Assembly: GCA_030430495.1 (NCBI GenBank)
Contig: JAUIKM010000004.1
Location: 1 to 64,000, forward strand
Length of the DNA: 64,000 nt
Origin: a bacterium
GTDB lineage: Bacteria > Bacteroidota > Ignavibacteria > Kapaibacteriales > UBA7675
Reading direction: 5' to 3'
The position numbers were made by a program, and so were the translations under genes. Below, piece after piece: positions 1 to 64,000 of the stretch; position 1 is the first letter of the stretch, and the number at the start of each line of letters is the position of its first letter. The notes under the pieces were generated by a model. That model was not told where the DNA came from. It saw nothing but the letters and a program-made list of their open reading frames with translations, and made no database searches.

Positions 1-510
1 GTACTGTGCTCAATAACTGAGTACTGTGCTCAATAACTGAGTACAATGGTCTACTACTGGAAGCGGTATTCAATAACTGAATACTGTGCTCAATAACTGA
101 GTACGGTGCTCAGTAACCGAGTACTGTACTCAATAACCGAGTACTGTGTTCAATAACTGAGTACGGTGTTCAACAACCGAGTACGGTGCTCAACAACCGA
201 GTACGGTGCTCAACAACCGAGTACAATGGTCTACTACTGAAAGCGGTGCTCAACAACCGAGTACTGTACTCAATAACTGAGTACGGTGCTCAACAACCGA
301 GTACGGTGTTCAATAACCGAGTACAATGGTCGACCACTGAAAGCGGTGTTCAATAACTGAGGACTGTGTTCAATAACTGAGTACGGTGCTCAGTAACCGA
401 GTACTGTGCTCAATAACCGAGTACTATATTCAACAACCGAGTACAATGGTCTACTACTGAAAGCAGTGTTCAATAACTGAGTACTGTGTTCAATAACTGA
501 GTATTGTGTT
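1..510. repeat. 20-bp tandem repeat array, left part (runs off the window start)
   Basis: About 25.5 units of exactly 20 bp with no insertion or deletion over 510 bp. The commonest unit is GTACTGTGCTCAATAACTGA with point variants. A second unit, GTACAATGGTCTACTACTGA, is always followed directly by a third, AAGCGGTGCTCAACAACCGA; such pairs start at 41, 221, 321 and 441. Every frame is closed by the TAA and TGA in the unit, so it is not coding. There are no unique spacers, so it is not CRISPR. The array begins at base 1 and so continues to the left. Function unknown; 20 bp is near two helical turns, so a protein-binding array is conceivable but unproven. Confidence 0.95.
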
Positions 511-784
511 TGGGACGCACCTCCCTGTTGATCTTTGGGCCCTCCCAGCACCCGCCACCAAGCCTCCATACATTTTCGTCAAACCACTAACCGGCCCGCC
601 GGCTCCAAACCCCACGGTTCCCGGATTTTCAGACCCGAAGGCCTGGTGATAGTTCTTCTCTTCACAGCGCTGTGTTTGTTCTTTGCGGGAAGTTTAAGTC
701 TTATCCAACGATCTGCAATGGCAATAAACTTCAACGTCGCGCTCGACGTGGTTAAACGGGCGGGTTTTGAACGTGAACGGACAA
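511..784. repeat. 275-bp block, copy 1
   Basis: This block directly follows a half unit of the 20-bp array (GTATTGTGTT) and is repeated 750 bp further on at 1261-1534 with only a handful of substitutions. It ends in the element GTTAAACGGGCGGGTTTTGA followed by GAACGGACA, which recurs in other gaps of this window. An 84-codon reading frame crosses it, but the differences between the copies mostly change the residue, there is no conserved start context, and the frame ends differently in each copy, so I do not call a gene. Confidence 0.9.
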
Positions 785-958
785 AGTGAACATTCACCAT
801 GTCTCTCAGGCCTGGGTGACATGACAATTTCCGCAGACTCGAGACCGAAACACATCACTGATATTTCCATGACAGCCAACGGCAAAAAAGACATGCAATT
901 TTTCGGGCCGGATTCACACCGGACTGAACGGCTTGCGATGCAGTTGCAAATTGCTCGG
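785..958. other. Unique sequence between repeat modules
   Basis: About 175 bp without repeat units lie between the 275-bp block and the second array. I see no convincing reading frame, hairpin or promoter here. Confidence 0.6.
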
Positions 959-1260
959 GACTGTGTTCAATAACTGAGGACAATAGTCTACTACTGAAAG
1001 CAGTGTTCAATAACTGAGTACAATGGTCTACCACTGAAAGCGGTGTCCAATAACCGAGTACGGTGCTCAACAACTGAGTACAGTGTTCAATAACTGAGTA
1101 CTGTGTTCAATGACTGAGTACAATGGTCGACCACTGAAAGCGGTGCTCAATAACTGAGTACTGTGTTCAATGACTGTGTTCAATGACTGAGTACAATGGT
1201 CGACCACTGAAAGCGGTGCTCAATAACTGAGTACTGTGCTCAATAACTGAGTACTGTGTT
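959..1260. repeat. 20-bp tandem repeat array, second part
   Basis: About 15 units of the same 20-bp family. The two-unit pair (ACAATGGTC type followed by AAGCGGTG type) starts at 978, 1018, 1118 and 1191. Register is broken once, at about 1158-1190, where a shortened unit is inserted. The array ends in the half unit GTACTGTGTT and runs straight into the second 275-bp block, exactly as the first array does. Confidence 0.93.
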
Positions 1261-1534
1261 TGGGACGCACCTCCCTGTTGATCTTTGGGCCCTCCCAGCA
1301 CCCGCCACCAAGCCTCCATACATTTTCGTCAAACCACAGACCGGCCCGCCGGCTCCAAACCCCACGGTTCCCGGATTTTCAGACCCGACGGCCTGGCGAT
1401 AATTCTTCTCTTCACAGCGCTGTGTTTGTTCTTTGCGGGAAGTTTAAGTCTTATCCAACGATCTGCAATGGCAATAAACCTCAACGTCGCGCTCGACGTG
1501 GTTAAACGGGCGGGTTTTGAACGTGAACGGACAA
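1261..1534. repeat. 275-bp block, copy 2
   Basis: Second copy of the block at 511-784, same boundaries relative to the 20-bp array (preceded by the half unit ending GTGTT), and the same terminal AACGGGCGGG element at 1505-1513. After 1534 the two copies diverge completely. The period of 750 bp (array plus block) suggests a larger tandem module. Confidence 0.9.
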
Positions 1535-1752
1535 GTCTACACGGAAAAAGCAGCCGGCAGTCCCTGCGCAAATTCAGGCACTCCGCCCGCCGCGCAAAAA
1601 CAATGCAAACAGACGGTAAACGCGATCACAACAGACTCCGCGCCAACGCCGCCGCCTTGCACCTGCAACTCGCTGATAAACAAAAGCAAAAAGCAAGCCG
1701 GAAGTCTTCGACGGCGAAGCGCTCAGAGTTCAGGGAAAAAACGCGTCGAAAG
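1535..1752. other. Gap between repeats and response regulator
   Basis: No gene is supported. It holds one member (1674-1701) of the purine-rich intergenic family TGACAAACAAG...AAGCAAGCCGG, followed at about 1755 by AGTCAGCGGAGGAG, a string also present next to the member at 32635. It lies just downstream of the LytTR gene on the minus strand. Confidence 0.5.
1674..1701 (+). repeat. TGACAAACAAG-family intergenic element
   Basis: Reads TGATAAACAAAAGCAAAAAG then CAAGCCGG. It matches the element at 20700 closely, with the same AAAAAGCAAGCCGGAA end. Function unknown. Confidence 0.6.
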
Positions 1753-2523
1753 TCAGCGGAGGAGTTCGGAAAGGCGCTTGATCAGTTCGTCCTTTTTGCG
1801 ACGCGATACCGCGATTGTGGCTTTGTCGCGCATCTCCACACGGCCGCCGTCACTGCGGATGTATTTGACCACGTGGTCCAGATTGACGAGGTGTGAATTG
1901 TGCACACGGAAAAAATCCGAGTCGCCCAGCATGTCGTCGTAGACTTTGATCGGTTTGGAGACGACGATTTTGTCGCTGTTGAGCAGCACCACCTCCGTGT
2001 AGGAGCCGGACGCCTCAAAACGCACGATGTCCTTGACTTCAACAAACTGCAGGCCGTCGCTGAAAGGCAGCGCAATCTTTGCGTTGGCAGGCGAAGCCGC
2101 GCGCACATTTTCCAGCAGGCCGCGCAGAGCTACCTGGGTCTCCGCCGCATCGCCCGAACTTTCGGCCAGTTCCTTGCGTGCTCGGTCCACCGCCAGCACC
2201 AGTTCGTCGCCGTCAATCGGTTTGAGCAGGTAATCCAGCGCGGCGTATTTGATCGCCTTGAGCGCGTACTCGCCGTGGGCCGTGGTAAAAATGACTTTGA
2301 ACCGAATATCGCCGACCTGTTCGAGCAGCTGGAAGCCGCTGCCGCCCGGCATCTGAATATCGAGAAAAACGATGTCGGGTTTGTGTTCGCGGACGGCCTC
2401 GACACCGGCGGAGGCGGAATCTGCCTCGGCCAATATTTTAACATCGGGACAGTGCATTTCCAGCAGAGTGCGGAGCGTGGTACGTCCGCGCGGTTCGTCG
2501 TCGACGATCAGAGCAGTGAGCAT
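1753..2523 (-). CDS. LytTR-family response regulator
   Basis: 256-residue DNA-binding response regulator. The receiver domain fills residues 1-120: the acidic pair is D8-D9, the phosphate acceptor is D55 in FLDIQMPG, the switch Thr are at 80-81 and the conserved Lys is K101 in LLKPIDG. A LytTR DNA-binding domain occupies about 150-256 (FVEVKDIVRFEASGSYT, then FFRVHNSHLVNLDHV). ATG 2523 is preferred to a TTG two codons earlier. It lies 63 bp after the LytS-type sensor kinase, its almost certain partner, and is the last gene of a five-gene minus-strand run headed by an ECF sigma factor. Target genes are not visible from sequence. Confidence 0.95.
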   Translation of the reverse strand: MLTALIVDDEPRGRTTLRTLLEMHCPDVKILAEADSASAGVEAVREHKPDIVFLDIQMPGGSGFQLLEQVGDIRFKVIFTTAHGEYALKAIKYAALDYLLKPIDGDELVLAVDRARKELAESSGDAAETQVALRGLLENVRAASPANAKIALPFSDGLQFVEVKDIVRFEASGSYTEVVLLNSDKIVVSKPIKVYDDMLGDSDFFRVHNSHLVNLDHVVKYIRSDGGRVEMRDKATIAVSRRKKDELIKRLSELLR

Positions 2524-2586
2524 AATCAAATCGTTCGGGAGTTGAATTGACAGAGCCGGGAATGAGTTGGTCGCGCAGGCGGCAAT

Positions 2587-5500
2587 TTAATCCACCGGCA
2601 CCAGAATTTCTACTTTTGTACCGACGGCCTGGCCCTCCGCGTCGTACAAATCCTTCACTTCCACGCGGTATTTATTGGAGCGCCCCTGCGACATCACGTC
2701 CAGACGCTGGCGCGTAACGTCCATGCCGACCGACTTGCGATGCAGATCGTCCGACTTGCGCAATTCCTGGGCGCGCTTGCGTCCGATGCCGTTATCTTCC
2801 ACACAAACCATGACTGTTTGCTCGTCATGCGGCGCGACGCTCACGAGCAACAAGCCGGGCTCGGACCGCTGCGAGAGCCCGTGCAAAATGGCGTTCTCAA
2901 CGTAGGGCTGCACGAGCAGGGGCGGCACGCTGACCTCGTCCAACTCTACCGTCGGATCGATGTGAAATTCTGTTTTGTACTTGTGTTCAAAACGCAGTTG
3001 CTCCAGGTCGGTGTAATATCGCAGTGCGTCGAGTTCTTCCGCCAGCGTGATCAGATCGCGCTGCGAGTTTTCGAGCACCTGACGCATCAGTCGCGCAAAC
3101 TTGGTCAGGTACTGCAGAGCGCGGCGCGTGTCGTTTTCGACAATCAGACTGACGATGGAGTTCAGCGAGTTGAACATAAAGTGCGGGTTCATCTGCGAAC
3201 GCAGCGCCTGCAGGCGGTAGGAAATCACCTTGCCCTGCAACTCGGCGCGCTCCCGCACCACGCGCAGACGCAGCAGAATAGCGCCGACAAGCGCCCCAAG
3301 CACAATCGCCCCGGCGGCAAAGCGGAACCACAGCGTCTGGTAAATCGCCGGGTGAATCACAATGCGCACTTCCGTCGCCTGCCCGGCCACGCCGTCGTTG
3401 TTGCGCCCCTCCACGCGGAAAATGTAGTCGCCCGGCGGAACCGAGGTGTACTGCGCCAGGCGTCGCACTCCGACACTGTTGCGCGGGCGGCGCTCAAAAT
3501 TGATCAACTGGTACGAGTATTCGTTCTGCTGCGGATTCGTGAAATCCAACGCCGCAAACTCAATGGTGAAGAAGTTCTGGTCGTGTTCGAGATCAATACG
3601 ACGCTGATACACGATCGACGAATCGAGCTGTAGCTCCTCGTCAAACACACGAAAACCCGTGATGTGCACGCGCGGCGAGTTGACGTTGCGACGCACGTTA
3701 AACGGATGAAAAATGACCATGCCGCTGCTGCCGCCGAAATAGAGCTCGCCGACACTGCTGCGAAAACCCGCGCCAAACACAAAATCGCTGACCAGCAGTC
3801 CATCGGAGCTCGTGTAGTGCTGAAAGTGATGCACCGAGGGCGTAAAACGCGTGATGCCCGTGCTCGTGCTCAGCCAGATGTGCTCTCCGTCGCCGGAGAG
3901 AATTGCGGCGACGATGTTGGAGCCGAGGCCCTGACGCCCATCGTAAATCTGCGAGCTCTCCGTCGCCGGATCGTAGCCGATCAGCCCGCCGCCCGTGGCC
4001 AGCCAGACGCGGCCGTCATTGCCCAGATGCACATCGCGCACGCGTTCCGCACCAGGCCCGAGCGTGCGCGCGGCATTGAGTTCGATCCGCCGCGTGCGGT
4101 AGTCGAGCGTCGAGATTGTGGCCAGGCCGTTGGTCGTGCCGACCCAAAGCAAGGACTGTTCGCGGTCGAGCGCGAGCGCGCCGATCCGGTTGGCCGGCAG
4201 CGAAGCCACGTCGGCCGGATCGTGCACAAAACGCCGCAGCTGCCCGGTTTCCGGCTCAAACAGATACAAACCGCGGCGGGTGGAACCGATCCAGAGGCGT
4301 CCGCCGCCGTCCACAGCCAGGCGTTGGATGCGCATGCCGCCGCCGTCAAGGCCCGGCACCGAATCAAGAAAGTAGCGCCGGAAAACGCCGCTTTCGCGAT
4401 CAAAATAGTTGAGTCCGCGGCTGGCGCCGATCCACAGCCCGCCGCTGCGCGCCGGCACGATGGCATTGATCACGTTGTCGCTGACGGTCGTGCTGTCGTC
4501 GTCCTCGGTCTGATAATAGCGCACGCCCTTTTCAAAGAGGTCGATGCGATTGAGACCGCCGCCGCCCGTGCCGACCCAGACGACGCCTTCGTCATCTTCG
4601 TAAATGCTTTTGACGCGCCCGTGGCTGAGGCCGCGATGCGCCACCGTGTCAAAACCGTAGTGGCCGAATATCCAGCGGCTGCCCGTCAGCTTGGCCAGGC
4701 CGCCGTTGGTACCGATCCACATATTGCCGCTGCGATCTCTTTTGATGTCATAAACGCGACTGCCGGCCAGACTGAAAGGATTGTCGGAGCGGATAAATTG
4801 ATCGGTCCGGCCGTTGGCCAGGTTATAGCGCAGCAGGCCCGCGGAACGCGTGCCGAGCCAGATCAGCTCGGTGCTGTCGCGGTACATCGCCATTATCTGC
4901 TGCGCACCGCTTTCTTCAAACTGGAGGGAGTCGAGGCTGAAGTTCTGATAGCTGTTGTCGCGCGGATCAATCCGATAAAACTCGGGGCCGGCGCCGGTCC
5001 ACAGCGCACCCGTGCCGTCGCGGAACAGGGCCTGCGTGGCTTCAAATCGACCGAATTCCCATGTGCGCGGTTCGACGGACAGCGCAAATTCGCGCGCCCG
5101 GGCGTCCCAGCGCCACAGGCCGTTGCCGTCAACGCCCAGCCAAATGCCGCCGTCCGCATCGGCGTTGAGAGCGACGGGTTCGGTCAGATTGACAAAGTCG
5201 CGCGTGAAACTCTCCGCTTCAAAGCGCTGCACAATCCCGCTGCTTTTGTCGTAACGGCGCAGGGGCGCGCGTTCGTCGTTGTCGAGAATCCAGATTGCAC
5301 CTTCCGCGTCCTCCGCCAGCGCGAGCACCTGCGCCTCAAATTCGCTGTCGCCGCCCGCCGCCGGCGGCGCGCCCGAAACAGTCTTCGTCAGGCTTTCGAG
5401 CGATTCAAAACGCATCTGCGCGCGGTCCATGCGCACCACGCCGCCGTTGGCGGTGCCGAGCCACAGATAACCGTCGCGGTCTTCAATGATACATTCAACC

Positions 5501-5787
5501 TGCGAGTCGCTGATGGACCAGGGATTGTTCGGGTCGTGCCGGAAGGTGCGGAAAGAATAAGCGTCAAATCGACAGAGGCCGTCGCGCGTGCCGAGCCAGA
5601 GGAAGTCGTCGCTGCCCTGCAGAATACAAAGGACGTGGTTGTCGCTCAGGCCGTCGGAGGTGGTGTAGCGCTCAAAGCGGACTTCACTGAACGGAGCCTG
5701 GGCCGCGGCATGGAAGCCGCCGCACAGGCTCAGAATTGCGGCAAAACATATCGCGCGGCAGAAGCTGCGGGTCACGTGTCGGTTCAT
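2587..5787 (-). CDS. Propeller-type LytS-like sensor histidine kinase
   Basis: 1066 residues. A signal peptide (about 1-30) is followed by some twelve two-component-regulator propeller repeats, each with a [IVL]W[IVL]GT-type core (for example FLWLGTRDGL, NMWIGTNGGL, LLWVGTTNGL). A Y_Y_Y domain (about 745-815), one membrane helix (about 818-838) and a cytoplasmic His_kinase/HATPase pair follow. The phospho-accepting His is H869 in QMNPHFMFNSLNSI; the ATP-binding N box is at 965 (YVENAILHG) and the G1 box at about 998 (EDNGIG). The kinase part is the LytS/YehU type, which fits the LytTR regulator 63 bp downstream. Unlike Bacteroides hybrid systems the regulator is a separate protein. The ligand is unknown. 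The upstream neighbour is a META-domain lipoprotein, 55 bp away. Confidence 0.95.
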   Translation of the reverse strand: MNRHVTRSFCRAICFAAILSLCGGFHAAAQAPFSEVRFERYTTSDGLSDNHVLCILQGSDDFLWLGTRDGLCRFDAYSFRTFRHDPNNPWSISDSQVECIIEDRDGYLWLGTANGGVVRMDRAQMRFESLESLTKTVSGAPPAAGGDSEFEAQVLALAEDAEGAIWILDNDERAPLRRYDKSSGIVQRFEAESFTRDFVNLTEPVALNADADGGIWLGVDGNGLWRWDARAREFALSVEPRTWEFGRFEATQALFRDGTGALWTGAGPEFYRIDPRDNSYQNFSLDSLQFEESGAQQIMAMYRDSTELIWLGTRSAGLLRYNLANGRTDQFIRSDNPFSLAGSRVYDIKRDRSGNMWIGTNGGLAKLTGSRWIFGHYGFDTVAHRGLSHGRVKSIYEDDEGVVWVGTGGGGLNRIDLFEKGVRYYQTEDDDSTTVSDNVINAIVPARSGGLWIGASRGLNYFDRESGVFRRYFLDSVPGLDGGGMRIQRLAVDGGGRLWIGSTRRGLYLFEPETGQLRRFVHDPADVASLPANRIGALALDREQSLLWVGTTNGLATISTLDYRTRRIELNAARTLGPGAERVRDVHLGNDGRVWLATGGGLIGYDPATESSQIYDGRQGLGSNIVAAILSGDGEHIWLSTSTGITRFTPSVHHFQHYTSSDGLLVSDFVFGAGFRSSVGELYFGGSSGMVIFHPFNVRRNVNSPRVHITGFRVFDEELQLDSSIVYQRRIDLEHDQNFFTIEFAALDFTNPQQNEYSYQLINFERRPRNSVGVRRLAQYTSVPPGDYIFRVEGRNNDGVAGQATEVRIVIHPAIYQTLWFRFAAGAIVLGALVGAILLRLRVVRERAELQGKVISYRLQALRSQMNPHFMFNSLNSIVSLIVENDTRRALQYLTKFARLMRQVLENSQRDLITLAEELDALRYYTDLEQLRFEHKYKTEFHIDPTVELDEVSVPPLLVQPYVENAILHGLSQRSEPGLLLVSVAPHDEQTVMVCVEDNGIGRKRAQELRKSDDLHRKSVGMDVTRQRLDVMSQGRSNKYRVEVKDLYDAEGQAVGTKVEILVPVD

Positions 5788-5842
5788 CGGCGCTCAAAAT
5801 ACCAAAAGCGCCGCGATTCTCTGCACGCTCCGCGGCACGGAC

Positions 5843-6757
5843 CTAGTTGACTGTGTACGGAACCGTGAACGTGCTTTTGGGATTGCCGCCCGCGACGGTG
5901 AGATTGATCGTCTCGGGAGACTCAACGCCGTCCGCACCGCGCAGCGAAAGACGAATCGTTTCCAGCGAAAAGCGCACGTCGACATCGATAGCCGTGTCGC
6001 AGGCGTCAAAGATCTGGTTCTTGGTAACCTCCAGGAACAACTCATCGCTTCCGAGCTGCACAAAGGGCCCCTGATTGACGTAAAACTCGTGGTCTTCACA
6101 TCCGCCGCTGTAGGAGACCGAGATCACCAACGTCTGGTCCTCCACCCTTACGTCTTTCAATTCAAACTCGCTGCTGTTTTCCCCGAGAACTTCGGACCCG
6201 CCGTTGAGCGTCACAACTTTACGGCGAAAGAACTGATCGCCGGCGTCGCGGAAAACCAAGGTGCGCTCCGCACCCGTGCCCTCGTCGAAGTACAACTCCA
6301 GTTCGTCGTCGGCCATGCGGTAATTGGTCGCGCGCGTCAACATGTCAAGATAGGTGTCCGCCAGCCCGTCGTTGCAGCGCTCGCCGCCGTGCTGCGGCTC
6401 GATCAGGTCGACTTCGCGATTGTCCTTCGTCGCCGTATAAGGCGCGGTGTACAGGCGGCAGGCCGCCGTTCCGCGACAGGACGAGTCGTTGAAAAACTCC
6501 ACCGTGTAAACATAACCCGCGGGCGGCGTCATCCACCCGGCATCATCCGGAATCAGCAGCGCCAGACGCCACTGTTTGTCCAGTATCGAGGCAAAGGGAT
6601 TGTCGCTGTCGATCGGCTCCGTGCCCGGATCCATCGGATTGATCGTCGCCTCGCCGCAGGACGCGAACGCCAGGACCGCCAACGCGCCGACAAACAGGGA
6701 AAACATCCTGCCGAGAGCGCCGGCCCGAAAAGTATATGGTCGATTTGTTGTTGTCAT
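5843..6757 (-). CDS. META/HslJ-domain lipoprotein
   Basis: 304 residues. An N-terminal hydrophobic stretch ends in LAFASC, a near-consensus lipobox, so an envelope lipoprotein is likely. Residues about 55-165 fit a META domain of the HslJ type: W followed by a Tyr-rich strand, a small-Cys region, LYTAPYT, then a Cys near a Tyr/Leu-rich end (ELELYF). The C-terminal 140 residues are beta-rich and unassigned. ATG 6757 was chosen over a longer frame because GGAG sits 10 bases upstream and it leaves a 16-bp gap to the anti-sigma gene. META proteins are often tied to envelope stress, which suits this operon, but the exact role is inferred. Confidence 0.75.
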   Translation of the reverse strand: MTTTNRPYTFRAGALGRMFSLFVGALAVLAFASCGEATINPMDPGTEPIDSDNPFASILDKQWRLALLIPDDAGWMTPPAGYVYTVEFFNDSSCRGTAACRLYTAPYTATKDNREVDLIEPQHGGERCNDGLADTYLDMLTRATNYRMADDELELYFDEGTGAERTLVFRDAGDQFFRRKVVTLNGGSEVLGENSSEFELKDVRVEDQTLVISVSYSGGCEDHEFYVNQGPFVQLGSDELFLEVTKNQIFDACDTAIDVDVRFSLETIRLSLRGADGVESPETINLTVAGGNPKSTFTVPYTVN

Positions 6758-6773
6758 AACCCTGTTCTCCGCA

Positions 6774-8105
6774 TCAGAAGGAAACACTGATACCATAAGC
6801 CGCGCCGATCCGCGCGGCGGTAAAGACTTGTCCGTCGAGCTCGTACAACAGCAGGCTGCCGTCCGCGCCCAGGTTGAAACTGACGCGGTCCGCCGCGCGC
6901 CACGAAAGTGCCGAGTACATGCGTCCGAATGGTCCGCTGCGGCTGCCGCCCGCGCTCAACTGGTTGAGCCAGTCCATTTCCAGCGGCATGAAGTCCAGCG
7001 GCAGACGCGATTGCAGCGACGCGCCCATCCACCAGATGCGATTCTGCAGGCTGAAGCCCGCCGGCGAGTTGTCGGCCACGTAGAGCGGAAATGTCTCCTG
7101 CCCGCCCTCGACGCCGACCGCCCACTTGTCGTTCAGTCTGAACAGCACGCCCAGCGACATGTTGTTGAACCACGGGCCCGCCTTTTCGCGCCCGATTGAG
7201 CGCAGCGGATACCACTCCAGGTTCTCAAAACCGCGGATTTCAAACAACAGACCGTCCAGAAATTCCGGCGCTGCCGGCGGCCATTGTGTATCGCGCAGGC
7301 GCACGATCTTGTTGAATTCCGCGGCGGAAATGCGCGCCGCAACGGGAACATTGTCGCGGCGCAGCCCTGCCGGCACAAGCGCCTCGATCCGCGCGGCGGC
7401 CTCGGTCACAGTTGAAACATCGGAGTCGTTCAGTTCGGCGGTCCCGTCGTTCGCGGCTGCCTCGGCTTCTTCCCGGCTGCGGGCCCAGGCGCGCGCATCG
7501 GCGGCCAGCGTGTAGAGCGCCTCGCGCAACTCGGTTTCGCGCCGCGACAGCTCGGAACGCGAAGCCTCCAGCGCGCGGCGCAGCCCGTAGTTGTCATTCT
7601 TGAGCGTGTCCCGCTCCGCCGCGGCGGACTGCAATGCGCCGCTCAGCACCGCCACCTGCGTTGCAAGACTGTCCGATCCCGCCGCCGCGTTCTGCACTGC
7701 GGCATCAACCGACGCCAGGCCGCCGGATTCGCCGGCCTGCCCGCCGCCCAGCCACAGGAACATCAGCAGCGCGCCCGCCAGCAGCCCGCCCGCCAGTACA
7801 AGAGGCAGCGGCAACGCGCGTTTTTTGTCCTGGCCGCCGTCCGGGCCCACGGCCGCGGGCGCCGCCGGAGGCGTCATGCCCGCACGTGAAAACAGACTGT
7901 CGACCACTTCCCGCGGCGGCAGCACATCGCTGCGATCCTGTTCGATCGCGCTGCGAATGCGCATCGCCTCGGCAAACTCGGCCTGCAGATCGTCGTTGTT
8001 CGAGAGCGCCGCAAACAGCAGCGCCTGCTGCGCGGCGTCGGCCTCGTTATCGATAAAGAGATCGATAAGCTCGGACGGCGAGAAGTTGTGCGGATCAGCC
8101 ATCAT
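6774..8105 (-). CDS. Dma-like dual-membrane anti-sigma factor (coiled coil plus beta-barrel)
   Basis: 443 residues with an unusual order. Residues 1-75 are an acidic cytoplasmic domain like anti-sigma N-termini (ELIDLFIDNEAD...LFAALSNNDDLQAEF). One membrane helix lies at about 97-118. An alanine- and glutamate-rich coiled coil at about 143-215 would cross the periplasm. From about 285 to the end come amphipathic strands with glycine turns, finishing in SVSF with a C-terminal Phe as in outer-membrane barrels. This layout matches the dual membrane-spanning anti-sigma factors (Dma) described in Bacteroides thetaiotaomicron. The ECF sigma gene is 18 bp upstream. Inferred role: holds the sigma factor until a signal at the outer membrane releases it. 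The N-terminus has two Met in a row, so the start is uncertain by one codon. Confidence 0.85.
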   Translation of the reverse strand: MMADPHNFSPSELIDLFIDNEADAAQQALLFAALSNNDDLQAEFAEAMRIRSAIEQDRSDVLPPREVVDSLFSRAGMTPPAAPAAVGPDGGQDKKRALPLPLVLAGGLLAGALLMFLWLGGGQAGESGGLASVDAAVQNAAAGSDSLATQVAVLSGALQSAAAERDTLKNDNYGLRRALEASRSELSRRETELREALYTLAADARAWARSREEAEAAANDGTAELNDSDVSTVTEAAARIEALVPAGLRRDNVPVAARISAAEFNKIVRLRDTQWPPAAPEFLDGLLFEIRGFENLEWYPLRSIGREKAGPWFNNMSLGVLFRLNDKWAVGVEGGQETFPLYVADNSPAGFSLQNRIWWMGASLQSRLPLDFMPLEMDWLNQLSAGGSRSGPFGRMYSALSWRAADRVSFNLGADGSLLLYELDGQVFTAARIGAAYGISVSF

Positions 8106-8123
8106 GAGACACCACTATTCTAT

Positions 8124-8690
8124 TCATTTGCTTCTGTATTCTTCAAGGTAGGGCGAGAGAACCTCGCGAATCTTGCGTTTGGCGCGCACCACCCAGTTGC
8201 GCACGCTGGTCATCGGAACTTCCATCAGGTCCGCTATCTCTTTGTACGACAGACCGTTATAGGTTTGCAGCACAAAGGCTTCGCGGTGATTCTCCGGCAG
8301 CAGGTCCAGCGCCAGCGCCACCAGACGCGCCAGTTCTTTCGATTCGAGCGTCACATCCTCCACGGCAATATTCAGCTCTTCAATCGGCACCAGCTCACGC
8401 GCATTGCGCTTTTTGTTGTCAAAACACAGATTGCGCGCTATCCGCAAAACATAGGCCGGCACGTTGTCGATCCGCTCCACCCGATTGGCGGACTGCAGCA
8501 GACGCAAAAACGTCTCCTGGAAAACGTCGTTGGCGTGTTCCTCGTCGCCGAGGATGCGCAGACAGTACAGGTAGACCCGCCGCGAGTGCCGGTTGTACAG
8601 CTCGGCGAACGCCGCTTCGCGTTCTTTGCCGTTGCCGCGCAGCCGCTCGAACAATTCCGAATCGCCTGTATTGCGCAAATCGTTTGCCAT
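8124..8690 (-). CDS. ECF sigma factor (RpoE/Das-like)
   Basis: 188-residue sigma-70 family protein. Region 2 is visible in FAELYNRHSRRVYLYCLRIL followed by GDEEHANDVFQETFLRLL; region 4 is LPENHREAFVLQTYNGLSYKEIADLM and a helix-turn-helix, VPMTSVRNWVVRAKRKI. ATG 8690 gives a normal ECF length; an earlier in-frame start would add about 22 residues of low-complexity sequence. It directly precedes a membrane anti-sigma factor, 18 bp away, as is usual for ECF pairs. It likely recruits RNA polymerase to an envelope-response regulon, probably including this operon. No matching promoter could be identified by eye. Confidence 0.95.
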   Translation of the reverse strand: MANDLRNTGDSELFERLRGNGKEREAAFAELYNRHSRRVYLYCLRILGDEEHANDVFQETFLRLLQSANRVERIDNVPAYVLRIARNLCFDNKKRNARELVPIEELNIAVEDVTLESKELARLVALALDLLPENHREAFVLQTYNGLSYKEIADLMEVPMTSVRNWVVRAKRKIREVLSPYLEEYRSK

Positions 8691-8784
8691 GCAATCGTGT
8701 CGTGTGCTTGTTGCCTGGACGGCGGAATGACGCCGCATTTTCCGCCCTTGCCACAAATGACGCCCTTTGCCGATTCTTGATTCA

Positions 8785-8810
8785 CCTTCCCTGCTATTTC
8801 TTGTTTGTCC
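8785..8810 (-). repeat. TGACAAACAAG-family intergenic element
   Basis: On the minus strand it reads GGACAAACAAGAAATAGCAG and starts two bases after the stop of the 85-residue gene. It lies in the leader of the sigma gene. Confidence 0.55.
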
Positions 8811-8812
8811 CG

Positions 8813-9070
8813 TCAGCTCAGGTCGGCAAGCGCCGCGCGACCGGCCTCGTTCGACTCTTCCTCCAGAGCCAGTAGCGTCACGTCCTTCAGCTCTTCAAAG
8901 CTGTACTGCAGTCCGGCACAGAGGCAGTGTTCCGGCCCGACGACGGCATCCAGCATAAAAACCGCCGCGCTGATGATCGACTCGTGCACCGCCAGTTTCT
9001 GGTGCAGCACTTCCACCGCGTCAAATTCTTCCGCCGCCAGTCCAAATCGCGGCAAGTGTTTTGCGCTCAT
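8813..9070 (-). CDS. Hypothetical 85-residue protein
   Basis: I do not recognise this gene. It is small, acidic and predicted helical, with no signal peptide and one internal hydrophobic stretch (SIISAAVFMLDAVV); two nearby Cys (HCLCAG) are notable. The start at ATG 9070 is supported by a strong GAGGAG ribosome site ending about eight bases before it; a longer frame to 9199 lacks such a site. It lies 122 bp upstream of the ECF sigma gene on the same strand and could be co-transcribed with it. Confidence 0.6.
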   Translation of the reverse strand: MSAKHLPRFGLAAEEFDAVEVLHQKLAVHESIISAAVFMLDAVVGPEHCLCAGLQYSFEELKDVTLLALEEESNEAGRAALADLS

Positions 9071-9432
9071 GTTCCTCTCCTCACTTTTCAGCTGGACAAA
9101 GTTTCGCAGAGCTTCCGGCCCGGGTTCATCCGGCTGTGCGCCTTCACCTTCTGCGATATTTACTGCCGGCAAGTTATCGCCCCCGCAGCGCCGTTTCAAG
9201 CCGTTTTCCGCGAACGGGCGATATTTCGCAGTGTAAATTATCGCCGACTTTTAGCGGTTTTGGCCACTCTATTCAAGCCAATTTTGTTCGTCATTCAATG
9301 CGGAATCGCCGATTCCCGGGCAAAACAGACATCTTCACTTCGGAGTGCAAAAACTCGTTGCAACGGGCGGTTGGTGCAATTATCACTAAAGTTGAAAGGA
9401 ATCGGCCCTTTTGGCGCGTATCCGATTTTGCC

Positions 9433-9461
9433 CAACGGGCGATTTTCAGCGCTGAACGGAA
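9433..9461 (+). repeat. Bipartite AACGGGCG / GAACGG element
   Basis: Reads CAACGGGCGATTTTCAGCG then CTGAACGGAA. The two half-motifs match the ends of the 275-bp and 282-bp repeats in this window. Confidence 0.45.
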
Positions 9462-9506
9462 TTGCGCTCCGTCAACAGGCGCAACAACGCGCGCCTGAAC
9501 GCCCGG

Positions 9507-9537
9507 CGACGAACAAAAAGGTCAGAAAGCGAGCCGG
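9507..9537 (+). repeat. TGACAAACAAG-family intergenic element
   Basis: Reads CGACGAACAAAAAGGTCAG then AAAGCGAGCCGG, matching the consensus including the TCAG and AAGC-AGCCGG blocks. Confidence 0.55.
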
Positions 9538-9589
9538 CAAACGAATGTGAAGCGGCGCTGCAATCAGATAAACGCGATGCGGCGCGACT

Positions 9590-9628
9590 TAAACAAGAAC
9601 GCCCCGCGTCATGAACAACGCGAGGCGT
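9590..9628 (-). terminator. Probable terminator after the 350-residue gene
   Basis: Arms ACGCCCCGCGT (9599-9609) and ACGCGAGGCGT (9618-9628) pair with one mismatch. Read on the minus strand the hairpin is followed by TTCTTGTTT. It lies 30 bases past the stop at 9659. Confidence 0.6.
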
Positions 9629-9658
9629 GAAGTTTAAAAGACAAACGGAGTACAAAGG

Positions 9659-10711
9659 TCAGGTGCCGAACTTAACGCGGAAGGAGGAAACCAGATTGGT
9701 GGCATTGTTAACCTCAGTGACGTCCGCGCCGGCGTTGAACTCGAGCCAGAGGCCGTCGTACAAACGAACTTCCGCACCGCCGGTTAACAAAAGTGCGTTG
9801 GCCATGTCCGCAATACTCGCCTGCGCTTCCACATATGTTTTAACAGAGTTTGTTCCAATGTAGAAACGCGTAGCGCCGTTAAACTTCGACGTGTATTCGG
9901 TCGCGGGCAGCGCGCGGCTGTTCTGGTAATGACCGGCGATAAACACCTGCCCCCAGCTGCCGAGCGGCCAGGCAAAGGTCGCCCAGGCGGAGATATTGTC
10001 GAGCTGAAGATTTTTGCCGAGCGAGTCGGGCGAGGAGGCCCCGAGTGCAAATGCCAGGTCGAACGCCATGCTGTTCCAGAGCGAATCCTGTGCGCCGGCG
10101 GGATTGCTCAGCGTCGTGTTAATCAGGCTGCGCAGTGAATCGATGCTCGTCTGCTGCGCGGGCGTCGGCTGCCCGCCGCCCTGCAGCGGGTTGCCGGTGT
10201 TTTTGCGAATGTTAACAATCTGCATCGCATAGCCGTTAACCTGATCGATCACCGCGTCATTGGTGCGCAGGTCGGCCTTGTCGATCAGCGGAATGCGCAG
10301 GCCGACGGCCAGCCCCGTCGCGCCCGTCTGCGGATTTTCGCGTTTGGTGCCGACGGAAACCCGCATGCGATACATCCACGGCGCATCGCGGTACTCGGCC
10401 AGTGTCAGATCGTTGCCCGCAATTAACAAAGCAGGCGAAACCTCCAGCGCAAACGTTGACGGCAGCGTAACCTGTGCGTCCGTGCCGAGGAAATCGGAGA
10501 CGGCCACTGCAAGCATGCGCACACTCGCGGGGCGCAAAATGGTCGAGGGCGCTTCCTGCAGAATGGTAAAGGCCGGCGCGTCGGGCACGGCGTAGTCCTG
10601 CAGCAGTTGTTTTAAGGTCAACGTGCTGTCGGAAAAATTCTGGCTTTGCACCGGCGACTGTGTTAACACAAGCAGCGAGGCGCAGAGAGCCGTTGTTAAC
10701 AGGCGCATCAT
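9659..10711 (-). CDS. Hypothetical exported beta-barrel-like protein
   Basis: 350 residues with a clear signal peptide ending near VQSQ (about residue 24). The mature part alternates short amphipathic strands with Gly, Asn and Asp turns (for example WATFAWPLGSWGQVFIAGHY, EVRLYDGLWLEFNAGAD), suggesting an outer-membrane beta-barrel. It does not end in Phe. No family was recognised. The start overlaps the stop of the preceding gene by four bases (ATGA), so the two are translationally coupled. A hairpin with a T-rich tail follows the stop. Confidence 0.65.
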   Translation of the reverse strand: MMRLLTTALCASLLVLTQSPVQSQNFSDSTLTLKQLLQDYAVPDAPAFTILQEAPSTILRPASVRMLAVAVSDFLGTDAQVTLPSTFALEVSPALLIAGNDLTLAEYRDAPWMYRMRVSVGTKRENPQTGATGLAVGLRIPLIDKADLRTNDAVIDQVNGYAMQIVNIRKNTGNPLQGGGQPTPAQQTSIDSLRSLINTTLSNPAGAQDSLWNSMAFDLAFALGASSPDSLGKNLQLDNISAWATFAWPLGSWGQVFIAGHYQNSRALPATEYTSKFNGATRFYIGTNSVKTYVEAQASIADMANALLLTGGAEVRLYDGLWLEFNAGADVTEVNNATNLVSSFRVKFGT

Positions 10712-11103
10712 TGGGCATCCTCCTTCAGCAGAATCTGCGGACGCAGCGGCTGCGATTTGCCGGCGGCCTGTCCCTGCTGCGATACCGAAGCGAGCAGATT
10801 GCCGTCCTGTTCAACTTTGAATTCAACAGAATACTGTCCATCCGCGGCGAGAACGGCCACTTCGACGATGGCGTCCAGCAGCCGCCCGTCGTTAATGCTG
10901 TTTGAGTTTGCCTCCCGCGGCAGTTTGACCACGGGGGCGGGATCGTCCTTAAACTCGCCGCTGAGATCAATAAGCGGATCGGCGGAGTTTTTATCCCACA
11001 GCCGGATGGCGTAGGCTCCGCCGTTGGCCTGTCCGTTGATCAATGTTGCACTGATCGGCCCGCCGCCGGCTTGAAAGAGTGCAGTTTTCCTGGTGTCGCT
11101 CAT
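10708..11103 (-). CDS. Hypothetical 131-residue protein
   Basis: No recognised family. There is no signal peptide; the N-terminus (MSDTRKTALFQAGGGPI) is hydrophilic. Predicted strands dominate, with a Gln-rich C-terminus. Its TGA overlaps the ATG of the exported barrel-like protein, so they form a two-gene unit. It may be a cytoplasmic partner, but nothing in the sequence says for what. Confidence 0.6.
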   Translation of the reverse strand: MSDTRKTALFQAGGGPISATLINGQANGGAYAIRLWDKNSADPLIDLSGEFKDDPAPVVKLPREANSNSINDGRLLDAIVEVAVLAADGQYSVEFKVEQDGNLLASVSQQGQAAGKSQPLRPQILLKEDAQ

Positions 11104-11497
11104 CTGCCTGGTCCTGAAGGTGATACAACAGTGCGGATGTGAACCGCCCTGACATACAAAGTGGGCAATCTACAAAACAAATGGCAGGCAACGCAAGAAT
11201 TACACGCCGCGGAAACGGTCGGCGAAAATTTTCAACAAGGCTTCGGCTTTTTACTGGCTGAAACCAGTTATTTTTCCTACCTTCGCCAGACGAATAGCGC
11301 AATCAGAATCTCACTGCCGAAATCTCACTGCCGCCAGTCGATCCGCCCGGCCTGAACTGCCGGGGCGCTTGACGGATTAACCACGCATCGGCTATTCGCA
11401 TTTCAGCGCCGACACGGGTTCGGCGGCGAACTTAAACACTGCACGCTGCAAACCGGTCCGCCGGGCGCATCACCTTTATTCCATTTTGGAGGTTTAT
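11104..11497. other. Divergent intergenic region
   Basis: About 390 bp between divergent genes. The only structure seen is a small hairpin, ACTGG (11253-11257) with CCAGT (11264-11268), followed by TTTTT on the plus strand; there is no plus-strand gene before it. A good ribosome site, GGAGG, stands at about 11488-11492 for the next gene. Confidence 0.5.
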
Positions 11498-11845
11498 ATG
11501 TTCTCTGTTGCAACGCGGAGCGCAGCCGGAATTTTCTGCGCGCTCCTGTTAACCGTTTTTTTCAGCTCAACCCATGAAGCCGAAGCGCAGACCTGCGTCG
11601 GCGTGCAGAATCTCTCACCTGTCACGGTGACGCTCAAGATCAACTGGTGCTGCGGCAATTCCAACACCTACGTTTTGCCGCCGAACACGGCGGCGACGAT
11701 CTGCCCGAACCTGGTGTGCGACTGTTCCTGTTTAATCAGCAGCATCGTGGTCAACGGCGTGCTGTACGACGACACCTGGGATCCCGCGCCGCCTCCGGGC
11801 ATCACAAGTGTGAAGTGGGGTTGTTTGTTTGTGGATATACAGTAG
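11498..11845 (+). CDS. Small cysteine-rich secreted protein
   Basis: 115 residues, unknown family. A signal peptide (about 1-31, ending EAEAQ) precedes a compact Cys-rich mature domain of about 84 residues with eight Cys: one near the N-terminus, then NWCCG, ICPNLVCDCSC and a final WGC. This pattern suggests disulfide bonding in the periplasm or outside the cell. ATG 11498 is chosen over an upstream GTG-like start because GGAGG lies six bases before it. It is a single gene with a hairpin after its stop. Confidence 0.7.
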   Translation: MFSVATRSAAGIFCALLLTVFFSSTHEAEAQTCVGVQNLSPVTVTLKINWCCGNSNTYVLPPNTAATICPNLVCDCSCLISSIVVNGVLYDDTWDPAPPPGITSVKWGCLFVDIQ

Positions 11846-11864
11846 ACGATAGCCGGAATTCCGT

Positions 11865-11910
11865 CAAATAAAACAAATCCCGAAGTTTCCACTGTGGAGA
11901 CTTCGGGATT
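11865..11910 (-). terminator. Bidirectional hairpin terminator
   Basis: Perfect 11-bp arms AATCCCGAAGT (11876-11886) and ACTTCGGGATT (11900-11910). On the minus strand it is followed by TGTTTTATTTG, fitting termination of the 174-residue gene. It also stands 31 bases after the stop of the plus-strand gene. Confidence 0.7.
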
Positions 11911-11969
11911 CGTGTGAATAAACACGCACTCGCCTGATCAGAGCACTTCGCCGCCTGCCGGTGGCAGAT

Positions 11970-11996
11970 CGGCTTGTGTTATTTTCTTGTTTGTCA
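11970..11996 (-). repeat. TGACAAACAAG-family intergenic element
   Basis: On the minus strand it reads TGACAAACAAGAAAATAACA then CAAGCCG. It lies between the terminator hairpin and the stop of the 174-residue gene. Confidence 0.55.
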
Positions 11997-12051
11997 ATGA
12001 GTCTGGATGACACAGCCTTCTGCAGTCAGGAACAATCACAACTGACCTATG

Positions 12052-12576
12052 TTAATTCTGGACAATCTCATTGCAGTCCAAAGCCTGCAACAGGTCAAAC
12101 TGCGTGTAATTCGACTCATGCAAGAAGTGGCTGTAACAGGCACCCTTCCTCTGTAATTCGAATCGGGTTATGGCCGTTTTGATTGTGTCCCCTGTTTTGC
12201 GCGAAATAGAAACTAACCTGACAGTATCCGCCAGCGGTTTTGGAAGCTGTTTTTGCGTTACAGCCAGCCGAAAACACATGGTTGAATCTTTTGCTACGAC
12301 CGTGTACCAGGGACAACGAACAACAATCCATTTGCGGCAGAACTCTTCGGGTATTTCAGTGGAAAACACACTGTCGATGTGCAAAAGGATGCGCTTTTCG
12401 TGACTGATGACATTGCATATTCTGGCCGGAATGATGTACTCATTTGAATCTACAACAACCACGCGGCCGCGGATCAGATACTCAACTGACTCCTCTTTGT
12501 GTTCGTCGGCACCGGCATTGCTGTTAAACACCACAAACGTCACGGCCACAAACAAACATATCAAATTGACTTTCAT
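12052..12576 (-). CDS. Hypothetical exported protein, 174 residues
   Basis: Not recognised. A short signal peptide (LICLFVAVTFVVFNSNAGA) is followed by a beta-rich domain with four Cys (CNV, FCRKW, VRCPW, MCF) and two more near the C-terminus. ATG 12576 is used; a GTG one codon earlier is possible. GGAGGG lies eight bases upstream. Base composition is more AT-rich than its neighbours, which could mean later acquisition. Confidence 0.65.
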   Translation of the reverse strand: MKVNLICLFVAVTFVVFNSNAGADEHKEESVEYLIRGRVVVVDSNEYIIPARICNVISHEKRILLHIDSVFSTEIPEEFCRKWIVVRCPWYTVVAKDSTMCFRLAVTQKQLPKPLADTVRLVSISRKTGDTIKTAITRFELQRKGACYSHFLHESNYTQFDLLQALDCNEIVQN

Positions 12577-12772
12577 CACGATTCCCTCCCGCTTATCTGA
12601 CTATTGCATGAATGCCCGACAAACAATTCAGTCGGAGGATTGGTTACGCGGTGCATTTAAATTGTGAATGTCACTCCGGCAAGAAATCAGATTAAATTCC
12701 ACACGGGCAGCGGCAAATACCTCAGCCAATGGTTTTTGGAATTGGAGTACCAGGGCGAGGATTTAACAAGGT
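12577..12772. other. Intergenic region, nothing recognised
   Basis: About 195 bp, relatively AT-rich; no repeat member beyond a weak GACAAACAAT match near 12613, and no clear promoter. Confidence 0.4.
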
Positions 12773-14086
12773 TCACACACGACCGGAGATAAACTCCCTG
12801 GCCGACTTAAACAAATCGTGGATGTGTGTGTAGCGGAACTCCGCGCCGCGGCCGATGATGTGCAATCCCCTGATGCCTGTCAGATAGTCGCGAACGGCCC
12901 GCAGGTCGCGCTGTGTGGAGAGCTGCGGAACGGGATAGGCGTTGAACAGACGCAGTTCACATGCGTCGAGTATCTCGGTGGAGTGCAGCAGCCCCATGTC
13001 TTCCAGTTGACGACGGCAACCTGCCATTAACTCGTCGTCCGACATGCGCCAGATCAACTCGTGACTGAAACACGGAAACTCTACAACAATAGCGGTTTTA
13101 TCGGCCGGCGCCATCGCCGCCGAGCGGTTTTTGGGTTCGTAGATGCGCGTAAACGACGCGCCGGCGTCAGGCACGTAGACCGAAGCGTTGGACGTAAACG
13201 AGCTGCGATCGAGCGCCAGGACCACCAGTCTGATGTGGCGAAACATCAGGCGCGCGGCGGCGGCGCGAATAACTTCCGGTGCGGCGGGACGCAGAAGCTG
13301 AATCATTAAACCCAGTGGCAGTGTGCTGCACAGTTCATGGCATGTAATGTGCTCGCCGCCTTCCAGCTCAAAGCCGCCGATCTGATTGTCTTTGTGCTCA
13401 ATGGCGGTAACGCGGGCATTTAACTGAATATTCTCAGCGCCGGCCTGCGCGGCGATACAATCAAACAGCTGACCAATTCCGAGGCGCGGGTAGTGAAAAC
13501 TGCCGTCCAGATGTCTCGTGCGCGCAGGAGCGCCGCGCAGGCCTTCCAGCAGAAATGTTTTCAGATCGAGGCCTTTTAACCTGCCGCCGGCCGCGGCCGG
13601 ATCGAGGTCGCTCAGCTCGACGCCCCACAGCTTGCGGCTGTAGTTTAACAAGACTGTGTTCGCCAGCGTGGGACCGTAGGCCGCCACTGCGCGCGACTCA
13701 AATGAATCCGGCGCGGCGGCGGATTGCGCCCGACGACTGAGATTTTCGCGTGCGATGGTAAACAAAAGCGGTTTTGGCAGTTTGCGCAGCAGGTCAAGAG
13801 GCGAAAGCGGAAAGTCGAGGAAATGTCCGTCGAGATAAATCTGGCTGGGCGCGTCGACAACGTGGACCTCGTCGCCCAGAATTGTTAAAAAGTCCCGCAA
13901 GCTCTCCTCATCCTTGTGGTGCAAACGGTGTGCGCCACTGTCGTAGCGGAAATCCCCCCACTCTATCGTGCGCGCGTTGCCGCCGATAAAGGACGCCGCC
14001 TCGTACATTCGCGCGGGCATTCCCGCGCGATGCGCGTAGTACAACACGGCCAAACCGGCGGGCCCGCCGCCCAGAACGTGCATCAT
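12773..14086 (-). CDS. FAD-dependent amine-oxidase/UDP-galactopyranose-mutase-like oxidoreductase
   Basis: 437 residues. The N-terminus has the dinucleotide-binding fold (VLGGGPAGLAVLYYAHRAG), followed by the flavin-contact pattern FIGGNARTIEWGDFRYDSGAHR. The C-terminal LHIIGRGAEF and the body length fit the NAD(P)-binding/FAD amine-oxidase superfamily that includes protoporphyrinogen oxidase, phytoene desaturase and UDP-galactopyranose mutase. The substrate cannot be chosen from sequence. Its start overlaps the stop of a membrane glycosyltransferase by four bases, pointing to a role in sugar or glycolipid metabolism (inference). Confidence 0.8.
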   Translation of the reverse strand: MMHVLGGGPAGLAVLYYAHRAGMPARMYEAASFIGGNARTIEWGDFRYDSGAHRLHHKDEESLRDFLTILGDEVHVVDAPSQIYLDGHFLDFPLSPLDLLRKLPKPLLFTIARENLSRRAQSAAAPDSFESRAVAAYGPTLANTVLLNYSRKLWGVELSDLDPAAAGGRLKGLDLKTFLLEGLRGAPARTRHLDGSFHYPRLGIGQLFDCIAAQAGAENIQLNARVTAIEHKDNQIGGFELEGGEHITCHELCSTLPLGLMIQLLRPAAPEVIRAAAARLMFRHIRLVVLALDRSSFTSNASVYVPDAGASFTRIYEPKNRSAAMAPADKTAIVVEFPCFSHELIWRMSDDELMAGCRRQLEDMGLLHSTEILDACELRLFNAYPVPQLSTQRDLRAVRDYLTGIRGLHIIGRGAEFRYTHIHDLFKSAREFISGRV

Positions 14087-15519
14087 TTGTTAACACCTCC
14101 GGCGGAGACCGGAAAATCGCGCAGCACAACCTGCGGCCACATGCGGTTGACAAAGGGATTGTGATAAAACACCGTATCCCGGCTTGTTCTGACGCCCGTC
14201 CGCAGTGCCTGCTCACCGATGACAATAATTCGCTCGGTACGGCCACCGATGTCGACGGCATGCGGTGCACGCGGGTCAACCGGCATACAGTCGACGTCGA
14301 TACCCTGACGGCGCACAAACGTGCAGACCAGATCGGTCGAAACCAGGGTCGGTTGTATCGCCTCATTGGAAACGGCGTGTCGGACGTATTCGACGGCCCG
14401 GGCCATGGCCGAGGGTGAGCGGTGCTGCCAGGCGATCGTAGAACTGAACGGGATCATGACCAGGGCGATTGCCGACGGAACGACCTGCCGGACAATCCGT
14501 CCGCTGTTTAACAGCGCGTGTGCGCCGTAAAACAGAAAAGCAATGACAAAGGGCAGCAACGGCAGCACATGGCGCGGTTTGTGCACGACATTCTGGAACA
14601 GAAAAATCCAGATCAGATAGACAATGCAGGATGCGACAAGAAGCTGTAATTCGCGCTTGTGCCAGACTCTGACGGCGTAGCCGCGCAGAATTGCCGCGAC
14701 ACTTAAACACACGATTCCAATCGTCGGCAGCCAGCTGAACCAGGTACGGCCGGACCAGTATGCGCCGAGGCCGTCGGCCCAGATCGACCGCAAGGTAGAT
14801 AGGGCGCGCGTGCCGAGATCGGGGATACTGCCGATCGTTCCGCCGAAATCGTTGAAGTGTCCTCCACTCTGCTGCCGCGCCAGCCGCAGCAATTCCATCG
14901 GTCCGGTCAGCGCGGTCAAGGGCGCAAGCCAGACCAGAACGCCAAGAGCGGCAAGGATCAGAAAGAGCAGTTTGCGCCGGGTGTGAAGCAGCGCCCAGAG
15001 GAAAGGCACTAAAACAAGCGGCAGATTGGAGAGGCGTACACCCGCCAGCAGCCCGGTCGCAAATGCCGCAATGAACAGCATCCTGTCACTGCGTTTCTGA
15101 ACAAAACCGAGGACACAAAACAGCGCCAGCGCCGCGCCCAGCATATCGGGCATAAAACGCACAGCCATGACCAGCGGCAGCGGCTGAAACAGCACAAACA
15201 CAAACAGGACAACTTCCTGCGCAACGGTTTTGATGTTAAACAAGCGGCGCAGCTGCACAAACACGCCGAAAAGCGACGCTCCGCCGAGGCAGGCAAATGT
15301 TGCGCCCAGCTTGCCGATCGGCAGATACAGAAGTTGTGCGAGCGCGCAGAAAACGGGATAACCGGGAAAGTGCGGCTGCAGCAGCGCCAGATTGTAATCC
15401 TGCAACGCGAGGGCAAAGCGCAGACTGTCGGGATCTTCGATATAATTAATCGAAAAAACCAACGCGACGACCTGGGCCGCCGCAAACAGAAGCGCGTTTT
15501 TGACAACTCGTTGCTGCAT
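14083..15519 (-). CDS. GT-C fold membrane glycosyltransferase (ArnT/PMT-like)
   Basis: 478 residues with about ten to twelve membrane helices. The first periplasmic loop carries the acidic residues typical of GT-C enzymes (NYIEDPDSLRFALALQD, then HFPGYPVF), and a soluble C-terminal tail of about 130 residues follows. GT-C enzymes transfer sugars from polyprenyl phosphates at the outer face of the inner membrane. The donor and acceptor are unknown. It is coupled by an ATGATG overlap to the FAD oxidoreductase. The start ATG 15519 has no clear ribosome site. Confidence 0.8.
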   Translation of the reverse strand: MQQRVVKNALLFAAAQVVALVFSINYIEDPDSLRFALALQDYNLALLQPHFPGYPVFCALAQLLYLPIGKLGATFACLGGASLFGVFVQLRRLFNIKTVAQEVVLFVFVLFQPLPLVMAVRFMPDMLGAALALFCVLGFVQKRSDRMLFIAAFATGLLAGVRLSNLPLVLVPFLWALLHTRRKLLFLILAALGVLVWLAPLTALTGPMELLRLARQQSGGHFNDFGGTIGSIPDLGTRALSTLRSIWADGLGAYWSGRTWFSWLPTIGIVCLSVAAILRGYAVRVWHKRELQLLVASCIVYLIWIFLFQNVVHKPRHVLPLLPFVIAFLFYGAHALLNSGRIVRQVVPSAIALVMIPFSSTIAWQHRSPSAMARAVEYVRHAVSNEAIQPTLVSTDLVCTFVRRQGIDVDCMPVDPRAPHAVDIGGRTERIIVIGEQALRTGVRTSRDTVFYHNPFVNRMWPQVVLRDFPVSAGGVNK

Positions 15520-15545
15520 GTTAAGAACGCGCTGACATTAGCGCG

Positions 15546-15580
15546 GGACGAACAGAAATATCAGGAAAGCTGCCCGCGGG
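15546..15580 (+). repeat. TGACAAACAAG-family intergenic element
   Basis: Reads GGACGAACAGAAATATCAGG then AAAGCTGCCCGCGG. It sits between the glycosyltransferase start and the terminator of the iron operon. Confidence 0.5.
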
Positions 15581-15601
15581 GCGGGCAAAGCGTCAAAATA
15601 C

Positions 15602-15633
15602 AAAAAAGCCGTCACTCCGGTGGAATGACGGCT
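15602..15633 (-). terminator. Rho-independent terminator of the iron operon
   Basis: On the minus strand AGCCGTCA and TGACGGCT (15626-15633 and 15607-15614) form a perfect 8-bp stem followed directly by TTTTTT. It lies 35 bases after the stop of the DUF4856 gene. Confidence 0.85.
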
Positions 15634-15667
15634 GGCGGGAATTCGTCGGCGGAGCGGTATCCGCGGC

Positions 15668-16993
15668 TTACCAGTTTTCCATGTTGTCGCTGCTGAAACC
15701 GTACACGCTCCCCAGCGTGGTTTTGAGCGTCGCATAGTCCGTCAGGAACTTCTGGTAGTCGCCCGAGCCCGGAGAGGAAATCGGCGGATTCATGCCCATG
15801 ATGTCGGCCATGTCGGTCAACTGGGTGTCGCTGATTTGTTTAAAGGGATTGTACTGCAGCGCCATCGTGAAACCGCGCATTTCGGACCAGTGTTTGTTTA
15901 AACTTTCCATGTCCTCAAACGGTCCGCCCACAGCGGCAACGTCGGCCAGCGTTTCGTTGATGTAGTGCACGATGGTGGCGGCAATCACTTCCTCCCAGAC
16001 ACGCGCCAAAGCGAGCTGCTGCGTGCGAATTTCTTCGGTGGTCGCCTGGTTCACAATAGCCGTGCGGCCTTCCAGCGCGGCATTAAACGCATCGGCCGTG
16101 AAATCGACGCCGCTGCCTCCCTTGTCGCGTTTGCCGGCATTGCGCGCAAAACCGAAGTTAAACTCGGATTTGAAGTCGATAAACCCGTCGGAATTGGCGT
16201 CGCCGGCATACGGCAGTACACCGCCGCTGAGACTGCCGGCAAGATCTTCGTCTGAAAAAGCGGAATAGTTGCGCGCCGCGCCGAAGTAACCGAATGCTTC
16301 GTCCCAGGAGTGTTCCATCGTTGTGTATGGATCCGTGCCGTTGCGGGCCGCGCTGTTGTCCTGCTCCAGCAGGCCGTCCAGATAAACGCCCGTGCCCTGG
16401 TAGTACGAGACCGCACCGAGCAGCAGTTTGTTAATCAACTCGGAAAGGTCCGCGCCGTCGGCCGTTGTGTACACTGCGGGCGTGCCGAGTTTATCGCCGT
16501 CGTTGGAGTTGTCGACGATAATCCGGAACCACTCGCGCAGCAGCTCATCGGCCGTTTTACCCGTGCCGATGACCGTGGCGGGCGAGATTTTGCCGACGAG
16601 GTTTTTCTCGGTGGCAATAGCGGAGTAGGAAGTCTCCAGCAGCGGTTTTGTGCCGGCGGTTGTCATCGTCTGCAGGTTGAGGTTGTCGTTGTAATCGTAG
16701 AGATTCAGGAAATCCTGCATCGTGACGGGGCCGCTCGCGGAGGCGCTGCCGAGCTCGTTAACCAGCCTGGTAATGTCTTCCAGCAGCAGGTTGCGGACGG
16801 TCTGTCCGCCGTAGTTGACGGAGCTGACACCGTCCTGAAAACGACTCTCAAACACGTAGGCCGACGGCACCGGCACAGTCGTATCGCTCGGCCCCGGATT
16901 GTCGTCGTCATCGTCGCAGGAGACCAGCCCCAGCGCGAGGATTCCACATGTTAATACAGCTGCAAAGCGCGGGTTAAATATTCGCATCCACAT
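15668..16993 (-). CDS. DUF4856 (imelysin-like) lipoprotein
   Basis: About 441 residues. The lipobox LVSC is followed by five Asp, a pattern linked to surface export of lipoproteins in Bacteroidota. The body matches DUF4856, an imelysin-related family: VNYGGQTVRNLLLEDI near the start, a long helical core, and MEHSWDEAFGYFGA in the middle. Imelysin-type proteins are usually iron-regulated envelope proteins. It follows a FecA-like receptor by 82 bp and ends the operon at a strong terminator. The start is uncertain by two codons (ATG 16993 or 16987). Confidence 0.85.
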   Translation of the reverse strand: MWMRIFNPRFAAVLTCGILALGLVSCDDDDDNPGPSDTTVPVPSAYVFESRFQDGVSSVNYGGQTVRNLLLEDITRLVNELGSASASGPVTMQDFLNLYDYNDNLNLQTMTTAGTKPLLETSYSAIATEKNLVGKISPATVIGTGKTADELLREWFRIIVDNSNDGDKLGTPAVYTTADGADLSELINKLLLGAVSYYQGTGVYLDGLLEQDNSAARNGTDPYTTMEHSWDEAFGYFGAARNYSAFSDEDLAGSLSGGVLPYAGDANSDGFIDFKSEFNFGFARNAGKRDKGGSGVDFTADAFNAALEGRTAIVNQATTEEIRTQQLALARVWEEVIAATIVHYINETLADVAAVGGPFEDMESLNKHWSEMRGFTMALQYNPFKQISDTQLTDMADIMGMNPPISSPGSGDYQKFLTDYATLKTTLGSVYGFSSDNMENW

Positions 16994-17075
16994 AGCAGTC
17001 AAGCGGTTTCAGTGATTGAATTCGAACGCGGGAGACAACATTCGATTTGTTGGGTTGCCCCGCCGGAACAGACGG

Positions 17076-19646
17076 TTAAAAGTTGTACTGCGCACCGGCG
17101 GTTATCTGCCGCCGCGCGCCCACGAGAATTCCGGACGATGCCGACGCGTCGGGCTGCCCGGGGTTGGAATGCAGACGCGAAGCGATATACACTTCGTCCG
17201 TCAGATTTTTAACGGAGGCGAACAGACGCCAATCTTCGCCCAACATGTATTCAGCCGAAGCGTTGAAGATCGTGTAGGCCGGCACGGGACCGCTGTCGCC
17301 GCGGTTCGTCGTCGTTTCGAAGTTTTCAAAGTCCGTATAGACTTTGCTGACGTAGCGCGCATCGGCCCGAAGAGTCAGGCCGAAGTCGAAGCGTTTGTTT
17401 AAGCCGAACGAGAGCGTGTGTTCGGGCGCATAGGGCAGTTTGTTGCCGCTCAGGTCCACGTCGACGCCGGCGCGCAGAGCCGAGCGCACGACGCCGCTGA
17501 GTACTTCCGTGTGCAGATTTGTATAGGCGTAATCGATATCGGGCAGGACATCCCACAGTTGCGAAGTGCGCAGTACGCCGCCGCTCTCTATGCCAAAGGT
17601 TCGCGCACCGCCGAGATTCTTGAATGCCGTTCCACGGCCGGCGGCCACCAGATCTTCAATCTCCAGCAAAAAACCGGTTAACTCAAAAGCGTACCAGGAT
17701 TCGTTGACGCGGAAGCCGGCTTCGTAATTCCAGCTCTTTTCAGAACGCAGGTCCAGACCGTCATCGCCGGCATTCTGTCCGAAGTTGAGCACCTTGAGCG
17801 TGCCGCTGGAGGGCGGCGTAAAACCGCGGTGCACGCCGCCGTAAAAGTTAAATCCCCGCCACTGGTAGTTCAGGCCGATGCCGGGCAGCAGGACGCTGCT
17901 GGACCGATCCTGGTAGAGGCTGCCCTGCAGGCGGTCGATGCGCTCCTGTTCAAAGGTTTCCATGCGCAGCCCCAGGCGCACGGTCAGGTCGCCCCAATGC
18001 AGGCGCTCCTGGGCGAACATGGAAAGCGCCGTCGTTTCGTAGTGATGGCTCTGACCGACAATGTTAACCGTGGAGTCTTCGACATTCCGGATGAAGTACA
18101 CGCCTTCGCGCGCATCGGTCAGCGATCCCTCCTGGCGGTCGTCGATGAATCGCTCGAAGTGCAGGCGCGCACCCGCGTCGAGATATGCGTCGGCGCCTGC
18201 CACGGCGTGATGCCAGTTGTACGAATGTTCCGCGCCCAGCACGGAGAAGGTGCGCAGAATCCCGAAGTTGTTAATACCGCCGCCGACGCGAATCAGATCG
18301 CCCAGTTCGTAATACGGCACGGCAATAATGTTGTCGGGATGCGCCGGATCGTACTGCGAAGCTTTAACAAATACGTCGTACTCGCGCCACCAGCGGCGGT
18401 CAAAGTGGCTGGCATAGGCCTTGGACACGGCGATGACCGCGTCGCCGACGTTGCGCGTGTAAATCAGATCGAGCGCGTAGCGTTTAATCGTAAAAAGGTC
18501 GTCGTCTTTGGGGTTAAAATTCGGGTCGGTTTTGAAGGAATATTCCGTCAGTCCGGTGTAGGTTGCTTCGGCTTCTTCCAGGTTGACATTTGCTTTAATA
18601 TAGAGCATCGCGTCGGCGCTCAACTGGATGTTTGTTTTAAGCGTCGCGTTAAACTGCTCAAAGCTGTTATTGTCGCGGAATCCGTCGCCGCGCTTAAACA
18701 GAAGCTGCACTTCCGGATGAATGGTGGAATTGCCCCAGCCGCCGATCTCGGCAAATACGGAGGCGTAACCGTTTTCGCCGCCCGCCAAACGTGCAAAACC
18801 GCCGAAATCACTGCGCGGCCGCCGCGTGACGTAGTTGATGACGCCGCCCATGGTCTGCGGTCCGTACATGATCGACGCGGAGCCCTTGAGGATTTCCAGG
18901 TTGTCGATGCGTTCAACCGGCGGATTGTAATACATGTTGGGATACACGTAAATGGCGGGCTGAATCGGGATGCCGTCCTCCAGCACCAGCACGCGCGAAC
19001 TGCGTCGCGGGTTGAGTCCGCGTATCCCGATATTCATGCGCGAGTTTCCGAAACCGTCGTCGCCGAAACCGATTACTCCCGGCGCCTGGCGTAGAATTTC
19101 CTGCGTTCCGAGCGGCTGCACCTGTTGCATCGTGGCGCTGCTGATGATTTCGGCCGCGCCGGTCAGTCGTTTGTACACCGTCGGCGATTCACCGATGATT
19201 TCGACCGGTTCCTGATAAAATGTGGCCGGTCGCAGCGAAATATTGAGCGTTGCCAGTTCAAATTCGCGCACGTTAAAGTTTTCGCGATAGACTTGATAGC
19301 CGAGGTAGCGCGCCTCCACGACCACGCGGTCGGCGTCGAGGTTGACGATGCGGAACTCGCCTTTTTCATCGCTCAGAGCGCCGGCGATTACTTCTTCCTT
19401 GCGCAGCACGCGCAGCGTCACTCCCACCAGCGGCTGCCCCGTCGTCAGATCCGTCACTTTACCGGCAAATCCCCCTTTGGTCAGGGGCTCTGCGGCCGCT
19501 CCGGACACGGCTGCAATCGGCAGGGCCTGGACCGCAGCGCCGCCCGAACTCGCTTCAGCATCGTCGGCTTTAAGTTTATCTGGACAAAGTCCAAATACTG
19601 CAATCAGGCACAGAAAAGGGATATTTACGAACGCTTGGAGTCGCAC
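17076..19646 (-). CDS. TonB-dependent receptor, FecA-like
   Basis: 856 residues. After a signal peptide comes a carboxypeptidase-regulatory-like domain (about 58-140; GFAGKVTDLTTGQPLVGVTL). The plug domain runs to about 270, with QPLGTQEILRQAPGV and GIRGLNPRRSSRVLVLEDG, then RIDNLEILKGSASIMYGP, all very like FecA-type ferric siderophore receptors. The rest is a 22-strand-type barrel ending in AGAQYNF with C-terminal Phe. No separate FecR-type signalling extension was noticed. The start is GTG at 19646. It sits between a small lipoprotein (13 bp upstream) and a DUF4856 lipoprotein, so iron uptake is the likely job; the exact ligand is unknown. Confidence 0.92.
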   Translation of the reverse strand: MRLQAFVNIPFLCLIAVFGLCPDKLKADDAEASSGGAAVQALPIAAVSGAAAEPLTKGGFAGKVTDLTTGQPLVGVTLRVLRKEEVIAGALSDEKGEFRIVNLDADRVVVEARYLGYQVYRENFNVREFELATLNISLRPATFYQEPVEIIGESPTVYKRLTGAAEIISSATMQQVQPLGTQEILRQAPGVIGFGDDGFGNSRMNIGIRGLNPRRSSRVLVLEDGIPIQPAIYVYPNMYYNPPVERIDNLEILKGSASIMYGPQTMGGVINYVTRRPRSDFGGFARLAGGENGYASVFAEIGGWGNSTIHPEVQLLFKRGDGFRDNNSFEQFNATLKTNIQLSADAMLYIKANVNLEEAEATYTGLTEYSFKTDPNFNPKDDDLFTIKRYALDLIYTRNVGDAVIAVSKAYASHFDRRWWREYDVFVKASQYDPAHPDNIIAVPYYELGDLIRVGGGINNFGILRTFSVLGAEHSYNWHHAVAGADAYLDAGARLHFERFIDDRQEGSLTDAREGVYFIRNVEDSTVNIVGQSHHYETTALSMFAQERLHWGDLTVRLGLRMETFEQERIDRLQGSLYQDRSSSVLLPGIGLNYQWRGFNFYGGVHRGFTPPSSGTLKVLNFGQNAGDDGLDLRSEKSWNYEAGFRVNESWYAFELTGFLLEIEDLVAAGRGTAFKNLGGARTFGIESGGVLRTSQLWDVLPDIDYAYTNLHTEVLSGVVRSALRAGVDVDLSGNKLPYAPEHTLSFGLNKRFDFGLTLRADARYVSKVYTDFENFETTTNRGDSGPVPAYTIFNASAEYMLGEDWRLFASVKNLTDEVYIASRLHSNPGQPDASASSGILVGARRQITAGAQYNF

Positions 19647-19658
19647 GAGGACGTAACC

Positions 19659-19853
19659 TCAGAATGTTTCGGGATTTGCGGCTATGTCGCCGGGATCGGG
19701 CAGGTCGCTTTGAGCGGTATCCAGATTGATAATGCCGTAGCTGCCGCCGCCGTCATCCTTGGGATCGCCGGGCTCCAGGATTGGATCGTCTTCGCAGCCC
19801 GAAAAGACCACGGAAGACAGCAGAACACAACAAAAAAGGAATGCGCGACGCAT
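19659..19853 (-). CDS. Small lipoprotein heading the iron operon
   Basis: 64 residues. The signal peptide ends in the lipobox VFSGC, followed by EDDP, again acidic just after the Cys. The remaining 45 residues are Asp-, Gly- and Pro-rich and look disordered (DPKDDGGGSYGII). No family known. A clear promoter stands 38 bases upstream, and the TonB receptor begins 13 bp after the stop. It may be a small surface partner of the receptor (inference). Confidence 0.7.
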   Translation of the reverse strand: MRRAFLFCCVLLSSVVFSGCEDDPILEPGDPKDDGGGSYGIINLDTAQSDLPDPGDIAANPETF

Positions 19854-19890
19854 CTGTTCTTTTTATCTGGATTTAGTACAAATAAGATCA

Positions 19891-19923
19891 CAAATATACG
19901 ACCTGATTTGTCTGCTTTCCAAA
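19891..19923 (-). promoter_or_regulatory. Bacteroidota-type promoter for the iron operon
   Basis: On the minus strand TTTG (19920-19923) is followed 21 bases later by TATATTTG (19891-19898), matching the Bacteroidota consensus TTTG / TAnnTTTG. The predicted start is about 30 bases before the lipoprotein ATG. I see no clear Fur box. Confidence 0.75.
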
Positions 19924-19953
19924 CCATTTTTATTGGCCCGGCCCTTGCAGCTC

Positions 19954-20160
19954 AGCCCCGCCGCGGAAGGTGAAAGAGCCACGATGTCTCACGGGCCTGA
20001 AAACTGGACGCCGGCAAGCCTCCGGGCGGTCTCAGGCCCCACAGTCTCACGCTGCCCACCTGTCCGGCGCGTCGGTCCGGGCAGCGCACAACCCTGAATG
20101 TCGCGGCCCGGCCGGACAGATGAAGACCGTGCAAGGCGCAGGTCTGGTCCGTTCAGACGC
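19954..20160. other. GC-rich, highly structured intergenic stretch (possible ncRNA)
   Basis: No gene. Perfect complementary arms: GGGCCTGA (19993-20000) with TCAGGCCC (20032-20039); CGCTGCCC (20050-20057) with GGGCAGCG (20079-20086); CTGTCCGGC (20060-20068) with GCCGGACAG (20111-20119); and AGACC-TGC (20124-20132) with GCA-GGTCT (20138-20145). The third pairs the loop of the second with downstream sequence, as in a pseudoknot, or is an alternative fold. No known riboswitch consensus was matched. Strand unknown. It lies just before the 282-bp repeat. Confidence 0.5.
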
Positions 20161-20165
20161 AAATG

Positions 20166-20447
20166 ACGCCCGTTGACCGCGATTCTGCGCTACGTTCAGT
20201 TTTTTGCCGATGGCGGGCATTGACTTATTGATTAGACTTGTTGCGACGGCGGAGGTACTAGTGATTCGCCGTCCGCGCGGCAGAGATTTTACAACCTGAA
20301 AAATTCAGGGTGGGAGGTCTATATGTTGCGGTATAAGGACTTTACGAGGCGGAGGCGGGGAGGCACCCTTAGATCAAGCGGGAGGTACGCCCAAAATTTT
20401 CAGCCTGCCCGTTCAACACTCAAAACCGCCCGTTCACACCCAAAAAC
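20166..20447 (+). repeat. 282-bp dispersed repeat, copy 1
   Basis: Almost identical to 27801-28081, with about a dozen substitutions and one 1-bp difference near 20365. Inside are hairpins GACGGCG (20245-20251) with CGCCGTC (20267-20273) and CCTGAA-AAA-TTCAGG (20295-20309). A ribosome-site-like GGGAGG then stands six bases before ATG 20323. The frame from that ATG is shifted between copies, so it is not a conserved gene. The end carries the CGCCCGTT motif, the reverse of AACGGGCG. Confidence 0.92.
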
Positions 20448-21030
20448 CGTCCGCTTGTCGCTCTCCTTCCGCTACCCACTCTCACGTCCCTCTCCGGACC
20501 GCTACATATCCCATTTCTCTCGCAATTTGTCGATCCCGGCAATCGGCCGCAGCCGTCAAGTATTGCCAATCCACTTCGGCGACCCCGCTTCAATGTTTTT
20601 ATGTCAGTTTCGAACAACGAGTCAGTTCACTCGCCGCCTGCTACAAGGTAAAAACGGGCCGATTGACAACCGGATCAGCGCTCTGAACTTCCAGCCCGAT
20701 GACAAACAAGAAAAAAAGCAAGCCGGAACGGCGCGGCGATCTGGATTGCACAAAGTGCGTGTAATAAGACTGCCGGGAACACAGGTCGACAGCTCTACAT
20801 CCACATTCTTGCAGGCCTGAAAACAATGCTCTTTGTATAACAAGGACATGGTTTAAATGGCCTCGCCAAATGGGAGTAAATACGGAAACGCGCAGTCGGA
20901 AAATGTGAAGAGTTAAAAACAATTAATGTGGAAGTCAGACAACTTTTGTGTATTGCACAAATTGCCAATACAGATGCCGGTCATTAATTTTTGCACTGTA
21001 AATTTTTAGCAGCAGCTAAATTCTTTTTGG
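20448..21030. other. Gap upstream of the large exported protein
   Basis: No supportable gene. Polypyrimidine-rich at 20450-20520, then one TGACAAACAAG-family element (20700-20726) and AT-rich sequence from about 20860 towards the next gene. Confidence 0.5.
20700..20726 (+). repeat. TGACAAACAAG-family intergenic element (best example)
   Basis: Reads TGACAAACAAGAAAAAAAGC then AAGCCGG. This copy best shows the full element: core, A-rich spacer and AAGCAAGCCGG end. Confidence 0.65.
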
Positions 21031-21038
21031 TAAGTTTG
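21003..21038 (+). promoter_or_regulatory. Possible promoter of the large exported protein
   Basis: TAAGTTTG at 21031-21038 fits the TAnnTTTG box, and a T-rich stretch (TTTTTAG, 21003) stands at about the right distance but is not a true TTTG. The start codon at 21102 is about 60 bases downstream. Confidence 0.4.
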
Positions 21039-21101
21039 TACTCCAGCCCTCCATTAATGGATCATCTCTTTTTTCTACACTTCTTACAAGAGTTTAACAT
21101 C

Positions 21102-24100
21102 ATGCACTTCAATTTCGCAACACTGGGGCGGAAAATCCCACCTGCTGCCCGAGCTGCCCAAATCCCCCCATTTGTTTTGTTTGTTTTGTTGGCTGTTTTT
21201 CTCGCTGGTGTCGCCGAATCCCGCGCACAATGCACCGGTAGTATTTTCATGCTTTCTCCTGTTGAACAGGACGTCGACGTCGAGCTGAGTCCCGAGATCA
21301 GATTGATGACAAACTTCCCGATCGATGCAGGAACCGTGAAAGCAAAAACCCCTTATTGCAGCACGGAATGGGACCAAAGTTGCAGCCCGACGATGCTGGT
21401 CATCCCAAAAGACATCGCACTGGCATATCCGGAAAACCTGTGGCCTCTGTACGCCTTCAGCGGTACGGTAACGGTTGAAAATCAAACGCATCTGGTTTTT
21501 ACGCCGGACGACGGCCGCGAGCTGGAATACTCCATGGAGTATTCAATCATCATCAGGGACCTGTGGGTTGAAGACGCCTACACAAGTTGTGTGGATATTA
21601 TTAATACAGAGCTCCAACTGGCGTTTACGACGGTAAGCCTGCCGCCGGTTCTGGTCAGCACGACGCTGGGCGACGACAACGTCATTGCGTGTTCCGACAA
21701 CATCGTGTCGAATTTCAAGAGCGAAGTTTCGTCCGTGACGGCGCCGCAGGGCGACATCGTCAGCCTGGGAATCGTCAGTGGTGTAGACCAGGTCGACGGA
21801 AGCCTGCTCACCGCACCGGTGAACGTTGTCTCGGTAATCGGCGTTGACGGCAAGTCGATCGTCACCGATCCGGTTGCTCCGCTGATTCCCGGCGAGCAGT
21901 ACATTCTCAACGTCAATGTCGAGTACATCACGGGCGATCCGGACGACAACCAGGAGATTGTATTCGGCGTGCGCGAAGCGGCTGAAATCAGCCTGAGCGC
22001 CGTGCCGGCCGATCCGCTGGAAGTCCTGCCGACCTCGTCGCTCCCCTATCTCGACTCGCGCACGTACGCGCTGTATCCGGACGAGGCAATCAAGGTTTTC
22101 ACGCCGCAGTACCTTGGAGACTTCTACCTGAAGCGTTGGATTTCTCCCGAGGAGCCGGAGTTCGACGGCAGCATCCTGCCCGAACTTGACATCGTCAGAT
22201 CCTGCCACAACCTGCAGAACTTCACACTGACGGCCGAGTACGCGCGCATCCCCGAAGATACCTACGTGATTTCGCAGTCCGCCGGCGGAACCATTCTGGC
22301 ATACGGCTACGACGATGAACCCGTAACCGGAGAGTTCACGCTGCCGATGAAGGAAGGCGAGGAACTGCACCTGATTGCGGTACCGAATTCCGGCTACAGC
22401 TTTTCACACTGGACGAGCCCCAACCTGCCGGGCGTCGACGGCGGAACGCTGGCCGAGATTTCAATACCGGCGCGCGATGCTTATATCTACGCCTCCAATC
22501 GATTTGACATCGGCGTCGTTTTTGAATTGGCGGTGGAATGCACGGAGTTCACGTTTGAAGTTAACATCTGGAAAACGACAACTGATCCGGACGAGCTGAT
22601 AGACATCGCCAATGCCAATGTTAACTGGACAACCGTAACATCGACCAAACTGTCCGGCACTCATACGGTACCGACAACCGCGCCGGACACGTACACATTT
22701 AACCTGGATGCCTTTATTCTGCCGGAGATGCAGGAGTGTTATTACATTGACTACTTCTGGTCGTCGGACGGACAAAAACAGGGCACGCCGTACGGTGATC
22801 CGGCTATCGGCACGAACCTCAGCAACGGATTTACGCTTAACAATCCCGGCACGTGTTCGATGTCGATCAACGTCTACGTTAAACGCAAGAAATACAACCT
22901 GACGGTGGAAATGTCGATGGAAGACGACAAAGACCTGCCCTGGCAGCGCGACGTCGATCTGTTAAAAATCGACAATGTCGGCAGGAAAAAACAAGGGCCG
23001 ATCATTGAGCGCAACGCCGACAATGAGATTGTGTCCGTCAAGTACATCTACGAATACGGCTGCGGCGATGAAGCAATCTGGAGTCCGACGGTTCGCGCCG
23101 GCCAGACGTCGTTTGAAACGAACATCTGGTTGTGCCCCGACGGAAGTCCCTCAAACGACGACCTGTGGTGCGCTCCGGAATACCCGGATCCCTATCCCAA
23201 GACGCTCAAGATTCTGATGGATCAGGACTGGCGAATTCACCACGAATTCAAAGGGAATTTCCGCATTACGCACATCATGTATTTCGATCCCGAAAACCCC
23301 GGCAACATTATCGAAAAGAATGTTACCGGCACCGAGAACCTGTTCATCAGCGACTACGCGCCGGTCATTGACCTCAACGAGGACATCCCCAACTTGCAAC
23401 CTCTGTCGTTGACGCCATGCGCCAACTCCGGTGAACTGCACCGCACCTACCCGGAGATTCGCTTCCGCTTTTCCGAGCCGGTCGATGAGGCAAGTCTGGC
23501 CATCGGCAACCTGAAGGTGGAAGACTACAATGGCGCTCTTCGCGAAGATCTGCGGAACAACACCTTCTATTTCTACAACAGCGGCCACAACGGCACACTG
23601 TTAAACAATGGCGATGAAGTCGCGCTTGACCTGTTCAACGGCAGTTTTGTGTATATGTGCCACATGAACAAGATCAGAATTTCTACAAACGACAAGATCA
23701 AGTCCGCTACCGGCGCAAAGTTGTCCAATCCCTTCCCGTATGGAAAAACCAAACGAACGGAATTCCCCAGTTTTTATGGCTGGGTGGCGGATTCCAGGGT
23801 TTATGCTGAAAACGACAACTGTCTGTTTTCTTCTTCCCCCGATGTTATCGTCTACGGCTATGCAGCCGCCGGCGACGGCGAGATCTTGTCCGGCAGTATG
23901 ATCGAGCAGGAAAACCCGCAGCTGCGATTCCCTTCGAGCGGCGCGTTTCAGGATCAGGACAGGAACGACATTGTGACCCTCTGCTCCAATATTTTGTTGG
24001 TTCCGAACCTGAAACAATCGACCGTCATCAACCACGGCTGGCTGTTTATCGATGAAGGAAGCGACGGTTCGAACAAATATTCGAACACGATCGACGGAGT

Positions 24101-24344
24101 GCGTTCGGTGCTGAAAGACGTTTTGCCGTCCGACTGGAACGTCGCTCTCGGACTGGCCCGCGAGGCCGCCAAGTACTTTGAAGCCTCGTGCAACGACCGC
24201 GAAATGGGCCGCCTGCAGGTCTGGACGACCTACCAATCGCGTCGCTGGAATACGCGCGGTTTGTACATTCGCACAACGACTATCAGCCGCGCCGGTGAAA
24301 TGGACCTGAATTACCAACACATGATCGGCGATGTTTACGACTGA
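21102..24344 (+). CDS. Large exported protein with Ig-like and InlB-type repeats
   Basis: 1080 residues. The signal peptide has its hydrophobic core at about 22-38 (PFVLFVLLAVFLAGVAESRAQ). A SbsA-type Ig-like domain lies at about 48-165 (VEQDVDVELSPEIRLMTNFP), and a second of the same kind at about 765-880 (CANSGELHRTYPEIRFRFSE). Two divergent InlB/bacterial repeats lie near 300-490 (for example EELHLIAVPNSGYSFSHW). No T9SS tail is visible at the end. ATG 21102 is preferred to 21057 because it gives a normal signal peptide and suits the promoter. It is followed by two more exported proteins. Probably an adhesin or surface protein. Confidence 0.75.
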   Translation: MHFNFATLGRKIPPAARAAQIPPFVLFVLLAVFLAGVAESRAQCTGSIFMLSPVEQDVDVELSPEIRLMTNFPIDAGTVKAKTPYCSTEWDQSCSPTMLVIPKDIALAYPENLWPLYAFSGTVTVENQTHLVFTPDDGRELEYSMEYSIIIRDLWVEDAYTSCVDIINTELQLAFTTVSLPPVLVSTTLGDDNVIACSDNIVSNFKSEVSSVTAPQGDIVSLGIVSGVDQVDGSLLTAPVNVVSVIGVDGKSIVTDPVAPLIPGEQYILNVNVEYITGDPDDNQEIVFGVREAAEISLSAVPADPLEVLPTSSLPYLDSRTYALYPDEAIKVFTPQYLGDFYLKRWISPEEPEFDGSILPELDIVRSCHNLQNFTLTAEYARIPEDTYVISQSAGGTILAYGYDDEPVTGEFTLPMKEGEELHLIAVPNSGYSFSHWTSPNLPGVDGGTLAEISIPARDAYIYASNRFDIGVVFELAVECTEFTFEVNIWKTTTDPDELIDIANANVNWTTVTSTKLSGTHTVPTTAPDTYTFNLDAFILPEMQECYYIDYFWSSDGQKQGTPYGDPAIGTNLSNGFTLNNPGTCSMSINVYVKRKKYNLTVEMSMEDDKDLPWQRDVDLLKIDNVGRKKQGPIIERNADNEIVSVKYIYEYGCGDEAIWSPTVRAGQTSFETNIWLCPDGSPSNDDLWCAPEYPDPYPKTLKILMDQDWRIHHEFKGNFRITHIMYFDPENPGNIIEKNVTGTENLFISDYAPVIDLNEDIPNLQPLSLTPCANSGELHRTYPEIRFRFSEPVDEASLAIGNLKVEDYNGALREDLRNNTFYFYNSGHNGTLLNNGDEVALDLFNGSFVYMCHMNKIRISTNDKIKSATGAKLSNPFPYGKTKRTEFPSFYGWVADSRVYAENDNCLFSSSPDVIVYGYAAAGDGEILSGSMIEQENPQLRFPSSGAFQDQDRNDIVTLCSNILLVPNLKQSTVINHGWLFIDEGSDGSNKYSNTIDGVRSVLKDVLPSDWNVALGLAREAAKYFEASCNDREMGRLQVWTTYQSRRWNTRGLYIRTTTISRAGEMDLNYQHMIGDVYD

Positions 24345-24382
24345 TCCATGATTGGTGCAACAGCCGGTTGACTTTTGCAACA

Positions 24383-24420
24383 CTCTCCCTGCCGGACTCT
24401 TGTTTGTCCCGCAGGGAGAG
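24383..24420. other. Perfect 10-bp hairpin enclosing a TGACAAACAAG-family element
   Basis: CTCTCCCTGC (24383-24392) pairs perfectly with GCAGGGAGAG (24411-24420). The 18-base loop carries CTTGTTTGTC, the reverse of the family core. No T-run follows on the plus strand (TCCCTTGAAC), so it is not a standard terminator; it may be an mRNA-processing or stability structure between the two genes. Confidence 0.7.
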
Positions 24421-24457
24421 TCCCTTGAACCGGCCGCCAAATTTGAGGAACACGGAT

Positions 24458-26746
24458 ATGAAATCGATCACGAGCGCCATCATTGCCCTCCTGCTGTGGC
24501 TGAACGTCGCCACGGCCGAAGGGGCGGAAAACATCAACTGGATACGCGCCGGCAACATCGCTGAAATCACGGGATTCAGTCAGATGAGCCCGGATAAATT
24601 GTACCTGGCCCTGGCCGACCCCGCCGGGGCAATCAAAATTGTGGATACGCGGACCGGCGACCTGCACCTTGTGCTGGAGCACATCCCCGAGGATTTTTCG
24701 CGCAGGTTTACCGGCGGCGTTCGAATGAAAATGTCGTTTAACACTGTGAACAATGAATTCGCGGCCCTGGTGTTCGCCGGAGACGGCAGTACCGACGCGG
24801 CGATCTACGATCTGGATGACGGCGCATTCAAGCGCTACATCGATTTCCAGCACAATGCAGGCGAACTTGACGCCAACTCGATCCTCTTCACTCCCGACGG
24901 CGCAGCTCTGCTGTCCCTCAGGTATCAGTCAAGTTTTGACGTGTTTGCCGGTGAAGCCGACAATACAATCCAGGTGTGGAACGCGGTGAGCGGCGAACAT
25001 CTGCGAAGCATAGAATTGGATCAGAGCGAGCTGTATCTGGCGACAATCTCGGCCGACGGCAAGGTGTTGGCCGCCGCCGACCGCCTGGGACACATTTTTG
25101 TGTACGACATGCAGTCGAACACAACGCGGAGAACAATCGCAGTTAACAGCGACCTGGCAGATGAGCGCGTCTTCGTCGACCTGACTCTTTCCTCGGACGG
25201 CGCAATCGTTGCCGGCGCAACGGCGGACTTCGCCGGCGTCGGGGTCTGGAACACGCTCTCGGGCGTCGAGATTCAGCATTTTGATGAATTGCAACACACG
25301 GTCAACGCGGATCTCTCTGCCGCCGGCGATCGCCTCGTTTACTCGTCTCCCGCCGGCGGCGTCATCCGTTCGCTTGAAAACGGCGCGGTGCTGAACGCGG
25401 TCTCCCCGTCGTATTTCTTTCCGGATGAAGCCTTTTTTGCGGCGGATGCAACGAATCTCATTCTGCTCGAAAACACTTTTGCCCGCGCCGATGTGATTAA
25501 CATCGCGTCGAATCAGGTGGAACGTTCGCTGTTGACATTCAGCGAGGGGCTCTGGGCCTGCGAGTTCACAAATGACGGAAGTTATGTTGCCGCGTTTGAA
25601 GGTTATATCGATCCGCTTCTCTACGTTCTGAGCGCAAGCGACGGCGTAGTTCAGCGCGTCTTCGAACCCGACATCGTGGATGGACAGATGTGGTTTGCGC
25701 TTTCTCCCGACAGCCGCAACATAGCTTTCAGCTCGGCGGACAAGGGCATTTCCATCTCCGACATCGTGTCGGGCGATCAGTTGCGTCTGCTGCCGGGCAT
25801 GGATGATTCCGGCATCGTGGAAGGCTGTTTCGCTGCAGACGGTCAGCAGTTCGCCGCTGCCACGGCATCGCGTTCCGTGCGCGTGTGGCGCCTGGATGAG
25901 CCCGGTATGACGCTTGACCTCGAAGTTCCCGACGGCGATGTGTTGCAGCTGGCGTTTACAAGCGACGGCGGCACACTGCGCGGCGTGGTAAAAAACGACG
26001 TCGCAAACATCGTCGAATGGGACCTGGGCACGACCTCGCTGACAAGAATATCGGACGAGTCCTTTTCGGCAAGTAACGACATGTATCAATCCATCGCCTT
26101 TTCATCCGATGCTTCGGTCTTTGTGACGAGCCGGCATCCCACCCAGTACTGGCAACTCGATGATTCCTGGACGCGCAGCTTCATAAATACAACTGCCGCC
26201 GGCACACTCAACTGCGTGGCGATATCGCCGGACAGGAAGTTCGTGGCAACGGGAGGTGAAGACAATGTTGTGCGAATCTGGGATGTGAATGCAAACAGCG
26301 AGATTCTGGTACTTGACGACTATCCCAGCCGCACGGGCATTCCGGAGGTTCGTCAGTTGTGCCTCGCCTTCTCGCCCGACGGCAAGTCCCTGCTGTCCGG
26401 CAGCAGCGACGCAACACTTGTTCAATGGGATGTATCGGATATCGTGTCATCCGTTGAGTCAAAAACGGGGCACATGAAATCGGCTCAACTGGACCTGCAG
26501 GTAGCTCCCAATCCGTTCTCGTCCGTCGCCCGGCTAAACGTATCTGCGGCGACTGCCAGTACAATCCACTTCGTGCTGTACGACGCAGTCGGCGTTAAAT
26601 GCGCGGAATTTGAACGGCATCCCGGACAAGGAAACGACGGCAGTTTCGACATCGCGCTGGTCGACAAGATTGCAAACGGCAGCTACTTTCTTGTGGCCTA
26701 CATCGACGGCAAGGTTGTTGGTTCGACAAATATTCACAAGCTGTGA
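24458..26746 (+). CDS. WD40-like beta-propeller protein with T9SS sorting domain
   Basis: 762 residues. A signal peptide (SAIIALLLWLNVATAEGA) is followed by a WD40/YVTN-type propeller, with repeats such as NTIQVWNAVSGEHLRSIEL and NVVRIWDVNANSEILVLDD. Residues about 680-762 form a type IX secretion C-terminal sorting domain (LQVAPNPFSSVARLNVSA, ending NGSYFLVAYIDGK). It is thus likely carried across the outer membrane and attached or released. ATG 24458 has GAGGA eight bases upstream. It lies 114 bp after the large Ig-like protein and 67 bp before another T9SS protein. Confidence 0.85.
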   Translation: MKSITSAIIALLLWLNVATAEGAENINWIRAGNIAEITGFSQMSPDKLYLALADPAGAIKIVDTRTGDLHLVLEHIPEDFSRRFTGGVRMKMSFNTVNNEFAALVFAGDGSTDAAIYDLDDGAFKRYIDFQHNAGELDANSILFTPDGAALLSLRYQSSFDVFAGEADNTIQVWNAVSGEHLRSIELDQSELYLATISADGKVLAAADRLGHIFVYDMQSNTTRRTIAVNSDLADERVFVDLTLSSDGAIVAGATADFAGVGVWNTLSGVEIQHFDELQHTVNADLSAAGDRLVYSSPAGGVIRSLENGAVLNAVSPSYFFPDEAFFAADATNLILLENTFARADVINIASNQVERSLLTFSEGLWACEFTNDGSYVAAFEGYIDPLLYVLSASDGVVQRVFEPDIVDGQMWFALSPDSRNIAFSSADKGISISDIVSGDQLRLLPGMDDSGIVEGCFAADGQQFAAATASRSVRVWRLDEPGMTLDLEVPDGDVLQLAFTSDGGTLRGVVKNDVANIVEWDLGTTSLTRISDESFSASNDMYQSIAFSSDASVFVTSRHPTQYWQLDDSWTRSFINTTAAGTLNCVAISPDRKFVATGGEDNVVRIWDVNANSEILVLDDYPSRTGIPEVRQLCLAFSPDGKSLLSGSSDATLVQWDVSDIVSSVESKTGHMKSAQLDLQVAPNPFSSVARLNVSAATASTIHFVLYDAVGVKCAEFERHPGQGNDGSFDIALVDKIANGSYFLVAYIDGKVVGSTNIHKL

Positions 26747-26813
26747 GTTCGAGCTTGCAGCGGGCATTTAACCTTTTACATTGACAAGTAAAACTTCAAA
26801 CATACACGACAAA

Positions 26814-27476
26814 ATGCGAATCAATTTAACTCAAACAGCGACTTCTCTCTTTGTGATTCTTTTGTTAGTCACTGCACATCAAACACTGCATGGTCAGGAT
26901 GGCGCACTTCTGGTCCGCAATCCCACCGGCGGCGAACGCGTCATCGCCGGCAGCACGCTGGAGATTCAATGGCAATCGTATCAGGTTGACGGCGTAGTTC
27001 AAATCTCGCTGTGGGACGGCGACAATGCCGAGTGGCACGACGTCGCCGCCGGAGTAAACGTCGACGATAAAAAATTCACGTGGATTGTCCCCGGCTACCT
27101 GCGGGGCGATAAGTTTCGCGTCAAAGTACAGAGCGTGACAACTCCTGAGATTTATGCGTTCAGTCCGACGTTCTTCCGCATTCTTGAAGGATCCGGTCAG
27201 GCGGGCATCGGAGGACTCCCGGGCGCGACGACGCAGGACATCAGTTTAAGTCCCAATCCAGTGGACGACATATTGCGTGTTAACTGGCTGGGCAACGCCA
27301 ATCCCGCCGGGCTGCGCATATTGGACGTTTTCGGTTCCACGATGATTGAAATGGACTACGAGCTGACCGGGATGGCGGTGGTGCCCACGGCCGATCTGGT
27401 GACCGGCATGTATCTCCTGGAACTCACATACGTGGATGGGACCATCAAAAGTCAGAAGTTCCTCGTGCAGCACTGA
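26814..27476 (+). CDS. Small T9SS-sorted protein with Kre9/Knh1-like Ig domain
   Basis: 220 residues. After a signal peptide ending near LHGQ comes a domain beginning NPTGGERVIAGSTLEIQW and ending with RVKVQS, typical of the Ser-Thr-rich Kre9/Knh1-type Ig fold. From about residue 143 a short T9SS sorting domain follows (SLSPNPVDDILRVNW, ending GMYLLELTYVDG). ATG 26814 gives a good signal peptide; no strong ribosome site is visible. Last of a three-gene exported set. Confidence 0.8.
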   Translation: MRINLTQTATSLFVILLLVTAHQTLHGQDGALLVRNPTGGERVIAGSTLEIQWQSYQVDGVVQISLWDGDNAEWHDVAAGVNVDDKKFTWIVPGYLRGDKFRVKVQSVTTPEIYAFSPTFFRILEGSGQAGIGGLPGATTQDISLSPNPVDDILRVNWLGNANPAGLRILDVFGSTMIEMDYELTGMAVVPTADLVTGMYLLELTYVDGTIKSQKFLVQH

Positions 27477-27800
27477 TTGCCGGCGCGGATCGGGCGACCG
27501 CATGTGAAGTGGCAGTGGACGTGGATTGCATTCTGCTCAAGGTGGGGTTTTCATTTTAGCGCCGCCATTGTTGCATCAGCCATTCAGCCCGCCGATTGAC
27601 TGCAACTCCATGACAAAAAGATGATTGCAGGGACCAGTAGTCACCATGCAGCCGAAGCAGTGGATCCGCGAGTTTGCGGCATGCGAAATTCGTTGATGAA
27701 ATTCGCGTATTCGCATGAATCAGACACTATCGATTAGAGGTCGGCTTCAAACAAACTTTGTACTTGAAGACTGAAGAGACTTCCCGCTTGGTCGATGTTT
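27477..27800. other. Intergenic region before dispersed repeat copy 2
   Basis: About 320 bp with no supportable gene, no repeat-family member and no clear terminator hairpin. Confidence 0.5.
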
Positions 27801-28081
27801 ACGCCCGTTGACTGCGATTCTACGCTACGTTCAGTTTTTTGCCGATGGCGGGCATTGACTTATTGATTAGACTTGTTGCGACGGCGGAGGTACTAGTGAT
27901 TCGCCGTCCGCGCGGCAAAGATTTTACAACCTGAAAAATTCAGGGTGGGAGGTCTATATGTTGCGGTATAAGGACTTTACGAGGCGGAGGCGGGGAGGCA
28001 CCCTTGATCTAGCGGAAAGTACGCCCAAAATTTTCAGCCTGCCCGTTCAACACTTAAAACCGCCCGTTCACACCCAAAAAC
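27801..28081 (+). repeat. 282-bp dispersed repeat, copy 2
   Basis: Second copy of the element at 20166-20447, carrying the same two hairpins and the GGGAGG-ATG start-like site (ATG 27958). The frame from this ATG continues into the 3' end of dinB on the opposite strand and is out of frame with copy 1 after the 1-bp difference. It ends 28 bp before the dinB stop. Confidence 0.92.
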
Positions 28082-28109
28082 TCCCCGCTCAACAGCTCCT
28101 TCCCAAAGT

Positions 28110-29240
28110 TCACCCCGTCATCGAATCCGCCACATAATCATCCCCCTGCTCCATAAACGGCAGACGCGGCTGCACGTAGTACACCCGGTCCGCCGCGTCG
28201 TCAACCAGACCGCTCAGCCCCAGCCCCAGCAGACGCACCTTACGGTCCCCCGCGTCGCTGCGCAGCAGCAGTTCGCGCGCCGTGTCCAGCAGCGTCTGTG
28301 CGTCGTCAACCAGATAGTTCATCGTCCGCGCCCGCGTGATCGTGTCGAAGTTCGCGTAGCGGATCTTCAGGTTGATCGTCCGCCCGGCGATCTGTTTGTC
28401 GCGACACGACTGCGCCAGCTTGCGCGCCTGCAGCGCCAGTTTTTCGATCATCTCATCCGTGTCGCTGATGTCGACGGCAAAGGTGCGCTCAATGCTGATC
28501 GACTTGCGCTCGCGCTCCGGCGTCACGCGGCGCGAGTCGATGCCGCGGATAATGTTGAAGTAGTAGCGCCCCGACTTGCCGAAGTGCTCAACCAGTTTCT
28601 CCGGCGGCCAGCGCCGCATGTCCGCGCCCGTGTGCAGTCCCAGCGCCTGCATCTTCGTTTCCGTCACCTTGCCGATGCCCGGGATCTTGCGGATGGGCAG
28701 CGCATTGATGAACGCATCCGCTTCGTTCGGTTTGACGATCATAATGCCGTCGGGTTTGTTGAAGTCGCAGGCGACCTTGGCCAGGAATTTGTTGAACGAC
28801 ACGCCCGCCGAAGCCGTCAGGTTCAGCTCGCCTTTGATGCGCGCGCGAATCTCCTCGGCTATCAGCGTCGCCGAACCTATCCCCTTTTTGTCCGCGGTAA
28901 CGTCCAGAAATGCCTCGTCGAGCGAGAGCGGCTCGACCAGGTCGGTGTAATCGTAGAATATGTCGCGTATTTGACGCGACACCTCCCGGTAGCTTTCAAA
29001 ACGCGTGCGTACAAAGACGGCCTGTGGGCACAGGCGCACCGCAGTTTTGGCCGGCATGGCGGAACGGATGCCAAATTTGCGTGCCTCATAGCTCGCCGCG
29101 GCCACCACGCCGCGGCCCTCGGGGCTGCCGCCCACAATCACGGGTTTGCCGCGCAGCTCGGGGTTGTCGCGCTGCTCCACCGATGCATAAAAAGCGTCCA
29201 TGTCGACGTGAATGACCTTGCGAATCTCCTCGCCTTCCAT
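28110..29240 (-). CDS. dinB: DNA polymerase IV
   Basis: 376-residue Y-family polymerase for translesion synthesis. The catalytic acidic residues stand in HVDMDAFYASVEQ near the N-terminus and SLDEAFLDVT at about 105. The helix-hairpin-helix thumb region (IRKIPGIGKVTETKM) and the little-finger domain follow. The C-terminus has QPRLPF, a likely beta-clamp binding motif. Length is normal. It is transcribed towards the dispersed repeat. No LexA box was identified by eye. Confidence 0.97.
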   Translation of the reverse strand: MEGEEIRKVIHVDMDAFYASVEQRDNPELRGKPVIVGGSPEGRGVVAAASYEARKFGIRSAMPAKTAVRLCPQAVFVRTRFESYREVSRQIRDIFYDYTDLVEPLSLDEAFLDVTADKKGIGSATLIAEEIRARIKGELNLTASAGVSFNKFLAKVACDFNKPDGIMIVKPNEADAFINALPIRKIPGIGKVTETKMQALGLHTGADMRRWPPEKLVEHFGKSGRYYFNIIRGIDSRRVTPERERKSISIERTFAVDISDTDEMIEKLALQARKLAQSCRDKQIAGRTINLKIRYANFDTITRARTMNYLVDDAQTLLDTARELLLRSDAGDRKVRLLGLGLSGLVDDAADRVYYVQPRLPFMEQGDDYVADSMTG

Positions 29241-29282
29241 ACACAGGCTCGCCGTCTCGTGATGCCGCCGGGCGGCGGCGGT

Positions 29283-29921
29283 TCAGGGCCCTTCAACGCG
29301 CGGCCGCATCCAGCCGAGCACGCCGCCGGGCGCGTCCAGTATGTACACGTCGCGGTCGTTGCGCAGCGTCAGCGTTGTGCGCGTACCGCCGCGGGCGCCC
29401 TGGCGGATGACTTCCACATCAAAATCTTCAATACCGCAAATGATCCCAAGGCGCGCTTCGCCCGCGCGCCGCAGCACAATCAGGTCGCCGGTGCGCGGCG
29501 CTTCGTCGCCGCCGTTGCGGTACTGCAGCAGTCCAACGGTGCGATTAAACGCGCCGTGTTTCAGATTGTCGTTGAACCACTCCGCTGACTGCCCCAGCTG
29601 CTCCGCGATGTCCACACCGTGCACTTCGTGAAAAAAGCGCCGCACAAACTCCGTGTCGCTCCACTTGACGCCGAACACAAAACCGTCGGCCGCCTTGTGC
29701 ATCCGCGGTCCGCTTGAGTCGACCTCAACCTGATTGTAGACCGCCACACCGCGGTAAGCGTCGATCTCTGCCCCGTCGTCGGCGCGACCGAAAAACACGG
29801 CCGTCATCAGACGCAGCGCCGCGATGATCAGCAGCCCCAGGCCGATTCGCTTCAGCCACGGTCGCAGCGAGTCCGGCGGCCCGGACTCGGAAGGCGCTTC
29901 CGCTTTCCGCTCTTTGTCCAT
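29283..29921 (-). CDS. Membrane-anchored CHAP-like protein lacking catalytic residues
   Basis: 212 residues with one N-terminal membrane helix (about 26-43). The rest resembles the CHAP amidase domain of glutathionylspermidine synthetase: GVAVYNQ, FGVKWSDTEFVRRFF, APRTGDLIVL and a final GVLGWM. In active relatives the second block is KWQCVEF with the nucleophilic Cys; here the equivalent position is D89 (WSDTEF). The catalytic His of GHVAII is also replaced, by R157 in ARLGII. It is therefore probably inactive and may bind peptide or polyamine-type ligands. Its ATG immediately follows the stop of the MBL-fold gene, so they are co-transcribed. Confidence 0.7.
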   Translation of the reverse strand: MDKERKAEAPSESGPPDSLRPWLKRIGLGLLIIAALRLMTAVFFGRADDGAEIDAYRGVAVYNQVEVDSSGPRMHKAADGFVFGVKWSDTEFVRRFFHEVHGVDIAEQLGQSAEWFNDNLKHGAFNRTVGLLQYRNGGDEAPRTGDLIVLRRAGEARLGIICGIEDFDVEVIRQGARGGTRTTLTLRNDRDVYILDAPGGVLGWMRPRVEGP

Positions 29922-30842
29922 CTACTCTTCCGTCAACTCCTCATAGGCCGCCGCAACGTTCATCGGAACTGCCGTCAGCCAGCCCTCGTTGAAATGCTCC
30001 GGGAAACCCGGCAGCTTCTCAATGCGCGCCAGATCGTCTTTACTCGTGCCGGCGGCTATCCCCTTTTGCGTGTAATCCAGCAAGGCCGTAAAAAAGTCGC
30101 GCATCACCAGCAGGTCGGCGCGTGTACCGCTGATGCCCGCGCCGGTATTGCCATGACCGTAGACAAAAATCGTCGAGTCGCTGAACTGTTTGTGTACAGT
30201 CTCAAGTCGGTCGATCCAGCCGAAAATGCTCGCGCCGGCCGAACGGTCGATGTAGGCGGGAAGAAGATTGAACACCAGATCGCCCATGTGTACAATGTCC
30301 GCGTGCTCAAAGTGAATCACCGCATCGCCGGACGTGTGTGCAGGGCCGTAGTACCACGCATGCACATTCTCCTTGCCGACGGCGGCTTTCCACTCCGTCT
30401 CAAACAGCTCATCCGCCGTCACCGCTTCACCTTTCACGCCGCTCTGTTTCATCTGCTGACGCTGCAGGTCCGGCACGTTTTTCTGCGCCACCGAGCGCAG
30501 AGCGTGCGGCTTGAGTACCGACATGCCGGCCGTGTGGTCGCCGTGGTGGTGTGTGTTCATCAGCAGGTCGATCTTGCGCTCGCCTTTCGGGGCAATCGCG
30601 CTCCAGAACGCCCTTGCACCGTCGGGAAACTGCGTGTCCACGACCACAAGTTCGTCGCCGGAATCCAGCCAGAGAATCGTGCCGCCCTGGTGTTCAAATG
30701 TGCCCATATTGCCGCGCAGCCCCTTCAGCGGGCTGTCAGCCGTTCCTGCGGCCTGCGGCAGGCTCATCCCGCGCCGCGCGCCCAATATCAGCAGCGCTCC
30801 GGCGCCGATTCCGGATTTGATAAAATTTCTTCGCGATGTCAT
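29922..30842 (-). CDS. Tat-exported metallo-beta-lactamase-fold hydrolase
   Basis: 306 residues. The N-terminus is a twin-arginine signal (SRRNFIKSG then a hydrophobic stretch). The metal site HxHxDH is H98-H100-D102-H103 in NTHHHGDHTAG; the further His stands in GPAHTSGDAVIHF and a later Asp/His pair in HMGD and YGHGN. It is like exported quinoprotein-relay or lactonase-type MBL proteins, substrate unknown. ATG 30842 puts the RR motif at the N-terminus; the longer frame to 31013 does not. It abuts the CHAP-like gene. Confidence 0.85.
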   Translation of the reverse strand: MTSRRNFIKSGIGAGALLILGARRGMSLPQAAGTADSPLKGLRGNMGTFEHQGGTILWLDSGDELVVVDTQFPDGARAFWSAIAPKGERKIDLLMNTHHHGDHTAGMSVLKPHALRSVAQKNVPDLQRQQMKQSGVKGEAVTADELFETEWKAAVGKENVHAWYYGPAHTSGDAVIHFEHADIVHMGDLVFNLLPAYIDRSAGASIFGWIDRLETVHKQFSDSTIFVYGHGNTGAGISGTRADLLVMRDFFTALLDYTQKGIAAGTSKDDLARIEKLPGFPEHFNEGWLTAVPMNVAAAYEELTEE

Positions 30843-31238
30843 TGAAGTTGTTCCTTCGTTTAATCGATGTTTCCATCGCGCGCCCCCCGACGCGAGTGTG
30901 TTCATGCGCATGTATAAGATCGCACACAACAAGATTACGACGCGTGGAATTCCGAAACAAATTCGAACTTCGCACGCGGCCTGCCGGCCTGGCGGTGCGG
31001 CGCCGCCAGGCATTCAAATTTGCATTTTAATCCGCTCTTCCTGTAATTGCGCACATTCGACCTGGAAAAGTTGCCTTTCAGTTCTGTTTCAAGCATTCAT
31101 CCGGAGTTAACTTCGGTCCGGCCGCAGGTCCTGCGATTCCGGCATTGCATCTGGTGCATTCAACGATTCAACTATAATCCGCCGGTGTTCCCGGCGGTCT
31201 CTGCGCAATTGTGCTATACTATCCGAGGATTCTTCTCC
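30843..31238. other. Divergent intergenic region
   Basis: About 395 bp between divergent genes. Apart from the inverted repeat at 30987-31011 no clear promoter box was found; TATACTATCC near 31214-31223 precedes the plus-strand start. Confidence 0.4.
30987..31011. other. Perfect 9-bp inverted repeat in the divergent gap
   Basis: GCCTGGCGG (30987-30995) and CCGCCAGGC (31003-31011) with a seven-base loop. It lies between the divergent MBL-fold and TTHB210-like genes; operator or leader hairpin cannot be told apart. Confidence 0.5.
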
Positions 31239-32036
31239 ATGATCAGGTTCTCTTCTCTTTTTCTCCGTGCTTTTGTGGCGGTGGCGCTCGTTTCTCCGCT
31301 GTTTCTGACGTCCTGTGACGACGACGACGACGACAATCCGACTTCACAGGCCGGAACGTTCTACGCCAACGACATTCAACTGGGCGACGGCACGGGTCGT
31401 ACCTGGGTGACGCTCGACGACGACGGAAACCCGACGGCCATCGGTATGACGATGAGCGCCGGAACCCTTGAAAACCTGCCCGATGAAGACATGTCGTGGA
31501 ATATTGAAATGCCTGCCGAAGCTTCGGCCACGGTATTTAAACACGTCTTTTTTAACTGGAATCCGCATGGCCACGACCCACAGGGCGTGTTTAACCGCCC
31601 GCATTTTGATTTTCACTTCTACCTGACAAGTCAGGCGGAGAGAGAAGCTATCAAGGGCGACGGCAGCGACGCCGACAAAATCGAAAACCTGCCCGGCCAG
31701 GACTTCATTCCGCCCAACTACGAACCGGACTTCGTGCCCGGCGTCGGTTACATCGGCATTCCGCAGATGGGCCTGCACTGGACGGATCGCAGCAACCCGG
31801 CGTTCCAGGGCAATTTTGAAGAAATCTTGATCTGGGGTTCCTACGACGGTAAGTTCACCTTCATTGAGCCCATGATTACAACCGAATTTCTGGCCACTTC
31901 GCCGAATTTTTCGCACAACATGGCGCTGCCGACGAGCTACGACTATAGCGGGTACTACCCGACCACGTACAGCGTTGCGACGGACGCCGAAACGGGCGAT
32001 ATAACGCTGACGCTCGGCAACATGGAAATGCGTTAA
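31239..32036 (+). CDS. TTHB210-like (DUF5602) lipoprotein
   Basis: 265 residues. The signal peptide ends in FLTSC followed by six Asp, the strongest acidic tail in the window, suggesting surface export. The body matches the TTHB210-like family: GRTWVTLDDDGNPTAIGMTM, LENLPDEDM, and HFDFHFYL. In Thermus thermophilus TTHB210 is a target of an ECF sigma/anti-sigma system, but its function is unknown. ATG 31239. It is followed by a cytochrome-like lipoprotein 60 bp downstream. Confidence 0.8.
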   Translation: MIRFSSLFLRAFVAVALVSPLFLTSCDDDDDDNPTSQAGTFYANDIQLGDGTGRTWVTLDDDGNPTAIGMTMSAGTLENLPDEDMSWNIEMPAEASATVFKHVFFNWNPHGHDPQGVFNRPHFDFHFYLTSQAEREAIKGDGSDADKIENLPGQDFIPPNYEPDFVPGVGYIGIPQMGLHWTDRSNPAFQGNFEEILIWGSYDGKFTFIEPMITTEFLATSPNFSHNMALPTSYDYSGYYPTTYSVATDAETGDITLTLGNMEMR

Positions 32037-32096
32037 GTTGTTCTGTTAACCTGTTTAACCATGTCGGTCGCTTGCGGCCGGCATGGTATTGTACTT

Positions 32097-32567
32097 ATGA
32101 AGAGTCTCTCGCTTGTCTCACTTTTTCTTCTAAGTTTCCTGCTGTTCGCCTGCGACGACGACGAACCCGCCAAACCATCCGATCAGGAACCGCCCGATAC
32201 CACGAAAGTTTCGCCCTGTGTCACGAATTTCGATCCAACCGACTGGCCCGCGGCAACCATTTCCTTCAAAGAAGACATCAAACCGCTGTTGCGTACCAAT
32301 GGTTGCTCGTCGATTTATTGCCACGGCGGCGCGCACGCCTACAACATGTTAACCGTGGAACAAATTCTCGACGCCGGACCGCAGGCCGAAGCCCTGGGCA
32401 TGTGCGGCGTGGAACGCGGCAATCCCGACAACAGCTACACGATCTGGAAAATTGAAGGGCGTCCCGAAATCAGCGATGAAAGAATGCCGCGCTTCCGCGA
32501 TCCAATTTCAGCTGAAGACCTAGCCCTGCTGCGCACCTGGATTGAACAAGGCGCTCCCGACAATTAA
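32097..32567 (+). CDS. c-type cytochrome-like lipoprotein with CX4CH motif
   Basis: 156 residues. The lipobox FLLFAC is followed by DDDEP. A possible heme site reads CSSIYCHGG, that is CX4CH rather than CX2CH; the spacing and the closing pattern ISAEDLALLRTWIEQGAP resemble planctomycete-type cytochrome c domains. Met residues later (RMPRFRDP) could supply the second axial ligand. Another Cys pair (CV and CGV) lies outside. If heme is bound, the protein is an envelope electron carrier; otherwise it is a related redox-inactive fold. ATG 32097; upstream in-frame starts lack a signal peptide. Confidence 0.7.
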   Translation: MKSLSLVSLFLLSFLLFACDDDEPAKPSDQEPPDTTKVSPCVTNFDPTDWPAATISFKEDIKPLLRTNGCSSIYCHGGAHAYNMLTVEQILDAGPQAEALGMCGVERGNPDNSYTIWKIEGRPEISDERMPRFRDPISAEDLALLRTWIEQGAPDN

Positions 32568-32634
32568 ACAACGGCCATTTAACTGACTTCGCACTGTTCA
32601 CTTCTGACTTGCTTCGCCTCCTCCGCTGACTCTC

Positions 32635-32666
32635 GGCGGCTTGCTTTCTGATTCTCCTGTTTGTCA
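32635..32666 (-). repeat. TGACAAACAAG-family intergenic element
   Basis: On the minus strand it reads TGACAAACAGGAGAATCAGA then AAGCAAGCCGCCG, followed by AGTCAGCGGAGGAG, the same string as near the element at 1674. Confidence 0.6.
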
Positions 32667-32781
32667 CCGGGTTGTAAACAGCTGTGCTCAAATGCCGTGC
32701 ACAACGCAGCGGCCCTGCGTTTAACTCCGCAAGACTAACAAGAGAATCTCAGAAAAAAAATCAGGTGAAAAGTCAAACAGG

Positions 32782-33888
32782 TCAGGAGTTCTTGTCCGAG
32801 CGCGGGTCGATGCGCGCCAGGCCTTCCGGCAGCGTGTTGCCGCCCATGGTTGTCAGACCTATTGAACGTGCGCGTTTGCGCCATTCGTAGCGCGCCAGCG
32901 CCTGCATGTCGTGCGTGCGGTCCGTTTCATCGATAATTTCGCTGCCCAACAGCGTTTCAATAATATCTTCCATCGTGACGATGCCGGCCAGGCCGCCGTA
33001 TTCATCCAGCACCACCGCGATGTGCTCCTGGCGTTCGAGCAGCATGCCGAAGAGGTCCAGCAGCGCCATCGAGTCCGGCACGTGCTGAATATCCAGGCGC
33101 AGTTCGTTTAACAGACGCCCTTCTTCGCCCTCGCCGGCGCAGCGCCGCAGTTCGTCTTTGAGCACGTAACCGCTGATGTCCTCCAGGCTGTCGTCGTACA
33201 CGGGAATGCGCGAAAAAGGCAGTTCGCGGTGCTCGGCCAGAACCTCGGCCACCGAGTTCGTCGATTTAACCGCCAGTACAACCGTCCGCGGCGTCATCAC
33301 ATCGCTGACCGCCAGCGTGCGGAAGCGCAGCAGGTTGCGGATAATACGCGATTCACTTTCGTCAAAGACGCCCTCGCTCGTGCCCAGATCCGTCAGGGCC
33401 TGGAATTCCTCGCGGCTGACGGTGTTGGCGTCGCTGCCGCCGGAGACAATACGCGTCACGACGCGGGACAACCAGACGAGCGGCTTGAGCAGAACAACCA
33501 GTTTGTCGACGGAGAGCGTGACAAAGGGCGCGAGTTGACGCCAATACATGGCTCCGAGCGTTTTGGGAATAATTTCGGAGAAGACGAGAATCAGCAGCGT
33601 GAGCACGCCGGCAATGACGCCCTCGGGAATACTGCCGAAGACCACGGCGGACTGCACGCCGACGCCGGTAGCGCCCATGGTGTTTGCAATCGTGTTGAGA
33701 CTCAGGATTGCCGCCAGCGGCCTGTGCACGTCGGCTTTCAACTCCAGCAGGCGCTGTCCTATCCGCGGTTTTTGTTTAATCAGGATTTCGACAAACGAAG
33801 GAGTAATCGACAGCAGCGCGGCTTCGAGCAGCGAACAAAAAAAGGAGAAAATGAGCGCCAGCGCGGCATACAGGATTAACAGTTCCAT
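32782..33888 (-). CDS. CNNM/CorC-type membrane protein with CBS pair
   Basis: 368 residues. An N-terminal DUF21/CNNM domain with about three to four membrane helices (first FSFFCSLLEAALLSI) is followed by a CBS pair (VMTPRTVVLAV, VLDEYGGLAGIVTMEDIIE). These proteins are tied to magnesium or cobalt efflux. The usual C-terminal CorC_HlyC domain of about 80 residues is missing; the protein stops shortly after the second CBS motif with IDETDRTHDM and a short basic tail. No frameshift is apparent. Confidence 0.9.
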   Translation of the reverse strand: MELLILYAALALIFSFFCSLLEAALLSITPSFVEILIKQKPRIGQRLLELKADVHRPLAAILSLNTIANTMGATGVGVQSAVVFGSIPEGVIAGVLTLLILVFSEIIPKTLGAMYWRQLAPFVTLSVDKLVVLLKPLVWLSRVVTRIVSGGSDANTVSREEFQALTDLGTSEGVFDESESRIIRNLLRFRTLAVSDVMTPRTVVLAVKSTNSVAEVLAEHRELPFSRIPVYDDSLEDISGYVLKDELRRCAGEGEEGRLLNELRLDIQHVPDSMALLDLFGMLLERQEHIAVVLDEYGGLAGIVTMEDIIETLLGSEIIDETDRTHDMQALARYEWRKRARSIGLTTMGGNTLPEGLARIDPRSDKNS

Positions 33889-33958
33889 TAATGAGGCTGT
33901 TGGTTACCCCCAGTTGTTTAACAAAATAATCACGTGAATTCGGTCGGCGGCCGGTCGT

Positions 33959-36238
33959 TCAACCTGCGTCGGCAACTAGCGCCTCAACCGCTTTGACAAT
34001 CGCCGGCCTTGTGATTCCGAAGTGTTCCCAGACCTCACGGTATCCGTCCGATGGTGCAATGCGCGGATCGACGATTCCGACGTGCGCACATTTTACACAA
34101 TTGCCGTCGGAAATCCGCAGCGCGGCGAACATTCCCGCAATACCGCGCAATCCGCTGTCCGGCGTCCCGATCAACCCGTCTTCCACCGTGACAATTCCCG
34201 CCGGATAGCGCTGCACGAGCCCGCGCAATTCGCCGGCCGCCAGCGGCAACGCATTGATAATGACCACGTCACACGGGGTTCCGGTGGCGTTCAGGACCTC
34301 GGCGGCTTCACCGGCGGTCCAGGCCGGCGCGCCGATGACAATTATGGCGGCGCGGGCGCCCTCGAACTCGCGATACCAACTCAGGTTGTTCCAGGGACTC
34401 GTGTTTTCCCACAGTGCTCGCCCCTGCTGGTCCACCAGCACCGGCAGTGAGTCCCGCGGAATTCCGATTATATGCGCGCCGCAGGCGCTCGCCATGTCCC
34501 GCACGGCTACAAAGGCCGCACGCGCATCGCAGGGAGCGTAGAATCGGCGCAGGTATGGCATGTAGCCGATCGCCAGGTTGATCCAGTCCAGGCCCCAGCC
34601 GGAAAAGTGATCGCGCCCCGTGTTTGCGCCAACGTGCGAGAGATGGAAAACGACGTTCAAACCTTCGTTCACGCCGTTCAGATTGCGCTGGTAGCGCCAG
34701 AACTCAAAACCTTCGCGCGCGATACCCTCAAAAAAGGCTGCAAACGTGGAAAACACGGTCAGCTGCGGCCGATCGGACGCGGCGCAGGCAAGTCCGTTGG
34801 CCAGCAGCGTCGCCGTCTGCTCGGCGATGCTCAGTTCAAACTGACGCTCCGGGCGCAGGTGTTTGCGCGCCGCATCGAGTTTGGTTGAGGGATCCAGGTC
34901 GCAGGAGACCACAAACACGTTCTCCGGGAAGCTGCGCGCCAGCAATTCGTACGCGGCGCGGCTGCCGCTGCGCGCGGACGTCTGATCGCCGGCGTGCGGC
35001 AGCTTAACTTCGTTCAGAATCTCCGGCGTCAGCACCAGATTCGGGCTGCCCGGCCGCGGACGCGCCTGCTGTACGACTTCCGCCGGGCTGCGCCGACGCA
35101 GTTCTTCGAGCACGCGTTCGGCGGCGGCGTCCAGTTGCAGCATGGGATTTTCAAGCACGTCGAGCACGGAGCGTCCTTTCATGTGCCCGTCGTGGTGATG
35201 TTTGCCGCCGGGCAGGCCGTTGACGAGCGCAATGCATTCGAGCATCGGCTGCACGTCGCGGTAACTCATCAACGAACCGGGAATCCAGAGGTCGCGGCCC
35301 GCGTCGATGCGATTGGCCAGCGCAAAGGCCTCAACTTCCGCCTCAATTCCGTTGGCTTCGCCGAAGCGGCGCAGATCGATGTCGGTCGATCCCAATGGAT
35401 AGATCAACGCGGGGCGTCCTCCGGCTGCAAGCGCGCGCGCGTGATGTATGGCTTCGTAGTACTCGGCACGGTCGTGCAGACTTCGGACTTCGATGATCTC
35501 AACGCCCAGCGCGGCGATAATTGAGCGCGGGTCCTTGCGCATGATGCCGGCCGTCGCACCCGAGAGCTGGATGCCGTTGCGATGCATGACAAAGGTCACC
35601 GGCGCATTGTGGTAGTCGGCCGTGTGAAATCCGCTCAGCGCCTGCGGCGAAATCCAGCCGGCGTCGCCGCAGTGGCAGATCACCCATGCCGCATCGCCGT
35701 GGATGGCGCGTTTGCCGAGCGCCTGCCCCACCGCCGCGGGCACGATGACGCCCAGGCGACCGCCGTTCAGCTGCGTTCCGCCGGGCGTCCAGGCTACGTG
35801 GCCGGGTGTCTCCAGGCCACGCCGAAAACGATCCACGACGGTGTTGTGCGGAATATAACCGAAGGCGGCCAGCACGGCGTAGTAGCCGATACTGACGTGC
35901 GCGTGTTCAATGGTATACTCAACTGCGTCAAAATCGACCAGAGCCAACGTGCGGCAGAGGGCCGGAATAATCTCCAGCCCCCCGCCCAGGTGGTCCGATT
36001 CGCCGATCAATGCCAATGATGCCAGCGCTTCGACGGCCGTCCGCGCGGCTTCAATCTCCAGCGCCTCCAGGATGATATCCTGCTCCAGGCTGAGCGTCGA
36101 ACGTCCGGCCAGATCGAGCTGAAACGGCAGAGCTTCGCTGCGGACGGTAGTGCCGAGCAAGGGAGAATCGGCCAGAAGTGCGGCATTGCGTTGCGCCTGC
36201 ACTTCCAGTTGAGCGTTGAACAAATCGCGAAGTTCCAT
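33959..36238 (-). CDS. Transketolase-like thiamine-diphosphate enzyme
   Basis: 759 residues, single chain with the three domains of transketolase-type enzymes. The cofactor motif reads CGDAGW near residue 190, GDA in place of the usual GDG, with the partner Asn kept in MHRNGIQLSG. The glutamate that activates the cofactor is in SIAEQTATLLANGL at about 470, and a later GRDHFSGWGLDW region replaces the usual H-R-F block. Probably active but on an unknown substrate. ATG 36238 is chosen over a GTG 30 bases upstream. A MarR-type regulator gene ends 50 bp before it on the same strand. Confidence 0.75.
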   Translation of the reverse strand: MELRDLFNAQLEVQAQRNAALLADSPLLGTTVRSEALPFQLDLAGRSTLSLEQDIILEALEIEAARTAVEALASLALIGESDHLGGGLEIIPALCRTLALVDFDAVEYTIEHAHVSIGYYAVLAAFGYIPHNTVVDRFRRGLETPGHVAWTPGGTQLNGGRLGVIVPAAVGQALGKRAIHGDAAWVICHCGDAGWISPQALSGFHTADYHNAPVTFVMHRNGIQLSGATAGIMRKDPRSIIAALGVEIIEVRSLHDRAEYYEAIHHARALAAGGRPALIYPLGSTDIDLRRFGEANGIEAEVEAFALANRIDAGRDLWIPGSLMSYRDVQPMLECIALVNGLPGGKHHHDGHMKGRSVLDVLENPMLQLDAAAERVLEELRRRSPAEVVQQARPRPGSPNLVLTPEILNEVKLPHAGDQTSARSGSRAAYELLARSFPENVFVVSCDLDPSTKLDAARKHLRPERQFELSIAEQTATLLANGLACAASDRPQLTVFSTFAAFFEGIAREGFEFWRYQRNLNGVNEGLNVVFHLSHVGANTGRDHFSGWGLDWINLAIGYMPYLRRFYAPCDARAAFVAVRDMASACGAHIIGIPRDSLPVLVDQQGRALWENTSPWNNLSWYREFEGARAAIIVIGAPAWTAGEAAEVLNATGTPCDVVIINALPLAAGELRGLVQRYPAGIVTVEDGLIGTPDSGLRGIAGMFAALRISDGNCVKCAHVGIVDPRIAPSDGYREVWEHFGITRPAIVKAVEALVADAG

Positions 36239-36288
36239 GGCTGTTGTTCCGGAGTGTTTCGCCGGCACAGGCAGCCTGCCGCCGAAAC

Positions 36289-36741
36289 TCAGTTTTTGTC
36301 GTCCAGCCCCAGTTTGAGGCAGATCTGCGTCAGCAGCGCCTGCTGATCCGAGTCGAGCACGTCCATTTCGCGACGCACCGCCTGAACATACTGCGGAAAC
36401 ATGGATTCAAGCAAATTTCGCCCTTCATCTGTCAGGAAGACGTTGGTGAACCGGCGATCGCGCTCGTCGCGCTGGCGCTGGACCAGGTTGCGACGCTCCA
36501 GATTGTCGAGCACAATCGTGATGTTGCCGCCGCTGCGAAATGTCTTGCGGCCCAGTTCGCGCTGGTAAAGCGCACCGTGCCGGTAGAGCGCTTCAAGACA
36601 GGCAAACTGGCTGAGAGTGATTTTGTGTTTTGTTAACATTGACGTCATGCGCGCGTTAATCGACTCGCTTGCACGCACAAGCTTAACATAGGCCGACACG
36701 GCGCGTCGGTCTTGTTCATCATTGAGCAATTTATGACACAT
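36289..36741 (-). CDS. MarR-family transcriptional regulator
   Basis: 150 residues with a winged helix-turn-helix typical of MarR (KITLSQFACLEALYRHGALY then ELGRKTFRSGGNITIVLDNL and NLVQRQRDERDRRFTNVFLTDEG with the DxRxxxV/L wing). ATG 36741 has GAGGAAGAG about nine bases upstream. It precedes the transketolase-like gene by 50 bp and probably regulates it and itself; the inducer is unknown and no operator was identified. Confidence 0.92.
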   Translation of the reverse strand: MCHKLLNDEQDRRAVSAYVKLVRASESINARMTSMLTKHKITLSQFACLEALYRHGALYQRELGRKTFRSGGNITIVLDNLERRNLVQRQRDERDRRFTNVFLTDEGRNLLESMFPQYVQAVRREMDVLDSDQQALLTQICLKLGLDDKN

Positions 36742-36827
36742 TGATTGATCTCTTCCTCTGTTGACCAGGCATGGGGTCTTTGTGAAATTCACTGCCGAAT
36801 CTCAAGGTGACAAGACACAGCAATTCG

Positions 36828-37841
36828 TTAAATTCCCCAAAAAATTTCCTTCCCAGCGTCAATTTCTACTATTTGGGATTTTATATCGGAAATTTCCCGC
36901 TCCCAGAAGGCTTTGCCGCCCCAATCCGGGGCCAGACGTTTAAATCCGCCGTCGGCCTGCTGCATGGCGCACCAGGCGCAGAAATACACAAAACGCATGG
37001 CGCGCAGCGCTTCAATGGCGGGCAGCTGACCGCGCGGAAAGGTCCGGAAAGTCTCATATCCCTCGGCAAAGGCACTGATCTCACTCATGCATTTGCGCGC
37101 ATTGTCGGGCAGTAACATCCACATGTCCTGCACCTCCGGTCCCATCGCCATATCGTCAAAGTCGATCAGGTAGAGGCGACCGTCCAGCCGATCCACGATA
37201 TTGCCCTGGTGGCAGTCGCCGTGAATGCGGATCGGAGTGACATGTTTAAATAAGGGCTCAATGTTTTCGATCAGGGCTGCGCAGGTATCGGCGTAGGGCG
37301 TGCGCAGATCGCGTGGAATCACGTCGGCCTGCAGAATGTCATCGATGTGTTGACGGCACGATTGCTGCGGAGAAAGGGTCAGCCGCGCCGCGGCGGGGCG
37401 TTGCGCGCCGATCTGATGCGCGCGGCCGAGCAGGCGTCCCAAAACGGTCCACTGCTCGTGGCTGGGTTCGTCCAGCGGGCGGCCGGAGCGCTTGGGATAC
37501 ACCGCGTAAAACATGTCGCCCGCGCAGCCGAGTGAATTTCCATGGGTCAGTTGCAGCGGCGCGATGACCGGCAGTTCGGCTTGCGCCAGCTCGGCGACAA
37601 AGCTGTGTTCGTCTTCCAGCGCGGCGCGGCTCCAGCGTCCGGGACGATAAAATTTGGCGACATAGGCTTCGCCCTCATCCGTGCGCAGCTCATACACGCG
37701 GTTGATGTAGGAACTCAGCGACATACAGAAACTGCTGAGTCGCAGTCCCAGCGCTGCTTCAACGGTGCCGATCACGTGATCGGGCGTCAGTTCGTGAAAA
37801 TCCGGTCTGGTATTGCCCGCATCTTCCTGTCGGCTGTTCAT
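36828..37841 (-). CDS. srkA: SrkA-like Ser/Thr protein kinase
   Basis: 337 residues, close to the stress-response kinase SrkA/YihE of the aminoglycoside-phosphotransferase fold. The N-lobe reads SSYINRVYELRTDEGEAYVA with KFYRPGRWS, then EDEHSF, and LGRLLGRAHQIG. The catalytic loop is IRIHGDCHQGNI and the Mg site is YLIDFDDM. ATG 37841 was chosen; upstream in-frame sequence to 38159 is only a shadow of the GWxTD gene. SrkA in E. coli protects against envelope-stress killing; the role here is inferred. Confidence 0.88.
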   Translation of the reverse strand: MNSRQEDAGNTRPDFHELTPDHVIGTVEAALGLRLSSFCMSLSSYINRVYELRTDEGEAYVAKFYRPGRWSRAALEDEHSFVAELAQAELPVIAPLQLTHGNSLGCAGDMFYAVYPKRSGRPLDEPSHEQWTVLGRLLGRAHQIGAQRPAAARLTLSPQQSCRQHIDDILQADVIPRDLRTPYADTCAALIENIEPLFKHVTPIRIHGDCHQGNIVDRLDGRLYLIDFDDMAMGPEVQDMWMLLPDNARKCMSEISAFAEGYETFRTFPRGQLPAIEALRAMRFVYFCAWCAMQQADGGFKRLAPDWGGKAFWEREISDIKSQIVEIDAGKEIFWGI

Positions 37842-37917
37842 CCCTGTTCCCTGTGCTTTCCTCTGTTGCCTGAATTGCGCACCTGCGCGTGGTTTTCCAC
37901 TTAAACTCTGCGTGCTG

Positions 37918-39333
37918 TCATTCGAGCTTTTTGACTTCAACCAGACTGAAAACGCCGGATGATTCCGACTCGAAGACAAATTCCCTGGCGACGTTGTTGT
38001 CGTAGGTCCAGACTTCGCGCGGCGCGGCGTTGGGATCCAGTCGACGATCCGTTTTGGTTGGAGCGCCGTGCAGAATAAAAATCTTGCCGCGGTCGGTGCG
38101 CGCGCCGTCGCGTTGTTTAATCGTTCGATAATTAAAATGGGCGTAGTCGACGCGGGCAAAGTACTCGGCCATGGCTTCGTTGTAAGCCGTGCCGGGCGTT
38201 GGGTCGCGCCGCTGCCAGAAGTCCAGAAACTTCTTCAGACGCTCGCTTTTGGAACCGCTGCGCAGATCGTCGTATTCTTCTTCGGTCGTCAGAAAATAGG
38301 TTAATTCGGTGGCGTACTGCAGGTTGCGCAGCGAAAGCGGCTGGTTGAGCCAGATGACTTTGAATGTTGCACTCAACGTGTCGCTGCCGCCGCTCACGTA
38401 CAGTTCCAGCTCGTAGTTGCCGGGTTCCAGCGTTGCGCCGGGCACGACAAAGTCCAGTACGCCAAGCCGGTTGCCGCCCGGCTGCGGGCCGGTGCGCGGC
38501 TCGTCCTGGGAGGACGGCAGCGAAAGTCCGTCCGCGGCTCGGTCGTAGCGCAAGCTCAGCTCTTTGCCGCTGCGCCCTCCGTCAATCCGCAGCCTCTCCA
38601 TTTCTTTGGGACGCGTCACACCGGTAATGTCGACGATGCCGGGAAACCACTGCGGCGTATCCTCCGGATTGCCTTTGATAACGCGGCGCACGCTGTAGTT
38701 AAACTCATCGCTTGCATTGTAGCCGGCCAGCGGAACCAGTACACGAACGTCCTGGTTGAATTGCACCTGTTCCTTCAGCACGCCGGGGCGAACGTCCGAC
38801 GGACTTGTACCTTCAAAACAAAAGAGCGGCCGGCCGACGTGGTCGCCGCTGAAGCTCTCGCCCTTAACATCTTCGATTTTATAGCTGAATTGCCGCGGCG
38901 TTCGCTCGTCGCCCACTTCAATGGCGACGGTGTACGTTCCCGTCGGGACGGTGCATTCAACTGCTCCGAGAATGTATTCCGTTTTGGACACCGTTTTTTG
39001 GTAGTCTTTGACGTAGATGGTATCGTGCCATTCGGAGCTCTGTCTGATGACGCCTTGCCCGTCGAAGAATTCAACGTAGGTGACCGGCGTGGCCAGATAA
39101 CGAGCCTCGCGTTCCGCGCGATCCTCCGTGGTTGTAAACGTGAGCAGATCGTTACGCAGGCGGAATAAAACCAGAAAACGCGTGGAGTCTTGCGCGGGAT
39201 GCGCCACGTTGAGCACGTCGTAGTAGACTTTTTCACCGAAATCGTAGTAGAAGCTGCGGTCGACCTGGTTCTGGGCCATGGCGGCGGATGCGCCAAGCAG
39301 CAGCAGGATAAGTGTCAGGCCTCGAATTGGCAT
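37918..39333 (-). CDS. GWxTD-domain protein
   Basis: 471 residues. A signal peptide (ILLLLGASAAMAQ) precedes a beta-sandwich region and a C-terminal GWxTD domain: ELTYFLTTEEEYDDLRSGS, LKKFLDFWQRRDPTPGT, YFARVDYAHFNY and RGKIFILHGAP. In this copy the naming GWxTD string itself is changed (LTYFLTTEEE), but the downstream blocks are kept. The family is exported and widespread in Bacteroidota and Acidobacteria, function not established. It lies 76 bp upstream of srkA and in the same direction. Confidence 0.85.
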   Translation of the reverse strand: MPIRGLTLILLLLGASAAMAQNQVDRSFYYDFGEKVYYDVLNVAHPAQDSTRFLVLFRLRNDLLTFTTTEDRAEREARYLATPVTYVEFFDGQGVIRQSSEWHDTIYVKDYQKTVSKTEYILGAVECTVPTGTYTVAIEVGDERTPRQFSYKIEDVKGESFSGDHVGRPLFCFEGTSPSDVRPGVLKEQVQFNQDVRVLVPLAGYNASDEFNYSVRRVIKGNPEDTPQWFPGIVDITGVTRPKEMERLRIDGGRSGKELSLRYDRAADGLSLPSSQDEPRTGPQPGGNRLGVLDFVVPGATLEPGNYELELYVSGGSDTLSATFKVIWLNQPLSLRNLQYATELTYFLTTEEEYDDLRSGSKSERLKKFLDFWQRRDPTPGTAYNEAMAEYFARVDYAHFNYRTIKQRDGARTDRGKIFILHGAPTKTDRRLDPNAAPREVWTYDNNVAREFVFESESSGVFSLVEVKKLE

Positions 39334-39456
39334 CGTAGTTCTCCCGGTTCGTGTTGTAGTCAGCCGACCAAGCGAGGTCCATTCCTGGGCGCACGCACTC
39401 GAATACGATAAAAACAGCGAACGCGGCGGCAGTTACATGTTGAAAGGCACACGCGT

Positions 39457-39912
39457 TCAGTTTCGCAGTACTTCCTCAATAAAGTCGCGCAGAATGACGG
39501 CTGCGGCGACTTCATCCTTGCGGCCTTTTTGCCGCAGTTTCTTGCGTCGAGCGCCGCCGGCGCGCATGGCGTCGAAGGCGCGACGCGTGCTGAACGACTC
39601 GTCGAAGATGATGACGGGAATGGGCAATTCTTCGCGCAGGTGTTTAACAAATTCTTCGATTCGCTCTTCAATCGGCGCCGTGCGGCCGTCCGAGCTGAAT
39701 GGACGCCCCACGACCAGAGCCGCGAGTTCCTCGCGCGCGGCGGCCGCGCGAATTTCAGCAAATACTCCGGCGACGTTCAGAAAAACGCCGCGCGGGTTGC
39801 AGGTGATGTGCAAGGGATCACAGACGGCAAAACCGATGCGCGCATCGCCGTAGTCCAGCGCGCCGATGCGCCGCCCCTGCAACTCCCGCGGGTCAGGCTC
39901 CGTTCTGCACAT
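39457..39912 (-). CDS. ruvX: Putative pre-16S rRNA nuclease / Holliday junction resolvase RuvX
   Basis: 151 residues. The RNase H-like fold of YqgF is clear: GALDYGDARIGFAVCDP with the first catalytic Asp, then LVVGRPFSSDG and a third acidic block FDESFSTRRAFDAM, ending KGRKDEVAAAVILRDFI. It is likely needed for 16S rRNA 5'-end maturation. ATG 39912 lies 20 bases inside the end of the sensor kinase gene upstream, with GGAG six bases before it. Confidence 0.93.
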   Translation of the reverse strand: MCRTEPDPRELQGRRIGALDYGDARIGFAVCDPLHITCNPRGVFLNVAGVFAEIRAAAAREELAALVVGRPFSSDGRTAPIEERIEEFVKHLREELPIPVIIFDESFSTRRAFDAMRAGGARRKKLRQKGRKDEVAAAVILRDFIEEVLRN

Positions 39913-42289
39913 TTTTCGCTCCCGTTGCTGCGCCGTTTTCGTGTGGACGCAGTGCACGCCGTTCGGCGACGGCCCGCGTGTCGAGATTGGGCAGGCGGAA
40001 ACGCACAACCGTCCCCCGCCCTTTGTTGGACTCCACTTCCATCGCCCCGCCGTGCAGCTGCATAACGTGTTGCATAATCATCGTGCCCATGCCCGTGCCG
40101 CCCTGCTGCTGATAACGCGTGAAAAATGGCCGCGACATGTTGTCGAGCGTTTCCTTGTCCATGCCCACGCCCGAGTCCCGCACTTCAAAGTAGACGAAAC
40201 GCGCATCGTACCAGGCGCGGATATCGACCGCGCCGTCCGCGCCGTGCAGCGCGCGGATGCCGTTTTCGACCGCATTGCGCAGCGCGCGCTCCAGTTTGCG
40301 GCGGTCGCAGTTGAGCAGTAAGTGCACGGAGTCGACGCGCAGCGTGACATTTGGAAAAAGGTCGCTTTCGAACTCGCGGCGCACGTCGTCGCAAATGGAA
40401 TGGACATCCACCGGACTCGTCTCCAGGGCATCGGACGCGCCGATGGCCACCAGATCGCGCACGCGATTGATCAGCAGATTCACCTGGAACAGGATGCGCG
40501 TGCCCAGGCCGCGCACCACCGTCTCCGGCAACTCGCTCAGATTCTCGGCATTCAGTTTGATAATCGAGAGATTGGTCTTCATGTCGTGCGCGAGCTGCGC
40601 CCAGTTGTTCAGCTTCTTTTTCTCCAGTTCTTCCGTGATGTCGCGCCCGGTGAGCAGCAAGCCGCTGAGGTTGCCGAAAAGGCCGCGGATCGGGAATGCG
40701 GAAAACAGAAAGTCCGTGCCGCTCTCTTCAAAACTGATGCGCCGCGTCAGCGGAGCGCGGTAGCGCAGCGCTTCCTCCGCCAGCTGCACCAGTCCTTTCA
40801 CTCTCAGCCCCGCACAGTAAAAACTGAACAGACGCCGCAGCGGCACCGCCGCCGGCAGGCGCAGCAGCCCGCGCGCCGTTTCGTTCAGACTGCGCAGGCG
40901 GCTCTGGCGGTCCAGCACCAGAAAAGCGTCGGCCCCATCCATTTCAAACAGCGTGGAAAGCAGACGACGGCGGCTGTAAGCGTAGCGCGTCGTCAGCAGG
41001 ATGATGGTCAGTACGGTCAGGATCAGCAGGTAGGCCCAGAAATCGCGCACGAGTTGATTCAGCCACCACAGGTCGTTTTCCTCGCGGCGGAACAGCCAGG
41101 AGCGGTCGTTCTGCGTCGCCGTCAACAGGTCGCCGAAGGCTTGCATGCGCACCTGCGCATCGCTGGCAAAGTCTACGTTAAATCGGTTGGCCGAGAGCGG
41201 CACGCCCTCGTTGTCCAGCGTCACAAAGCCGTTGCGGAACGCCACGAAGCTGACGCCTTCCTCCACGTCGACGCCGATGGGAGTCACAAAACCGGGTGGA
41301 AACTCGTGCAGCACTTCCGATTCCGAGTTGCCGCCGCGAACCGGCAGCGAACGGCGCACCCAGCGATAACTTCCGTTGAACTCCACGTAACGCACATGGT
41401 GATAGAAGACATCGGGCGGCCCGAAGCCGATGTTGTACCACTTGGCGGTGACGGTCGCCAGCTGGCCGGCAAATTCATCTTCGTAGTTGAGAAAGGCGAG
41501 GTTGGTAAAGTCGCCCAGAGGATCAATCGCAACGATCACGGTATTGCCGATGAGCGCCAGTTTTTCGGGTTCCGGCAGGCCGCTGTCGATGGCGCGGCGC
41601 GGACGCGCCAGACTGTCGAGCAGCAGGACTTCGCGTTGCAGACCGACCTGGCGCACCACCGCAAATCCGCCGGCGCAGAAAAGCGCCGCCGACGGCAGAG
41701 GTCTGACGGCGAACACCTGACCCAGTCCCGCCGGTCGCACGCTGTCGATACCCGCAGCGCCGATGTGAGCGGTAAATGCGCGTGCATCGATGCGCAGCAG
41801 AACGGTCGTTCGCGCCGCATTTATTATGAGTTCGGATTCCAGACCGGGAGTGTAGCCGATGCCCGGCAGAATTTGTTCGTCGTGCGGCGTCAGATCGGCG
41901 CCGAGGCTCGCCAGGACAAGGGTGTCGCGCCGCGCCGTCAGCACGAGGAGCCGCGTGCGGTCAAGTCGCGTCGCCGCCGCAATGTGCGCTCCGGCCAGAC
42001 TGCCCGCGCTGTCGGCGCGGCGCTCCAGGCTGCTCCAGACCTGGATCACATTGGCGTCGCCGCCGAGCGCGGAACGCCGCCGCACCACAAAAGCCAGCGT
42101 GTCCGATTCGTCGAGCGCGGCGGCGATAAACTGTCCACCCAGCGCGTCCTGCACCTGGCGCAGGGCGTAGGGATACGTGTCCGCCTGCGAATCGACGGCG
42201 CGGACCGACGACGGGAGGCCGATCACCGCACAACTAACAAAAAAGGGCATCAGCAGCCGAAGAGGCTGTAGCGGAAACAGTCGTTTCAT
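39893..42289 (-). CDS. Orphan sensor histidine kinase with periplasmic sensor region
   Basis: 798 residues. A signal or first membrane helix (1-30) is followed by a large extracytoplasmic, propeller-like region to about 410, a second helix at about 415-440 (LLILTVLTIILLTTRYAY), a PAS-like domain (about 455-545), and the kinase core. The phosphorylated His is H568 in LAHDMKTNLSII, and ATP-binding boxes are NAVENGIRAL (about 672-681), RDSGVGM and GGTGMGT. No response regulator gene adjoins it. ATG 42289 is used; a GTG two codons earlier is possible. Its last 20 bases overlap the ruvX start. Confidence 0.92.
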   Translation of the reverse strand: MKRLFPLQPLRLLMPFFVSCAVIGLPSSVRAVDSQADTYPYALRQVQDALGGQFIAAALDESDTLAFVVRRRSALGGDANVIQVWSSLERRADSAGSLAGAHIAAATRLDRTRLLVLTARRDTLVLASLGADLTPHDEQILPGIGYTPGLESELIINAARTTVLLRIDARAFTAHIGAAGIDSVRPAGLGQVFAVRPLPSAALFCAGGFAVVRQVGLQREVLLLDSLARPRRAIDSGLPEPEKLALIGNTVIVAIDPLGDFTNLAFLNYEDEFAGQLATVTAKWYNIGFGPPDVFYHHVRYVEFNGSYRWVRRSLPVRGGNSESEVLHEFPPGFVTPIGVDVEEGVSFVAFRNGFVTLDNEGVPLSANRFNVDFASDAQVRMQAFGDLLTATQNDRSWLFRREENDLWWLNQLVRDFWAYLLILTVLTIILLTTRYAYSRRRLLSTLFEMDGADAFLVLDRQSRLRSLNETARGLLRLPAAVPLRRLFSFYCAGLRVKGLVQLAEEALRYRAPLTRRISFEESGTDFLFSAFPIRGLFGNLSGLLLTGRDITEELEKKKLNNWAQLAHDMKTNLSIIKLNAENLSELPETVVRGLGTRILFQVNLLINRVRDLVAIGASDALETSPVDVHSICDDVRREFESDLFPNVTLRVDSVHLLLNCDRRKLERALRNAVENGIRALHGADGAVDIRAWYDARFVYFEVRDSGVGMDKETLDNMSRPFFTRYQQQGGTGMGTMIMQHVMQLHGGAMEVESNKGRGTVVRFRLPNLDTRAVAERRALRPHENGAATGAKNVQNGA

Positions 42290-42326
42290 GTCCACAAGAT
42301 ACGATCGACGCGGCTAAACGGGTAAT

Positions 42327-42809
42327 CTAGACGGACGGGGCGGACGGGCTCAGGAGGCAAACGGCGTACGCGGTCACGCCTTCGCCATGCCCGACAAATC
42401 CCATGGATTCGCTGGTCGTGGCTTTAATCGACACGCGTTCGATCGGCAGCGACACTGCTTCGGCAATCACGCGGCGCATCTCCGCTTTGTAGGGCAAAAT
42501 TTTGGGACGCTCCAGCACCAGGGTGGCGTCCAGGTTGACGATGTCGAGCCTGCGTTCGCGCAACATGCGCCGCACCGCCAGCAGCAGTTGAACGCTGGAC
42601 ACATTTTTCCACTCCGGGTCCGTATCCGGAAAATGCTCGCCGATGTCGCCGAGGGCGGCCGCTCCCAGCAGTGCATCGCATATCGCGTGCAGCAGAACGT
42701 CTCCGTCGCTGTGCGCCACCGTGCCGAAGTCGGAGGGAATGGCGACGCCCCCCAGAATAAGCGATTCTCCCGGCGCAAGCCGATGCACGTCGTAGCCAAA
42801 TCCGATCAT
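42327..42809 (-). CDS. ispF: 2-C-methyl-D-erythritol 2,4-cyclodiphosphate synthase
   Basis: 160 residues, normal length. It closes the cyclodiphosphate ring in the MEP isoprenoid pathway as a zinc trimer. Metal ligands are D and H in GYDVHRLAPGE and a His in HSDGDVLLHAICDALLGAA; the C-terminal TSESMGFVGHGEG is typical. Another MEP gene, dxr, lies about 8 kb away. It is divergent from xseA with a 118-bp gap. Confidence 0.97.
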   Translation of the reverse strand: MIGFGYDVHRLAPGESLILGGVAIPSDFGTVAHSDGDVLLHAICDALLGAAALGDIGEHFPDTDPEWKNVSSVQLLLAVRRMLRERRLDIVNLDATLVLERPKILPYKAEMRRVIAEAVSLPIERVSIKATTSESMGFVGHGEGVTAYAVCLLSPSAPSV

Positions 42810-42927
42810 TGTGTCTTTCCTGTAATTCCGGCATTATCCTTGTCAATTGTCTAAATTAAGGATTTTCAGACCTGGCGCGACGCTTTATATCCGCACAATC
42901 GCTGCGCGCTCTTCCCGGGACGAGCCG

Positions 42928-44160
42928 ATGGATGCCTCCATTCTGAGCGTCAGCACGCTGACGCGTTCCATTCAACAGACACTAGAACAGAATTTCAGCC
43001 GGCTAAGCGTCAGCGGCGAGCTCTCCAACTACAAACAGCACAGTTCCGGTCACAGGTATTTCACGCTCAAGGATGCACGCGCGCAGATAAGCTGCACGAT
43101 GTGGAAAAGCCGACCGCTGCGATTTGCGCCGGCCAACGGCATGCAGGTGCTGGTGAGCGGCAGCGTGACGGTCTATCCGCCGCGCGGCAACTATCAGCTG
43201 GACTGCGTCGGCATGCGCCCGCTGGGCCTCGGCGACCTTCAGATCGCTTTTGAGGCGCTGAAACGCGCGCTCTACGACGAAGGACTCTTTGACGCCGCCC
43301 ACAAAAAAAACCTGCCCCGGTTTCCGCGGCGCATCGGCGTAATCACGTCGGCCACCGGCGCAGCTATCCGCGACATATCCACCACGCTGGAGCGGCGCAT
43401 GCCCGCCGCCGAAATGGTCGTGCGTCCCGCCGCGGTGCAGGGCGCGGAAGCGGCGCCCGATCTTGTTCGCGCGCTTAAACAACTGGATGCGGCGGACGTG
43501 GACGTGATTATTATCGGCCGCGGCGGCGGTTCCATCGAAGATTTATGGGCATTCAACACGGAGGAAGTGGCGCGCGCCATTTTTGCATGCCGCACACCGA
43601 TTATAGCTGCCGTCGGCCACGAAGTGGACGTCACGATTGCGGACTATGTAGCGGACGCGCGCGCCGCCACGCCCACCGCCGCCGCAGAACTGGCGGTGCG
43701 CGACAAAAACGACCTGATTGCCGCGCTGCACGGCGCGGGCGACCGAATGAGCGCCGCCATGCGCCAGGCGCTCGACCGGCGCGAGCTGCAATTGCAGCAG
43801 ATTGAGCGCGCCTCGGCATGGCGGCTGCCGGCCGATATCGTGCGGACATCACAACAACAGGTAGATGAATTTCAGGGGCGAATGACGGACTATGTGGAGC
43901 GCTATCTGCGCCGCCGCGGCGAGAAACTGACGGCCATGGCCAGGCACTGTGAAGCGCGCAATCCGCTGACGCCGTTGGACCGCGGTTTTGCACTCTTGCT
44001 TCAGAAAGGACACATTGCAGGACCGGATGTAAAGATTAACGCCGGTGAAGTCGAAATATGGCGGCGCGCGCAGCGTCTGCTCGGCACGATCACGAAGTCG
44101 GAAGATCTAACAGATATCACAGCAGTATTGCGGCAATCGCAGGAGTCTGGCAATGGCTAA
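42928..44160 (+). CDS. xseA: Exodeoxyribonuclease VII large subunit
   Basis: 410 residues. An N-terminal OB-fold (SVSGELSNYKQHSSGHRYFT, LKDARAQISCTMWKS) is followed by the exonuclease VII catalytic region (PRRIGVITSATGAAIRDI, IIIGRGGGSIEDLWAFN, AVGHEVDVTIADYVADARA with catalytic Asp-type residues). ATG 42928 is used because it matches the family start. Its stop overlaps the xseB start by eight bases, so the subunits are translationally coupled. Confidence 0.97.
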   Translation: MDASILSVSTLTRSIQQTLEQNFSRLSVSGELSNYKQHSSGHRYFTLKDARAQISCTMWKSRPLRFAPANGMQVLVSGSVTVYPPRGNYQLDCVGMRPLGLGDLQIAFEALKRALYDEGLFDAAHKKNLPRFPRRIGVITSATGAAIRDISTTLERRMPAAEMVVRPAAVQGAEAAPDLVRALKQLDAADVDVIIIGRGGGSIEDLWAFNTEEVARAIFACRTPIIAAVGHEVDVTIADYVADARAATPTAAAELAVRDKNDLIAALHGAGDRMSAAMRQALDRRELQLQQIERASAWRLPADIVRTSQQQVDEFQGRMTDYVERYLRRRGEKLTAMARHCEARNPLTPLDRGFALLLQKGHIAGPDVKINAGEVEIWRRAQRLLGTITKSEDLTDITAVLRQSQESGNG

Positions 44161-44401
44161 AACACGTAAAAAATCACAATCGCTGGAAGATCAACTCCTG
44201 CGCCTCGAGGAAATCCTCGATACGCTGGACGCCGGCGAAGAGGCGCTCGAAACGATGATCAAGCTCTACGATGAGGGCATGCACCTCGTCAGGGATGCAC
44301 GTACAACGCTGGAACAGGCGGAATTGCGCATCACGACTATCCGCAAATCCATGGAAGGACCGGACGAGGACGACGAGCCCGCTCCGGACGATGACGCCTG
44401 A
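44153..44401 (+). CDS. xseB: Exodeoxyribonuclease VII small subunit
   Basis: 82 residues, helical, with LEDQLLRLEEILDTLDAGEE and the following LDE-type pattern of XseB, and an acidic C-terminal tail (GPDEDDEPAPDDDA). It overlaps xseA by eight bases. Partner of the large subunit in ssDNA exonuclease activity. Confidence 0.93.
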   Translation: MAKTRKKSQSLEDQLLRLEEILDTLDAGEEALETMIKLYDEGMHLVRDARTTLEQAELRITTIRKSMEGPDEDDEPAPDDDA

Positions 44402-44460
44402 CATTCTCTCCGCACGGCACAACTCCCTTACCTTCGATCACACAGCACGTGAGTGTAACA

Positions 44461-44721
44461 ATGTACCGTAAGACGCATCATGTGGTCTTCATTTCAAAAG
44501 ACAATTGTCATCTCTGCGATGAAATGTGGAATGAATTGATGAAGGCCGGACGCGAGATCCCGCTCGTGGTCCGCACGCAGACTATCACCGAGGCCAAAAA
44601 GGCCGAATACGATCGCTATCGCGACAAAGTGCCGGTGCTGCTGATCGACGGCGGAGAGGTTTTCCGCTACCGCGCCTCCGCGCGCGAAATCATCGACGCG
44701 CTCAAGAAATCCGACGAGTAA
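44461..44721 (+). CDS. Glutaredoxin-like thiol-disulfide protein
   Basis: 86 residues with the thioredoxin fold in its glutaredoxin/DUF836 form: VVFISKDNCHLCDEMW carries the CxxC pair, then KVPVLLIDGGEVF contains the cis-Pro. Probably cytoplasmic, reducing disulfides. ATG 44461 chosen over a GTG four codons upstream. It lies 60 bp after xseB and may be part of that transcript. Confidence 0.88.
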   Translation: MYRKTHHVVFISKDNCHLCDEMWNELMKAGREIPLVVRTQTITEAKKAEYDRYRDKVPVLLIDGGEVFRYRASAREIIDALKKSDE

Positions 44722-44922
44722 ATTCGGCGGCGGCAACAATTCCGCGAGGCTTTGCGAGTCAATAGCACGTTCCCCGCACGACAGGCGATCGCCGCGCCGA
44801 GTTCCCCTGTTCACAAACGCGGATAATTTTACCGAAAGGACAAAACCCGGCGGCCCGACGCTTCAAATGGGCCGTGCTCGCCGGATCGTGAATCTCGCTT
44901 CCGGCGCTCAAGGAGGTTTAAC

Positions 44923-46596
44923 ATGCCGGCTCCCGTTTTTCAAGGCCTGGCGCGCAACTGGAAGGCCGGGCTGGCCGTCAGCGTCGTCAGCATTCCACTG
45001 GCGCTGGCTCTCGCCATTACTTCGGGCGCAACGCCGACGCAGGGCATCATCACGGCCGTCTGGGCCGGACTGCTCGCGGCGGTTCTGGGCAGCAGCAATT
45101 TTAATGTGGTCGGACCGACCGGCGCGCTGGCCGGCATCCTCGTTTCCTACGCAATTGTGCACGGCTACCAACTGCTGCCGATTGTCGCCATTCTCTCGGG
45201 ACTCATCATTCTGGCGGCCTGGCTGCTACGGCTCGACAAATACATCATCTTTATTCCGCGCTCCGTGGTGCACGGTTTTACGCTGGGCGTCGCTTTTATC
45301 ATCGGCCTCGGACAACTCAACAACGCACTCGGCATCACCCACCTGACGCTGCGCGAAAGTCAGCTGGAAAATGTACTCGCCACGCTTCAGGCGCTCGACC
45401 GGGCCGACTGGATGGTCTTCCTGCTGTTCCTGGGCTGCATGGCGTTCATTCATCTCTGGAATAAAAAAATCAAGCGCTTTCCGGGTGCGGCGGCGGCGGC
45501 CTTTTTGGCGATCGCCGTCATGGGCGGACTGCGCGCCGCGGGTTTTGATCCGACGCCGGCCACGCTGGGCGACCGTTATCCCGACGTGCACGCGGCCCTG
45601 TTTGAGTCGCCGCTTGCGGCTGTTAAATGGAGTCTGTTCACGCAGCGCGACCTCTGGCTTCTCTCTCTGGCGACGGCGGTGGTGGCCATTCTGGAGACGC
45701 TGCTTTCGGGGCAGATAGCCAACAATCTGACGGGCACCAGATTCAACCGTCGGCGCGAAGTTTTTGGCCTGGCGGCGGCCAATCTCGGCTCGGGACTGAT
45801 GGGCGGCATTCCGGCAACGGCGGCGCTGGCGCGCACGGCGCTCAACATCAAGAGCGGCGCCGATCACAGAAGCTCGGCGGTTGTCAACTCGATAGTGGTG
45901 GCGCTGGTGGCCGTCTTTTTCATCGAGTACTTCAAGCTGCTGCCCATGTTTGTCATCGCGGCCATCCTCGTCACGGTCGCCATCGGCATGATCCATAGAA
46001 GACACTTCGTGCACCTTATCAGCAACGAAAAAACCGCTTTTGTGCTCTCCCTGGTCGTGGCGGCCCTGGTTCTGCTCGTGGATCCCATCATCGGTATTCT
46101 GATCGGCACCGTCGCGGCCCTGCTCATCTTTGTCAACAAACTTTCCTACGGCCAGACGGAAATTGTGCTGTGGAAGGACGGCCGGATGATCGAAGCGCTG
46201 CTCAAACACGACTTTCTGCGCCGGGAGAAGATCGAATCCGATGCCGTTATCTACAACATTTCCGGCACGCTGACATACATCAACATGCCGGCGCATCTGG
46301 AGGCCGTCCAGAAAATCCGCGGCAATCAATACGTCGTCATTTCACTCCGCCACGCTTTTTACGCCGACGCGGACGGGATCGAATACCTCAGCGAGATCAT
46401 CGAACTTTTGAAGAACAGCAACGACAAAATTTTGCTGGCGGGCATCAACGCGGAGATCAGACCAATAGTGGTGCGCCAGGAGTTCTACCACACCAAATCC
46501 GTCGAAGGTAAAATCTACGACCGCACGTCCGACGCCCTCACGGACATACTCGCGCAGCGGGCGGCACGGCAAACGGACTCCGCAGCGGGCAACTGA
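44923..46596 (+). CDS. SulP-family anion permease
   Basis: 557 residues. Around eleven to twelve membrane helices fit SulP/SLC26 (VVSIPLALALAITSGATPTQG, VVGPTGALAGILVSYAIVHG, ARTALNIKSGADHRSSAVVN) and a cytosolic STAS domain lies at about 440-550 (YNISGTLTYINMPAHLEAVQ, LAGINAEIR). Substrate could be sulfate, bicarbonate or a dicarboxylate; the sequence does not decide. A very strong ribosome site AAGGAGG precedes ATG 44923. It has no gene partner. Confidence 0.92.
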   Translation: MPAPVFQGLARNWKAGLAVSVVSIPLALALAITSGATPTQGIITAVWAGLLAAVLGSSNFNVVGPTGALAGILVSYAIVHGYQLLPIVAILSGLIILAAWLLRLDKYIIFIPRSVVHGFTLGVAFIIGLGQLNNALGITHLTLRESQLENVLATLQALDRADWMVFLLFLGCMAFIHLWNKKIKRFPGAAAAAFLAIAVMGGLRAAGFDPTPATLGDRYPDVHAALFESPLAAVKWSLFTQRDLWLLSLATAVVAILETLLSGQIANNLTGTRFNRRREVFGLAAANLGSGLMGGIPATAALARTALNIKSGADHRSSAVVNSIVVALVAVFFIEYFKLLPMFVIAAILVTVAIGMIHRRHFVHLISNEKTAFVLSLVVAALVLLVDPIIGILIGTVAALLIFVNKLSYGQTEIVLWKDGRMIEALLKHDFLRREKIESDAVIYNISGTLTYINMPAHLEAVQKIRGNQYVVISLRHAFYADADGIEYLSEIIELLKNSNDKILLAGINAEIRPIVVRQEFYHTKSVEGKIYDRTSDALTDILAQRAARQTDSAAGN

Positions 46597-46637
46597 CTGT
46601 TCACGTGCGGCTGATCGCTTTGAATCCTCCACTTCGT

Positions 46638-46672
46638 TCCGGCTTCAGGCTCCCTGACTTTTTTGTTTGTCA
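46638..46672 (-). repeat. TGACAAACAAG-family intergenic element
   Basis: On the minus strand it reads TGACAAACAAAAAAGTCAGG then GAGCCTGAAGCCGGA, with the same core, TCAG and AGCCGG blocks. Confidence 0.55.
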
Positions 46673-46926
46673 TTGATGCCTCCGCGGACGGTCGCCGCGC
46701 TGCACTGCAAGCGACAAACACACGCGAGCGACGCCGGTTCCAGGCATCGAATTCAAATCAAGCAACAAGGATAAGCGCTTAATAACAAAGCAATTACAGA
46801 ATTCACCTGCAAAACGGATTTCGCCTGAATCCTGGCAGGTGTCCGCATCTGTCATTGGCTTTTTTGCCCATTCACCCGCCGCCGCCGCCGGCACGTCAAA
46901 CGCGCTTGCGACGCGCGAAGAGGTCC

Positions 46927-46956
46927 GCAAGATTGTTGCTTAGGCAACAATCTTGC
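46927..46956. other. Perfect 13-bp hairpin between convergent genes
   Basis: GCAAGATTGTTGC (46927-46939) and GCAACAATCTTGC (46944-46956) with the loop TTAG. It lies between the convergent SulP and 283-residue genes, so is a likely bidirectional terminator or mRNA end, but no T-run follows on either strand. Confidence 0.7.
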
Positions 46957-47071
46957 ATCATTTTGCTACCCGGTAAATACCAGAATGTCCTCACTGCGCA
47001 TCTAAATGCGTCACGGCGCTTTCCCGTCGCCTGTAGATCCCTGATTTCTGTGAGGCAATAGTGAATGTGGT

Positions 47072-47923
47072 TTACTGGTGTATCCACCAGCTTTTTATCT
47101 CAGTGATTTTGGTCTGAATATTCTGTAAAAACTCGGCTTCGTCCGGTTCATAACCCAAGCCCCAGAAATTTCCGCTGTCCAGCACCTTTCCATTCTTTAC
47201 CAGGAATACTCCTCCGGTTTTATCGTATTCGTTGAGCGGACGAATCGAAATTGTGTTGAAGTCTTGCCCAACTGTTAAGAATACATAAGCGACGTCACCA
47301 ACCTCTGGTTCAACTATATTGCCGGACTCGTGTTCAGGCCATGACGAAAGTTGACCGCTGTACTGCGGCGACTTGTGCCCAAAAATCAAACAGTGCCCTG
47401 GCGGCGGGGCTGGAGTTTGGTCGGTCGATTCATTTTTTCTGGCTGCCGGAAGATAGAAAGCTGGATCGCAAGAATTCGGCAGGTGCACACCCTTGATCGA
47501 GTCCAGGACTTCGCAGACGTAATTTACCCAGGGTAGTGGCGACGGGTACGTTGTGTCAATACCGCGAACTATGTCAAAAACCCTCACTTTCACAATGTAG
47601 TCGGCCAGGAGCAACAGTTTTAGGTCATAGGATTCGTAGGTGGGCGGAACATGGCGATTTGCGCGAATCGCCTTTCTGACCGCATTGTACAGCTCCCGTG
47701 GATGAGTGAGATAGTCATCTTTGCTGCCATCCTCAATCGCCTGGCCTGAGTGCGTAAAATATCGTGAGAGCAGGAGCGGATCGTAAATTTTTCCACCGCG
47801 CACAGGCGCGCCCTCCGCTCTCTCAGCGGATTCGCGCCATCCCGACGCCAATTTTTTCGCGGCGCGCGGACCGATCACACCCGCACGCAGAACAAGTCTA
47901 CAATGGACGGGTCTTACATCCAT
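47072..47923 (-). CDS. Hypothetical 283-residue protein
   Basis: Not recognised. No signal peptide is seen with ATG 47923 (a TTG start two codons earlier is possible). Mixed alpha/beta with a Lys/Arg-rich N-terminal part, a central Pro-rich stretch (TPAPPPGHC) and a C-terminal part ending IKSWWIHQ; recurring Trp and Cys. It is a single gene of lower GC than its neighbours and may be foreign or a fast-evolving orphan. Upstream lies a non-coding gap with two repeat elements. Confidence 0.55.
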   Translation of the reverse strand: MDVRPVHCRLVLRAGVIGPRAAKKLASGWRESAERAEGAPVRGGKIYDPLLLSRYFTHSGQAIEDGSKDDYLTHPRELYNAVRKAIRANRHVPPTYESYDLKLLLLADYIVKVRVFDIVRGIDTTYPSPLPWVNYVCEVLDSIKGVHLPNSCDPAFYLPAARKNESTDQTPAPPPGHCLIFGHKSPQYSGQLSSWPEHESGNIVEPEVGDVAYVFLTVGQDFNTISIRPLNEYDKTGGVFLVKNGKVLDSGNFWGLGYEPDEAEFLQNIQTKITEIKSWWIHQ

Positions 47924-47956
47924 CTGCAAAAAACTGAACGGAGGGCAGAACGTGGT

Positions 47957-47987
47957 TAAACGGGCGGTTCAAGTTGATGAGCGGGAA
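47957..47987 (+). repeat. Bipartite AACGGGCG element
   Basis: Reads AAACGGGCGGTTCAAGTTG then ATGAGCGGGAA. The 17-bp string from 47951 is identical to the end of both 275-bp blocks. Confidence 0.55.
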
Positions 47988-48133
47988 ATTTTCACCGAGG
48001 CTGTAAACTGCGGCAGACACCTCTCGACTGTTTTACCCGGACCGGCCGACTCTTTTGTCAGTCACCGGGACTCCGGCGACACGGCGCGCCGATGTTTCGC
48101 ACGGACCGGGGACCTGGAGACTTCCGGCTCGCC

Positions 48134-48163
48134 GACGAGCAAAAAAGAAAAAGCCAGCCACCG
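48134..48163 (+). repeat. TGACAAACAAG-family intergenic element (degenerate)
   Basis: Reads GACGAGCAAAAAAGAAAAAG then CCAGCCACCG; matches the consensus with several changes. Confidence 0.4.
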
Positions 48164-48194
48164 AGTGCAACGAGAGGGGCGCAGCGCTCAAGTC

Positions 48195-48233
48195 AAAAAG
48201 AAAACCCCTGCGACGTGAATATCACAGGGGTTT
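48195..48233 (-). terminator. Rho-independent terminator of tRNA-Arg
   Basis: On the minus strand AAACCCCTG (48225-48233) and CAGGGGTTT (48202-48210) form a perfect 9-bp stem followed by TCTTTTTG. It starts 14 bases after the tRNA 3' end. Confidence 0.85.
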
Positions 48234-48246
48234 GCCAATTACCGTG

Positions 48247-48320
48247 TACGCCCGAAAGGATTCGAACCTTTGACCGACAGATTAGAAGTCTGTTGCTCTA
48301 TCCAGCTGAGCTACGGGCGC
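48247..48320 (-). tRNA. tRNA-Arg (anticodon TCT)
   Basis: 74-nt cloverleaf on the minus strand. The acceptor stem GCGCCCG pairs with CGGGCGT (first pair G-U), the D arm includes AGCTCAGCTGGATAGAGC, the anticodon loop is CTTCTAA with anticodon TCT, and the T arm contains GGTTCGAATCC. Discriminator A. No CCA is encoded. A promoter and a terminator flank it, so it is a single-gene transcript. Confidence 0.97.
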
Positions 48321-48335
48321 ATCGCTGCAGTCAGC

Positions 48336-48366
48336 CAAAATTAGAGTTTTCCGGCCTGACGGCAAA
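48336..48366 (-). promoter_or_regulatory. Bacteroidota-type promoter of tRNA-Arg
   Basis: On the minus strand TTTG (48363-48366) precedes TAATTTTG (48336-48343) by 19 bases, fitting TTTG / TAnnTTTG. The predicted start lies about ten bases before the tRNA 5' end. Confidence 0.8.
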
Positions 48367-48383
48367 ACGATTTTAATATCTTC

Positions 48384-48415
48384 TTTGCAATTGGCTTTGG
48401 ATCCACGTATATTTG
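48384..48415 (+). promoter_or_regulatory. Bacteroidota-type promoter of SRP RNA
   Basis: TTTG (48384-48387) precedes TATATTTG (48408-48415) by 20 bases. It is divergent from the tRNA-Arg promoter, the two being 17 bases apart. Confidence 0.75.
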
Positions 48416-48456
48416 CCTTCTTTGGTAATCGATGCACGGGCATACACAGAAAGTTT

Positions 48457-48556
48457 GAGGTCAAGTCCCGCGCGGCCATATTGGGCTCTAATCCGTCAGG
48501 TCCGGAAGGAAGCAGCGGGGGGTTTGATTATGGAGCGCCGCGGACCGCTTGGCCTC
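48457..48556 (+). ncRNA. ffs: Bacterial small signal recognition particle RNA (4.5S-type)
   Basis: The conserved domain IV loop GTCAGGTCCGGAAGGAAGC at 48496-48514 is diagnostic for SRP RNA. The flanks fold into one long hairpin: GAGGTCAAG (48457-48465) pairs with CTTGGCCTC (48548-48556), and GCGCGG near 48469-48474 pairs with CCGCG near 48538-48542. A T-rich run follows at 48556-48566. Length of about 100 nt fits the short bacterial form. The RNA binds Ffh and guides membrane-protein insertion. The exact 5' end is uncertain because the promoter lies about 40 bases upstream. Confidence 0.92.
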
Positions 48557-48575
48557 TTTTATTTTTAGCCGGTTA

Positions 48576-48613
48576 TGCCGTGATCCGAACAAGTATCACG
48601 GCAGCCGCTTTTT
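48576..48613 (+). terminator. Rho-independent terminator after SRP RNA
   Basis: TGCCGTGAT (48576-48584) and ATCACGGCA (48595-48603) form a perfect 9-bp stem, with TTTTT at 48609-48613. Termination may also occur earlier at the T-run after the SRP helix. Confidence 0.75.
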
Positions 48614-48815
48614 CCCTTGAACGCGCCTGACGGCACTTGCGGCGGTTTACACCCATTCAATCGGCCACGCGCCGAACGCCGCACCGCAGCGCGCCGCCCC
48701 ACAATGCAAGAGCAGCGCTCGCACCTATCGAGCTCAATACAGGTGTGCGTTGTGACCGCCCCGAGTGCATCGCTTGCGTTTCCCGGTCCGCACGGCCGGG
48801 CTTTGATGCGGGTAC

Positions 48816-50477
48816 ATGAAACGAGAAATTATCATCAATTCGACACTCGATGAAATTCGAGTGGCTATCACCGAAAACGGACGACTGGTTGAGTTGCTCT
48901 GGGAACTGCCGGACAACGAACGCCATATCGGCAATATCTACCTCGGTCGCGTCAAACGCATTGTTCAGGGTATGAACGCCTCCTTCATCGACATCGGCAT
49001 GAAACAGGATGCTTTCCTGCACTTTTCCGATGTCTCCGAGTCGCTCGAGGAACACCTTGATGACCTTTCCAATGAAGAGGAAGACGACGATGACGACGAG
49101 ATGGAAAACGAGCCGTCCAATCCCCATGCGGAAAACGGCGGCGAGTACGAGAATCTGTCCGAAGACGTCGCTATCGCCCTGCGCCTGAAAAAACGCTCCG
49201 GCCGCGACATCTCCGCCCTGCCGACCTTTTCGACCAAACGCTCGGGTGAAGTAAAAATCAGTCTGGAAGAAGGACAGAACGTCGTTGTCCAGGCCATTCG
49301 CGAAGCCTACGATAAAAAAGGCCTGCGAATCACGACCAAAATCACGCTGCCCGGTCGTTATCTCGTGCTCTCCCCTTTTGCGCCGGTCATCGGCGTGTCC
49401 AAGAAGATTCACCAGGTGCGCGAGCGCCGGCGTCTGCGCCGCATCGTCAAATCCATGCTGCCGCCGATTACCGGCTGTATTGTGCGGACGGAAGCCGAGA
49501 ACCAGAAAGAAGAAGCGCTGCGCAAGGACCTGGAAGTGCTGCTGGAACAGTGGCGCGACATCGAACACAAAATCAGAACACAGCGCCCGCCGCACCTGCT
49601 TTACACGGACGCCAACCTGGTGCGCAGTCTGATCCGCGATCAGCTCAACTCCGAGGTCTCGCGCGTGCTGGTCGACAGCAAAAAGCTGTATCGCGACCTG
49701 AAAGAATACATGGAGTGGGCCGCGCCCAAGCTGGCCGACTGCCTGGAATACCACCCCGGCCCGGAACCGATCTTTGACCATTGCGGCATCCTGCGCGACG
49801 TTGAGAACACCTACAGTCGCCAGATCAAGCTGCCCAGCGGCGGATCGATTGTGTTCGACCACACCGAAGCCATGGTCATCATCGACGTCAACAGCGGACG
49901 GTATGCCGAAGCGCGCGAGCAGGAAGTCAACTCGCTCAAAACCAACCTGGAGGCGCTGCGCGAGATAGCGCGCCAGGTGCGCCTGCGCGACATCGGCGGC
50001 ATGATCGTGATCGACTTTATCGATCAGCTGGACGACCGCAACAAAAAGCGCATCTACGAAGAAATGAAAAAGGAGCTGCGCAAGGACAGCGCCAAGTCCG
50101 TGGTGTTTCCGCTGACGCAGCTGGGTCTGCTGCAGATCACGCGCCAGCGCGTGCGCAACAGCATTATGCAGGTCATCACCGAGCAGTGCACGACCTGCAA
50201 AGGCGCCGGGACGGTCCCGTCCAAATACGTCGTCATCAACCAGATCGAACACTGGCTGCAACGCTTCCGCGCCGAATCGCGCGAGTTCCGCCTGGAGCTG
50301 ACGGTCAGCCCGCTGATCGGTTTTGCGCTGCTGGAAGGCCGGCTCTCCAAACTCACGCGCCTGCAGATCAAGTACTTTGTGCAGATAAAACTGCGCACGA
50401 ATGATAACTTTGCGTACGACGAGTTCCAGTTTTACTCCGTCAAACGCCAGAAAGAGATTTCCCGCAAGTTCTCCTGA
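48816..50477 (+). CDS. rng: Ribonuclease E/G family protein (RNase G)
   Basis: 553 residues. An S1-type RNA-binding region (IYLGRVKRIVQGMNASFIDI) carries an acidic insertion at about 75-130 with runs of Glu and Asp (NEEEDDDDDEMENE). The catalytic DNase I-like subdomain has the metal ligands near 356 (IIDVNSGRY) and 397 (VIDFIDQLDD); the zinc-link is CTTCKGAG at about 457. There is no long C-terminal scaffold, hence RNase G rather than E. It acts in rRNA and mRNA processing. It starts a housekeeping cluster with dxr 47 bp downstream. Confidence 0.95.
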   Translation: MKREIIINSTLDEIRVAITENGRLVELLWELPDNERHIGNIYLGRVKRIVQGMNASFIDIGMKQDAFLHFSDVSESLEEHLDDLSNEEEDDDDDEMENEPSNPHAENGGEYENLSEDVAIALRLKKRSGRDISALPTFSTKRSGEVKISLEEGQNVVVQAIREAYDKKGLRITTKITLPGRYLVLSPFAPVIGVSKKIHQVRERRRLRRIVKSMLPPITGCIVRTEAENQKEEALRKDLEVLLEQWRDIEHKIRTQRPPHLLYTDANLVRSLIRDQLNSEVSRVLVDSKKLYRDLKEYMEWAAPKLADCLEYHPGPEPIFDHCGILRDVENTYSRQIKLPSGGSIVFDHTEAMVIIDVNSGRYAEAREQEVNSLKTNLEALREIARQVRLRDIGGMIVIDFIDQLDDRNKKRIYEEMKKELRKDSAKSVVFPLTQLGLLQITRQRVRNSIMQVITEQCTTCKGAGTVPSKYVVINQIEHWLQRFRAESREFRLELTVSPLIGFALLEGRLSKLTRLQIKYFVQIKLRTNDNFAYDEFQFYSVKRQKEISRKFS

Positions 50478-50524
50478 CGCCGCCGGGGAACGGGGATTTC
50501 ACCCAGTGCAAAGCGGAAAGCAGC

Positions 50525-51700
50525 ATGGTTCACTCATCGCCCGCCGGGCGAACGAAAACTCTCAGCATCCTCGGTTCGACCGGCTCGATCGGCGTCCAGA
50601 CGCTCGACGTGGTGCGCGACCACCCCGACCTGACGCGCATCAACTGGCTGACGACCAACCGCCGCATCGAAGACCTGGAACGCCAGGCGCTGGAGTTCTC
50701 CCCCAAAGGCGTTGTGATCGCCGACCAACAATCCGCCGAAACCTTTCGCGCCAATACGCGCTTTAAAGGCCGCATTCTGTCCGGCCACGCCGCGCTCGAA
50801 GAAGCCGCGGCCGACGCCGACAACGACCTTCTGATGTCCGCGCTTGTCGGTTTCAGCGGCGTGCGCCCCACGATGGCGGCCATGAATGCCGGCGTCGACA
50901 TCGCCCTGGCCAACAAAGAAACACTCGTCAGCGCCGGCGAGCCTATGATGCGCGCCGCCGCGACAAACGGCATCAATATTTACCCCGTCGACAGCGAACA
51001 CAGCGCCCTGGCGCAGTGTATGGTCGGCGAGAGCAGCACGGCAATCGAACGACTGATCCTGACGGCCAGCGGCGGTCCCTTCCGCCGCCACAGTCTGCAG
51101 GAGCTGCAGCACGCGACCTGCGCGCAAGCGCTCAAACATCCCAACTGGTCGATGGGCAGCAAGATCACGATCGACTCGGCCACGCTGATGAACAAGGGAT
51201 TTGAAGTCATTGAAGCCCGCTGGCTCTTTGACGTCGACGCGGCGCGCATCGACGTGCTCGTGCACCCGCAGAGCATCATTCACTCGATGGTGCAGTACGT
51301 CGACGGCTCGGTCAAGGCGCAGCTGGGTCTGCCCGACATGAAACTGCCGATCCTCTACGCGCTGGTCGCACCGGAGCGCGTGGCGACAAACTTCGAGCGC
51401 ATGAACCTGGCGGACATCGCCACGCTGACCTTTGAAGCGCCGGACTACGAGCGCTTCCCCTGCCTGCGCCTGGCCTTCGACGCGCTGGCGGCCGGCGGCA
51501 CGGCTACGGCGATCGTCAATGCCGCGAACGAGATTGCCGTGGCGGCTTTCCTGCAGGAAAAAATTGCGTTTATGGACATTCCGCGCCTCGTGGATGCCGC
51601 GCTCAATAAAATTGTGAATATTGCCGATCCGTCCCTCGACGATATTTTTGCCGTCGATGCGGAAACGCGCACCTTTGTTTCATCTAACATTCAGGCATGA
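50525..51700 (+). CDS. dxr: 1-deoxy-D-xylulose 5-phosphate reductoisomerase
   Basis: 391 residues, normal length. The first committed enzyme of the MEP isoprenoid pathway, using NADPH and a divalent metal. The N-terminal nucleotide fold has LGSTGSIGVQTLDVV; metal and substrate contacts are in ALANKETLVSAGE, YPVDSEHSA and TASGGPFR, with VHPQSIIHSMVQY further on. rseP starts 39 bp downstream and rng ends 47 bp upstream. Confidence 0.98.
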   Translation: MVHSSPAGRTKTLSILGSTGSIGVQTLDVVRDHPDLTRINWLTTNRRIEDLERQALEFSPKGVVIADQQSAETFRANTRFKGRILSGHAALEEAAADADNDLLMSALVGFSGVRPTMAAMNAGVDIALANKETLVSAGEPMMRAAATNGINIYPVDSEHSALAQCMVGESSTAIERLILTASGGPFRRHSLQELQHATCAQALKHPNWSMGSKITIDSATLMNKGFEVIEARWLFDVDAARIDVLVHPQSIIHSMVQYVDGSVKAQLGLPDMKLPILYALVAPERVATNFERMNLADIATLTFEAPDYERFPCLRLAFDALAAGGTATAIVNAANEIAVAAFLQEKIAFMDIPRLVDAALNKIVNIADPSLDDIFAVDAETRTFVSSNIQA

Positions 51701-51739
51701 CGGCGTTCATTGCCGCGCCCATCCTGCGCCCAATCTGAT

Positions 51740-53125
51740 ATGGATATTGACATCACTCTCATACTCGGCTCGATCATCGGATTTGCGATTGTCATCGGCG
51801 TTCTGGTGACGGTCCACGAATTCGGCCACTTCATCGCTGCGCGGCTTGCCGGTATGCGGGTGGAAATCTTTTCGATCGGCATGGGCAAACGCCTTTTCGG
51901 CTTCAACAACATCAACGGTTTTACCTTCGGCGAGCTACCCGACGACTGGGACGGCGGCGACAATACCGACTACCGCGTGGCGATCCTGCCCATCGGCGGT
52001 TACGTCAAAGTGCCCGGCATGATCGACGAAAGCATGGACACCGAACACGTTGAATCCGAACCCAAACCCTGGGAGTTCCGCGCCAAAGGCCCCTGGGCCA
52101 AAGCCCTGTTTATCACCGCCGGCGTGATCCTCAACTGGTTTCTGGCTGTCACCTTCTTCGCATACATCGCCTTTGTCGGCGGTGTGGAGACCAATCCGAC
52201 CACCAGCGTCGGCTACGTCGTTCCCGGCACGGCGGCCGAAGACGCGGGCCTGCGCACGGGCGACCGCATCTTCACTATTCGCGGCGATACCGTCCACAAC
52301 TGGGACGACATCATGGAAGGGCTCTTCTTCGACGACATCGGCAGCGACGTCGACGTCCAGCTCTACCGCAAGGGCGTACTGCGCCGACTGACGCTTTCGG
52401 GATTCAGACTGGCCGAGTTCCTCAAACATCCCCGTCGTTTTACCGGCCTCGTCAACAACCGCAGCGCCACCTTTGTTGCCAGCGTTGGCTCCGACCGTGC
52501 AAAGGAACTGGGCCTGCAACCCGGCGATACCATCGCCTACCTCAATACGGTTAAAATTTTCTCCTATGATCAGTTCCGGAACTACGTGGTGGCTCGCCCC
52601 GGCGAAACCATCGAAGTCACGTGGAAACGCGGCGCGGAAATGCACAGCGGCAAGGTGACCATTGACGAGACGGGAAAACTGGGCATCGGCCTGGGCGAGG
52701 AGTTCAACGGCATCCCGCGCGAATTCACCTTTGCCGGTTCGTGGAGTTACGGCTGGAACCGTTCCGTCAGCATTCTGACCGGCTTTTTCAACACGATTAC
52801 GGCAATCTTTACCGGCAAAGTGTCGGCCGGCGACTCACTCGGCGGGCCGATTGAGATAGCCAAACAGTCCGGTCTGCGCCTGCTCAGCGGCGACTTCAAC
52901 GGTTTCCTGGCCTTCATGGCTTCCCTCTCGGTCGTGCTGGCGCTGATCAACATCTTGCCGATTCCCGCGCTCGACGGCGGCCACCTGGTCATCATCATCG
53001 TGGAAGGCGTGATGCGGCGCGAACTGCCGACCAAAATTAAAATCTACATCCAGTACGCCGGCCTGATCTTTGTGCTCGGCCTGATGATTCTCGTGCTCGG
53101 TCTCGACATCAGCCGCTGGTTCTGA
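51740..53125 (+). CDS. rseP: Site-2 metalloprotease RseP
   Basis: 461 residues. The zinc motif HEFGH stands in the first membrane helix (VTVHEFGHFIAAR, residues about 26-38), PDZ domains lie in the periplasmic part (GYVVPGTAAEDAGLRTGDRI and RAKELGLQPGDTIAYL), and the final membrane segment has NILPIPALDGGHL near 405-417. RseP cleaves anti-sigma factors and signal peptides in the membrane, so it may act on the Dma-like anti-sigma factor 44 kb away (inference). ATG 51740 chosen on the family start. Confidence 0.96.
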   Translation: MDIDITLILGSIIGFAIVIGVLVTVHEFGHFIAARLAGMRVEIFSIGMGKRLFGFNNINGFTFGELPDDWDGGDNTDYRVAILPIGGYVKVPGMIDESMDTEHVESEPKPWEFRAKGPWAKALFITAGVILNWFLAVTFFAYIAFVGGVETNPTTSVGYVVPGTAAEDAGLRTGDRIFTIRGDTVHNWDDIMEGLFFDDIGSDVDVQLYRKGVLRRLTLSGFRLAEFLKHPRRFTGLVNNRSATFVASVGSDRAKELGLQPGDTIAYLNTVKIFSYDQFRNYVVARPGETIEVTWKRGAEMHSGKVTIDETGKLGIGLGEEFNGIPREFTFAGSWSYGWNRSVSILTGFFNTITAIFTGKVSAGDSLGGPIEIAKQSGLRLLSGDFNGFLAFMASLSVVLALINILPIPALDGGHLVIIIVEGVMRRELPTKIKIYIQYAGLIFVLGLMILVLGLDISRWF

Positions 53126-53175
53126 TGCTCGCGGCCTTTGTTTAAGTCAGTCACATTTCGGGGCCGCCCGCTCTC

Positions 53176-53967
53176 ATGCTGCACATACTCGTTACCAACG
53201 ACGACGGAATCGATTCGAAGGGCATTCACGCGCTCGTGCACGAATTGCGCAGCTTTGCGCGGGTGACGGTTATCGCGCCGGACCGCCAGCAGAGCGCCGT
53301 GGGCCACGCATTGACAGTTGCGGATCCGCTGCGCGCAACGCCTTTTCATCGCGACGGTGAACTCTTTGGTTTTGCCGTCAGCGGCACGCCGGCCGACTGC
53401 GTCAAACTCGGCCTGACGACGCTGATGAGCGAAAAGCCGGACCTGGTGGTTTCCGGTATCAACCACGGCGCCAACACAGCCGTTAATGTCGTCTATTCCG
53501 GGACGGTCTCGGCCGCCACCGAAGGCATGATTATGGGCGTGCCGTCGATTGCCGTTTCCCTCTGCAATTTTGATCCCGACGCGGACTGCACTGCCGCCGC
53601 ACACTTTGCCGGAATTATTGTTCGTCACGCGCTCGATCTGAACATTCCCACGGGCAGCATACTCAACGTCAACGTGCCCGCGCTCCCGCGTGAGGAGATT
53701 CAGGGCATCAAGTTCGTGCCGCTCAGCCGCGGATACTGGGACGACAGGTATGACGTCCGCAGCGACCCGATGCAGCGCACCTACTACTGGATTCACGGCA
53801 CGTACCACGTTCCGGCCGGCGAGCACGAGTCCGACGACGGCGCTCTGGCCGACGGCTACGTGGCCGTCACGCCCATCAAGTTTGAACTGACCGACCGTCC
53901 AACCCTCGCTTCGCTTGCATCTCGTTTCAATGAACTCCAGAACGGCGCAGGCGCAAATCCGCGCTAG
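53176..53967 (+). CDS. surE: 5'/3'-nucleotidase SurE
   Basis: 263 residues. The metal-binding start NDDGIDSKGI, then VIAPDRQQSAVGHALT and SGINHGANTAVNVVYSGTVSAATEG are characteristic of the SurE phosphatase, which dephosphorylates nucleoside monophosphates. Normal length. Starts 50 bp after rseP and ends the housekeeping cluster; the next gene is a T9SS surface protein. Confidence 0.97.
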   Translation: MLHILVTNDDGIDSKGIHALVHELRSFARVTVIAPDRQQSAVGHALTVADPLRATPFHRDGELFGFAVSGTPADCVKLGLTTLMSEKPDLVVSGINHGANTAVNVVYSGTVSAATEGMIMGVPSIAVSLCNFDPDADCTAAAHFAGIIVRHALDLNIPTGSILNVNVPALPREEIQGIKFVPLSRGYWDDRYDVRSDPMQRTYYWIHGTYHVPAGEHESDDGALADGYVAVTPIKFELTDRPTLASLASRFNELQNGAGANPR

Positions 53968-54049
53968 TATCACGTCGTTATTTCATATATTAACATTCTG
54001 TAATCACGGTAACCATTTGTAAAGCCATTTCGGGGCGGACGGCACAAGG

Positions 54050-56716
54050 GTGAAGGTTTTGCATTGCGGACGCACACGGCAGAAAACGCTACTTTGCCTC
54101 CTGACAATTGCCCTGGTCCACGCTCTCAGCGCCACGGCCGCGGCTCAGGACTGGCGTTTTTTTGGTCAATTGACGGAAGCGCGGCACCACCACGCGGCGT
54201 TGGCCGTTTCCCCGGAGCGCATCCTCGTCATCGGTGGATGGGGCGCATCAAGCGCTTCCAGTTCCGGCATCCCGCTCAGCTCGTGTGAACTCATCGACCT
54301 TGAGAGCCGCACAATTCAGGCCGGTCCTTCGCTGAACACGCCGCGCGCTGAGTTCATCGCGCTGCAAGCGCCGGACTCCAGCATCATCGTCATCGGCGGC
54401 ATCACCGTTTCGCCCTACGTCGTCACCGGTTCCATCGAACGCTACGACCGCACAAACAACAGCTGGACTGAAATCGGACAACTTCAGGAGCCGCGCTACG
54501 GATTGCACGCCGCCTTTGTCGACGGCTCAACCATCGTGATTGCCGGCGGCAAAACCGGTCTGTCCGACTACCTTAAAAGCGTCGAAATATTTGACCTCGA
54601 AACTGGCCAGTCCCGCCTGCTGGACACTGATTTGCTGAACGACCTGAACGGCGGCGTCATGGTGCATCCCGCCGGCGGAGTTCCCCTGCTGATCGGCGGA
54701 CGTACCGGCGGCGCGGGCAGCCTGCGCGATAGTCGTTTTTACCGTTTCGCGGCCGAAACGTGGTCCCCCGCCGTCGATTTCTGGCCGGACGGCCTGGGCG
54801 CCTTCCAGCCCGCCGCGCTCACGCTGTGGTCCGGCGAAGCAGTCGTCAGCGGCGGCAGCACCTCCGAACTGGGCGAGGTTGTATTTCGCAACGACGTGGT
54901 GCTCATCGACGATGCCGAGAGCCCGGTTTCCCTCCCGCCAATGCCGGTCGAGCGCATTCTGCACACAATGGTTCAGTTTACGCCCCAACAATTTCTGGTT
55001 ATCGGCGGACGCGATGAAGCAGGCGCGACGCTCGGCAGCACGGACATCTACACGCGCAACGGCAATGACTGGGCGCATGGCAACGGTCCGCAGCTCGGTA
55101 CGCCGCGGCGCTTCGGCGTTGGCGTGTCCATGCCGCAACGCGACGCCAACGGCGCATTTGTCAATGGACGGGCGCTGATAATCGGCGGGTTCCGCAATCA
55201 GTCCAATGTCTCCTCCGTCGAAATCATCGAAGAAACGCCCACCGTCACCGGGCCGGTTATATTTAACATTGTCAAAAACTGTACCTCGCTTACATTTTGC
55301 GTGACCGACCCCGCCAATCAGATTGTGCTGGTCGAAAATCAACGCACGGGCAATATCAATCTGGAAACCGACCAGATCATCAGCACCAAAATCACCATCT
55401 CACTCAGCCTGATCGAAACGCGCGAGCCCAACAGCTTCGACGTTCACATCGAGAACTCCGAGGGTGGATTCATCGATTTCAGCGGCACGATCGACTTCAG
55501 CATCAATCCCCTGCCGCAAATTGTCGCCGACGCCGCCGGCATATGCAGGGGCGACGAAATGGAATTGCGCGTCGACGGAGTTTTTGAATCTTACCTGTGG
55601 AGCAACGGTGAGACGAGCAGCTCCATCACGGTAAGCCCGCCCGTCAGCTCCGTCTTTACCGTCGAACTGATCGATTCAAACGGCTGCACCGCCATAACCG
55701 ACCCTTTTGCGCTCTCTGTTTCCGAGCCGCCCCTTGCGCCCAACCTCAAGCGGGATGTTTCCTCCTTCACGCTGTGCGAAGGCCAGAACGACTCGCTGAC
55801 CCTGGCCGTTGATCCCATTTATGATTCTTACACGTGGTTCGTCGACGAGCAGCCGGTTTCCAACGAATCGTCGATCGTAGTCAAAACGATGTCCTCCGTT
55901 TACGTGGTCGTCAGCAACTCGCCGGGATGTTTCGTCAGCTCGGATACCGTCTTTGTGCGCGTTCAGAACGACATCTGGGCCTTCCCCTCGCTCCGGGACA
56001 ATCAGCATTTCCTGGACTGTGCGGCTGCCACGACGGCGCTGTACTGCGAAGAAATCCCCGTTGTCAATATTTCCGACTTCCCCGTCGAAATCAACCGCTG
56101 GACCTTGCGGGCTTACAACAACCCCGAGTTCTCCTTTCCGCTTGGTCAGTTCGACACGGACGAATTGAAGCAGGTCGCTCCCGGCGCGACGGCCTACCTG
56201 ACGATCTGTTACGCTCCGATCAATCTGCGCCCCAGCAGCGTCGACATTCTCGTCAGCGACAACGACAACTGCGAAATCGGCGATTTTCAGGTTGTCTGCA
56301 GCGGTATTCAGGTGCGCGAATTCAGCGGCCTGAGTGAGTGCAACGTGCCGGTCACGGCCACATCCGGCGGTGGAAAACCGATCGGCGATTTCAAGCTGCC
56401 GCCCATCGGCGAGGCAATCATCAGTCCCAATCCGGTGCGACGCCTGGCGGAATTCGACATCGACGTCGGCGCTGTCATGACCGGCTCTCGCGTTCCCGAC
56501 GCCGTGCTGACGGACGCTCTCGGACGTTCGGTGCTGCGCGTTCCGCCGCGACGCCTCGTGGTTGAGCTTTCAGAAATTTTGCAGAACGACGCGACGCCTT
56601 TACCCCACCGTCGCATCGCCAATTACAGTGCGGATCTCGGCTCGCTGCCGCCCGGCATGTACTATCTGACGGTTCCGGGCCTTGGCAAAGCCTTTTTGCT
56701 TGCCCTCGAGCGCTGA
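54050..56716 (+). CDS. Kelch-repeat T9SS-sorted surface protein
   Basis: 888 residues. A signal peptide ending near ATAAAQ precedes about six kelch-type repeats in the first 390 residues (RILVIGGWG, STIVIAGGKTG, VPLLIGGRTGG, QFLVIGGRDEAG). A PKD/Ig-like segment follows (GDEMELRVDG, YLWSNGETSSSITV), then two or three further beta domains, and a T9SS sorting domain from about 790 (IISPNPVRRLAEFDID, ending LPPGMYYLTVPG). The start is GTG at 54050, 82 bases after surE. It is a paralogue of the next gene. Confidence 0.85.
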   Translation: MKVLHCGRTRQKTLLCLLTIALVHALSATAAAQDWRFFGQLTEARHHHAALAVSPERILVIGGWGASSASSSGIPLSSCELIDLESRTIQAGPSLNTPRAEFIALQAPDSSIIVIGGITVSPYVVTGSIERYDRTNNSWTEIGQLQEPRYGLHAAFVDGSTIVIAGGKTGLSDYLKSVEIFDLETGQSRLLDTDLLNDLNGGVMVHPAGGVPLLIGGRTGGAGSLRDSRFYRFAAETWSPAVDFWPDGLGAFQPAALTLWSGEAVVSGGSTSELGEVVFRNDVVLIDDAESPVSLPPMPVERILHTMVQFTPQQFLVIGGRDEAGATLGSTDIYTRNGNDWAHGNGPQLGTPRRFGVGVSMPQRDANGAFVNGRALIIGGFRNQSNVSSVEIIEETPTVTGPVIFNIVKNCTSLTFCVTDPANQIVLVENQRTGNINLETDQIISTKITISLSLIETREPNSFDVHIENSEGGFIDFSGTIDFSINPLPQIVADAAGICRGDEMELRVDGVFESYLWSNGETSSSITVSPPVSSVFTVELIDSNGCTAITDPFALSVSEPPLAPNLKRDVSSFTLCEGQNDSLTLAVDPIYDSYTWFVDEQPVSNESSIVVKTMSSVYVVVSNSPGCFVSSDTVFVRVQNDIWAFPSLRDNQHFLDCAAATTALYCEEIPVVNISDFPVEINRWTLRAYNNPEFSFPLGQFDTDELKQVAPGATAYLTICYAPINLRPSSVDILVSDNDNCEIGDFQVVCSGIQVREFSGLSECNVPVTATSGGGKPIGDFKLPPIGEAIISPNPVRRLAEFDIDVGAVMTGSRVPDAVLTDALGRSVLRVPPRRLVVELSEILQNDATPLPHRRIANYSADLGSLPPGMYYLTVPGLGKAFLLALER

Positions 56717-56885
56717 AGTCACGCGTTCGCTCCGGTCCGGCCCCCCGCCCCGCGGTCGGGTCAATTGCCCATCTCCCTTGCCGGGCATCTGAATCGCGAT
56801 GCCGCATGCTGTGTCATTGGCAGTGTCCGCCCTGTTTTTTCGCATGATATACACAAGACGTATCCCGCAAACCCAGGAACTCTTC

Positions 56886-59800
56886 ATGCCTGTACACAAA
56901 CTCTACCCGCCAAAATTTCTCGTAGCGGCCTTCGTTGGCGCTATCTGTTTGTTTCTTGTTGGACCGACTTTCTTGTTTGCCGCCGAGTGGGAAGAGTTCG
57001 GCCGGCTGACGAGCCCGCGCTCCTCCGTGTCCGCCGTACGGCTCGATGCCGACCGCGTCATGGTCATGGGCGGATTTGGCAGCGACAACATGTCGGTCAA
57101 AACGGTTGAAATCCTCGATCTGAACTCACGCACCGTCACTAAAGCCGCCGACATGAATGTCGCGCGCGCCGAATTTGTCGCCCTGCGCGGTGAAGACGGA
57201 ATGGTCTACGCGGTCAGCGGCGCACCGCCGGGACTGGAAGGCGCAACGCCTTCGGTTGAACGCTACGATCCCGAGACAAATGAGTGGACCGAAATCGGCG
57301 AGCTGCTGCTCGGCCGCCGGCAGTTTGTAGCCTACTTTATTTCGCCAACGGAAATCCTGGTAGTCGGCGGCGACGCGTTGGACCTGATAGCGCGCGCGCA
57401 CTGTGAAATTTTCGACGTCACGGACGGCAGCAGCACGCGCATCGCGGACTACCCGTCGCGCATCAACGAACACGTCGGCGGCATCACCAGCTTCGGCGTC
57501 GGTTACATCGCCGCGGGACGCATGGGCGGCAAGGACAGCGACCGCTCGGCGGACGTCAATTCTTATGTTCGCAACGGCGACGTGTGGCTTAAAATCAGCG
57601 AGCTTGATGCTTCCGGCGCAAAGGCGGCGGGAACGCGCCTGCGCCGCGGCAACGCACTTGTCAGCGGCGGCGTGCTGCTGGAATCCAACCTTGACTTGCT
57701 CGACGACATTTACCTCGAAAATCAGAACGTTTTCAGCAACATCGCGGACATGCTCACGCCGCGCTACGGGCACGGCATGGCCCAGTGGAGCTCGGATTCG
57801 GTCCTGATCGCGGGTGGCTTCAACGACGAGGACGAAGCGCTGGACAAGACCGAATGGCTCAACGTGAACCGGCGCTCCGTCAGCGAAGGGCCCGACATGG
57901 ACATTGAGCGCGGCACTTTTGTCCTGATGGATGCGGCCACGTTTACCGTGCGCGGCAACCTGCACACCAAACGCATCCTGGCGATCGGAGGAGAGACTGC
58001 CAACGGCGAACCGAGCGACCTCATCGAGGTCATGGAAGAGCTCGCACCGGAAATTCCGCCCGTACCCCACGTAATCAATTTCTACGCCGCCGTGCGCAAT
58101 ATTCAGCCCTGCCCCGCCCGGCTGACGGTGTCCAGCCTTGACGGTTTTGAGCGCGGCGATCGCATCGCGATTATCCAGATGCAGGGCGGCGCGTTTAACA
58201 CCGATCCCGATTCGCCGCAATTCGGCCAGATCCTTGAGACGAGCGCCGGACAATGGGAGTATGCCGAGATCGCGGCAATCGAAGGTTCGGACATCGTCCT
58301 GGAAAACACGTTGGTCAATGACTACGACCTGAGCGGCGCAATACAGATTGTCAGCGTGCCGGAGTTCGACGTCCTGGAAGTTTATGACCCGATTATTGCT
58401 CTCCCCTGGAATGGCCGGACCGGCGGCGTGATTGCTTTGAAGGCCAACGAAGTCAAACTGTACGAAGACATCGACGCAGGCGGAACGGGTTTCCGCGGCG
58501 GCAGCGCCAACAGCGGCAAACCTGTCGTTGAACACCGCGCCGACTACGCAGCGGCGCGCGGCGCGCAATTCGCAGGACGCGGCGAGGGAATCGGCGGTTT
58601 TGGCCCCGACGGTCTGCAGGGCGGCCGCAACAGCTTCGCCACCGGCGGTGGCGGCGGCAACAGTTACAAAGCCGGCGGAGGTGGAGGCGCAACGCTTGGC
58701 CGTACTATCAACAACCGACAGTTTGGCCAGGGCGGTTTTGGCGAAATCAACGGCCTGGCGCTTGGGTCGCCGCAGAATGCGGCCGGTCGCGGTGGTGACG
58801 GAGCCAATATCAGCGGCAACTTGTTGGTCGCAGGCGGAGGTGGTGGCGCCGGCCATGCCGATGGAGGCGTGGCGTCAAACGGCGCGCGCGGCGGCGGCAT
58901 TATCCTGATCGACGCCGAGTCGATATTCTCCGCGGGCGGGATGCTGAAGTCCGACGGCGACGACGCAGTCGCGGCAGCAGACAACGGCGGCGGCGGCGGC
59001 GGTGCAGGTGGAACGGTTGCCGTCTTTGCAGGCGAATACACCGGCGACACTCTCCTGATCAGCGCGCGCGGCGGACGCGGTGCGGATGTGATGATCAACG
59101 GGCTGACGCAGCGACGCACCGGTCCCGGCGGCGGCGGCCACGGCGGACGATTTGTCGCTGCCACAGGCAGCAATTCACTCAGGTTTCGGGCAGATCACTC
59201 TCCGGGTGAAAACGGTCTGTTTACCGGCCAATTCGCTCACGGCGCAGTCGATGGCGGCTCCGTGAACGCCGAGTTCCACAACACCGTCAAAAGCGACATT
59301 CCGAACGATGCGCTTGAGCTCGACATCAATATCACCGAGAGTGAAATCTGCATCGGCGACGACCTCGTGTTTGAAGCCGCGGTCTCCGGCGCCGGCGAAG
59401 GACTCGTCTACGAATGGGAGCCCGAAGAAGCATTCCTCAGCATCGATGGTCCGACCGCCGTATACCGCGGCCTGGAGCCCGGCGGCACAGAGCTTAGCCT
59501 GACGGTACGCGACGCCACCGGCTGCGAACAGTACGCGGAAATGTATGTGGCGACGGAAGACTGCAAGCGCTGCGACGAAATCTCGGGCATTATCAACGAC
59601 TACTACGAAATCACGTCCATCGACTACACATCGCGCAGCGTGACAATGAGCGGAGACGTAGCCGCCGCGCGCGGCGACAAATTCCTGCTGATCCAGATGC
59701 AGGGCGCGGCAATTGTGCCCGAGGACAATCCCGGCTACGGACGTGTACTCAACAGCCAGGGCGCCGGCGACTACGAGTTTGTGGAAGTGCGCTTCCGCGA

Positions 59801-61625
59801 CTACGATGCCGACGGCGACGTCACGACGCTGCGTTTCCGCGACGACTTTGTGCGGCCGCGCTACGACGCGTCTTCCGCGTTGCAGCTGATCCGCACGCCG
59901 GAATACAATCACGTCACGGTTTCCGGTCCGGTCACCGCTGAAGAGTGGAACGGCAAAACGGGCGGCGTGGTCGCCCTGCTGGCGGACTGCGTCCTGCTGG
60001 AAGCCGACATCGACGTGAGCGAACTCGGTTTCCGCGGCGGCGAGAAAATCAAACAGGTGGATTGCAATCTGACGCCGAACGACGTGGACTTTGCGACGGA
60101 TGAGTTGTGCCGCACCTCGCCCAAGGGCGAGGGCATCGCCGGTTTCGGGTTGAACGGCGAAGTATACGGCCGCGGAGCGCCTGGCAATGCCGGCGGCGGC
60201 GGCAACAACCACAACGGCGGCGGCGGCGGCGGCGCCAACTTCGGCAAAGGCGGTGACGGCGGATACGGCGTGCCGGACCGCGCCAACAACAAAATCGCCG
60301 GCGGTGTAGCCGGTTACGCTCTGAGTCCGCAATACGGCGTGAACGCCGGCAAAGCCTACCTGGGCGGCGGCGGCGGCGCGGGCCACATCAATCACGGCAA
60401 TGGTTCCGGCGGTGCGCGCGGCGGCGGAATTGTCATTATTCGCGCCGGAAGTATTCGCACGGAGACCCTGCGCACTGTTACGGCAAACGGAGGCAGCGCA
60501 GGCGACGACAGAGCGCCGCTTAATCCCGACGGTTGCGGCGGCGGCGGCGCGGGCGGCAGCGTGGTGCTCGACGCCGACGTGCTCGACGGCGCACTTGCGG
60601 TCAATGCCGTCGGCGGCGACGGCGGCAGTCAGCTGGGCGGCAGCAGTCAGTTTGCCGGCCCGGGCGGCGGCGGCGGCGGCGGTGTGCTGATTACCGGTGC
60701 GCGCCTGGAAACAGACAACATCACGGCAGCGTTGGACGGCGGCGCGGAAGGTACAATTCCACCGCGCGAGGAATTTCCCGGAGCGACGCGCGGCGGCGAC
60801 GGCGCGCAACTGCGCATGTCCTCAATTGTCAGCGGAACGGATCTGGGCGAATACGAATTCTGCCGCGGCTGCCGACCGGTCGTGCTGAATGTGGACGCGA
60901 GCTGCGGCGTGCGCGTGGTGGAATTTCTGGATCAGTCGATTCAGATTGAGCAGATCGAACTGGCGTCCTCCGAAAATGCTCGTTTGCAGATTATTGAGAT
61001 TCTGCCGGCCAATCTCGCTTCCGTGCGCGTGGAGACGATCGACCCGGCGCTGGGCGGCGCGTTTGAGCTCACAGCGCGCAACATGGACGGCCGCATCGTG
61101 CGCATCAGCGGCACGCTGGAAGCGCAGCCGCAGGCCACGCTTACGCAGCCGGATGTGAACGACGAACGCCTGCTGCGTGTAGACCCTGAAGCCGATGTTT
61201 ATCAATGGTATCGCGACGGATTCCGCCTGACGGGCAACGCCGCCCGCAGACAGGAATTCCGCGCGGAATTCCCGGGCGACTACTACGCCGACATCTTTTA
61301 CGAGAACGGCTGCGAAGCGCGCTCGGACACGATAACATTCGAACCCGTGACGGCGGTGGACGAAGCCGGGGAGGCCGGCTTTGCGGTACAACTCTACCCC
61401 AACCCGGTGCAGTCGACGCTCAACGTCGAGCTGGAAGACGGCGGCGAAGCGGTGGAACTGCGGATCGTCGATCTGCTGGGACGCCGGGTGATGCGCCGCA
61501 GCTACGCCGCCGGCGGAACGGGAACGATGATTTCACTCGACCTGAACTCTCTGCCGCCCGGCGGCTACAAACTGATTGTGAAGCGCGCCGCAGGCACGCG
61601 CGTCCTGCCGCTGATCAAACAATGA
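56886..61625 (+). CDS. Giant kelch/glycine-rich T9SS surface protein
   Basis: 1579 residues. Signal peptide (1-33), then kelch-like repeats to about 380. Next come two copies of a 400-residue module, about 393-800 and 896-1330. Each opens with IAIIQMQGG or LLIQMQGA and a WNG[RK]TGGV[IV]AL strand, and then enters a glycine-rich part with GFRGG and runs of Gly. A PKD-like domain separates them (YEWEPEEAFLSIDGPTAV). A T9SS sorting domain ends the protein (LYPNPVQSTLNVE, LPPGGYKLIVK). ATG 56886 has AGGAA seven bases upstream. Its GC-rich repeats are prone to assembly error. It probably acts as an adhesin or matrix protein. Confidence 0.85.
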   Translation: MPVHKLYPPKFLVAAFVGAICLFLVGPTFLFAAEWEEFGRLTSPRSSVSAVRLDADRVMVMGGFGSDNMSVKTVEILDLNSRTVTKAADMNVARAEFVALRGEDGMVYAVSGAPPGLEGATPSVERYDPETNEWTEIGELLLGRRQFVAYFISPTEILVVGGDALDLIARAHCEIFDVTDGSSTRIADYPSRINEHVGGITSFGVGYIAAGRMGGKDSDRSADVNSYVRNGDVWLKISELDASGAKAAGTRLRRGNALVSGGVLLESNLDLLDDIYLENQNVFSNIADMLTPRYGHGMAQWSSDSVLIAGGFNDEDEALDKTEWLNVNRRSVSEGPDMDIERGTFVLMDAATFTVRGNLHTKRILAIGGETANGEPSDLIEVMEELAPEIPPVPHVINFYAAVRNIQPCPARLTVSSLDGFERGDRIAIIQMQGGAFNTDPDSPQFGQILETSAGQWEYAEIAAIEGSDIVLENTLVNDYDLSGAIQIVSVPEFDVLEVYDPIIALPWNGRTGGVIALKANEVKLYEDIDAGGTGFRGGSANSGKPVVEHRADYAAARGAQFAGRGEGIGGFGPDGLQGGRNSFATGGGGGNSYKAGGGGGATLGRTINNRQFGQGGFGEINGLALGSPQNAAGRGGDGANISGNLLVAGGGGGAGHADGGVASNGARGGGIILIDAESIFSAGGMLKSDGDDAVAAADNGGGGGGAGGTVAVFAGEYTGDTLLISARGGRGADVMINGLTQRRTGPGGGGHGGRFVAATGSNSLRFRADHSPGENGLFTGQFAHGAVDGGSVNAEFHNTVKSDIPNDALELDINITESEICIGDDLVFEAAVSGAGEGLVYEWEPEEAFLSIDGPTAVYRGLEPGGTELSLTVRDATGCEQYAEMYVATEDCKRCDEISGIINDYYEITSIDYTSRSVTMSGDVAAARGDKFLLIQMQGAAIVPEDNPGYGRVLNSQGAGDYEFVEVRFRDYDADGDVTTLRFRDDFVRPRYDASSALQLIRTPEYNHVTVSGPVTAEEWNGKTGGVVALLADCVLLEADIDVSELGFRGGEKIKQVDCNLTPNDVDFATDELCRTSPKGEGIAGFGLNGEVYGRGAPGNAGGGGNNHNGGGGGGANFGKGGDGGYGVPDRANNKIAGGVAGYALSPQYGVNAGKAYLGGGGGAGHINHGNGSGGARGGGIVIIRAGSIRTETLRTVTANGGSAGDDRAPLNPDGCGGGGAGGSVVLDADVLDGALAVNAVGGDGGSQLGGSSQFAGPGGGGGGGVLITGARLETDNITAALDGGAEGTIPPREEFPGATRGGDGAQLRMSSIVSGTDLGEYEFCRGCRPVVLNVDASCGVRVVEFLDQSIQIEQIELASSENARLQIIEILPANLASVRVETIDPALGGAFELTARNMDGRIVRISGTLEAQPQATLTQPDVNDERLLRVDPEADVYQWYRDGFRLTGNAARRQEFRAEFPGDYYADIFYENGCEARSDTITFEPVTAVDEAGEAGFAVQLYPNPVQSTLNVELEDGGEAVELRIVDLLGRRVMRRSYAAGGTGTMISLDLNSLPPGGYKLIVKRAAGTRVLPLIKQ

Positions 61626-61650
61626 CAAACAAGACGGCCTTTGCAGAAAG
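61623..61650 (+). repeat. TGACAAACAAG-family element overlapping a stop codon
   Basis: The TGA stop of the giant T9SS gene is itself the start of the element (TGACAAACAAGACGG), followed by TTTGCAGAAAGGG. Confidence 0.5.
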
Positions 61651-61753
61651 GGATGCAAAAGCAGACCAGCGGCAGGTGAAGTAAAAGCGGAGTTTGCCGC
61701 GTCTGGATTCCGGCGTAATTTGTGAGTTTTTGCACGGCCTGGAATGCAACCGT

Positions 61754-63076
61754 ATGCGCATAGCCGACCATCTTGGCAAACTTTCGTGGACGCTGGGAGA
61801 CAAGGCGCTCTTCCTGATGTACGGCTTCGGGGTGCGGCTCTGGCAGATTTCGTTGCTGCCGCGTTCCGAGTTCGGTCTGTACGGCCACCTCGAAGTCTGG
61901 CACGCCCTGATTTTTACGCTGAGCGAAGGGATTGCGCTGACGGCGCTGATTAAATTCGGGGTGGAAAAGGAACAACGCGGGTCCGTCAACAAACAGACGG
62001 GCCTGCTGCACCTCGCTACATGCATCGGCGCTTCCCTGCTGATGGCTTCCATTTTTCTGCTGTTCCCCGCCGTGCCGCAGTTTTTTGGGGAGCCGCGCCT
62101 GTCCGACGTGGCGCTATACCTTCCTCTCTACGTCCTCGTCACCATTCCCCGCAGCTACTGCCTGAAATTTCTCATTCGCGATCTGCAAATGCGTGCGTTG
62201 TTTTTTGTGAACCTGACCTGGTTCGCAACGATGACGATTGCAACGGTGATTGTCGAGCTGACGAGCGGTCTGCGCACGTTTGAAGACCTGGCGCTGGTGC
62301 AGATGGTCGGTGCGCTCGTTTCTTCACTTCACCTGCTTTGGGTAACGCGTGAACAGCTTGTGTTCCGCAGCAAGGTCCAGGCCAACTTCCGGGCGGTTCT
62401 GCGTTTCGGAATGAACCAGGCCGGTTCGATGGGGCTTCTCAGTGTCGGGAACATGCTGGACCGCCTGATCATGCAGAAGTTTTTCGGCACGGCGGGCGTT
62501 GGTCTCTACGCGACGGCGCATACGTTTTTCCGGGCTTTCGACGCTCTGCGCGACGGGATGCTGGGCCTGGTCTACCCCGGCGCCGTGCAGCTGATCGCGC
62601 GCAACGATGCGGACGTCATTCGCACCTTCCTGGGCAAGGCGATCAGTTTTTACCTGCTTGTAAATGTGGCGCTGTTCACGGCACTGCAGGTAGGGCTGGC
62701 GGATTTCATTATTGTCGGGCTGTTGCCTGAACAGTACCACAGCGCGGCCGGCCTGTTCAAAGTTCTGATTATTGTAGCCCTGATTCATCCTTTCTGGGTT
62801 TCGTGGACCTATGCAATGGCACGCGGCGACACGGATAAGTTGCTGCGCTTCACAATAGTTGCGACGTTTGCTCATCTAACGAGCAGTTGGCTGGTGGGAA
62901 TGTCGATGATTCAGATGTTTATGCCTTTGCCGACAATCGCAATGCATCTGGTACTCAACATTCTCGGATTTGTGTACTTGCGCCGGCACGTACACTTGAC
63001 GCGTCACGACCTGACGCGCGCGGTGCCGGATTCGCTGCGTTACGTTAAAAAACTGGTTGAGCGGCTGCGGCCGTAG
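61754..63076 (+). CDS. Polysaccharide flippase-like membrane protein
   Basis: 440 residues with about twelve membrane helices, like Wzx/MATE-type polysaccharide biosynthesis exporters (LGDKALFLMYGFGVRLWQI, FGMNQAGSMGLLSVGNMLDR, FFGTAGVGLYATAHTFFRAF). It would flip undecaprenyl-linked sugars to the periplasm. ATG 61754 chosen; an upstream in-frame start adds 20 residues. No other capsule or O-antigen genes adjoin; the GT-C enzyme at 14 kb could be a partner, but nothing links them. Confidence 0.8.
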   Translation: MRIADHLGKLSWTLGDKALFLMYGFGVRLWQISLLPRSEFGLYGHLEVWHALIFTLSEGIALTALIKFGVEKEQRGSVNKQTGLLHLATCIGASLLMASIFLLFPAVPQFFGEPRLSDVALYLPLYVLVTIPRSYCLKFLIRDLQMRALFFVNLTWFATMTIATVIVELTSGLRTFEDLALVQMVGALVSSLHLLWVTREQLVFRSKVQANFRAVLRFGMNQAGSMGLLSVGNMLDRLIMQKFFGTAGVGLYATAHTFFRAFDALRDGMLGLVYPGAVQLIARNDADVIRTFLGKAISFYLLVNVALFTALQVGLADFIIVGLLPEQYHSAAGLFKVLIIVALIHPFWVSWTYAMARGDTDKLLRFTIVATFAHLTSSWLVGMSMIQMFMPLPTIAMHLVLNILGFVYLRRHVHLTRHDLTRAVPDSLRYVKKLVERLRP

Positions 63077-63134
63077 GTTTAAAAGTCACGGCGCGGAAAA
63101 AACGTCGGCGACGCACAAACGGGACTGCATAACA

Positions 63135-64000
63135 ATGGCTTTGATGTATCACTTCAGCAGTGTGTTCAATCGCATGCGACGGCGCTTCGGGGCGCTGCTG
63201 CGCATTATGGCGGTCGCGTGTATGATCATCCTGGGCGCGGCGATTGCGCATGCCGGCTTTCACGGCGCGACGTCGAGCCTGAACGAGCTGACCGAACAGA
63301 TTGTCATCAAGGTTTTCCTGCACGTCAACAGCGACGCGGCGGACCTCGAGCGCGTCAGCCGACGGATTTCGACGATGCCGGAAGTAGCGTCGATCGACGT
63401 CACGTCGGCCGAAGAAGCGCTGGACGAGTTTATCGCCAGATACGGACGTCCGTCGGAAAACCTGATGCCGGTCAACCCCTTCCCGATCACGATCACGGCG
63501 ATGATTCACGATCAATACCGCACGACGGAAGCGCTGCGGGGAATCACGCGCGAGTGCCGGGAGATCGGCGGCGTGGAGGACGCGCAATTCCGCACGGGAT
63601 TTGTGGAGGCCGTCAACGACCGCATCCGCCGCAACACGGCCATCTGGCTGGCGGCGGGCAGTGTGATATTGATCGTGTTCTGCGCCATGCTGCACTACAC
63701 GGTCAAACATCACGGCAGCGTGGACGCGACCAAGGCGCAGGTGCTGACCCTGATGGGCGCGCGACGGAGTTTTATCGCCGCGCCGGACCTTCTGTTTAAC
63801 TCCGCCGCAATCATTCTGGGCCTGGCGCTGGGCGCGGGCATTGTGCTCCTGCTACAGGGCGAGCTTATCGACTACGCGCCCTGGGTGCAAACGCTGGACC
63901 CGCAGGCGGTGCTGCCGGTCGGTGGAGCGGTGACGGCCGCAGCTCTGCTGATTGCCGCGCTGGCGGCGTGGCGACAGACCTCGTATCGCGCAGTGCAATA
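63135..64000 (+). CDS. ftsX: Cell division protein FtsX (right-end partial)
   Basis: Open from ATG 63135 to the window end, 288 codons plus two bases TA, so the stop codon is probably cut exactly by the edge. One N-terminal helix (MAVACMIILGAAIA), an extracytoplasmic domain with DVTSAEEALDEFIARYG and the NPFPITITAMI block, then three membrane helices (LAAGSVILIVFCAML, LLFNSAAIILGLALGAGIV, AAALLIAALAAW) give the FtsX order. The conserved ATKAQVLTLMGARRSFIAAP is present. FtsX with FtsE controls septal peptidoglycan hydrolases; ftsE is not in this window. Confidence 0.9.
   Translation, partial: MALMYHFSSVFNRMRRRFGALLRIMAVACMIILGAAIAHAGFHGATSSLNELTEQIVIKVFLHVNSDAADLERVSRRISTMPEVASIDVTSAEEALDEFIARYGRPSENLMPVNPFPITITAMIHDQYRTTEALRGITRECREIGGVEDAQFRTGFVEAVNDRIRRNTAIWLAAGSVILIVFCAMLHYTVKHHGSVDATKAQVLTLMGARRSFIAAPDLLFNSAAIILGLALGAGIVLLLQGELIDYAPWVQTLDPQAVLPVGGAVTAAALLIAALAAWRQTSYRAVQ

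Follow-up and report, generated by a model that had tools for sequence, protein, structure and literature searches.

Does a single polypeptide connect the outer membrane to an ECF sigma factor in a bacterium outside the genus Bacteroides, and what might such a protein sense? The question is raised by a three-gene unit in the window, by which we mean the whole stretch of 64,000 nucleotides that was analysed. The features of the unit, and of one unlinked gene that may be related to its function, are collected in Table 1.

Table 1. Coordinates of the features discussed, given in positions of the window
Feature	Position	Strand	Description
ECF sigma factor gene	8124..8690	-	188 aa from ATG 8690; Pfam matches
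Anti-sigma/barrel gene	6774..8105	-	443 aa, or 442 aa from the second Met, at 8102
Cytoplasmic anti-sigma domain	7878..8102	-	Residues 1-75, four helices
Single inner-membrane helix	7746..7805	-	Residues 100-119, N-in topology
Periplasmic helix, putative coiled coil	7428..7667	-	Residues 146-225, AlphaFold2
Eight-stranded outer-membrane beta-barrel (predicted)	6777..7250	-	Residues 285-442, C-terminal SVSF
Lipoprotein gene, third of the unit	5843..6757	-	About 304 aa from ATG 6757
RseP-type site-2 protease gene (M50 + PDZ)	51710..53125	+	TIGR00054, 237 bits; Peptidase_M50, E 2e-50

The sigma gene, whose longest open frame (8124-8756, minus strand) runs past the ATG adopted here, encodes a protein that matches Sigma70_r2 (E 6e-16) and Sigma70_r4_2 (E 2.4e-14) of Pfam and resembles TIGR02985 of NCBIfam, with 106 bits, below that model's cut-off of 126. 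It is separated by 18 nt from the anti-sigma gene, and the lipoprotein ATG follows 16 nt past the anti-sigma stop. The longest frame of the third gene overlaps the anti-sigma gene by 23 nt, and overlaps of -23 and -55 recur in relatives. A real overlap of 23 nt was rejected because the upstream ATG falls inside the Tyr-Gly codons at the end of the barrel, recurrently in relatives, and translation thus more likely begins at the later ATG. The lipobox of the lipoprotein ends in FASC, the sequence from the Cys onwards is CGEATINPMDP, and the rest shows weak DUF4847/META similarity. A histidine kinase with a Reg_prop/Y_Y_Y sensor and a LytTR response regulator adjoin the unit on the same strand (1753-5787). 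Elsewhere in the window there are a tandem array of 20-nt period that is split into two blocks (12-602 and 909-1279) and a 300-nt segment at 423-722 that is repeated at 1173-1472 with 95% identity.

The domain plan of the anti-sigma protein was examined with a full-length AlphaFold2 model built on an alignment of 43 sequences. It consists of four N-terminal helices (residues 9-73, pLDDT 82-97), the membrane helix, the long periplasmic helix and eight strands (285-441), and its best PDB matches by Foldseek are OmpA, Ail and FadL. The hydrophobic helix was placed at 102-120 by the transmembrane check, in the numbering of the 443-residue frame. Lys and Arg summed over 76 members amount to 127 ahead of this helix versus 69 behind it, which is what a cytoplasmic N-terminus would lead one to expect. 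Modelled on its own, the barrel again gives eight strands (pLDDT 92.2, pTM 0.85), with Ail, OmpA, NspA and OprF, all of them outer-membrane barrels, as the best PDB matches. The predicted extracellular loops are short, which would give scant space for a ligand to be recognised directly. Phe, with which outer-membrane barrels usually end, is the last residue of 47 of 75 members.

Recognition of the N-domain came from a profile searched against 177,635 PDB sequences, which found DdvA (E 0.0012), RsiW (0.0019) and RseA (0.011, 1or7_C), followed more weakly by another RseA N-domain (0.6) and MucA (0.73), so that five of the first seven matches are anti-sigma factors. By this homology the helical N-domain belongs to class I, the RseA/RsiW type. 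Other searches were less informative: Pfam and NCBIfam returned for the window protein coiled-coil noise alone and no real match, phmmer with the whole protein against the PDB returned an M-protein coiled coil alone, and the whole family gave in Pfam weak matches to RseA_N, zf-HC2 and OMP_b-brl and nothing else. The plan is not due to chance, since the same order of domains is found in 76 distinct full-length relatives, of which 72 lie behind an ECF sigma gene.

The earlier note on this DNA had read from the letters an anti-sigma domain, a membrane helix, a periplasmic part and a barrel at residues 285-442 ending in Phe, all in one protein that starts 18 bp after an ECF sigma gene. This reading is borne out by the two models, the N-domain profile matches, Foldseek, the relatives and the two open reading frames themselves. 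The periplasmic coiled coil that it also described stands for the window protein, whose tether of 165 residues includes an 80-residue predicted helix, but not as a general trait, as most relatives have Pro/Ser/Thr-rich tethers of approximately 100-185 residues.

The partner of the anti-sigma domain is indicated by gene order and by covariation. The upstream ECF sigma gene of those 72 members is on the same strand at a distance of up to 400 nt, in most cases 60 nt or less. Pairwise distances between sigma factors correlate with those between N-domains with r = 0.70, the permutation maximum being 0.195, and the correlation is 0.61 with the barrel and 0.25 with the tether. Inside two single genomes, the correlation between sigma factor and N-domain amounts to 0.56 (p 0.03) and 0.71 (p < 0.0005). 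This covariation supports cognate sigma/anti-sigma pairs, while falling short of proving binding.

How far does this type of protein extend? Of 41 related genomes, 40 contain relatives of the window protein. Among genomes that carry a name, the nearest are Ca. Kapaibacterium, Ignavibacteria, Chlorobiota and Bacteroidota MAGs, and NCBI taxonomy places Kapaibacterium in Bacteroidota; Eximiradiia; Eximiradiales. The host belongs to the order Kapaibacteriales, a deep branch within Bacteroidota. The placement outside Bacteroides is therefore right, but the phylum is the same, so the statement that Dma proteins occur solely among Bacteroidota still stands. Among 198 genomes sampled from the phylum, near-complete profile matches are almost confined to Kapaibacteriales, with one near-full-length match in a genome of the same class and mainly N-domain matches beyond these. 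More long proteins of the type, several of them with a terminal Phe, were seen in two other families of the class. In some other genomes the N-domain is joined to different periplasmic parts; in another family of the phylum, for instance, an ECF sigma gene precedes a gene whose product joins an anti-sigma N-domain and transmembrane helix to a trypsin-like protease domain (L112:1489-2586).

The family is also expanded within single genomes. Searched in 16 genomes, the barrel profile gave 10 matches in this genome, which has 33 Sigma70_r2 matches, and 21 matches in a relative from the same family. With few exceptions the matches fall within frames of 384-579 aa, and thus a barrel seldom occurs without an anti-sigma domain. 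What is new here is this expanded family of barrel anti-sigma proteins, usually in a three-gene unit with a lipoprotein.

The closest known systems are Dma1 and Dma2 (BT_1558), which work with the Das ECF21 sigma factors of Bacteroides thetaiotaomicron (PMC13088901; Pardue et al. PNAS 2024 as cited there). Dma2 has an anti-sigma domain, a transmembrane helix, a long disordered tether and a barrel, and it is encoded beside an ECF sigma gene in a three-gene operon (PMC13088901). The window unit agrees with this description in plan and gene order, the plan having been proposed from the sequence by the earlier note, and is likened to Dma on these grounds. It differs in that the tether is partly a long helix, in that no NigD was detected, in that some members of the order carry about 10-20 copies per genome versus three named in B. 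thetaiotaomicron, and in that one class of the lipoproteins has a post-Cys motif of its own. By analogy, we think that the window protein most likely works like a Dma.

Other systems share part of the plan. In EcfO/Reo and in the M0N98_03761/03760 pair of Phocaeicola vulgatus the gene after the ECF sigma gene likewise encodes an anti-sigma factor that is predicted to cross the periplasm and end in an outer-membrane barrel, in a context of envelope stress (PMC9308784, PMC13114119). Attack on the envelope elicits a response of the P. vulgatus pair (PMC9308784), and expression of EcfO-Reo in the gut is high (PMC13114119); these pairs are likened to ours by description, and, unlike the window system, their regulon includes NigD genes. 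RseA/sigma-E of E. coli, with RseB, DegS and RseP, resembles the window system in having a homologous type of anti-sigma domain, a single transmembrane helix and an RseP, whereas RseA lacks an outer-membrane barrel and RseB is a soluble periplasmic protein. The FecI-FecR-FecA system follows the same logic from outer-membrane barrel to anti-sigma factor to ECF sigma factor, but barrel and anti-sigma domain are fused here, and the barrel is eight-stranded instead of a TonB-dependent receptor.

Regulation and proteolysis leave further traces in the genomes. The pattern TAAC-N16-18-GTTA precedes 13 sigma gene entries, two of which are overlapping copies of one locus, against an expectation of 0.84 for the N17 spacing; for many of these sites the distance to the start is about 35 nt. 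This suggests that part of the family has autoregulated promoters. The pattern was not found before the sigma gene of the window, and classical ECF promoter patterns (GAAC...CGTC) are not enriched. The RseP-type protease gene is unlinked to the three-gene unit and is a candidate for the intramembrane cleavage step. Together with two HtrA-type proteases in the genome, it makes regulated intramembrane proteolysis possible.

On these grounds, we consider it probable that the locus is a three-gene envelope-signalling unit, with an outer-membrane-anchored anti-sigma sensor, a lipoprotein as its partner or feedback product, and release by proteolysis. The anti-sigma domain would retain its cognate sigma factor at the inner membrane, as homology and covariation indicate, while the same polypeptide would span the periplasm and be anchored in the outer membrane by the eight-stranded barrel, for which the prediction is of high confidence. 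Since anti-sigma domain, transmembrane helix, tether and predicted barrel belong to one polypeptide, one protein would physically couple both membranes. The trigger at the barrel might be the binding of a ligand or partner, failed barrel assembly, or displacement of the lipoprotein. A change in the barrel could then alter the periplasmic tether and expose it to a site-1 protease, after which the RseP-type protease may free the sigma factor. The latter would activate its own operon, the lipoprotein gene included, as the ECF-like promoter shared by some relatives, though not the window, would allow. The lipoprotein would act as a co-sensor that docks near the barrel via its post-Cys segment, or as a feedback output. 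Within this scheme, the analysis shows the gene order, the domain plan, the fold of the predicted barrel, the anti-sigma homology, the pairing with the sigma gene and the linkage of the lipoprotein, and from these we infer the signal, the order of the proteases, the direction of control and the regulon.

A lipoprotein-like frame lies directly 3' of 52 of the 74 members having room downstream, compared with 32 of 291 control frames under a closely similar lipoprotein filter; a detectable downstream lipoprotein is thus not common to all relatives. Two classes can be told apart by the sequence that starts at the lipid-bearing Cys, CxSPxDxDxxR in class A and CxExxINPxxP in class B, to which the window lipoprotein belongs. 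The class tracks the clade of the sigma factor, N-domain and barrel, and the C-terminal parts vary among META, ASH/HYDIN Ig-like, TIG and nothing known.

Seven whole genomes were searched with a class-A profile of 38 positions (A5). It gave 17 matches at E <= 0.0014, every one of which sits directly behind such a barrel on the same strand; about 10 had not been part of the training alignment, and weaker matches mostly reflect the signal peptide only. One of these barrels stands alone (G000:C25), with its own hydrophobic N-terminal leader and neither anti-sigma domain nor sigma gene, and a class-A lipoprotein nevertheless follows it. This single locus suggests that it is the barrel to which the lipoprotein belongs. 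A second stand-alone barrel (G034:C95) was rejected, because it runs off the contig end, and so was the class-B motif as an exclusive marker, because of a match at E 9e-7 away from any such barrel.

Several other arrangements of lipoprotein genes were seen. Three putative ones stand in tandem behind the barrel that runs off its contig (L148:1-2847), and elsewhere one anti-sigma gene is followed by two tandem lipoproteins with class-A-like post-Cys segments (L040:4651-5925, G000:C64). In a further stretch (L145:1127-2862), a META-like lipoprotein with the class-B-like sequence CRETPIDPW faces a gene whose 190-residue product has an OMP-like end, and there is no sigma gene in the stretch examined. 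The window itself holds another putative lipoprotein (15668-17002), with CDDDDDNPGP after the lipobox, a pattern unlike classes A and B.

It is quite conceivable, if somewhat short of an even chance, that the lipoprotein is a mere product of the regulon, an effector like NigD1 of B. thetaiotaomicron with no sensing role. Deletion of dma2 strongly induces das2 and the third gene of the operon, BT_1557, and NigD, which is required for the Dma1 phenotype, acts as NigD1 downstream of Dma1 (PMC13088901). Such a product would not lead one to expect a class-A post-Cys motif that is conserved while the C-terminal domains change, that in the seven genomes occurs behind these barrels only, and that stays with the barrel at the stand-alone locus. 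Going further in the direction of a sensing role, we tentatively propose, with a little less confidence than we give to the effector reading, that each anti-sigma protein has its own barrel and that specificity is set by a dedicated lipoprotein docking there, whose post-acyl motif is conserved and whose C-terminal domain is exchangeable; a genome might then run 10-20 parallel three-gene channels from the outside to the DNA.

The trigger could also be internal. In E. coli, DegS senses OMP C-termini, and the free aromatic C-terminus of an unassembled barrel might here be seen by an HtrA protease, with the tether then being cut, so that the protein would monitor its own assembly and need no external ligand. 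The terminal Phe of many members, the RseP and HtrA homologues and the related Phocaeicola pair, which reacts to envelope toxins together with genes that a BamA inhibitor induces (PMC9308784), are in favour of this rather unlikely alternative, but 10-21 paralogues per genome, mostly with their own sigma factor and often with their own lipoprotein, are hard to fit to one common stress signal. Control of vesiculation as by Dma1 and Dma2, which the earlier note had proposed to look for and which the shared domain plan and gene order (PMC13088901) would favour, is improbable and found no support, since NigD has no match in any of the 198 sampled genomes, this one included, the downstream lipoproteins differ, and Dma1 and Dma2 themselves work via different cascades.

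The three-gene envelope-signalling unit remains the preferred reading. Membrane-bridging proteins of sigma signalling in Gram-negative cells have been described only recently, in gut Bacteroides, and the plan is now extended, in large numbers, to a deep, mostly uncultured and little-studied branch of Bacteroidota. This adds to the Bacteroides work many independent pairs for comparative analysis. Moreover, the lipoprotein signature points to a concrete and testable partner of the barrel, and what such barrels sense becomes an approachable question.
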